In this document: in pieces, positions 1 through 32,890 of the stretch
Layout of the letters: every line of letters starts with the position of its first letter
Numbering within the stretch: the first letter of the stretch is position 1
From: an uncultured archaeon
GTDB taxonomy: Archaea > EX4484-52 > LFW-46
Direction of reading: 5' to 3'
Assembly (NCBI GenBank): GCA_902384675.1
Contig: CABMCT010000056.1
Location: forward strand, 1 to 32,890
Length of the DNA stretch: 32,890 nucleotides
Made by a program: the position numbers and the translations under genes
Notes under the pieces: model-generated
Seen by the model: only the letters and a program-made list of their open reading frames with translations
The model's database searches: none
What the model was told of the DNA's origin: nothing

Positions 1-106
1 GGTTGGATTGATTTAACGAACAGCACCATCATTTTAGCGCGTTGATGTTGCCGATAGAAAGCCGCTTTAGACCATTTTTATTTTTGTTTGCGCCATATTA
101 GTTCTC

Positions 107-140
107 TTTCGAACGGTTCGTATTCGAAACGTTTATAAAG
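107..140 (+). promoter_or_regulatory. TATA box (TTTATAAAG, 132-140) with adjoining inverted repeat TTTCGAA-N9-TTCGAAA (107-129), candidate PadR operator
   Basis: Perfect 7-bp inverted repeat with nested CGAACGGTTCG palindrome (110-120), directly upstream of the TATA-like box and 21 bp before the PadR ATG. Confidence 0.55.
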
Positions 141-160
141 TCTGCGAATCAAGTATACAT

Positions 161-643
161 ATGATCGGCCTCTGGAATATTCCGGGAAAGAACAGGAAAC
201 ATAAGGGCATTCTTTCGCTATATGTTCTTTATTCTTTAAAACAGAAGCCAAAATCAGGCTACGAGATGCTTTCTGAAATCATGAAAAAATCAGAAGGCTG
301 GGCACCGAGCAAAGGAACTCTCTATCCGATTCTTGGGCAGCTCAGGAAACAAAAGCTGATCGAGATATCCAAAACCGGCAAGCGCTCAAAAAACACTTTC
401 AGGCTTACTGCGACAGGGAGAAAAGTGCTTTCTGGCGTCGGGAAGAGAAGAAAGGAGTGGAGAGAAAATTTCCTGAGATTCAGGAAACTATTCATGGACG
501 TTCTTGGGGAAGAGCGCACGGAACTAGCCGCACGGGTTTTCGAGATAAAAGATACTGCTTTGGCGCTGCCGGAGAACAGGAAAAAAGACGTGGTTATGTT
601 GCTTGAAAAATGCCTGTCGGATTTAAAGAAACTGGAACAGTAG
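161..643 (+). CDS. PadR family transcriptional regulator
   Basis: Winged-helix PadR signature: LYSLKQKPKSGYEMLSEI...GTLYPILGQLRKQKLIE; first gene of an ABC exporter operon. Confidence 0.9.
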   Translation: MIGLWNIPGKNRKHKGILSLYVLYSLKQKPKSGYEMLSEIMKKSEGWAPSKGTLYPILGQLRKQKLIEISKTGKRSKNTFRLTATGRKVLSGVGKRRKEWRENFLRFRKLFMDVLGEERTELAARVFEIKDTALALPENRKKDVVMLLEKCLSDLKKLEQ

Positions 644-652
644 GGGAATCTC

Positions 653-1627
653 ATGGTCACAAATAACAAAAACGAAGATGAAGTTAAGTACGCAATCGAA
701 TGCAAAAATCTCACTAAAAAATTCGGCAACTTTACCGCGGTAAATTCGTCAGACCTTAAAATCAAAAAGGGCGAATTATTCGGATTTCTTGGGCCCAACG
801 GTGCCGGAAAAACAACAACAATAAAAATACTTACAACTCTGCTTTCCCCGACATTCGGCGAAGCAAAGGTTGCTGGCTTTGACATAAAAACAGGAGCCGC
901 TTCTGTAAGGGCAAGAATCGGGGTAGTGCCGCAGGAATTCGCGCTTTTCGGGGAGCTTACGCCCATGGAGAATTTATGGTATATAGGCGAGCTGTTCGGG
1001 ATGAAAAAAGACGGGCTAAAAAAGAGAAGCGAAGAGCTGCTGAAAAAAGTGGAGCTGTTCGATAAAAAAGACATAGCCGCAGAAGGATTTTCCGGCGGCA
1101 TGAAGCAGCGCCTTTCTGTTGCAGCAGGGCTCCTGCACACGCCGGAAATACTTTTCATGGACGAGCCAACAACAGGCCTTGACCCGCAGAGCAGGATTGC
1201 GCTTCGCGAGCTGACAAAATCGCTGAATGATTCAGGCATCACGGTAGTTTATACCACTCACGACATGGACGAAGCGGACAAGCTTTGCCAGAGAATCGCG
1301 ATAATGGACGCCGGAAAAATAAAAGCCGAGGGCACGCCAAAAGAGCTGAAAGAGAAATACGGAGGCGGGCAGAAAATAGAGCTCCGGCTTAGCAGATATG
1401 ATGCCCGGCTTCTTGAAGAGCTCAAAAAAATTTCAGGCGCAAAATCTGTTTTAAACAAAAACGGAATAATAGAGCTAAAAATAGATGCTCCGAAAACCGG
1501 AATTCTTCACAAGCTGTCAAGATTCCTTGCAGAGAAAGGTATCGAGGTCGATGAGATTAGATTAATCGAGTCGTCTCTTGAGGATGTTTTCATAAACCTG
1601 ACAAAAAAAGAAGTGAAAAATACATGA
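653..1627 (+). CDS. ABC transporter ATP-binding protein (DrrA/ABC-2 type)
   Basis: Walker A GPNGAGKTT, signature FSGGMKQRLS, Walker B ILFMDEPTTGLD. Confidence 0.96.
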   Translation: MVTNNKNEDEVKYAIECKNLTKKFGNFTAVNSSDLKIKKGELFGFLGPNGAGKTTTIKILTTLLSPTFGEAKVAGFDIKTGAASVRARIGVVPQEFALFGELTPMENLWYIGELFGMKKDGLKKRSEELLKKVELFDKKDIAAEGFSGGMKQRLSVAAGLLHTPEILFMDEPTTGLDPQSRIALRELTKSLNDSGITVVYTTHDMDEADKLCQRIAIMDAGKIKAEGTPKELKEKYGGGQKIELRLSRYDARLLEELKKISGAKSVLNKNGIIELKIDAPKTGILHKLSRFLAEKGIEVDEIRLIESSLEDVFINLTKKEVKNT

Positions 1628-3258
1628 TGACAAGCAACAGTTCGGTTGAAAAGCCGATTGATTTTCGGAAAATTTATGCTATCATAAAGAAAAACTGGAT
1701 GGTACTAAGCAAAGACCCGCTGAGGCTCAGGATGCTTATCATGTTCCCGATGGTAATGATACTTATATTCGGCTATACCGCGGGCAAAGCGCCGACAAAT
1801 ATACCTGCGGCAATTGTTGATTATGACCACTCGCAAACATCAGAAAACGTACAGGCACAGCTTTATTCAACCAGCCTGTTCTCGATAAATCACCAGTTCG
1901 GAAGCCAGGACGAAGGAAGGAAAGCCATAGAATCAGGCAGCATAAAAATACTGTTCATTATTCCTCCGGATTTTGAAAAGGATATCCAGTCAGGAAAAAC
2001 AGCGGTTATTTCAATCATAGTGGACGAATCAGACCCTACCGTGGCCCAGATGACCCGCGCTTCTACAAACGCATTTATGCAAAAAATATCAAAGGAGATT
2101 ACTATATCGCGCCTTAATGAGATTTCTGCAAAGGCGCTTAGTGGCCAGCAATATATTGCCACGTCTTCCGGCTCTTCTGCCGGTTCCAATAACGATGCCC
2201 GCATGGCGCGCATTGAAAGCAATTTCAGGGACGCAAAACGCACTTCTTCAGGAACCGATACCCTGCTTTCAAGCACTATACAGGGCGCAAAAAATTCTCT
2301 CGGTTATGTGTACGACCCGAATGAAATTGCCGATATTATCAATAACGGCACTTATGATTCAAAAGCAGCCGCAGGCGCATTTGCAGCAGTTGGCGCCAAG
2401 CAGTCGGGATTGCAGCAGATTGCAATATATCAGGGAATGCAGGGAGCGAATGCAAAACTATTCGGCGAAACAGCAGGAATTTATTCCGACTCAAAAGCAG
2501 TTTATGCAAACGCTGCCATGGAACAGGGAGCCCTAAAGGCATCTTACCAAACAATAAATTCTGCGAAGGAAAAGTTCGGCGAAATATCCGATGATGCAAA
2601 AACAGCTTCGACTGATGCGATTGCACTTTCGGAAATACAGCCTTATGGAAGCGGAAGAAAGGGGCTTGATTTTCTTATCCCGAGCATTCTTGCCCTCATT
2701 ATTTTCCAAGGCGCGATAATGGGAATGGGCAGGGCAATTGCAGGCGAGCGAAAAGACGGCTCATTAACGCGTGTATTTCTCACGCCGACATCGAACATCA
2801 CGATAATTGCCGGCACGCTGCTTTTCTATATATTTTTTGAAACAATGCGCTCAAGCATCATTGTATTCGTTGCAATGCTTCTTTTCGGAGTTACGATAAA
2901 GGGAAGCATCGCCTCAATAGTTTTCATTATATGGATATATGCAGCAGGGGCGACCAGCCTCGGGATGATTCTTTCGGTGCTCTCGAAGTCGCAGGAGCAG
3001 TACATGGCGTTCTCAATGCTTGTATCCTTGCCAAGCACATTCCTTTCCGGGGCATTCCTGCCCATAGAAACAATGCCTGCAACGCTTCAGGGAATAACAC
3101 GCGTTCTTCCGATAACATACGCCGCGGATGCGCTGAGAGGTATAATGATAAAAGGGTTCACATTAGGCACGGTTGTCCCGGACATAATATTTTTGGCAGC
3201 ATTTGCGCTTCTCATGCTTACGCTGAGCGTAATGCTTTTCAAGCGCGAGCTGATATGA
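1624..3258 (+). CDS. ABC-2 type transporter permease with large extracytoplasmic insertion
   Basis: N-terminal TM, long soluble segment, C-terminal multi-TM block with ABC-2 motifs; overlaps the ATPase gene by 4 bp. Confidence 0.92.
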   Translation: MMTSNSSVEKPIDFRKIYAIIKKNWMVLSKDPLRLRMLIMFPMVMILIFGYTAGKAPTNIPAAIVDYDHSQTSENVQAQLYSTSLFSINHQFGSQDEGRKAIESGSIKILFIIPPDFEKDIQSGKTAVISIIVDESDPTVAQMTRASTNAFMQKISKEITISRLNEISAKALSGQQYIATSSGSSAGSNNDARMARIESNFRDAKRTSSGTDTLLSSTIQGAKNSLGYVYDPNEIADIINNGTYDSKAAAGAFAAVGAKQSGLQQIAIYQGMQGANAKLFGETAGIYSDSKAVYANAAMEQGALKASYQTINSAKEKFGEISDDAKTASTDAIALSEIQPYGSGRKGLDFLIPSILALIIFQGAIMGMGRAIAGERKDGSLTRVFLTPTSNITIIAGTLLFYIFFETMRSSIIVFVAMLLFGVTIKGSIASIVFIIWIYAAGATSLGMILSVLSKSQEQYMAFSMLVSLPSTFLSGAFLPIETMPATLQGITRVLPITYAADALRGIMIKGFTLGTVVPDIIFLAAFALLMLTLSVMLFKRELI

Positions 3259-3294
3259 TATTGAAATTGATTATAAACAGTGAATGAAGGTTAG

Positions 3295-4563
3295 GTGAAT
3301 GAAATGAAATTAGAACGTGAAAACATGCATAAGGCAATCAGACTGCTAGCGATGCTGCTGTCGTTCTCGCTTTTTGCGGGAATAGGACATGCATCGGTAA
3401 ACCCGAAACTGGTTCTGGAGAACTACACACTAAGCGAAGACCCTGCACTGCCTGGCACCGATGTCGTACTCAAGCTGAGTCTTGCAAATATCGATACAAG
3501 CAATTGCGCTGACAGGGTTTCTGTGCAACTCTCAACATCATATCCCGTTTCAATCGACGGAAGCGATATGCGGTACATCGGAAGTATCTGCCCCAACGAT
3601 TTGGAAAACGGCACGGTTTCGTTCAGGCTCCCCATAGACCCGCTGGCACAGACAGGCACATATCCTGTTTCGGTCCTGACAACATACGAGAAAGACTATA
3701 ATAAATTCTCGGAATCAAACACAGTCAATCTCCATGTTGGCGGAGCTCCTTCATTCACTGCATCGGTAATCTCGTCAAGCCCTGTGGACATATACCCCGG
3801 AGACGACGCATCAATAACCGTAAATTTCCAGAATAATGGCGCAAGTGCTGCGGATTCGGCACATATAAGCCTCGCTGCCCCGGACGGGATAGATGTAAAA
3901 TGGGCAGGAAGCGAACAGGAACTCGGGACAATACCTGCGCGCGCAAGTGCCCTTGCGACATTCCGTATAGAGGCTGCAAAAAATACCGCTCCGGGAATAT
4001 ACCCGATTAACGCAACACTCAAATACCTGGGCGAAGACAAAACATCAGCGTCCCAAAGCTTTTCATTAGGCATGCCGCTGCACCAGAAAGCGGAATTTTC
4101 CGCCGATGCTAAAAAGAACGGGCCTTTTGTTGCAGGCGATGACAGGGAAATTGCAATAACACTAAAGAATACCGGCTCAGAGGAAGCAAAAAAACTGAAG
4201 ATAAGAATAATGCCTGTCTTTCCTTTCAGCAATGACGGGACTGTAAGGTATATCGAAAGCCTTGCGCCGGGTGAGGAGAAAGATGTTGTATATATGATAC
4301 ATGTCGACAAGGACGGCACGCCCGGGGACCAGACAGCCGGGATGCTTATAGATTTCCAGAATCCGCAGGGCAAAAGATTTACAGACTCGATTGACCTCTC
4401 GCTCTCTTTAAGGCCAAAAAATCTCGGGTATTACCTTGGAACATACTGGTGGGTAATAGCACTGCTGCTAATCGCTGCATATATCGTAAAGCGCCGTCCG
4501 GAAATCTTACGAAAACTTCCTCTGAAGGATAAATTGCTCAAGAGCGTCAATCGCAATAAGTAA
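3295..4563 (+). CDS. COG1361-like/CARDB-NEW3 repeat surface protein with C-terminal TM
   Basis: Signal-like N-terminus, repeated Ig-like segments (LENYTLSEDPALPGTDVVLKLSLANI; GDDASITVNFQNNG), C-terminal TM YYLGTYWWVIALLLIAAYIV. Confidence 0.75.
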   Translation: MNEMKLERENMHKAIRLLAMLLSFSLFAGIGHASVNPKLVLENYTLSEDPALPGTDVVLKLSLANIDTSNCADRVSVQLSTSYPVSIDGSDMRYIGSICPNDLENGTVSFRLPIDPLAQTGTYPVSVLTTYEKDYNKFSESNTVNLHVGGAPSFTASVISSSPVDIYPGDDASITVNFQNNGASAADSAHISLAAPDGIDVKWAGSEQELGTIPARASALATFRIEAAKNTAPGIYPINATLKYLGEDKTSASQSFSLGMPLHQKAEFSADAKKNGPFVAGDDREIAITLKNTGSEEAKKLKIRIMPVFPFSNDGTVRYIESLAPGEEKDVVYMIHVDKDGTPGDQTAGMLIDFQNPQGKRFTDSIDLSLSLRPKNLGYYLGTYWWVIALLLIAAYIVKRRPEILRKLPLKDKLLKSVNRNK

Positions 4564-4619
4564 TTCAGGAGATAATGAAGTTAATTTAAACCTCAGTACT
4601 CTAATGTCGGGAGATAAGA

Positions 4620-6191
4620 ATGAAACCTACAGAATCGCGCACAACCAGGGAAAAATTGATAATCATGCTCAGCGTGCTTAGCGGCATGTTTCTCTCGGCC
4701 CTGGACCAGACAATAGTCTCGACAGCGCTGCCAAGGATAGTTGCATCGCTTGGCGGCATAGAGTTCCTAAGCTGGATTGTTTCCGCATATCTTCTTGCAT
4801 CGACTGCGACAGTAATTATTTATGGAAAATTATCGGATATGTATGGCAGGAAAAAATTCTTCATACTCGGGATAGTGATATTTCTTATCGGCTCGATTCT
4901 TTCCGGACTGTCGCAGAACATCTGGCAATTGATAATTTTCCGCGCAATACAGGGTATAGGCGGAGGAGCAATAATGGCCAACTCCATGGCAATAATAGGC
5001 GACCTGTTCCCTCCGGCAGAGCGCGGAAAATGGCAGGGGCTGATTGGTGCAACATTCGGCTTCGCATCCGTAATAGGCCCTCTTCTTGGCGGATTTCTGA
5101 CGGATTACGTAAGCTGGCACTGGATATTTTTCATCAACATTCCTATCGGCGCAGTATCTGTGGCAATACTTATGAAATATTTGCCGCACATCCCCGGTCA
5201 TGAACACATTGATATAGATTATAAAGGCTCACTGGTGCTCATGATTGCAATAATTTCCCTTATGTTCGGGCTCCTGCTTGGCGGCAATTATTTTCCGTGG
5301 ACATCCGCCCAGATTATGGGATTATTCGCTTTTTCGGCTGTGATGTTTTTCATTTTTTCCAGAATTGAAAAGAAAGCAAAAGAGCCTATACTTCCGCCTG
5401 AAATTCTGGAGAACCGGATGTTTGTCATATCTGCAGCAATAACGTTTATCACCGCCATGACGATGTTTGGCGCGACAATCTACATCCCTCTTTTTGTGCA
5501 GCTGGTGCTCGGCAGGACCGCAACAAATTCCGGCCTGATAATGCTGCCCATGGTTATCTCACAAATAGCAACAAGCACTTTCGCAGGGCAGTTTATCTCC
5601 CGCACCGGAAAATACAAGAAGCTGGCAATTGCAGGGCTTGCAGTTGCAGGAACCGGGATGCTGCTTCTTTCTTTTATGGGAATTGCAGCATCGAATACAG
5701 AGCTCATCAGGAACATGGTCCTTATGGGTATGGGCCTTGGAGTGACGTTCCCCATATTTGTAATAGCAGTACAGAACGCGTTCCATCGCTCGAAAATCGG
5801 AGTTGTTACGGCGTCACTGCAGTTTTTCAGAAGCATTGGAGGGCTTTTTGGCGTGACGATTTTTGGGGCGATAATGATTGCCTCTTTGAGCAGCCATCTC
5901 GCAGGCGATATATCCCTGCCGAACAATCCGGAAGCGCTGCTTGATGGCGATTCGCTGTCGCATCTTGACGGACAACAGGTTACTGAGCTGAAATCGGCAT
6001 TTTCCGCATCACTTGGAAATATATTCTTAATCGGCGCAATAATTACGTATATTGCGTTTGCCATCGGATTTTTCATGAAAGAGATTCCGCTTAGGAAAAC
6101 GCACGAACCGGCACTTGAGGAAGCAGGAATCGAGCTGGCTGAAGAGGAAGGGCTCTTTGAGCCGAAGGATGAGCCGGTGAGCAAATCATGA
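4620..6191 (+). CDS. MFS transporter, DHA2 (EmrB/QacA-like) family
   Basis: [35 protein letters not shown]; 14-TM hydrophobicity pattern. Confidence 0.94.
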
Positions 6192-6232
6192 ATTGGGAAT
6201 TGTTTTATATCTCCTTTTGCACAAATAGATTC

Positions 6233-7483
6233 ATGCATAAGCGCAAATCAAGAACTGCAATGATTACCGCGGATATGATAGTTGCGGCAGTGATTTTTGT
6301 CTCGATGGTTTCGGTTTCATTCTATTATATGTCTTACATGTCAAGGCCAAAACAGCCCCTCGGCGAGGCTCTACAAGTGCAGGGGCTCTCGATTGCAGAA
6401 AAGCTCGCAAACAATGTCTCCTGGACTGTTTACAAGCTCCCGATAATTGCGGATTCAAAAAACCAGTCCTATGCCTCGTTTGAGCAATATTTCCAGCCGG
6501 ATGCTTCAATTGATGCTAATTCCCTGGCAATCCTGGACTCGAACTCAAACGAAATTCCAAGCAGCTTCTCCGAGAATACGTTAATCTGGACTGCTAACAT
6601 ATCCGCTTCAAAGAACATTTTTTATTTAGTTTACACAGAAAACACTGCCCTTCAGGCCAGAACCTATGCAACAGACCTGAGCGCTTCAGGCTTATGGGCG
6701 AATAATTCTCTCATAAAAGTGCTTTTTTCAAGCTCCGGCATTTCAAACATCAATTTCGGCGGCACCGAAATGCTTGGCAACGGAATATATCTTGGAACTT
6801 CAGGCTCGCCGCAGAATAATGCCCTTGCAATGCGCGCAAAAGTGAATTATACAAACGGCCTTTCTGCGAAAGTGTACAGCAACATAAGTAAAATCATGGT
6901 AAAATCAAACACCGCGTTCAACCCGGTTCTTAATTTCTCGTCTGCGCTTACAAACTATTACAACGGGAGTGCAAACGCATTTTCCGGCACCAGGCAGCAA
7001 TTCAACTCTATCCTGAATTTTACGGACATTTATTCTGCATTAAGCGGGGTCGCAATTATCGGGAATAACCTAAATATTTCTGTGCTGAATACAGGATACA
7101 GGGAAGTGCGGCTCTACAATGTCACGGAATTCGAGATATATGTGCATTCCGGGGATTACAGCAATGCAACTGTTGAGCGCGATATGTACCTGAATCCTCC
7201 TTCGGTTGTAATCGGCATCCCTGCACAGATAAAAGGCGTCTCTACGGATAATCTGAACGCCCTGGCTGCACTCCCGTACCCGGCTTTAAAGAACGCATTC
7301 TCCGGAAGCACCAATTTCAACCTGTCCCTGGAAGGCGCAAACGCTGCAAGCATAGGGAAATCCATACCATCCGACAGGGACGTGAGGGTTGTAAGATATC
7401 CTGCAACGATTTTAGGCCGGCTAGGGAACACAAGCGATACGTATTTTGTAAGCGCGACATGGCTTGGAGGGGATTATGCATGA
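6233..7483 (+). CDS. Pilin/pseudopilin-like secreted protein (single N-terminal TM)
   Basis: ORF 6188-7483; likely internal start MHKRKSRTAMITADMIVAAVIFVSMVSVSFYYM followed by a Ser/Asn-rich ectodomain. Confidence 0.55.
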   Translation: MHKRKSRTAMITADMIVAAVIFVSMVSVSFYYMSYMSRPKQPLGEALQVQGLSIAEKLANNVSWTVYKLPIIADSKNQSYASFEQYFQPDASIDANSLAILDSNSNEIPSSFSENTLIWTANISASKNIFYLVYTENTALQARTYATDLSASGLWANNSLIKVLFSSSGISNINFGGTEMLGNGIYLGTSGSPQNNALAMRAKVNYTNGLSAKVYSNISKIMVKSNTAFNPVLNFSSALTNYYNGSANAFSGTRQQFNSILNFTDIYSALSGVAIIGNNLNISVLNTGYREVRLYNVTEFEIYVHSGDYSNATVERDMYLNPPSVVIGIPAQIKGVSTDNLNALAALPYPALKNAFSGSTNFNLSLEGANAASIGKSIPSDRDVRVVRYPATILGRLGNTSDTYFVSATWLGGDYA

Positions 7484-8160
7484 TGCGGTCGCATAAAGGC
7501 ATGTTGCACACTTTAGAGGCGATTATCGCATTCCTCATGGTAATAGGGTTTATTGTTTTTGTGATGCCTGCAGTAAACAAGGAAAGCTCCGGCAACCAGC
7601 AAACCCGCATCTATGTCTACAAAGCCCTCTCAAACATGGAAAAAACAGGAAAGCTCCAGAGCCTTGCTGCTGCGCAAAACCTGACCGGAATCCAATTGGA
7701 GCTGAACAGCACACTCGCCTTGCCGATGAAATTCACTGTCGCCATGTCAAAATCCAATATCAGCCATGGAACAGTTTACCCGAAAGCAGGCAATATACCT
7801 GCGTATATCAACTTTACCGCGGATAAAAGCAGCCTTGACTCGGCGAGTCTTGCGCTTGACTATGCAAATGCATCAGACCCTGCGGTCTATATCAATAATC
7901 AATATCTTTCCAGCCACAGCGGCAATTACTCCGGGAATACGGAAACCTTTGAAATATCGCCTTATACCCAGACAGGCGCAAACTCTGTGATGATAAACGC
8001 GTCAACGGATTCTACTATATCTTACAGCATGACAATCATGAACACTATCCAGCTCAGTGCGCCCGAAGAAAATAAGTCGGTCACTACAATCGGATATATT
8101 ATCTCCGGCAATAGAAGCGCATTCTCCCCTTCGGAGGTAAGGGTTTATGTGTGGAAGTAG
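7482..8160 (+). CDS. Pilin-like protein with class III-type signal (KGMLHTLEAIIAFLMVIGFIVFV)
   Basis: Basic N-terminus, K-G then hydrophobic stretch with early Glu; overlaps the previous gene; in the frame of ORF 7459-8160. Confidence 0.55.
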
Positions 8161-8171
8161 ATTTAGAGAAA

Positions 8172-9002
8172 TTAGTTCAATCCCAATTTCAGGCATAAAT
8201 CAAGCGTTTTTATCTCTTTTTGCACGGTTTTGACTGTTGCAGTATCATTCACTGCATACGCTTGATATAACAAATAACCTAGACAGCCGGCTAGTTTAAC
8301 GCATTCTTCGGGGAATAGACCATAGTATTTTTTTATAACCCCCACAGTTTCTTTTGATTTGAGAATACCGCTCAAACTTTTACTTATTCCGGCAGCCTGC
8401 TCATCGTCCAAATAACATCCCCTCCCATTATCATCTATCCAATAGCGGGTGGCAACGCATAGCAGACTAACATAAGTATCGACAAGCTCATCGTTAAACG
8501 AATATGCCTGTGCAACCTCGTTTATCCCTATGATGGCGTCTTTGTCGAAGTTTAGATAATAAGGAGCAAAACTCAATTTCCCTGCAACTTTTATCGTGGT
8601 CTCATCGCCGCATGGCACCATTATTTCTCTTATGGTATTGGCAGTCTGGATGGAGGCATCTTCGTCTTCGGTAAAGCGAATAACACGGCCTACACTATCG
8701 GCGGCCACTATGCCTATTTTCTCGTCAATGTCATAAATTTCTTTAATGAGATCTACTATGCTGTCCGATCCCAGTACGCTACATACCCTTCTGCACCCTT
8801 CAATAACCTCGCTTTCTTCAGGCTGGCAGATAGTATCATCGAACGCCGTGCTTATGGCTTCAATAACACGAGAATTAAAGCTGTATTTCTCAAGAGCGCG
8901 GATTGTCTCGTCTAACCCAAACAGAATATATATATGTTTCGCTCCCGTGTACGGTAATCCTGGAAAGAGGGCATATTCCCTTGCTGTAAAAGCACACCTG
9001 AT
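8172..9002 (-). CDS. Hypothetical protein; open frame extends to 9002 but has no ATG/GTG/TTG upstream of the GTG at 8708
   Basis: Manual translation upstream of 8708 stays protein-like (...REYALFPGLPYTGAKHIYILFGLDETIRALEKYSFNSRVIEAISTAFDDT...) to TAG at 9003-9005; ATG at 9013 is in a different frame. Confidence 0.5.
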   Translation of the reverse strand: MRCAFTAREYALFPGLPYTGAKHIYILFGLDETIRALEKYSFNSRVIEAISTAFDDTICQPEESEVIEGCRRVCSVLGSDSIVDLIKEIYDIDEKIGIVAADSVGRVIRFTEDEDASIQTANTIREIMVPCGDETTIKVAGKLSFAPYYLNFDKDAIIGINEVAQAYSFNDELVDTYVSLLCVATRYWIDDNGRGCYLDDEQAAGISKSLSGILKSKETVGVIKKYYGLFPEECVKLAGCLGYLLYQAYAVNDTATVKTVQKEIKTLDLCLKLGLN

Positions 9003-9104
9003 CTACCGCTCATAAGTCCACGCTTCTTACTTATGGGTAATGTTGCTACTTTTAAATATTTATACAATAATAGAACGAGCTAAAAATCCTTTCGTTACAC
9101 TCTA

Positions 9105-9278
9105 GGCTTTTCGACCCAAAGAATTGGCATATGATTGAAAATCATGACATTTCATATCAAGATTTTTCACCCAATGCAATTGTGTAAGGTTGAAAATCCT
9201 CTCACTGCGCCAAATTAGCCATTATGCGCTTCGTTCAAGGCTTTTTATTCCAAAGAAATTGGCTAATGAATAAAAATC
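9105..9278 (+). repeat. Three related ~39-nt lopsided hairpin repeats (9105-9143, 9161-9198, 9239-9278)
   Basis: Shared layout: G(C/A)TTTTyxAxCCAA - short loop - (A)TTG(G) - ~6 nt - complementary arm ...AAAAATC. Confidence 0.6.
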
Positions 9279-9286
9279 CCAAAAGA

Positions 9287-9396
9287 GGCTTAAGTCAATC
9301 TCGGCCTTCAAAAGAAGTCATGAAAATCTTTATCATATTGTTTTGATTTTCATGCGTTCCAAACTCTTGCGAGTTTGGAAACAGATGACTTAAGCC
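9287..9396 (+). other. Three-way-junction-like fold
   Basis: Outer 11 bp GGCTTAAGTCA (9287-9297)/TGACTTAAGCC (9386-9396); inner CATGAAAATC/GATTTTCATG (9319-9328/9345-9354) and TTCCAAACTC-TTGC-GAGTTTGGAA (9357-9380), all perfect. Confidence 0.65.
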
Positions 9397-9415
9397 CCTC
9401 ATTGGTTTCAATAAT

Positions 9416-10513
9416 TTATCTTATTACCTCAATGCCAAGCGCACTGCTTAGGCTTGCGCTGTGCGAAACCTTTGCGGATTCGGCAGCCTGCGGACCAAGG
9501 ACGTATTGCGAGCGGACGCCTGTTATAATTGTTATTACTCTTATTGCGCCCTTCATGTTCTCGTCGATTCTTGCTCCCCAGATTGTCTGGGCTCCTGCGT
9601 CGAGGTTTCTTGCGACAAACTCCCCGATTTCGTTAATTTCCTCGAGTTTCAGGTCGTTTCCTCCTGTGATGTGCACCAATGCGCCTGTTGCGCCCTTGTA
9701 GTCCACGTCAAGAAGCGGGTTTGCCATTGCCTTCTCTACAGCCTCTCTTGCACGCGCCGCGCTTGAAGACTCCGCAACTCCGATCATTGCCACACCGCCG
9801 TTTCTCATTATTGCTTTTACGTCAGCGTAGTCGAGGTTTACAAGAGACGGTGTTGATATTGTCTCTGTAATTCCTTTTATCATTGTCACGATAATCTCGT
9901 CTGCGACCGCGAATGCCTGCTGAAGCGGCATGTTTCCTGCGATTTCGACCAACTTGTCGTTTTCAATCACGATTACTGTGTCGCAGTGCTGGCGGAGCCT
10001 TGCAAGACCGTCTTCTGCCTTGTGGATTCTTGCTCCTTCGATTTTGAAAGGCATTGTGCATACTCCGATGACGATTGCACCCTGGGCCTTTGCGACTTCT
10101 GCTACAACAGGTGCAGAGCCTGTTCCGGTCCCGCCTCCCATTTCCGAGACAAGGAATACCATGTCTGTTCCGCGAAGAGCTTCTCTTATTTCGTTGATGG
10201 ATTCTTCAGCGGCCTGTTTTCCGACATTCGGGTATCCTCCTGCCCCAAGGCCTTTTGTAAGTTCCTGGCCTATAAGGATTTTCCTGTCAGCATTTATGGT
10301 CTTGAGGTGTTTCATGTCTGTGTTAAGCGCGATTGTCTCTGCTCCGATAATGCCAACAGATGAAAGCCTGTTGATTGCGTTGGTACCCATACCACCGGCT
10401 CCGACGACCATTATTTTGGCGTCTGTTGAGCCAACGAATTCGTCCAGCGACTTATTGCTAAGTGCGCTCTTGCTTGCTTGCCTTGAAACGGCGCTTTGTA
10501 TGATAGATTCCAT
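9416..10513 (-). CDS. ftsZ: Cell division protein FtsZ
   Basis: Tubulin/FtsZ signature GGGTGTGSAPVVAEVAK; VGAGGMGTNAINRL; NTDMKHLK. Confidence 0.97.
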   Translation of the reverse strand: MESIIQSAVSRQASKSALSNKSLDEFVGSTDAKIMVVGAGGMGTNAINRLSSVGIIGAETIALNTDMKHLKTINADRKILIGQELTKGLGAGGYPNVGKQAAEESINEIREALRGTDMVFLVSEMGGGTGTGSAPVVAEVAKAQGAIVIGVCTMPFKIEGARIHKAEDGLARLRQHCDTVIVIENDKLVEIAGNMPLQQAFAVADEIIVTMIKGITETISTPSLVNLDYADVKAIMRNGGVAMIGVAESSSAARAREAVEKAMANPLLDVDYKGATGALVHITGGNDLKLEEINEIGEFVARNLDAGAQTIWGARIDENMKGAIRVITIITGVRSQYVLGPQAAESAKVSHSASLSSALGIEVIR

Positions 10514-10707
10514 TTAAATCCCCTTCTTACCAAATACCTTGAGCCTAGCACAATTACACTTTTTATTCGTGCGCTGCACACATTGCGACATCATTGCTAA
10601 GGTTTTTAGTTAATCAATATTCATCCTCATCGTCGGCGAATCGCGGTTGCAACGATTTATCGCGTTTCTCCTCCTCATTTGTATTGGCTTTGACATCGTT
10701 GGTTCAC

Positions 10708-10793
10708 TTTCCAGTTTGGGTTTGATACCCAATTAGCTTTGCTGCGACCTAACTGGAAAAGATAGAAAATTGCGCAAATTTGCGCAATTTTCT
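10708..10793. repeat. Inverted repeats upstream of ftsZ: TTTCCAGTT/AACTGGAAA enclosing TTGGGT-TTGAT-ACCCAA, plus a 30-bp perfect palindrome (10764-10793)
   Basis: AGAAAATTGCGCAAATTTGCGCAATTTTCT equals its own reverse complement. Confidence 0.75.
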
Positions 10794-10828
10794 TTATTTG
10801 TATCGTTCAATATATACATCGCATAAAC

Positions 10829-10844
10829 GAAAAGTATATTTATA
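10829..10844 (+). promoter_or_regulatory. BRE/TATA-like element (CGAAAAG-TATATTTATA) upstream of the hairpin cluster
   Basis: Purine-rich BRE-like stretch and A/T-rich TATA box about 25 bp before the putative RNA start. Confidence 0.45.
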
Positions 10845-10865
10845 CCAAAGCATAAGTATTCCGTA

Positions 10866-11120
10866 CAACAGAGCAACTTGAAAGATTCGCCAAAAATCTT
10901 TTGAGCAAACTTAACACTAACACAACAGAAAATCTAACTTTAATTGATTGCCAAATCAATTAAATGCCAAAAACTTTTACAGCCAATTTGATTAAAATTG
11001 CGCCAACAATTTTAAACAAAATTTATTTTTGAAAACAGGTGGTGTTTAACATTGCAATTCGCGCCAACGAATTGTGGTTTTAAACGCCAATTTAAAACCA
11101 AAAATGTTAAACTTTTTCTT
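10866..11120 (+). ncRNA. Candidate structured ncRNA: five hairpins with shared [C/T]GCCAA loop, terminal three-way junction, T5 tract
   Basis: H0 10877-10905, H1 10939-10964, H2 10987-11020, H3 11055-11074, H4 11075-11100; outer stem GTTTAACATT (11044-11053)/AATGTTAAAC (11103-11112); TTTTT at 11113-11117. Confidence 0.6.
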
Positions 11121-11354
11121 GTATATTTCTTTTGTGCGCCTGAGTATATATAGGTTTTGTTAATACTATGTATATTTTACTATATCTATTTTATAAAATA
11201 TATTTCTGCTGCTGCTGTTTTTCAGAACGTCGGCTTCCGACAAAGTAGTTCCTTACTGTTAGTAAAAAAGACCTCTTCTTCCATTGGAAATGGCTTGGTT
11301 TCGGGTGGAGAATCAATAACATAAGACGCTTTTTTAAGCAATATCTGGAATTCA

Positions 11355-12629
11355 TTAAGATGTCATTTTTGATTCTTCAAATGCCCGCATTCCATCGCGC
11401 AAAGTATCGTATAATTTGAGGCATTCCTCATACATTTTTTGTCCGGAAGCAATTTTATCAGCATTTTTATCGGCCAGTTTTATCGGGGCAACCGACCTGT
11501 CGAATTGAAGCATTTCATCATCGCTCATGTCACTTAGCAGCCCGTCCGCTTCAATAATTTCTCCCACCATGCCACCGCCCACAAGCGTTGGCAGGCCAAT
11601 GGCCACATCATTAACGCCACACCGCAAAACCTGCTCGTGATACTGCCCGATTGGAAGAACGCTTACTTCATTTGCCATAATGCACTTTATTGCCTCTGCA
11701 GTCAGGATACCGCCGGTTACAGGAGTTTCTCCGGTTAATTGTGTAAGCCGGGGTGCTTCCGATTTGAAGTCGGTCAGGATTTTATAATAATCGGCTATAG
11801 CCCTGGCAGGGTCTCCTCCTCTGGCGCGTTCGCTGGCTTGGGCACAGCTCTTTGCCGACGCACCCCCTATGAGAAATCTTTTCTCAATTGCAACTGCATC
11901 TTCACCATGGCCGCCTATGATAGCACAGCTCGCATCATCCATCGAGAACTTAAATCTTTGCCCATAAAGCTTGTACAGCCTGTTGACTTCAGGCATTGTT
12001 GCGGTGGAAATCGCTTTTTTGGCCTTGACTTCGGGTGCGTTTCTCTTCTTTGCAATATATTTATACAACTTATTGACCTGGCGCAATAAAATGAGGGTGG
12101 GATTGCCCTGCATAAGGTAAATGCTGTTTGGCGAGACTACAAGGTCCATTACAGCGTCTTTTAAAGCAGGCTTCTGGTTGTGTACTGTAAGGCGATATCG
12201 GGGGTCCACCCCTTCTTCAGCTGCCTTTTTAATAAAATCAGGGTCTGTTTTTAGCGCGGTTTCGATATTGACTCCTTTAAAATTCACCCAGAACTGCGAG
12301 TAAGCCGATTCCCGGAGATTACTAAAGAAATCATACCTTTCAGTCTCATCGAACTCGTAAATCCTGTCAACATCGATATCAACAATGTTCACTCCGGGAT
12401 GATGATGGTATTTATGCTGCTCTTCTTTTGCGCTCATGGCAGCGAGTTTAGCGGGTATGTCTTTTTTCTTTCGCGTTGTCCCGACAATCCTTTTAATCTG
12501 GGGCATGGTTTTAAGCACATCAACCATTTCAAGGGCGTTGCCCCCAAGATTAGTCGTAATTTGTCCCGGATTGTATGGCAGTTCCACTCCGCTGTATTGG
12601 CTTGCAAAAGCATTTCCTTTTTCTGGCAT
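11355..12629 (-). CDS. Divergent lactate/malate dehydrogenase superfamily-like protein
   Basis: GNPTLILLRQV (Asn of LDH NP motif), EVNR (cf. DxxR), GGHGEDAV (cf. catalytic G-x-H-G-D), C-terminal IGLPTLVGGGMVGEIIEADGLLSDMSDDEMLQFDRSVAPIK; good RBS GGAGGG upstream. Confidence 0.6.
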   Translation of the reverse strand: MPEKGNAFASQYSGVELPYNPGQITTNLGGNALEMVDVLKTMPQIKRIVGTTRKKKDIPAKLAAMSAKEEQHKYHHHPGVNIVDIDVDRIYEFDETERYDFFSNLRESAYSQFWVNFKGVNIETALKTDPDFIKKAAEEGVDPRYRLTVHNQKPALKDAVMDLVVSPNSIYLMQGNPTLILLRQVNKLYKYIAKKRNAPEVKAKKAISTATMPEVNRLYKLYGQRFKFSMDDASCAIIGGHGEDAVAIEKRFLIGGASAKSCAQASERARGGDPARAIADYYKILTDFKSEAPRLTQLTGETPVTGGILTAEAIKCIMANEVSVLPIGQYHEQVLRCGVNDVAIGLPTLVGGGMVGEIIEADGLLSDMSDDEMLQFDRSVAPIKLADKNADKIASGQKMYEECLKLYDTLRDGMRAFEESKMTS

Positions 12630-12639
12630 AAATCACCCT

Positions 12640-13166
12640 AATCCCTCCTTTCTCCGAATCATAGTGTAAGACATTCAAGACCGAACAAACCATTTTGACA
12701 TTACAAAGCTTAAACTTGAGCGTTGCATTTAAATGTTCTGCAATGGCTTCCAAGAAATACGACGAAGGGCGTTTTGGATAGTTTCCAACTAACAGTTTAT
12801 GTTCTGCAGAATATGTGCTTCGGTTAGAGATGCATCTACGCATACCCTTTATCGTCGCCTGCTTTTCTAACCTCTGCTTTCCACATATTTTCCAGCAGAT
12901 CCTCTGAAAATCCTGTTTTTTCAATGAGAGCGGTTTTCCATAAATTTACTGTATTTGCGCTGCAATGCCCAAGGCAGTATTCATTTGCAAGAGGAGAAAT
13001 TACCTGAATGACTAAAAATGAATTCGCAGATTCGCTTGAAATGCAGCGGGATTCAGTACAGCCCATCAATACCTTACTATAGTCTCTTAAGAATACGCTC
13101 ACAAAGCCGGGCGTCTTGAACTCTTCGGATTTATGAATCGCCTCCTGATTTTACTGTAATTCTCAT
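12640..13166 (-). pseudogene. Possible degraded or frameshifted gene
   Basis: RBS AAGGAGGG plus ATG at 13166 opens only MRITVKSGGDS*; a protein-like frame follows in a different register (KSEEFKTPGFVSVFLRDYSKVLMGCTESRC...DDKGYA*), then another protein-like frame (MRRCISNRSTYSAEHKLLVGNYPK...). Confidence 0.3.
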
Positions 13167-13297
13167 CCAGCCCTCCTTCTTGAGTATATCTGAAGAATAA
13201 TTGAGTTGAATACACGATGGTCATACCACCACTTAAATGACCTCTCGCGCCAATATTTAAATTCCTTTGCAATCGCAGCCAATACTTAAGAATTCAC

Positions 13298-14014
13298 CTA
13301 TTTCATCAGCTGCCCAATCACGCTGTCAAATGCGCTCAGTGGCTGGTCGCCGTCAATCTTGACGTCGTTTATAAAGAATGTCGGGGTTGTTACTACTCCT
13401 GCCTTTGCGCCATCTGAATGGTCTTTTTTGACTTCTCCAGTATATTTTCCCGAATCAAGGCATTCATTGAACTTTGCAGAATCAAGGCCGAGCTCAACGG
13501 CGTATTGCTTCAGATTCTCGATGCTAAGGGATGGCTGCATCGCAAATACTTTCCTGAAATACTCCCAGTATTTGCCCTGGTCGTTCGCGCACTCTGCAGC
13601 CTCAGCAGCCTTTTGCGCCTGGGGATGCTTATCATACTTCGGGAAATCGCGGAAAACAAAGCGTATCTTACCGTCATATTTTGTCATGAGCTGGTCGAAT
13701 GTGGTTTCCACCCAATGCTTTGTATAAGGGCAGGACATGTCACCGAATGCAATTATCTGGATAGGAGCATCGGCAGGCCCTATTGCAGGATTGTTCTCTG
13801 CTTTAGGGTAATAAGGCGCCTCGGATGCCGAAGAATTTGACGAGATATAAGCATAAGCCGCAACCACTGCAACAACGAGAAAGATTATCAGATAATTTGA
13901 AATCCTGTCTTTTTTCTTTGCTTTTTGCTCGCGGCTTTCCTGCTCTTCTTTTTCCTTTTTCTTCTCTTCAATCCGCTGCATGCGGTTTTCTTCTTTCTGG
14001 GAGCGAAAAGACAT
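13298..14014 (-). CDS. DsbA-like thioredoxin-fold protein, membrane anchored, active site CPYT
   Basis: N-terminal TM; PADAPIQIIAFGDMSCPYTKHW; VVTTPTFFINDVKIDGDQPLSAF. Confidence 0.9.
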   Translation of the reverse strand: MSFRSQKEENRMQRIEEKKKEKEEQESREQKAKKKDRISNYLIIFLVVAVVAAYAYISSNSSASEAPYYPKAENNPAIGPADAPIQIIAFGDMSCPYTKHWVETTFDQLMTKYDGKIRFVFRDFPKYDKHPQAQKAAEAAECANDQGKYWEYFRKVFAMQPSLSIENLKQYAVELGLDSAKFNECLDSGKYTGEVKKDHSDGAKAGVVTTPTFFINDVKIDGDQPLSAFDSVIGQLMK

Positions 14015-14043
14015 TATTTCACCATCAACTACGCGCTGCAGGT

Positions 14044-14250
14044 CTAACAGCCGCCGGCCACCGCAGGCAGGTCATTTACTGTTCTTGCCCTTGAGGCAGG
14101 GGTATAAGAAGGATTGTCGCCGTATGATGCCGAGCTTACTGCCGCGCCGGTGCTACTGCCGCTTGTTTTTGTGCCGCCTAACTGGAACAGCGCGAAAACA
14201 AGAAGTACGCCAAGAATTACGATAACTGCTGTTTTTGTATCGATTTCCAT
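14044..14250 (-). CDS. Small single-TM protein with C-terminal GGC tail
   Basis: MEIDTKTAVIVILGVLLVFALFQLGG...PAVAGGC*; 29 bp upstream of the dsbA-like gene; TATA (ATATAAAG) upstream. Confidence 0.7.
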   Translation of the reverse strand: MEIDTKTAVIVILGVLLVFALFQLGGTKTSGSSTGAAVSSASYGDNPSYTPASRARTVNDLPAVAGGC

Positions 14251-14368
14251 AAAATGACCTTTAATTTTAATGAGAAAACAAACTTTATATAATTGAATTT
14301 TTGCTCGCGAAGATTCTAAGTCATATTATCTTATAAAATTTACCCGCGATATTATCTGAAGTGAAAAT
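14251..14368. promoter_or_regulatory. Divergent promoter region (TATA-like elements both ways) between the small TM gene and ileS
   Basis: CTTTATATAA (minus gene) and CTTATAAAATTT (ileS). Confidence 0.5.
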
Positions 14369-17300
14369 ATGTCTAAAGATACTCCTCAATCCGAATCTTC
14401 CGCGCCGTCAGGCACCTTTAACCTCAAGCAGATGGAATCGGAAATTGCAAAATACTGGGAAGAAAAAGGCATCCGCCAGAAAGTTTTGAACTCGAGAAAA
14501 GGCGCCAAGCCTTATTTCTTCATGGACGGGCCTCCTTATGCAACAGGCTATATTCACATGGGAACCGGGCTTAACAAGACGCTAAAGGACTATTACATGC
14601 GTTACTTCCGGATGGCCGGTTTTGACGTCAATTCCCAACCGGGATATGACACGCACGGCGTTCCGATAGAGAACAAGGTCGAAAAAAAGCTCGGATTGAA
14701 GTTCAAGAGCGACATCGAAAAATTCGGCATAGAGCAGTTCAATGCGGAATGCAGGAAATTCGCAACCGACTTCATAGGCATAATGAACGAGCAGTTCGAG
14801 GACCTCGGCGTATGGATGGACTGGGAAAACCCGTACCTGACACTTCATAATTATTATATAGAGGGCGCCTGGCACACGTTCAAAATCGCGTTCGAAAAAG
14901 GGCTTCTTTACAAGGGAATTTATCCGGTGCATGTCTGCTCGCACTGCGCAACAGCTGTCGCCTATAGCGAAATCGAGTACCAGAAAGCAACAGACCCTGC
15001 AGTTTTTGTCAAATTCCCGGCAAAAAGCCTCCCAGATACCTACTTTGTCATCTGGACCACCACGCCATGGACTTTGCCGTCAAACACCGGAATAATGGTG
15101 CACCCGAAATTCGAATATGCCAAAGTCGATGTAGATGACGAAACCCTGATAATCGCAAAAGAGCTTGTTAACACAGTAATGAAAAAGGCAGGAATAAAAC
15201 ATTACAAAATCACAGGCACGGTTCCTGGAAAAGAGCTCGCAGGACAGGAATATGTCCATCCTCTCAAGGATATTCTTCCTTTGCAAAAAGACATCACAGG
15301 AAGAGTCATTCTATCAGAAATGTTTGTGACCCTGACAGATGGTGCAGGGCTTGTCCATACTGCTCCGGGGCATGGTAAAGAGGACTATAAAGCAGGAACC
15401 GAGAACAAGCTCCCCAAGCTATGCCCGGTAAATCTTGACGGCACATTCGATAAAACCGCAGGCAAATACGCAGGAAAATACGTAAAGGAAGCAGATGCCC
15501 AAATTATTGCAGACCTGAAGGCGAGAGGCGCACTTCTTGCGTCCGAAAAAGTGACTCACGATTACCCGCACTGCTGGCGATGCAAATCCCCGCTTCTGCA
15601 GATGTCAGTCCCGCAATGGTTCTTCAAAGTAAGCTCTATCCAGGATACGCTCATCAGCGAGAACAAGAAAGTCAACTGGATTCCTGACTGGGCAGGCAAG
15701 CGATTCGGCGACTGGCTTCTGAACTTAAGCGACTGGCCGATTTCGCGCCAGAGATACTGGGGAATCCCGCTGCCAATCTGGGTTTGCGACAAATGCGGAG
15801 AAGTAAAAGTCATTGGTTCTGTGGATGAGTTAGAAGATGCTGGAAAGAAATTAACTGATTTGCACAGGCCATACATTGACCAGGTAACTTTTAAGTGCCG
15901 GAAATGCAACGGAACGCAGAAAAGAATCCATGATGTTCTTGATGTCTGGTTTGATTCAGGGGTCGCTTCATGGGCGTCCCTAAAATACCCTAAAGAAAAG
16001 GAAAAATTCAACAAGATGTGGCCTGCAGAGCTGAACATAGAGGGCCCGGACCAGATGAGAGGCTGGTGGAACTCGCAGATGATCTGCTCAGTAATAACTT
16101 TTGGCAAAAAGCCGTTCAATAACATAATTATGCACGGCATGGTGCTTGACAACAAAGGGGTGAAGATGTCAAAATCCCTTGGAAACGTGATAGCTCCAAG
16201 CGATGTGATAGAGAAGCACTCGCGCGATGTGCTGCGCGTCTACCTGCTTTCAGGCAGCCCGGAATCTGATTTCTACTTTGATTGGGAAGCCGTAAAGTCA
16301 GTGCAGAAGTTCTTCAATATCCTGTTCAATTCGGTCAATTTTATGACGTCGTATGCGCCGGCGGGGTTTAAGCCAGCAGCGAAATTCGATACAAAATCGC
16401 TTGCTACTATAGACAAATGGATGCTCTCGCGCATAAACACCCTTGCCAAAGACTGTGAAAAGTATAATAAGAGCTATGTCGGGTATAAATCAGTTTCAGC
16501 AATCCAGGATTTAATTGTAAACGACTTTTCAAGGACTTATATAAAGCTTACGCGCGATAGGACTTCGCCAAACTATGAGGGCAAGGACAAGGAATCTGCG
16601 TTTGCTATTATGGACTATGTCCTTCGCAGGGTAGCCGTGCTTATTGCGCCTGCAGCACCCTTTAGTGCGGAAAAGATTTATCAGATTCTTGGCGGCGGCA
16701 ACGAATCAGTCCATCTTTCAGACTTCCCGGCAACTGATAAAAAGCTCGTTGATGCAGAACTTGAGCGCGACATGAAAGTCTCCCTTGATATTGTCGAGGC
16801 AATTAATTCGATAAGGCAGGAAAACAACCTCCGCTTAAGGTGGCCGCTGAAGTCGGCAACAATTTCCGGCGAGGAAGCAGTAGTTTCTGCAGTCAGGCGA
16901 CTTGAAGACGTGATAAAGGAGCTTGCAAATGTCAAGGCAATCAAATTTGGCGAAGTGTCACTTGAAATAGAAGTCAAGCCGAATTACAAGGTCTTTGGCC
17001 CTGCATTTGGAAAGGATGCGAAAACAGTCGCAGACTTGCTGGCAAAAGCTGGCGGGCGCAAAGTCAAGGAAGAGGCGAAAAAAGGCAAAGTAAAGCTTGG
17101 AAAGTTTGAATTAACGCCTGAAATGCTCATAATCCGCGAGAAAGTCACAGAGAACCTGGCAGGAAAGACATTTGTTGGCGGGGCAGTTTATCTTGACACA
17201 ACGCGGGACGAGGAAATAATCCAGGAATCTCTGGTTAGGGAGCTTGTGAGACACATCCAGATTATGCGAAAGGAAGCAGGCCTGAATGTCAAAGAGAAAA

Positions 17301-17452
17301 TAAAGCTCTATCTTTCAGGCGACGAGAAACTGCTTTCAAAATGGAAATCCGAAATCGAGAAAGACACGACTTCCGAGGTTGTAATCGGCGCAGGCGGCAG
17401 GAAGAAATCCACATTCGAGTTTGAGGATGCAAAGATTGAGGTTGGGTTTTAA
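14369..17452 (+). CDS. ileS: Isoleucine--tRNA ligase
   Basis: HIGH-type motif GYIHMGTGLNK, KMSKS motif GVKMSKSLGNV, WCRKCN zinc-like motifs, 1027 aa. Confidence 0.97.
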   Translation: MSKDTPQSESSAPSGTFNLKQMESEIAKYWEEKGIRQKVLNSRKGAKPYFFMDGPPYATGYIHMGTGLNKTLKDYYMRYFRMAGFDVNSQPGYDTHGVPIENKVEKKLGLKFKSDIEKFGIEQFNAECRKFATDFIGIMNEQFEDLGVWMDWENPYLTLHNYYIEGAWHTFKIAFEKGLLYKGIYPVHVCSHCATAVAYSEIEYQKATDPAVFVKFPAKSLPDTYFVIWTTTPWTLPSNTGIMVHPKFEYAKVDVDDETLIIAKELVNTVMKKAGIKHYKITGTVPGKELAGQEYVHPLKDILPLQKDITGRVILSEMFVTLTDGAGLVHTAPGHGKEDYKAGTENKLPKLCPVNLDGTFDKTAGKYAGKYVKEADAQIIADLKARGALLASEKVTHDYPHCWRCKSPLLQMSVPQWFFKVSSIQDTLISENKKVNWIPDWAGKRFGDWLLNLSDWPISRQRYWGIPLPIWVCDKCGEVKVIGSVDELEDAGKKLTDLHRPYIDQVTFKCRKCNGTQKRIHDVLDVWFDSGVASWASLKYPKEKEKFNKMWPAELNIEGPDQMRGWWNSQMICSVITFGKKPFNNIIMHGMVLDNKGVKMSKSLGNVIAPSDVIEKHSRDVLRVYLLSGSPESDFYFDWEAVKSVQKFFNILFNSVNFMTSYAPAGFKPAAKFDTKSLATIDKWMLSRINTLAKDCEKYNKSYVGYKSVSAIQDLIVNDFSRTYIKLTRDRTSPNYEGKDKESAFAIMDYVLRRVAVLIAPAAPFSAEKIYQILGGGNESVHLSDFPATDKKLVDAELERDMKVSLDIVEAINSIRQENNLRLRWPLKSATISGEEAVVSAVRRLEDVIKELANVKAIKFGEVSLEIEVKPNYKVFGPAFGKDAKTVADLLAKAGGRKVKEEAKKGKVKLGKFELTPEMLIIREKVTENLAGKTFVGGAVYLDTTRDEEIIQESLVRELVRHIQIMRKEAGLNVKEKIKLYLSGDEKLLSKWKSEIEKDTTSEVVIGAGGRKKSTFEFEDAKIEVGF

Positions 17453-17467
17453 AATCGGCGATAAGTA

Positions 17468-17878
17468 ATGTCTGAACTATTAACCATAGCAATATTAAGC
17501 GGAGTTTTTGGAAGTATAATTACTTGGTTTGTTCAATATATTCTCGAAAAGAGCAAAGAGAAATATAAATCGGAATTAGAACTAAAAGAAAAAAGATACA
17601 AATGCACTATGGTGTTCATGGAAGGTTTTCTCAATCCAAAGAATCTAAAATTTATTCAACATAGAAACCCAGACATATGTTCAAAAAACGACTTAAAGGA
17701 GACGCTTAAAGTTGAATATGCTGAAATTCTTTTATTTGCACCGGACGATGTTGTTAAAAGCCTGAAGTCATTCATTGAATCGCCAACTGAAGAGAAGTAT
17801 TTTAGAACAATCCAATTAATGCGGAAAGATTTGTGGGGTAAGAATACCAATTTAACCATAAATGATATCCGATTTTAG
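17468..17878 (+). CDS. Small membrane-anchored coiled-coil protein, unknown function
   Basis: N-terminal TM followed by charged helix and soluble domain. Confidence 0.6.
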   Translation: MSELLTIAILSGVFGSIITWFVQYILEKSKEKYKSELELKEKRYKCTMVFMEGFLNPKNLKFIQHRNPDICSKNDLKETLKVEYAEILLFAPDDVVKSLKSFIESPTEEKYFRTIQLMRKDLWGKNTNLTINDIRF

Positions 17879-17973
17879 TTGCCCTTTCTCATAAAATTAT
17901 TAAGCATTACAAGTTGGTCGAGCGCGCAATCATCAAATCCCTGCTTTATATATTCCCAAATGCAATAAAAATC

Positions 17974-18357
17974 ATGCGAAAAGAAGTCGAAAACTGGATA
18001 AAGCAGGCAGAAGCGGATTTGAAAACATCGCGAGACTGCTTGAATTCCAAGAATTATTATGCCGGCGCTTTTTTTGCAGAGCAGTGCGCTGAAAAGGCTT
18101 TAAAGGCGTATTTTGTCTTCTCAAAGAACGATACGGCTCCTAAAACCCACAATCTTTTTGAACTTGCGATGGCGGTATCTCTTCCGAAAGAGCTTATTCC
18201 GATTGCAAGAAAACTCACGCCAGACTTTATAGTATCCAGATACCCGGATGCAGCAGGCGGCATTCCTGCAGAACTGTATGATGAAGAAAGCGGCAAAGAC
18301 GCGCTTAAAAGAGCGGAGGCAATATTCGTATGGATAAAAAACAAGTTAGAGAAATAG
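17974..18357 (+). CDS. HEPN domain protein
   Basis: MRKEVENWIKQAEADLKTSRDCL...AFFAEQCAEKALKAYF...KTHNLFEL...SRYPDA; TATA about 25 nt upstream; start within ORF 17914-18357. Confidence 0.9.
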   Translation: MRKEVENWIKQAEADLKTSRDCLNSKNYYAGAFFAEQCAEKALKAYFVFSKNDTAPKTHNLFELAMAVSLPKELIPIARKLTPDFIVSRYPDAAGGIPAELYDEESGKDALKRAEAIFVWIKNKLEK

Positions 18358-18641
18358 AGTGGCTCCTCAAAAAAATAAAAATGAAATATCGTGATGCAAA
18401 AATACTGCTGTTCGGCTCTCGCGCCCGTGGAGATTATCTCGAATCAAGTGATTATGACCTGCTTGTTTTGTCAGATGATTTCGAAAACATGCCGTTCAGA
18501 AAAAGGCTTGATGAAATTTATGAGCTTGTAGATCGCGCCGTGAACGTTGAAATAATCTGCCTTACACACAAAGAATTCAACAAAAGAAGAAACGAACTAT
18601 CCATTATAAAGGAAATTGCAAAAGAAGGTTTAGTAGTTTAG
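18330..18641 (+). CDS. MNT-type nucleotidyltransferase (HEPN partner)
   Basis: LLFGSRARGDYLESSDYDLLVL (GSx10DxD); overlaps the HEPN gene. Confidence 0.93.
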   Translation: MDKKQVREIEWLLKKIKMKYRDAKILLFGSRARGDYLESSDYDLLVLSDDFENMPFRKRLDEIYELVDRAVNVEIICLTHKEFNKRRNELSIIKEIAKEGLVV

Positions 18642-18677
18642 AAAGTCGGCTTACGAAATACTGGATGGCGTGTCACT

Positions 18678-18742
18678 CTTCTCTCGAAATGGAAATCCGT
18701 GATTGAAAAAAGCACAACTTCAGAGGTTGTAATCCTGGATTA
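18678..18742 (+). pseudogene. Fragment of a second ileS 3' end
   Basis: LLSKWKSVIEKSTTSEVVILD* versus IleRS LLSKWKSEIEKDTTSEVVIGAGG; about 46/57 nt identical to 17330-17386 by manual count. Confidence 0.8.
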
Positions 18743-19405
18743 ATTATTTCTCGACGTAACCGTATAGCCAATCGAAGAAAGATAATTTGTCAGCATCTGC
18801 GCGTCGGCCAATATACTGTTACAGACATCAGAAACACTATCCTTTTTTTCGGTAAGTTTTAATCCAATCTGCAGCACATTTCCAGGCGCTTCAGAAGACG
18901 GTTCCAAGCATGCTTTAAATATAGACCCCTCTAGAATTCTTGAAGAATCATCAGACATTTTGAAATCTATTATTTTTGCCAGCTGATATTTATCACTCAG
19001 GGGTTCAAAAAATGCGCGAGGTAGTTTTAATTGCTGTTCGTGATATAATACTTCTTCAACCAATAAATCTGTGCAAGGTATTTCTAATGACATCCCATTG
19101 AATGGCGAGTCTTTAACCGGGGAATCAGGTATTATGTTTATTGAAACCGGCTCAAGAAAACCTTTATTTCCGTTAATATCTGCTGAACGTGTTTCTAAAA
19201 CCCTGTTTGTGGCGTGCTGTTCCGCGCAGTTTTCAGTTGTATTTAAATATACTATGTTTGTCAGATAATTTGCTAAACCCGTATCTGTGGTAAGTATTAG
19301 CATATAGTTTTCAATTGTATCCAAAGATTGTACGAAATCTTTCAAAGGAGAATGAGTAAATCCGTCTGCTTTTCGCGCCGATAATTCAATGTATCCCGTA
19401 ACCAC
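18740..19405 (-). CDS. Hypothetical protein (GTG start)
   Basis: 221-aa ORF with TATA-like AAATATATTTAAATA upstream. Confidence 0.6.
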   Translation of the reverse strand: MVTGYIELSARKADGFTHSPLKDFVQSLDTIENYMLILTTDTGLANYLTNIVYLNTTENCAEQHATNRVLETRSADINGNKGFLEPVSINIIPDSPVKDSPFNGMSLEIPCTDLLVEEVLYHEQQLKLPRAFFEPLSDKYQLAKIIDFKMSDDSSRILEGSIFKACLEPSSEAPGNVLQIGLKLTEKKDSVSDVCNSILADAQMLTNYLSSIGYTVTSRNN

Positions 19406-19615
19406 ATAATCACGAATGATAACTAAGTCGCAAAGATATTTAAATATATTTTTCTCGCGTCGGTAGTAATCGTTTTCAGATGCTCAGACTTATGCAGAAC
19501 AAACATGTTGGCACGCCTTTCTTCAATCATTCTCTCGTCATCCGCCGTATGTTCTTCCGAATTCCTAAAGACATATATATGGCGCCAAAACATCCTTCTT
19601 AATAGGGTGTTTTTT

Positions 19616-19999
19616 ATGGACAATGTGATGCATTTCGAGATTCCTGCGGATAGTGTGGAACGCTGCCAGAAATTCTACAGCGAAGTTTTCGGGTGGACGA
19701 TTAACCCAGTCCCTGACATGGAGTATACAATTCTTCAGACCGCTCCGACCGACAAAAACGGCATGCTAAAAAAGCCCGGCGCAATAAATGGCGGGATGAT
19801 GAAGCGCAAAGACCCCATACTCCATCCGGTCATAACCATAAATGTGCCCGATATCGATGAATATCTGGAGACTATAGAAAAAATGGGCGGAAAAACAGTG
19901 ATGAAGAAAATGGAAGTCGGCGATATGGGATACTCAGCCTATTTCAGGGATACCGAAGGCAATATTATGGGACTCTGGCAGATGCGCGAAAAAGAATAA
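19616..19999 (+). CDS. VOC (glyoxalase/bleomycin resistance) family protein
   Basis: MHFEIPADSVERCQKFYSEVFGWTINPVPDMEYTIL...YSAYFRDTEGNIMGLWQ; start inside ORF 19505-19999. Confidence 0.93.
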   Translation: MDNVMHFEIPADSVERCQKFYSEVFGWTINPVPDMEYTILQTAPTDKNGMLKKPGAINGGMMKRKDPILHPVITINVPDIDEYLETIEKMGGKTVMKKMEVGDMGYSAYFRDTEGNIMGLWQMREKE

Positions 20000-20123
20000 T
20001 ATTATATTTCAAAGCGGATGTATAGCGAGAGCTTTCGCAATTATTGCATCTACGGGTTACGCGAAGGTACATTTATGGCAAAGACAATTATGGTTTGAAA
20101 AGATTAAAGCCGGCTTTTAAAGC

Positions 20124-20312
20124 CTATGTACTTCTCTCATCGGTTTTACCCTCCTTAGACGAAAAAGAGATGGCTATGAACGCGCCTGTAAGTATGCAAA
20201 GCAGGATAATTTGTACTATTGACAAATCCTTAAAGTTCAGCCAGATAAACAGAATTACGATTAGAATCCCCACGATTGCTGTGAATAATTTAGTTACCGG
20301 AATTTTATCCAT
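20124..20312 (-). CDS. Small two-TM membrane protein
   Basis: Two hydrophobic helices in 62 aa, coding-like. Confidence 0.55.
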   Translation of the reverse strand: MDKIPVTKLFTAIVGILIVILFIWLNFKDLSIVQIILLCILTGAFIAISFSSKEGKTDERST

Positions 20313-20520
20313 AAACCCTCGTTACATTCTAACTTGCGCAGAACAAGTATTTTAATCCCCGGACTCTAAGCAACCAAACCTATATCTTGGCCAATTAAAA
20401 TCCATAAACCCGCCATCATTTGGATAATCGTTGTTTGTCGACGTTATAAAACATGCGAATTTTTCCTTAAATACTTATAAATATATCCTCATGCAATAAT
20501 ATCTATCATGCCTTGCGACA

Positions 20521-20735
20521 AGATTTCAACCCAAGGCATAATTAGAATGGTTAAAAATCCGTTCGCGATGCCTTATAAGCCATTTTGAGGAACTAAAGGA
20601 GTCCAGATACTTCGTATCAAGCTTTTCAACCCAATAATAATTGTGAATGGTTAAAAATGGAGAATGATAAAAAATCATGGAAACTGCGGTTTCCAGGCTT
20701 TTTTATCCAATAAATATGGAGAATGATAAAAAATG
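20521..20735 (+). repeat. Hairpin repeats (20521-20559, 20630-20659, 20696-20735) and 19-nt direct repeat (20657-20675, 20716-20734) in the leader of the downstream gene
   Basis: Same lopsided hairpin layout as 9105-9278; ATGGAGAATGATAAAAAAT occurs twice, the second copy overlapping the start codon at 20733. Confidence 0.6.
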
Positions 20736-21011
20736 GCAGATTACACAATCGAGATAAAACCTCCGGAAAAGATGGAACTGATAATCACCGGCCCAGAAGG
20801 CCAGCAAATCGAGCTTGACCCGAACAAGTTCCAGCAGATAACATTCGACTACGACGGCGATACGCTCGTTTTCCAGGGAAAGAAGGTAAGCTCGGTTGCG
20901 TCACTTCGATGCATATCGGATGTTTTCTGGATGATACTTTCGCTTACTTCCAAAGGATTCGAGATAAAGCCGAACGAACCTATAGAAATTTTGAAAAAAG
21001 TTATGAAGTGA
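20733..21011 (+). CDS. Hypothetical 92-aa protein
   Basis: Coding-like ORF, 7 bp from the downstream zinc-ribbon gene. Confidence 0.7.
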   Translation: MADYTIEIKPPEKMELIITGPEGQQIELDPNKFQQITFDYDGDTLVFQGKKVSSVASLRCISDVFWMILSLTSKGFEIKPNEPIEILKKVMK

Positions 21012-21018
21012 GGATATT

Positions 21019-21789
21019 ATGAACTGTCCTAACTGTAATTCAGCAGTAGAAGAAAATTGGAAATATTGCGCATCATGCGGCGCAAATATAGCAGTCAATA
21101 CAGAGAACGATACAATAATGAATTATTCAACCCATAACAGGACGATGGCAGGAAACAATAGTATCGAAAGCAGGACTTTCAGAGCGGAGCGCGTTTGCAG
21201 GGATGATACATGCCCTGCTTTAGGCAAGTCGCGAACAAGTGACGACGAGGAGTTGGTAGAAAGAATGGCAAAGGAAATCGGAGTTTCTATACTGGCATCG
21301 CTTGGAGGCATACAAACCCGCGGCTTGGCGATAAGGGTTATCAAACCACAGAGCAAACAATCTGATAAGAGTATGCAGGAAACATGCTTCAAGGAGCAGG
21401 AAAATACTGTGAATTCAAAAACATTTGACAGTTATCTTAATGGGTGCTTGAATTCACAGTCTATTCAATCTCACAATATCACAAATATCAAAGGATGTGC
21501 GATTGAATACACCCATAAACAGGAATCTGCATCAAAGCCCGTCTTTGAGCCTAAAATAGACATTACCCGCCTCCCCGGAAAAATCGCGGTTGATGCAGAA
21601 CTCCCGAGCGTGGTTTCGGGCAATGACATAAGCACAACCCTGCTCGGCGAATCGATGGAGATAAGAGCGATTGCGCCGGAAAAAATGTATTTCAAGGTCG
21701 TGCCGGTTCCAAGAAGAATGAGAATTATCGGGTCATCTTTTCTTGAAGGAAAATTGAGGGTTGAATTGGGAGAAGCTGTAAGAAGATAA
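21019..21789 (+). CDS. N-terminal zinc-ribbon protein, remainder unknown
   Basis: MNCPNCNSAVEENWKYCASCGANI (CPxC...CxxC). Confidence 0.75.
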   Translation: MNCPNCNSAVEENWKYCASCGANIAVNTENDTIMNYSTHNRTMAGNNSIESRTFRAERVCRDDTCPALGKSRTSDDEELVERMAKEIGVSILASLGGIQTRGLAIRVIKPQSKQSDKSMQETCFKEQENTVNSKTFDSYLNGCLNSQSIQSHNITNIKGCAIEYTHKQESASKPVFEPKIDITRLPGKIAVDAELPSVVSGNDISTTLLGESMEIRAIAPEKMYFKVVPVPRRMRIIGSSFLEGKLRVELGEAVRR

Positions 21790-21827
21790 CTAAAATTTCT
21801 ATTTAAACCTAATAATCACATATATTA

Positions 21828-23342
21828 TTGATAGTTATGCCTTCTAAAGAGACTCAAAAAAAACACAAACATGAAGCCGAGGCAAAAAAAGAGAAGCATT
21901 CCAACGAGAGCCCTGCAAAAAAGCTTCATGAGCGCTATTCTCTTAAAAAGGAAAAGGCACCAAAAGAAAAGCCGGAAGAAGAGGAGCGAAAGCGCGGCAG
22001 TTCGGGCAATGCGCGATTGAACGACGAGAAGGATATAAAAAAGGAAAAGGAAGAAGGGACACCACAAGAGGGCACAGAACAGCAGGAGAAAAAAGAGCTG
22101 ACACCCGAAGAAAAGGAAAGAAAAAAAGAGCAGGAGGCGCGCTTCAAGGTTGCGCAGGATTTCTCGCGAAGGCTGATTGAAAAATTCAAGAAAACCGTAA
22201 AATGCGTAGTTGTCTATGGCTCAACAGCTACCGGAAACCACAAGAAAACAAGCGATATTGACACGTTTGTTGTAATGGATGACACAAAAATCGAGCAGGA
22301 AATACCGCAGGAAGTAAAGGACAGGATATGGAACGAGCTTCTGCACGTTGCAAAGGAAACAAACGAAGCAAACAAGATTCCCGAAGGCCAAGGGATAACG
22401 ATACAGGCATTTATGTTTCTTACAGAATTCTGGGAAAATATGAGGACTGCAGAAGCGGTTCTTCTTGCAATACTGCGCACAGGAGTTCCTGTTTTTGACG
22501 TAGGCGTCTTCATGCCTGCAAAAAGAATGCTCTTGCGCGGCAAAATCCCGACAACAAAGGAAGCCGTTGACAAAAAGATAGCAGCAGCCCCGGAATTTGT
22601 GGATTATGCGCGCGCAAGGGTGAAATCCGCGGCGCATTATCTTGAGCAGGGAATGGCGGCGGCAGGCCAGGGCGCATTGATGTTTGTAGGACGCGTTCCG
22701 CCGAACAAAGAAGAGGTCCCGAAAGCTCTCCAGGAATCCTTTGTAAAAGACGGGCTTCTTGAAGAGAAATATGTCAAGGATGCCGAGGAAATACGAAAAT
22801 TTGCAAAAGAGCTTGAGCACAAAAAAGACGAGGATTGCAAGGCTGTCGGCGCGGAAGTTGACAAGTACCTGAACATGACCGACGAATTTGTCAAGCGAAT
22901 GGACAAGCTTATCAAGGACCTTGAAATGAAAAAGAAATCGAATGTCCTGATGAATACTTATAAGACTTTCTTAAAAGCGAATGTAGGGGCGCTGAAATAC
23001 ATCGGCATAACCCCGCCGGAATCCCTTAAAGACCTGCCGAAAGTCATGTACAAGCACTTCCCGGACTTCAAGGACTCGCATGCGGAATTGTTCGAGCACC
23101 TGACACGCGCGCTTACAATGGTCAAGGACGGAAAAGAAGACGAAATTCCCGAACGCGATGTATATGATTTGCGCGAGAAGACAAAGATGTTTGTCCTGGG
23201 CCTTGGCAAGAAACTCAAAGACATGAAAGACAAAGGAGAAATTGTGGTGCCGGAAGAGAACGAAAAGAAAGAAGAGGGCGCAAAAGAGGAACAACCGATA
23301 GCGACTGAACAGGAACTTAACGAGAAGGAAAAGAAAAAATAA
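21828..23342 (+). CDS. Nucleotidyltransferase-domain protein with long K/E-rich N-terminus and HEPN-like helical C-terminus
   Basis: VVVYGSTATGNHKKTSDIDTFVVMD (GSx10DxD motif); helical RVKSAAHYLEQGMAAAGQGALMFVGRVPP region. Confidence 0.8.
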   Translation: MIVMPSKETQKKHKHEAEAKKEKHSNESPAKKLHERYSLKKEKAPKEKPEEEERKRGSSGNARLNDEKDIKKEKEEGTPQEGTEQQEKKELTPEEKERKKEQEARFKVAQDFSRRLIEKFKKTVKCVVVYGSTATGNHKKTSDIDTFVVMDDTKIEQEIPQEVKDRIWNELLHVAKETNEANKIPEGQGITIQAFMFLTEFWENMRTAEAVLLAILRTGVPVFDVGVFMPAKRMLLRGKIPTTKEAVDKKIAAAPEFVDYARARVKSAAHYLEQGMAAAGQGALMFVGRVPPNKEEVPKALQESFVKDGLLEEKYVKDAEEIRKFAKELEHKKDEDCKAVGAEVDKYLNMTDEFVKRMDKLIKDLEMKKKSNVLMNTYKTFLKANVGALKYIGITPPESLKDLPKVMYKHFPDFKDSHAELFEHLTRALTMVKDGKEDEIPERDVYDLREKTKMFVLGLGKKLKDMKDKGEIVVPEENEKKEEGAKEEQPIATEQELNEKEKKK

Positions 23343-23343
23343 A

Positions 23344-23949
23344 TCAATCGCCGATTATTCTTGTTTCTGTATCCAAAACTAATAATGCCTGATTATCTGT
23401 TAGCGGGAGTACTTGATAATTAACGCGTTTCTTAAACTCCTTGACCTTTTCAAATCCTGTTTCATTCACATGAGGAGAAATTGCAATATTTGTCAGGTTC
23501 AGCGCTTTCAAGTTTTTTAGCGCAATATCATTTCCATCCTGCAAAGAAGCGACTTCTATGTTGGGTCCCGCGATAATGCTGCCCGCACTCACGCCAAAAT
23601 ATATTCTGCCGCTTTCCACAAACTTCTTAATCACTTTATCAAAGCCGTTTTCTCTCACCTTATGTAAGATATAGAATGTGTTTCCCCCGCAGACATAAAT
23701 CACATCAAAACCGGAAACATCAGAATCGGATACTTTTCTGTCCAAGTTCAATGTTTTGATATTTTCGCGCTTTATCTCAAGTTCAATGAGCTCTTTTTTT
23801 GATTCTTCAACATAGTACAGTTCCTCTTTGGTGCGAGACGCGATTGGAACAAAGATTACTTTTATTTCAGAAACAGGCTTATTTACCAATTCCAAAAACG
23901 CCTTGGTTATTTTTGAATTCGACAAACCTGCAGAAGTCAGGAGCAGTTT
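23344..23949 (-). CDS. Peptidase S51 (dipeptidase E-like) family protein
   Basis: VYVCGGNTFYIL and FGVSAGSIIAGPNI nucleophile region; ORF 23344-23964 with alternative start MKKLLLTSAG. Confidence 0.85.
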   Translation of the reverse strand, partial: KLLLTSAGLSNSKITKAFLELVNKPVSEIKVIFVPIASRTKEELYYVEESKKELIELEIKRENIKTLNLDRKVSDSDVSGFDVIYVCGGNTFYILHKVRENGFDKVIKKFVESGRIYFGVSAGSIIAGPNIEVASLQDGNDIALKNLKALNLTNIAISPHVNETGFEKVKEFKKRVNYQVLPLTDNQALLVLDTETRIIGD

Positions 23950-24006
23950 TTTCATATAATTCATATAGCTTTTGTTTTTTATAACTTTCTTCTACAAATA
24001 GATTGT

Positions 24007-25110
24007 ATGTCCGTCGACGACGAAATCAAAAAAATCCTTGAGGAAATTGACAAGACGCCGTCAAACAAGGCAACGCAGGGCCACCTCGGCAAACTCAAGG
24101 CAAAGCTTGCAAAACTGCAGGAGGAAAAAGACCTGCGCAAGAAAAAGAAGTCAGGTGTCAGCGCTATCAGCTATGCTGTCAAAAAAACAGGCGATGCCAC
24201 GGCAGTTATTGTAGGATTTCCGTCAGTCGGAAAATCAACGCTGATAAACAAGCTGACAAATGCGGTGTCAAAAGTCGCGGCATATGACTTTACAACACTC
24301 GATATTATTCCGGGAATGCTTGAGTATGGCGGCGCGAAAATCCAGATTCTTGACATCCCGGGCATTATAGAAGACGCGTCAATCGGAAAAGGTTTTGGCA
24401 AAAAAGTGCTTTCTGTTGCAAGAAATGCGAACCTGATACTTCTGGTAATCGATGCGGCAAGAAACCCGAAAGTGCAGCTTGACATATTAAAAAAGGAGCT
24501 TCATAACATCGGCGTGCGATTCAACCAGAAAAAGCCGGATGTGATAATCGAGACAAAGCCGTACGGCGGTATAGCTATAAATTGCGCGATTAAGCTCACG
24601 AAAATATCAGAAGATATGGTAAAGGCAATCATGAACGAATACGGCCTGCATAATGCGGACATCCTGATAAAGTCGGACATAACGCCGGAAGAGCTTATCG
24701 ACATCATTTCAGCGAACAGGATTTACCTGCCGCTCATTATTGTGGCAAACAAAGTCGATTCTATTGCGGATATCGCAGCAGTGCGAAAAATCATAGGAGA
24801 AGACTGTGTGTTCATCTCGGCAGACAAGCAAATCGGGCTTGAAGAGCTGAAAAAAAAGATGTTTGAAAATCTCGGCATCATGCGCGTCTATCTGAAACAG
24901 CCGGGAAAGCCCGCGGACATGAAGCAGCCGCTGATAATGCGAAAGGATAGCACGGTACTTGAAGTCTGCGAGCACATCCATAAGGAGCTTGTGAAAAATT
25001 TCCTGGCTGCGCATGTGTGGGGAAAATCAGTAAAATTCGGCGGACAGCAGGTCGGGGCAAAACATGTTGTAGAGGACGCGGATATTGTGGAGATATTGAT
25101 GAGAAAATAA
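24007..25110 (+). CDS. DRG/Rbg family GTPase with C-terminal TGS domain
   Basis: G1 GFPSVGKSTL, G3 DIPGII, NKVD; C-terminal MRVYLKQPGKPADMKQPLIMRKDSTVLEVCEHIH. Confidence 0.95.
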   Translation: MSVDDEIKKILEEIDKTPSNKATQGHLGKLKAKLAKLQEEKDLRKKKKSGVSAISYAVKKTGDATAVIVGFPSVGKSTLINKLTNAVSKVAAYDFTTLDIIPGMLEYGGAKIQILDIPGIIEDASIGKGFGKKVLSVARNANLILLVIDAARNPKVQLDILKKELHNIGVRFNQKKPDVIIETKPYGGIAINCAIKLTKISEDMVKAIMNEYGLHNADILIKSDITPEELIDIISANRIYLPLIIVANKVDSIADIAAVRKIIGEDCVFISADKQIGLEELKKKMFENLGIMRVYLKQPGKPADMKQPLIMRKDSTVLEVCEHIHKELVKNFLAAHVWGKSVKFGGQQVGAKHVVEDADIVEILMRK

Positions 25111-25183
25111 GCACTTTAAGCAGATAACAGTTGCAACTATCACAAAACGCAGGTTTTTATCTTTCTATGCATGCATATTTACT

Positions 25184-25654
25184 GTGGATGCTATAACAAG
25201 GTTGTTCTGGCGGGTAGGGCTAACCCACGAAGCAAGACTTGAATATTCCGAAATTTTATACGAAACAATAAAAGTCAGCTTAAAACGGCACGAAACATCT
25301 TCGGAGGAGCCGCATAAAAGGCTCTGGCATGAAAATCTGGAGAAGTACTTTATCGATTTTGAATCAAATGGAGGAAACCACGAAACACATTTGACCCTGA
25401 ATAGCAAGGAGCTATATGAATGCCTTAAAGGAGGAGATAAAGTTAAGCTGGGGTATGTGATGTTGCACGAAGCAGAATATAATTATATTCCTGATAACTT
25501 CGCAAAGAAACAACGCATTAATAGCATCTTTCTGGCATATCTGCCCATGAGCATAGAATCAGACAAATTACGCAACAGAGTTTACGAAATACCTGAAAGT
25601 GTCAGGGAAAGAATATCCGAAAAAGCGTATCGTGCGCATCATCCGAAATTTTGA
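25184..25654 (+). CDS. Hypothetical protein, tandem paralogue A (GTG start)
   Basis: Shares LFW/LWxxGLT...E..SE.L, F.L..KEL.E.L..GD, YLPxSIESDxLRNRxYEI with the next gene. Confidence 0.8.
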   Translation: MDAITRLFWRVGLTHEARLEYSEILYETIKVSLKRHETSSEEPHKRLWHENLEKYFIDFESNGGNHETHLTLNSKELYECLKGGDKVKLGYVMLHEAEYNYIPDNFAKKQRINSIFLAYLPMSIESDKLRNRVYEIPESVRERISEKAYRAHHPKF

Positions 25655-25704
25655 TAAGAAAGCAGAACACTTCACTTTTTATATTTTAACGGCTGAGTAG
25701 TAAT

Positions 25705-26181
25705 ATGGATTTCTTAAATAAAATGCTTTGGCAATTTGGATTAACCGAAGAAACACACCTTGAATCGTCAGAAGTTCTGCATGTGCCTATATATGTTGCC
25801 TCTCAAGAATACAAAGAAGTCCCTGTGATTATGGGCGACATGCTTACAATTTCTTGGAACGACGTTTTAAAAAGATATTTTATTAGCTTTAAATCAAAAA
25901 GAAAAAATCGCGACATATTTCTGACCTTGGATAACAAGGAACTGTTTGAAGCTCTGGAAGAAGGTGATGAAGCAGTTCTGTACTACACCATTGTACGCGA
26001 AGCAGTCCATGATTACAAGCCGCCCAATTTCAAAAACAAAGAGCGCTTAGGAAGAAAATTCATTGCATACTTGCCTTTAAGCATAGAATCGGATAGTCTC
26101 CGAAATAGAAAATATGAGATACAGAAGGATGGCAAAGACAGGATATTTTGGGGAGCATACAGAAGGAATCATCCAGTATGA
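25705..26181 (+). CDS. Hypothetical protein, tandem paralogue B
   Basis: See paralogue A. Confidence 0.8.
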   Translation: MDFLNKMLWQFGLTEETHLESSEVLHVPIYVASQEYKEVPVIMGDMLTISWNDVLKRYFISFKSKRKNRDIFLTLDNKELFEALEEGDEAVLYYTIVREAVHDYKPPNFKNKERLGRKFIAYLPLSIESDSLRNRKYEIQKDGKDRIFWGAYRRNHPV

Positions 26182-26264
26182 TAGTCTGGATTTAATTATT
26201 CTTCATCGCCGCTCAATCGCGGTTGCCTCGAATTCATCTCGTTGCGCTCTCGCTTACTCGAAGC

Positions 26265-26299
26265 TTTCCAGTCCAAATTAATTGGTGAATTACTGGAAA
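26265..26299. repeat. Hairpin repeat TTTCCAGT-CCAA-ATTAA-TTGG-TGAATT-ACTGGAAA
   Basis: Perfect 8-bp outer and 4-bp inner arms; same layout as the repeats at 9.1 and 20.5 kb. Confidence 0.6.
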
Positions 26300-26309
26300 T
26301 ATCGCAATT

Positions 26310-26546
26310 TCACTCCTCGTTCTCAGCAGCCATCTTCTTCTCAACGCCGTCAAGAAGGCCCGCCAGTGTCTTGCCGATGAATCTCGCATCTATGGGCTCC
26401 TTGAAAACAACTGTGACATCCTTCATTCCGTCGACCTTGTCAAGGTTTTCGATGTCAACGTCGTCCACAAAATCGCAAGAGCCGAGCTTTTTCTCCAAAT
26501 CAGCCCGCTTGACATTTGACAGGAACCCGACCATTGTGATTCTCAT
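26310..26546 (-). CDS. Small conserved-looking protein of unknown function
   Basis: MRITMVGFLSNVKRADLEKKLGSCDFVDDVDIENLDKVDGMKDVTVVF...; TATA (CTATTTAAACC) about 25 nt upstream favours this start over 26564. Confidence 0.6.
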   Translation of the reverse strand: MRITMVGFLSNVKRADLEKKLGSCDFVDDVDIENLDKVDGMKDVTVVFKEPIDARFIGKTLAGLLDGVEKKMAAENEE

Positions 26547-26624
26547 ACCTAAGAATTGTAGCAATGAAGGTTTAAATAGATTTTCTGAATTTTTGCGGCC
26601 AAATTAGCAGAATAACCGTAATAA

Positions 26625-26789
26625 TCATTCTTTCTTTGTCGCCGCTTTCGCTTCTCTCCTGTATTTTCCCCATTTATCTAAGGGCGAAAACTTCGGAGGC
26701 TTTGGGTCAATTGTTGCAGAAGAACATCTGGGACAAACTTCTTTCATCGTGTATTCGCGGCATTTTGAGCAGAAACGAAGGGTTTTCAT
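26625..26789 (-). CDS. nop10: Ribosome biogenesis protein Nop10 (54 aa)
   Basis: Manual translation MKTLRFCSKCREYTMKEVCPRCSSATIDPKPPKFSPLDKWGKYRREAKAATKKE*; zinc-ribbon and PPKFSPxDKxxKYR signature; downstream of aIF2-alpha. Confidence 0.96.
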   Translation of the reverse strand: MKTLRFCSKCREYTMKEVCPRCSSATIDPKPPKFSPLDKWGKYRREAKAATKKE

Positions 26790-26790
26790 A

Positions 26791-26942
26791 CGAGGTTCCT
26801 CATAACCTCGAGCACTGGGGCGACCACACCTTCGGTGTAGTCACCTGTCAGACCTCGATAAACATGATGAGCAATTTACGCCGCACTCTCCCTCGTCGGC
26901 GCTTTGAGAGAATTCAACGCAATTGTTCACAAACCCTCAAAG
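26791..26942. repeat. Hairpin-rich spacer between aif2A and nop10
   Basis: CGAGGTT/AACCTCG (26791-26810); GACcACACC-TTC-GGTGTaGTC (26822-26842); CGCCG/CGGCG; CTTTGAG/CTCAAAG straddling the aIF2A stop. Confidence 0.55.
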
Positions 26943-27722
26943 CTTCTCCTCTTCAATCTTTGCCTCTCCGCCGTGCTTTTTCATCACATCTTCGGCGTTC
27001 TTCAGTATTCGCGCAATTTTTGATTCGACTTCAGGATAATCCGAACCAACGACCTTGAGCTTGAATTTTGGCGCGCTGATGTATTTCACCTCGACGCCTT
27101 TGGAATCATTACCTTTCAATTCAAGCGACTTTTTTATTGCATCAACCCCATCCGGGGCAAATGTTGAAAGCGACAATATGACGTCTTTTACAACCTCTTT
27201 TTCCTTTATGTTTTTCTCCGCAACCTCTGCAATTGCTGCTGCCCAGCCGGGATTAATGCCGTCTTTTATCAGCGCATCTTTTCCTTCTGCCTTTGCGCGC
27301 TCGAATGCCGGGTAAAGCAGCCCGTTGTATTTTTCCATCAGCGCGTACCCTGCCTCGTCGTATGCCTGCTTGAGGTCCTTTTTCATTGCCTTTGCTGCGA
27401 AGTTAAGGAACTTGTCCGCCTTTTTCTCGTTCTTGAATTCCAGGATTTTTTCCCTGCGAATCGATGGCTTTACTCTTTTGAGCGAAAGACCGACATAGCC
27501 TCTCTGCGGGTCCACAAAAAGCACTTTTGCGACTTCCTTTTCCCCGACTTTGACAAACCTTCTGATGTCCCGCACCATTGTATTTGCGACTTCCGAGACA
27601 TGCACCATGCCTCTTTTGCCGTTGTACTCGTCAAGAACCGCAACAGCGGAGTTGGGATTTAGTTCCGAAATCGTGCATATGACATAATCTTCAGGGTCGG
27701 GCCATTCTTTTAATGCTCTCAT
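26937..27722 (-). CDS. Translation initiation factor aIF2 subunit alpha
   Basis: S1 domain WPDPEDYVICTISELNPNSAVAVLDEYNGKRGMVHVSEVA...VGLSLKRV; start chosen within ORF 26937-27812. Confidence 0.96.
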   Translation of the reverse strand: MRALKEWPDPEDYVICTISELNPNSAVAVLDEYNGKRGMVHVSEVANTMVRDIRRFVKVGEKEVAKVLFVDPQRGYVGLSLKRVKPSIRREKILEFKNEKKADKFLNFAAKAMKKDLKQAYDEAGYALMEKYNGLLYPAFERAKAEGKDALIKDGINPGWAAAIAEVAEKNIKEKEVVKDVILSLSTFAPDGVDAIKKSLELKGNDSKGVEVKYISAPKFKLKVVGSDYPEVESKIARILKNAEDVMKKHGGEAKIEEEKL

Positions 27723-27793
27723 AAATATCACTCTGACACTCATTATAGACGAATCTTTAAAAGGATAAAAAGGAACTTCTTCAATAATCCTGT

Positions 27794-28426
27794 ATGGAAC
27801 CTCTGACTGCATACATAGTTACAGAGCGACTGGGCATTGTGTTCCTTCTGTCCCTTATTTTTGGCATCGAGCGCCAGTCAAGAAAGAAGCCTGTCGGCTT
27901 TGGAACTTTCGTATTTGTTTCAATCGGCGCTGCCCTTCTTTCCATAATTGCTGTTTCATTCTCTGATACTACATCCCCGCTTCCTCTTTTAAGCGGAATA
28001 ATAACCGGCATAGGTTTTCTGGGCGCCGGGGCTTTGATAAGGGGGCCGGAAAAGGTTTTCGGGTTCACAACAGCCGCAGCAATATGGGGAATCGCAGCTT
28101 TCGGCATGACTGTAGGAACAGGGCACATCGCATACGGGCTGATATTTTATGTCTTTTTCTGGATGGTGCTTCTTCTGGATGTGTATTTTGAGAGAATTAA
28201 ATTCGGCCATCATGCAGCACGAATATCAATCACATTCTCAAACCCTAAGAGCATCAAGGAGGCATTAAGCGAGCTTGAAAGTCCGGTGATAATAAAAGCA
28301 TCTTTTGACAAGGAGAAAAAAGAGCACAAGATTTATTTGTCTTACAGCGGCTCGATAAAAAATTTCGAGGACATCGTGGCTAAAGTAATAAACAAAGACA
28401 ACGTTAAAAAAATAGAGGTAGAGTAA
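27794..28426 (+). CDS. MgtC/SapB family membrane protein
   Basis: RLGIVFLLSLIFGIERQSRKKPVGFGTFVFVSIGAALLSI...GFLGAGALI. Confidence 0.93.
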   Translation: MEPLTAYIVTERLGIVFLLSLIFGIERQSRKKPVGFGTFVFVSIGAALLSIIAVSFSDTTSPLPLLSGIITGIGFLGAGALIRGPEKVFGFTTAAAIWGIAAFGMTVGTGHIAYGLIFYVFFWMVLLLDVYFERIKFGHHAARISITFSNPKSIKEALSELESPVIIKASFDKEKKEHKIYLSYSGSIKNFEDIVAKVINKDNVKKIEVE

Positions 28427-28442
28427 TCTGAAAAACAAATAC

Positions 28443-28772
28443 ATGATTGCGGCGATTCTTTGGGCCATTGTTATTCTTATTGTCGCGATAACTCCCGGAA
28501 ACGAAATTTCAAAAGTGAACCAAAGCTTTTTTACCGCGAAGCTTGCGCATTTCGGGGAATTTCTTATCTTCGGGTGGCTTTTGGGCAAGTCGTTTCCTGA
28601 TTTAAAAAATCCACTGCTGCTTGCGCTTTTCTGGGCAGCATTTACAGAGTCTCTCCAGCTTTTTGTTCCCGGGAGGTCTTTTGAGTATTCGGACATTGTA
28701 TTGAATGGCGCGGGGGGTGTTATTGGAATATCTCTAAAGAATATATCTTTAAAACATAAATTAAGAGTGTAG
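28443..28772 (+). CDS. VanZ-like membrane protein
   Basis: KLAHFGEFLIFGWLLG...AFTESLQLFVPGRSFEYSDIVLNGAGGVIG. Confidence 0.85.
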   Translation: MIAAILWAIVILIVAITPGNEISKVNQSFFTAKLAHFGEFLIFGWLLGKSFPDLKNPLLLALFWAAFTESLQLFVPGRSFEYSDIVLNGAGGVIGISLKNISLKHKLRV

Positions 28773-28775
28773 CTT

Positions 28776-29615
28776 ATGATTGAAACTCTCGATAAATATG
28801 TGCTAAAGGTGCTTGACAGCCTCCAGAATTGGAAAATGCCCGATGTTCCGATAAAGCAGGGATTCAATCTTTTCATTGGCAGCGGCAACGCTTTCCAGGT
28901 GGCAAAGATTTACGCGAACCATTTCGGCGGGATCGTGACCGACACCACAAATTACAGGCATTTTTTCAAATACTCTGATAGGTTCGACACAAAAATAATA
29001 GTTTCTGCATCCGGCGGAAAAGAGCGCGAATGGATCGAGACCGCGCAGGCCTTTGCGGGCGACTGCACACTCCTGACTTGCGCGCAAAATCCGCCCCTGG
29101 GGCAGTATGTCAAAAAGATAATCACCTTTCCGTGCATGCAGGACCCGCCATCGTACAACACAAGCACCTATGCCTCAATGATTCATGCGCTGGACCCAAA
29201 AGAAGATATCTCAAAAATCAGGGAATATATCAAAAAGCTCCAAACTCAGAAGCTTTTCAAATACTCCTTTATCCCTGTAATTTCAGCGGATGAAAACGAG
29301 CCGATTGCACAGATGTGCGCAACAAAAATCAGGGAGACTTTAGGAATCGGCTCTGTAGGAAAGTCAATAGCAGAAGGCATGCACGGGTGGTTTTTGCATG
29401 ATAGGAAAGATGAAGTCGCGCTCTGCCTGAACCTGCCGGAGTTCGCGCCCGCCAAAAATAAAATTCATGTGAATTATAACTCGAATCTTGGATTAATACT
29501 CTCTGCATATTATATTATCGGAAAAAGCCAGACGGATAAATTATCGCAGGAAATCCTGGACAACTATAAGAAAGTTTCGGCTGCAACGGGCTGGAAGTTC
29601 GGGAATGTGGTTTAA
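28776..29615 (+). CDS. SIS (sugar isomerase) domain protein
   Basis: IGSGNAFQVAKIYANHFGG...KIIVSASGGKEREWIETAQ. Confidence 0.8.
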   Translation: MIETLDKYVLKVLDSLQNWKMPDVPIKQGFNLFIGSGNAFQVAKIYANHFGGIVTDTTNYRHFFKYSDRFDTKIIVSASGGKEREWIETAQAFAGDCTLLTCAQNPPLGQYVKKIITFPCMQDPPSYNTSTYASMIHALDPKEDISKIREYIKKLQTQKLFKYSFIPVISADENEPIAQMCATKIRETLGIGSVGKSIAEGMHGWFLHDRKDEVALCLNLPEFAPAKNKIHVNYNSNLGLILSAYYIIGKSQTDKLSQEILDNYKKVSAATGWKFGNVV

Positions 29616-29623
29616 TTCGAGCT

Positions 29624-30034
29624 ATGAGTGTCATTATGATACAGAAATTTATCGGCGTAATTATTGAAGAAAGCCTTGAAAACAAAAACGTTCTCAAAAA
29701 AGTAAAAATTCTCAAAACAAAAGTCGAGAAGGTTACAGAAAAGCATCGAACACCATGGATAAAACAATGGACTTTGCATACTGTTGAAATCCAAGAAAAC
29801 CAAGTTGATGAAGTTGCAAACGAATTATGCAAGTCACTGGACTCTCAACATAACCATTGGTATGCTGATTTCAAAAATAATTCGGTTCATTATATTATTT
29901 TTAGTAATAAACTCTTCAAAATCGATAGATGCCGAAAAGAACAATGTCTAGAAGCTGCTAAATACGGTATTTCTTTAGGCATACCTGATTATCAACTTAC
30001 CTTTTGTCCGAACATTATTAAATGGAAAAGATAG
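29624..30034 (+). CDS. Conserved-looking hypothetical protein
   Basis: 136-aa coding-like ORF (HNHWYADFKNNSVHYIIFSNKLFKIDR). Confidence 0.65.
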   Translation: MSVIMIQKFIGVIIEESLENKNVLKKVKILKTKVEKVTEKHRTPWIKQWTLHTVEIQENQVDEVANELCKSLDSQHNHWYADFKNNSVHYIIFSNKLFKIDRCRKEQCLEAAKYGISLGIPDYQLTFCPNIIKWKR

Positions 30035-30124
30035 CTTCCGACCGATTGAGTTTAAAACGGTACTTTTCTTTCCTAAGCCGCACTCCTCCCTCGTCGCCCG
30101 CCCTAAACCCGTGCAATCGCAGAA

Positions 30125-30448
30125 TCAATAATTCTCCAGCGTCTCCAGAATATCACTATTATCTTTTTTCTTTCGCAATAGAGCCGAAAGCCTGGATGCA
30201 TTTTCTTCTGTGGGTGCTGGCGCTGATTTTGAAAGCCCTGTAATCTGCTTTTGTATCTTCTCCTGCCTGGAATATATCTCAAGAACAGCAAGCCACAGTT
30301 GCGCAATTGCAGGGTCTTTTGAGCCTGAATAAATGCCCTTGTTTCTTGCGATAATGCTAAGAAGCTCGTTCAGTTTGCGCGCGGATTCCCTGTCTGTCTT
30401 CTGCAACTCATCGAGTAGGTCTTCTGACATAACTATCATTACACTAAA
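30125..30448 (-). CDS. Hypothetical helical protein
   Basis: ORF 30125-30460, likely start near MIVMSEDLLDELQK. Confidence 0.6.
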   Translation of the reverse strand, partial: FSVMIVMSEDLLDELQKTDRESARKLNELLSIIARNKGIYSGSKDPAIAQLWLAVLEIYSRQEKIQKQITGLSKSAPAPTEENASRLSALLRKKKDNSDILETLENY

Positions 30449-30536
30449 ATGAAAAACCAAAGCTTTTATTTGTTGCCTGATATGCCGTTTTTCGGTAAAT
30501 TCATCTTTTTAAGCATTAATCGCGAATAGAAATCAT

Positions 30537-31304
30537 ATGGGATTTTTCTGGAAAGCAATAAGTGCGCTTCTTGGCGAACGGAAAAAAGAGCCGCGCGAAA
30601 GCAAGGAGGGGCTGACAGAAATGGAATCTGCGGTTATAAGCCCCCCTCATGTGAAAGCAAAAGCCTCAGACTTTCCGGATGAAAAAGATGGCAGCACAAT
30701 ATATAATCTCGTTTCAAGGGCATACACCCGCACGGCAGCATCGCTTGCAAAAAAAATGCAGGACAGGCGATTTATGGCACTGACCGGTGTATCCTTAGCG
30801 GTTTTAATTACGCTTCTTTCGTACACTTCATTTTTCTTTTATGTACGCGGGGTCATTCTCGCAGTAGTATTTATCCTGCTTGCTGCGGCATCAAAACTGA
30901 TACAGAAATTCATTCCTTTTGTCGTAGGGCTTGATTTGTGCCTTTTTTTCACAGTGCTTTTCGGGATTGCATATCATCCGTTTACAGGCATCGTTGTCGG
31001 AGTAGCGTCTTCTGCTCTCGGTTCGATTGCAAGGGGACAGTATCAGATGGATAAAGTTATATTCCCTCTTTTAGGCAATGTCGTGGTGGGTATGTTGCTA
31101 ATGATAATCCCGCTGACAAACATATTTTATGTAGGTATGGCGATGGCTCTTGTTTACGCTGTAATGATGTGCATCATATTTGCGATGACGATAGGTATAA
31201 GCCATAATACGGCAACCTTTTTTATAACATCCATCGCATTCAATTACTGGCTTTTTAACAACTACGCTTCGTACTTTTTAATGCTCATGGGAGTTAGCGG
31301 TTGA
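30537..31304 (+). CDS. Polytopic membrane protein, unknown
   Basis: Charged N-terminus followed by about 5-6 hydrophobic segments. Confidence 0.75.
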   Translation: MGFFWKAISALLGERKKEPRESKEGLTEMESAVISPPHVKAKASDFPDEKDGSTIYNLVSRAYTRTAASLAKKMQDRRFMALTGVSLAVLITLLSYTSFFFYVRGVILAVVFILLAAASKLIQKFIPFVVGLDLCLFFTVLFGIAYHPFTGIVVGVASSALGSIARGQYQMDKVIFPLLGNVVVGMLLMIIPLTNIFYVGMAMALVYAVMMCIIFAMTIGISHNTATFFITSIAFNYWLFNNYASYFLMLMGVSG

Positions 31305-31392
31305 TTTAGAATCCGCAAATTCCTCATTATGGAAGATATTTAAACCTTTCGCAATAAAATAAGAGTTAATAACAACAATATGATTAAGGGAG

Positions 31393-31515
31393 GTCATGAA
31401 AATCTTTATGCAATCGTGCGGATTTTGGGACAATGGGTTCCCAAAAGCTTGGAAACCGCGGTTTCCATGATTTTCAAGCCTTTCAATAGCTAAAACGAAA
31501 CTCCGCTATTGAAAG
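31393..31515. repeat. Hairpin-rich intergenic repeat
   Basis: TTTTGGGA/TCCCAAAA (31423-31446), GGAAACCGCGGTTTCC palindrome (31451-31466), CTTTCAATAG/CTATTGAAAG (31480-31515); first 17 nt identical to 9317-9333. Confidence 0.65.
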
Positions 31516-31572
31516 TAATTTAAATTTCTCTGCCATTATTAAGTTGACATAATAAACAAACGAGGATATAGA

Positions 31573-32571
31573 ATGTCTGAAACAGTAACCAACGAACAAA
31601 ATAACGAAGCGGCTTCTGGCGCAGGAAATAACCCGAAAATAGAAGATGCTAAAGCGCAAAGCCAGGGCGCTGAATCCCAAAATCAGGATGCTTCATCCCA
31701 GGCTTCCGGAGATTCCAAGCCTCAAAACCAAAGTTCAGCCAATTCAAATGTTCATGATACTGACAAAAGCGAAAGCCCGAAAGCAGCAGAATTAAGAAGG
31801 AAAAGAGACGAGCTTAACGATGCTGTGAAAAAACTTATATCCGAGAGCAAGATTACTTATTCTAACCTTGAAAAGCTGCGCAGTGACCTGAGGCAGAAAA
31901 AAGCGCAGAGGGACTCAGAAAACAAAATCATTCAGGAATTTAAAGCAAAGCGCGATGCGGTTAACGAGAACCTGAAAAAAGAGCGTGATGTCCTGAACAA
32001 AATCCGTGCAGAGCTGAACCAAATCAAGAGGACAAGCTCATCCAATCCCAAGAATATCGAGAAGGAAATCAAGCGAATGGAATGGAATGTGCAGACAAAG
32101 CACCTGAATGCAAAGGCAGAGGACGCCTTGTGGAGCAAGATAAATACGCTGCGCCGCGAGCTCAAATCCATGGACACTTACGTCAAGAAAAAGGACGAGC
32201 TTAAGAATGCAAGAAAAGCCGTGCGCGGCATTGAAAAAGAGGCGCGAGAAATCCACAAGCTTGTAATAGAGCATTCCGAGAAAAGCGAGATATACCACAA
32301 GGAGCTTCTTGCGATTTTCGAGGAAATAAAGAAGATGGACACAGTCTTGCCTGAAATGACAAAAAGCATCATGGACGCAAAATCAGCGGCAGATGATGCG
32401 CATAACAAGTATCTTGACTCAAAGGGCATTGCGCGAAAGAACCGCGAAGCATACGATGCGGCGTCAAGAAAAGAGCTCAGGGAAAAATCCGACGAGCTTC
32501 TGGCGGAATTCAAGAAAGGAAAGAAACTCAGCCTCGAAGACATCATGGCGATACAGGCGGGAGAGAAGTAG
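31573..32571 (+). CDS. Coiled-coil protein (COG1340-like)
   Basis: Long heptad-rich helices, Q/S-rich N-terminus, C-terminal ADDAHNKYLDSKGIARKNREAYDAASRKELREKSDELLAEFKKGKKLSLED. Confidence 0.75.
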   Translation: MSETVTNEQNNEAASGAGNNPKIEDAKAQSQGAESQNQDASSQASGDSKPQNQSSANSNVHDTDKSESPKAAELRRKRDELNDAVKKLISESKITYSNLEKLRSDLRQKKAQRDSENKIIQEFKAKRDAVNENLKKERDVLNKIRAELNQIKRTSSSNPKNIEKEIKRMEWNVQTKHLNAKAEDALWSKINTLRRELKSMDTYVKKKDELKNARKAVRGIEKEAREIHKLVIEHSEKSEIYHKELLAIFEEIKKMDTVLPEMTKSIMDAKSAADDAHNKYLDSKGIARKNREAYDAASRKELREKSDELLAEFKKGKKLSLEDIMAIQAGEK

Positions 32572-32623
32572 TTCTAGATTTTTCTAAAGAAACAATATAA
32601 GCCACCGAATACAATATCTTCTC

Positions 32624-32890
32624 ATGCCCAAAGCCATTTCAGCCGTGGTTGCCACTGTTCTTCTTCTGATGATGACTGTTTCTGCAGCAGGCATTGCTTA
32701 TGTCTGGAGCGGAGGAATACAAAAGCAGGTCCAGTCAGGCACAGACACACAGGCACAAACAATACAGGCACAGGCATCAAACTGTGCCAAGGTCGAGAAT
32801 GTGGATGGCAGGACAGTTTATCTGCGTAATTGTGGCAGTGGCGTAATAACTGCCAATGCATTGCTGACTTATATTGACAACATGCCTGCA
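32624..32890 (+). CDS. Archaeal type IV pilin-like protein (truncated by window end)
   Basis: MPKAISAVVATVLLLMMTVSAAGIAYVWSGGIQ, typical archaeal pilin N-terminus. Confidence 0.75.
   Translation, partial: MPKAISAVVATVLLLMMTVSAAGIAYVWSGGIQKQVQSGTDTQAQTIQAQASNCAKVENVDGRTVYLRNCGSGVITANALLTYIDNMPA

Follow-up and report, generated by a model that had tools for sequence, protein, structure and literature searches.

The short hairpins that recur in this 32,890-nt stretch of DNA (the window) are very probably the right-hand half, here called H1, of a mobile, non-autonomous element that measures about 55-110 nt and is built of two hairpins. Five nested insertions and several exact empty sites show that the element is mobile. 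The double hairpin enters as one piece, in a single orientation, and duplicates nothing of its target beyond, at most, a single ambiguous T.

The window is contig C56 of a 1.198-Mb draft genome in 76 contigs (G000; 1,197,632 bases once its stretches had been rejoined for the scripts). It carries genes for FtsZ, a class I tRNA synthetase and a GTP-binding protein with a TGS domain, and the named genomes in which FtsZ relatives occur are those of metagenome-assembled DPANN archaea, recorded under Aenigmatarchaeota or Nanohalarchaeota. The main comparisons were made with G001, a same-genus genome (sister species) of which 573 kb were compared, with G027, from a different family, and with G033 and G023, which share a genus with G027. 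An Rfam scan of the window gave no match above the gathering threshold.

Anatomy and copy number of the double hairpin

A covariance model (R1) was built from 48 diverse H1 members and matched 220 places in the whole G000 genome (E<=0.05). All seven units of the original prediction were among them, unit D being the weakest (Table 1). A hand-made descriptor, consisting of a 9-bp arm with an asymmetric 13-19-nt insert, returned 145 genomic matches with a score above 11 and 1 in shuffled sequence. Since the R1 members were partly picked by their pairing, a motif blind to pairing gives the fairer count: it found 81 distinct copies in G000 and 0, 0 and 0 in three shuffles, and at least three of the five variable arm positions were paired in 79 of these 81 copies (all five in 49, four in 25). 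The seven units thus lie where they had been placed, far above chance, and further copies do exist across the genome. The enrichment between genes that was to be checked was also seen, as only 7 of 145 H1 copies are mostly coding while 81% of the genome is.

H1 reads TTTnnnnnC, CAA.., GAAT and GnnnnnAAA in that order, and the base that follows is nearly always T. Its constant feature is the outer 9-bp stem, with 95.8% of the cells paired and many two-sided changes. The units had been described as outer arms that vary but still pair, enclosing an inner CCAA/TTGG element. The first half of this description holds; the inner stem is paired in 54.8% of cells only, is not diagnostic, and was dropped as the defining element. 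When lone units were folded, the drawn structure was clear for C, F and G only, and weak for A and D.

Reading the flanks of all copies revealed a second palindrome, H2, directly upstream of H1. It typically opens with TC and closes with GC, and occurs in a short (TCATGGAAC..GTTCCAAGC) or a long form (TCCGTTCGCGATGC..GCATCGCTCTCGGC). Of 127 H1 copies with GC at the junction, 80 had an H2 stem scoring at least 6 ahead of them, versus 4.4 in shuffled flanks. The unit therefore has a hairpin at both ends, H2 on the left and H1 on the right, and its plan is T-C-[H2 palindrome]-G-C-[TTTTnnnnC..CAA..GAAT..GnnnnAAAA]-T.

Table 1. Hairpin features of the window, with the evidence for each.
Feature	Position	Strand	Evidence
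H2-type palindrome of the first double hairpin (TCCTTTCG..CTCTAGGC)	9087..9107	+	sequence; H2 class
H1 unit A, arms TTTTCGACC / GATTGAAAA	9108..9141	+	R1 match 9105-9143, E=9e-6
H2 palindrome (TCATGACATTTCATATCAAGA)	9142..9162	+	sequence
H1 unit B (TTTTTCACC / GGTTGAAAA)	9163..9196	+	R1 match 9160-9198, E=6e-4
Long H2 variant, H3 (TCCTCTCACTGCGCC..GCGCTTCGTTCAAGGC)	9197..9241	+	sequence
H1 unit C (TTTTTATTC / GAATAAAAA, perfect)	9242..9276	+	R1 match 9239-9278, E=5e-9; folds as drawn
H2 palindrome (TCATGCCTTGCGACAAG), left border of the inserted array, following ..ATATCTA	20506..20522	+	sequence
H1 unit D	20523..20557	+	R1 match 20524-20556, E=0.03
Long H2, probably interrupted or rearranged (TCCGTTCGCGATGCCTTATAAGCCATTTTGAGG..)	20558..20601	+	comparison with intact copies
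H2 palindrome (TCCAGATACTTCGTATCAAGC)	20602..20622	+	sequence
H1 unit E	20623..20657	+	R1 match 20620-20659, E=1.6e-8
Right half of an older H1 (TGGAGAATGATAAAAAA), read as a nested-insertion leftover	20658..20674	+	paralogues
H2 palindrome (TCATGGAAACTGCGGTTTCCAGGC)	20675..20698	+	sequence, fold
H1 unit F with Shine-Dalgarno-like GGAG	20699..20733	+	R1 match 20696-20735, E=3.6e-8
H2 palindrome (TCATCTCGTTGCGCTCTCGCTTACTCGAAGC)	26234..26264	+	sequence
H1 unit G (TTTCCAGTC / TACTGGAAA)	26265..26299	+	R1 match 26262-26301, E=9e-8; strong fold, z=-3.4

The left half that matches the older H1, TTTTTATCCAAGTAAAA, is kept in the paralogues C29+32451, C31-37200 and C21-8638. The ORF at 20733-21011 takes the first base of its start codon, an A, from the end of unit F. 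Unit G is embedded in a longer repeat, a block of some 100-150 nt (CGCTCAATCGCGG .. TGTCGCAATGCCGCTCCTC; window 26160-26330), which also occurs at several loci of G000 (C18, C19, C25 and C49). Other types of inverted repeat, CATGAAAATC..GATTTTCATG and CCAAACTCTTGCGAGTTTGG, are found beside FtsZ at window positions 9300-9400 and belong to a more extensive intergenic landscape that is rich in palindromes. A second palindromic family (TTTCTTTCTTTCCAAGAAAGAA .. GAAAGAAAGGAGCGAC; G000 C22, C31 and C48, and G001 L159) sometimes holds H2-H1 units.

Among the 34 class or phylum genomes searched, matches were confined to G000, to G001, which has many of them, and to a single unit in G027, and a wider set of relatives gave no further matches.

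Empty sites, nested insertions and insertions in coding frames

The single G027 unit, 67 nt of H2-H1, lies within a coding gene at GAGGAA^TGGAAAG. Its empty site is preserved in G033 and G023, whose uninterrupted counterpart reads GATGAATGGAAAG; the alignment sets ..GAGGAA[67 nt]TGGAAAGAAAGG.. in G027 against ..GATGAATGGAAAGAAAGG in these two genomes. The length of 67 nt, not divisible by three, breaks the frame of the G027 gene. A multi-copy gene family (WKERGV..LRDHMTDWELILT), numbering up to six in a single genome across the relatives that were searched, has members in G027 (C109, L191), G000 (C12, C23 and C75) and several G001 contigs, and one G027 copy of it is interrupted by the double-hairpin element.

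Empty and occupied sites also coexist in one genome. Three copies of the G000 palindrome TTTTGGGACA[AC]AGGGTTCCCAAAA are intact, and three others are split exactly at GGG^TTCC (layout TTTTGGGACA[AC]AGGG|TTCCCAAAA), the inserted units starting with TCC and ending with AAAA. Between G000 and the compared part of G001, several arrays are cleanly missing at the orthologous place. One of these sites precedes a tRNA by a single base, and another is the window gene at 20733, whose orthologue in G001 is preceded by a short, simple leader.

Five independent H1 copies are split by another unit, all five at A^TGG (p ~3e-9, ATGG making up 2% of H1 positions). These nested cases were read one by one from their complementary halves; a mechanical search for half-sites is weak by itself (14 versus a shuffled mean of 4.0). 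Copies evidently re-insert beside and into one another, giving rise to arrays. The commonest target is A^TG(G), read as CCA^T on the bottom strand. The element does not keep to it strictly, as insertions at GGG^TTCC and A^TTAAG show, and TG stands on the right side at just 15 of 33 sites away from gene starts.

In G001, units lie in frame within conserved genes, those of RlmH, a radical-SAM-like protein, a Fic-like protein and the C-terminus of UvrA (names given from reading the sequences). The G001 RlmH has gained 22 aa, SNHSQTDLGWKASSGAKQNEMI, ahead of FVIGGANG. Insertions within coding frames were found in both orientations. The empty sites, the nested insertions and the in-frame coding insertions all bear out the original prediction of a mobile or regulatory family of small palindromic repeats. 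The idea that H1 arms are copied from the target flank, hinted at by two ATGAAA sites, was not supported, the identity between left flank and arm averaging 4.91 versus 4.72 in shuffled sequence.

Start codons and the carried Shine-Dalgarno motif

Among the 143 H1 copies with a called downstream gene, 111 are on the strand of that gene. An ATG stands at the end of H1 in 68 of 145 copies, and in 43 of them this codon begins a coding-like ORF of 40 aa or more. An A flanks the insertion on its left in 10 of 13 isolated gene-start units, so that removal of the unit rebuilds A|TG. When the leaders were rejoined in this way (for example ..GGAGAATGATATTTA|TGAGCG), a Shine-Dalgarno (SD) 4-mer was present in 10 of the 13, whereas other units had one in 8 of 33 cases (p=0.002). 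The elements themselves carry such a motif: GGAG, GAGG or GGGG lies in the H1 loop of 36 of 43 gene-start copies and of 4 of 102 copies elsewhere (p=1.5e-22).

Since the usual target is A^TG(G), insertion at a gene splits the start codon. The terminal A of the element then restores the ATG, and the gene-start copies that persist carry an SD in the asymmetric H1 loop, which would replace the displaced leader. The sites and the SD motifs are observed; ribosomes probably use the element-borne SD. We give about even chances to the full reading, namely a start-codon-adapted transposon family that splits A^TG, restores the ATG and brings its own SD, making insertion translationally silent, that has rewritten dozens of 5' leaders over time, and that is moved as single-stranded DNA by an enzyme reading the shape of the hairpins and not their sequence. 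The start codon, the most dangerous site of a gene, is exploited by the element at little visible cost: the end of the inserted unit rebuilds the codon, and the unit carries a ribosome-binding site.

The same copies could be viewed as a conserved 5'-UTR regulatory RNA, riboswitch- or thermometer-like with the SD held in a loop, whose spread is secondary. The strand bias towards the downstream gene and the SD in the loop of gene-start copies agree with it, and some genes have an array in both G000 and G001, with two-sided changes in the stems; retention of these arrays for a function is possible. However, among the non-Watson-Crick cells at variable arm positions (thinned set), A-C outnumbers G-T by 14 to 5. 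G-U is thus not favoured over A-C as in a selected sense-RNA helix, and selection on such a helix was rejected. Many copies also lack a gene start or an SD, and neither the coding-frame insertions in both orientations nor the exact empty sites suit a regulatory RNA, which we consider unlikely as the primary explanation.

Mobilisation and relation to known systems

For the mobile double hairpin, transposition is likely to be single-stranded and IS200/IS605-like, by way of the hairpins. Elements of the IS200/IS605 group make no target duplication, have hairpin ends and insert 3' of a tetra- or pentanucleotide (PMC7290912). An HUH (Y1) transposase acting in trans would read the hairpin shape and a short target, and the arm sequence could therefore drift while pairing was kept. 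That an enzyme of this class drives the element is a tentative proposal, to which we assign somewhat less than an even chance. No autonomous copy with the ends of the element was found at the Y1 loci of G000 and G001, both draft assemblies. The sole G000 Y1 transposase is part of an ordinary IS605 (tnpA-tnpB) with unrelated ends, the G001 Y1 genes have ends that differ from those of the element, and G033 has Y1 genes and lacks the element. Two G001 Y1 genes stand without tnpB, at C35:26310-26669 (L167) and C46:15909-16250 (L168), and are candidate trans mobilisers; no H1 or H2 was seen in their flanks. The H1 and H2 stems begin right at the junction, and no constant guide tetranucleotide was recognised by eye. 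Reverse transcriptases, as another kind of mobiliser, were not found in G000 or G001, and a search of IMG/VR for viral carriage with the two-module pattern gave no exact match.

These two solo Y1 genes, together with a REP-like copy number, mainly intergenic sites and the hairpin form, would also suit a REP/BIME-type element moved by a TnpA-REP (RAYT) enzyme. This is quite unlikely, since the H1 alignment has no GT[AG]G foot, the two unlike hairpins follow each other in direct order and not as inverted doublets, the arms vary freely, and no Y1 gene was seen beside the copies. In one survey, Archaea showed Y1 subclass 1.1 only, that is, typical IS200 (PMC6006769).

The way in which the arms change raises another alternative, that the palindromes are made and maintained by template switching during replication, without a transposase. 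Nine stems were compared at loci where both species have a unit: 16 pairs show two-sided change, 2 have become G-T and none is broken. Concerted change of the two arms is the pattern expected from template switching (PMC8794818). Nevertheless, this process leaves unexplained why a fixed two-hairpin unit is inserted exactly at A^TGG in genes that are unrelated, and also in another family, and as the whole explanation it is decidedly improbable. It may uphold the pairing of the arms after insertion: the arm changes fit concerted change, for instance by template switching, or recognition as single-stranded DNA. The two-sided differences at shared loci may also reflect one unit swapped for another in place. 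Two double hairpins adjoin what we take, from reading it, to be a 5S rRNA-like end in both species (G000 C53:7417-7508 and G001 L130:15715-15807), with two-sided changes in both H1 stems. Because the stems keep their pairing with almost no G-U intermediates, the family offers a clean test between structural selection and arm-to-arm template switching. It also provides a dense, datable set of insertions in a DPANN archaeon, a member of a group with little known mobile-repeat biology.

Integron-like attC sites share asymmetric hairpins of variable sequence and conserved shape, and tyrosine recombinases are present, but the arms here are TTTnnnnnC/GnnnnnAAA without the attC core motif (arms RYYYAAC/GTTRRRY), and the units form no cassette array but are dispersed over scattered genes, alone or as short arrays of hairpins, which leaves this reading hardly any chance of being right.

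On the features tested, the element is not a member of the REP/BIME, Rickettsia palindromic element or attC families. Like REP/BIME sequences (REPIN) with their RAYT (PMC2817692, PMC6006769), it forms imperfect hairpins of about 35 nt in some 200 intergenic copies and in arrays; unlike them, it has no GTAG-type foot, inverted doublets or associated RAYT that could be found, and its arm sequence is not conserved. Rickettsia palindromic elements (PMC10969869) are likewise palindromic repeats lying in frame within conserved proteins, and elsewhere. They are about 150 bp long and encode a conserved peptide, whereas the units described here are 66-67 nt, divergent in sequence and without a conserved peptide, and have a double-hairpin anatomy and start-codon targeting.

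By analogy, the element appears to work like non-autonomous IS200/IS605-type elements and like the double-hairpin elements of mitochondria (PMC2800124). With IS200/IS605 and its internally deleted, PATE-like derivatives it shares end hairpins, one orientation, a short target and the lack of target-site duplication; it differs in having no internal transposase gene, and an autonomous relative with the same ends was not found. The mitochondrial double-hairpin elements of Allomyces and other fungi and the repetitive hairpin-forming elements of sponges (PMC2800124) are also short paired hairpins, mainly intergenic, present or absent between close species and without an encoded protein. In contrast to these, the present element resides in an archaeal chromosome, has a defined A^TG(G) target and orientation, joins unlike hairpins in a fixed H2-H1 order and bears an SD in its gene-start copies. 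Start-codon targeting and the carried SD are what is new in it with respect to the known double-hairpin and IS200-like elements.

Follow-up and report, generated by a model that had tools for sequence, protein, structure and literature searches.

A conserved ftsZ-linked hairpin array with lineage-specific loop motifs in archaea

Described multi-hairpin systems and the ftsZ-upstream array

In CsrB/CsrC and RsmX/Y/Z, several hairpins with unrelated stems carry one short motif, GGA, which also occurs unpaired, is present in many copies per RNA and is bound by CsrA/RsmE. CopA/CopT (IncFII) and Inc RNA/RepZ (IncI) are antisense pairs with overlapping opposite promoters and a YUNR U-turn on one strand, and their loops pair as CGCCAA/UUGGCG. 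ColE1 RNAI/RNAII are multi-hairpin overlapping transcripts beside an origin, and archaeal oriC regions with ORB repeats combine an AT-rich tract with adjoining direct repeats of the Orc box; we know of no archaeal origin with a hairpin-array RNA.

The window, a 32,890-nt stretch of DNA from an uncultured archaeon (GenBank:CABMCT010000056.1), contains a hairpin array next to ftsZ that shares features with each of these systems. As in CsrB/CsrC and RsmX/Y/Z, hairpins with unrelated stems and unpaired stretches present one short motif in many copies; however, the motif is C-rich (GCC[C]AA, GUCCAA or UCCCAA), and since the GGA/CsrA feature is missing, the array was not filed as a CsrB/RsmZ member. 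Unlike these decoys, it is archaeal and tied to ftsZ, its motif switches between lineages, and its partner is putative. The loop pair CGCCAA/UUGGCG is the same as that of the plasmid antisense pairs, and here, too, YUNR is confined to one strand and promoter-like sites oppose each other, but the array is chromosomal with 3-8 loops of identical sequence, and its minus-strand transcript is putative; no rep gene was seen nearby and no similar DNA was found in plasmids. It resembles ColE1 RNAI/RNAII in that putative overlapping multi-hairpin transcripts would lie beside a putative origin, except that its plus-strand RNA does not seem to extend past the array. As in archaeal oriC, an AT-rich tract and Orc-box-like direct repeats adjoin many of the loci, whereas no orc1 is adjacent and the boxes are absent in several families.

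Rfam gave no match at gathering thresholds for the array of the window and 12 related loci, and no Csr/Rsm family was among the matches up to E = 1; the sub-threshold matches (Leu_leader at 27 of 50 bits, others with E > 0.2) were judged to be due to chance and rejected. No earlier description was found in a literature search, most subscription journals and bioRxiv preprints lying outside its scope.

The array of the window and covariation of its stems

The ftsZ gene (9416..10513, minus strand), identified by Pfam matches to Tubulin/FtsZ (2.5e-46) and FtsZ_C, is the divergent neighbour of the array in the compared genomes. The array occupies the AT-rich spacer between ftsZ and a 424-codon gene (11355-12629, minus) for which no Pfam match was obtained. 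On the ftsZ side, the BRE/TATA element recognized in the sequence-only reading is a promoter-like site directed into the array (P+, ACGAAAAGTATATTTATA, 10827..10844, plus), and it is followed by the candidate noncoding RNA (10866..11120, plus), whose predicted ends enclose seven GCCAA copies and a U-rich terminus. All five hairpins with a [C/T]GCCAA loop were present as originally described between 10877 and 11100 on the plus strand: hairpin 1 (10877..10905) has 11 bp and the loop CGCCAAA, hairpin 2 (10939..10964) has a GCCA loop closed by a U-A pair (UGCCAA if opened), and hairpins 3 (10987..11020), 4 (11055..11074) and 5 (11075..11100) have the loop CGCCAA. The last two are enclosed by a helix (11044-11053/11103-11112, plus) with TTTTT following at 11113; the three-way junction so formed is the minimum free energy structure on the minus strand, but on the plus strand it is one of two competing folds, and in the minimum free energy structure a longer hairpin 4 wins. 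Features missed before were also found, namely two unpaired GCCAA copies (10966..10970 and 10982..10986, plus), an inward-facing promoter-like site at the end of the array away from ftsZ (P-, AACAAAACCTATATATACTC, 11143..11162, minus), Orc-box-like repeats in relatives and the conserved linkage to ftsZ. A 22-codon ORF at 10965 inside the array was truncated in the related genome G001 as judged by eye, and a coding reading was rejected.

A 22-position hairpin model, scanned unfiltered across the entire window, ranked the five hairpins at the top (E 2.4e-5 to 2e-3; next match 0.43); the model was built partly from these hairpins, and the ranking thus shows their uniqueness in the window and is no independent discovery. 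When a 310-nt region was searched without reference to the motif, four non-overlapping hairpins with a common loop 4-mer were found, while 1000 shuffles gave at most three, once. Folding stability against shuffled controls had been set beforehand as a refuting test, and an excess was found on the plus strand (-54.4 kcal/mol, z = -4.6, 0/200 shuffles as stable); for the minus strand z was -2.3 and 5/200 shuffles were as stable.

The single other member of the genus that was compared (G001) had the element in the same place with 73% identity. In hairpin 1, 11/11 pairs were kept, several of them differing (CTCGAATGAAC/GTTTGTTTGAG); hairpin 2 was nearly unchanged; hairpin 3 carried two compensatory pair changes, both sides being altered; hairpin 5 was broken up by an insertion; and one pair of the enclosing helix was broken. 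The P+ TATA region, a 25-nt unpaired stretch and P- were conserved. A second structured stretch was noticed beside ftsZ at 10700-10795, in which the stem AGAAAATTGCGC/GCGCAATTTTCT was replaced by AGAAATTGCCT/AGGCAATTTCT and the stem TTCCAGTT/AACTGGAA by TTTCAGTTTG/CAAACTGAAA in G001, with conservation of a GCTGCGA loop stretch; it is probably an ftsZ leader on the minus strand.

Covariation was evaluated with 36 [C/T]GCCAA hairpins from 12 genomes, picked by loop sequence inside the locus. Pairing was seen in 84% of 288 cells versus 45% with shuffled arms, the covariation score was 0.905 versus 0.222 (reached by 0/500 shuffles), and changes on both sides occurred in 8/8 pairs. When the partner arm was shifted by one to three columns, pairing fell to 37-52%; without positional choice (41 instances), 80% were paired versus 44% when shuffled, and these motifs taken from the opposite strand gave 37% versus 39%. 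At least three hairpins with a common loop 4-mer were present in 16/87 ftsZ-upstream loci versus 0/435 shuffles, and the shared cores were all C-rich (GCCA, GCCC, CCCA, CCAA or TCCC). A lack of covariation, also named beforehand as a refuting outcome, was thus not observed. Computationally, these results establish the existence of a hairpin array that is conserved, linked to ftsZ and covarying, and whose loops are specific to lineages; relatives lend strong support to the proposal of a structured noncoding RNA in which the stems are unrelated and one loop is conserved.

Distribution and lineage-specific loop motifs

In the order to which the window belongs (34 genomes), nearly all loci read had the array divergent from ftsZ, with a BRE/TATA-like site, in many cases a TTAGAA-like start, and then a row of repeated motifs; in family f6 (L049, L050) its presence was unclear. 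Homologous ftsZ loci with names came from metagenome-assembled genomes labelled Nanohalarchaeota, Aenigmatarchaeota, Woesearchaeota and DPANN group archaeon. Other archaeal families supplied 60 more ftsZ loci; the array was found in many of these (for example L122, L124, L138-L141, L144, L148, L149, L153-L155, L159, L176, L177 and the 14 loci of family f24, whose genomes measure about 0.7-1.1 Mb) and was absent from others (for example L143, L147, L151, L157, L179 and L180). A genome-wide hairpin search in ten CGCCAA genomes gave the best matches at the ftsZ locus; equally good single matches elsewhere occurred only in G305 and G032, the one in G032 lying within an ORF, and most of the other single hairpins inspected were also within genes. 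No motif cluster away from the ftsZ locus was detected in 63% of genome G003.

Several neighbouring features were also observed. The match in G305 (L201, C2:20358-20379, minus) is a 22-nt hairpin that recurs unchanged in that genome's own ftsZ array; it lies within a larger inverted repeat directly before a 73-codon ribbon-helix-helix (RHH)-like ORF, for which no Pfam match was obtained. In L018, an archaeal RNase P RNA gene (2320-2601) is separated by a few hundred bases from the motif array on the ftsZ side. In the f24 loci L161-L168, TGTTCA/TGAACA palindromes are repeated between the array and a gatC-like downstream gene, and sampled stretches of G203 contained no comparable cluster of at least five in 300 bp.

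Within a genome, nearly all copies of the loop motif belonged to one class, and the class differed between lineages. Over 50 genomes, within-genome identity of motif class was 0.78 versus 0.35 when permuted, and the effect was also seen inside f24 (0.83 versus 0.56) and f7 (0.72 versus 0.38). Four classes were distinguished: 1) GCCA in f1, f5 and several others, 2) GCCC in f4, most of f24 and part of f7, 3) GUCC in other members of f7, L122 and L124, and 4) UCCC in four f24 genomes, L128 and L173. Family f2 had 7-8 GCCC copies within 180 nt, mostly outside stable hairpins, and none on the other strand, with a maximum of 3-4 in shuffles; family f3 is a weaker case, in which the 4-5 copies were sometimes equalled by shuffles. 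Since copy number is kept in f2 where the stems are lost, the motif appears to matter more than the stem, and it looks like the functional unit.

Transcription of the array and its possible role

Promoter-like sites face inward at both ends of the array and at a similar distance from it. In 32 loci, with related genomes counted as independent, the inward (plus) orientation beat the minus orientation on the ftsZ-side flank (p = 1.2e-4, the matrix being partly circular, as it was trained on plus-strand sites that included some of these), and on the far side the inward-facing site was favoured (p = 2.7e-5, independent of matrix training). The earlier argument that G-U pairs favour the plus strand held in the CGCCAA class (19 G-U versus 7 A-C pairs, p = 0.0035, kinship uncorrected), but a broader symmetric count was even (32 versus 36); the same count was also even for RNase P RNAs (15 versus 20), and it was dropped as having no power. 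Transcription on the plus strand is likely. The published RNA-seq paper on Nanoarchaeum equitans does not mention ftsZ.

The reading that we prefer, with a probability of roughly 45%, is that a divergently transcribed noncoding RNA acts as a decoy, offering one loop in many copies to a reader that co-evolves with it. We infer that the locus would give rise to an RNA of ~200-270 nt, whose BRE/TATA promoter sits in one intergenic region with ftsZ and would direct transcription away from that gene; one short C-rich motif (CGCCAA here) would recur in the RNA 3-8 times, mostly in hairpin loops whose stems can have any sequence. The loops would most likely be bound by a reader acting in trans, probably an RNA-binding protein, which the RNA would titrate in step with ftsZ expression. 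Motif identity within genomes is as expected from co-evolution with a shared reader, a reader of many loop copies is preferred because copy number is kept even without the stem, and the conserved P+ and the stronger fold z on the plus strand count in the same direction. The multi-hairpin binding-loop idea of the sequence-only reading, an interpretation that as a whole was partly supported, fits best because the loops change in concert and many copies are kept without hairpins. In the one genome sampled (G203), the motif was not enriched before start codons (GCCCAA 1 versus 0), and thus no mRNA targets were found there. Against a decoy, a purely trans-acting RNA would not need conserved linkage to ftsZ, and the inward-facing P- is left unexplained.

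Both of these points would be accounted for if P+ and P- transcribed the array convergently, giving a sense/antisense pair whose complementary arrays (GCC[C]AA versus UUGG[G]C loops) meet by kissing loops and control ftsZ or a nearby process in the manner of CopA/CopT or RNAI/RNAII on plasmids, as a cis system would explain constant linkage and both inward sites would be in use. YUNR, found generally in antisense systems that work through loop-loop contacts (PMC4485353), was present in 56/104 minus-strand loops versus 18 expected and in none of the plus-strand loops, several lineages being without it. However, antisense loops match automatically and need no single sequence in all loops, hairpins are few in f2 and f3, the plus strand has the G-U excess in the CGCCAA class, and P- could be a TATA-like sequence that arose by chance, the relatives in which it recurs not being independent. 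We consider such a pair unlikely, albeit deserving of serious attention.

It is considerably less probable that the array belongs to a replication origin, in which initiation would involve the RNA or single-stranded DNA hairpins, with Orc1/Cdc6 boxes and an AT-rich stretch next to them. Past the array, TTTCCTGTGGAA-like boxes numbered 38 in the same orientation and 9 in reverse versus 0.74 expected in 87 loci, boxes of this kind also occur close to orc1 in G000, G003 and G004, and a conserved AT-rich tract separates array and boxes. Yet the window has one box (11279-11289) where 0.75 are expected by chance, f24 has few, and orc1 was found not beside the array but on other contigs or far off (in complete f24 genomes, at a distance of roughly one third to two fifths of the genome); GC skew showed no clear inflection, and promoter conservation points to RNA. 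Loci with same-orientation boxes past the array include L014, L015, L016, L020, L036, L041, L128 and L173, among others.

The constant linkage, together with the direction of P- toward ftsZ, would also suit a minus-strand array that forms the 5′ leader of a long ftsZ mRNA, untranslated and regulating ftsZ expression in cis, but P+ and a nearer ftsZ TATA-like site stand between the array and ftsZ, and in f24 ftsZ looks leaderless, with a promoter about 36 nt before the ATG (by eye), which makes this a poor candidate. Chance palindromes or AT-rich terminator hairpins with no common function, to which the AT-richness of the spacer might point, are contradicted by the shared-loop, covariation and flat opposite-strand results and are scarcely credible.

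Little is known about the control of division in DPANN archaea, whose genomes are very small. A probable structured RNA that has stayed next to ftsZ despite deep divergence, and whose loops change sequence together, points to an RNA-binding regulator or an antisense circuit. In its widest form, which we hold tentatively and at somewhat less than even odds, the array may represent a widespread, undescribed class of archaeal RNA that accompanies ftsZ throughout DPANN-type lineages, whose many loops would form a lineage-specific code rewritten with a co-evolving partner and which would couple cell division, and perhaps the start of replication, to an RNA-based regulator. The loop offers a direct handle for fishing out the regulator, and its concerted change is a clean natural experiment in the co-evolution of an RNA and its partner.
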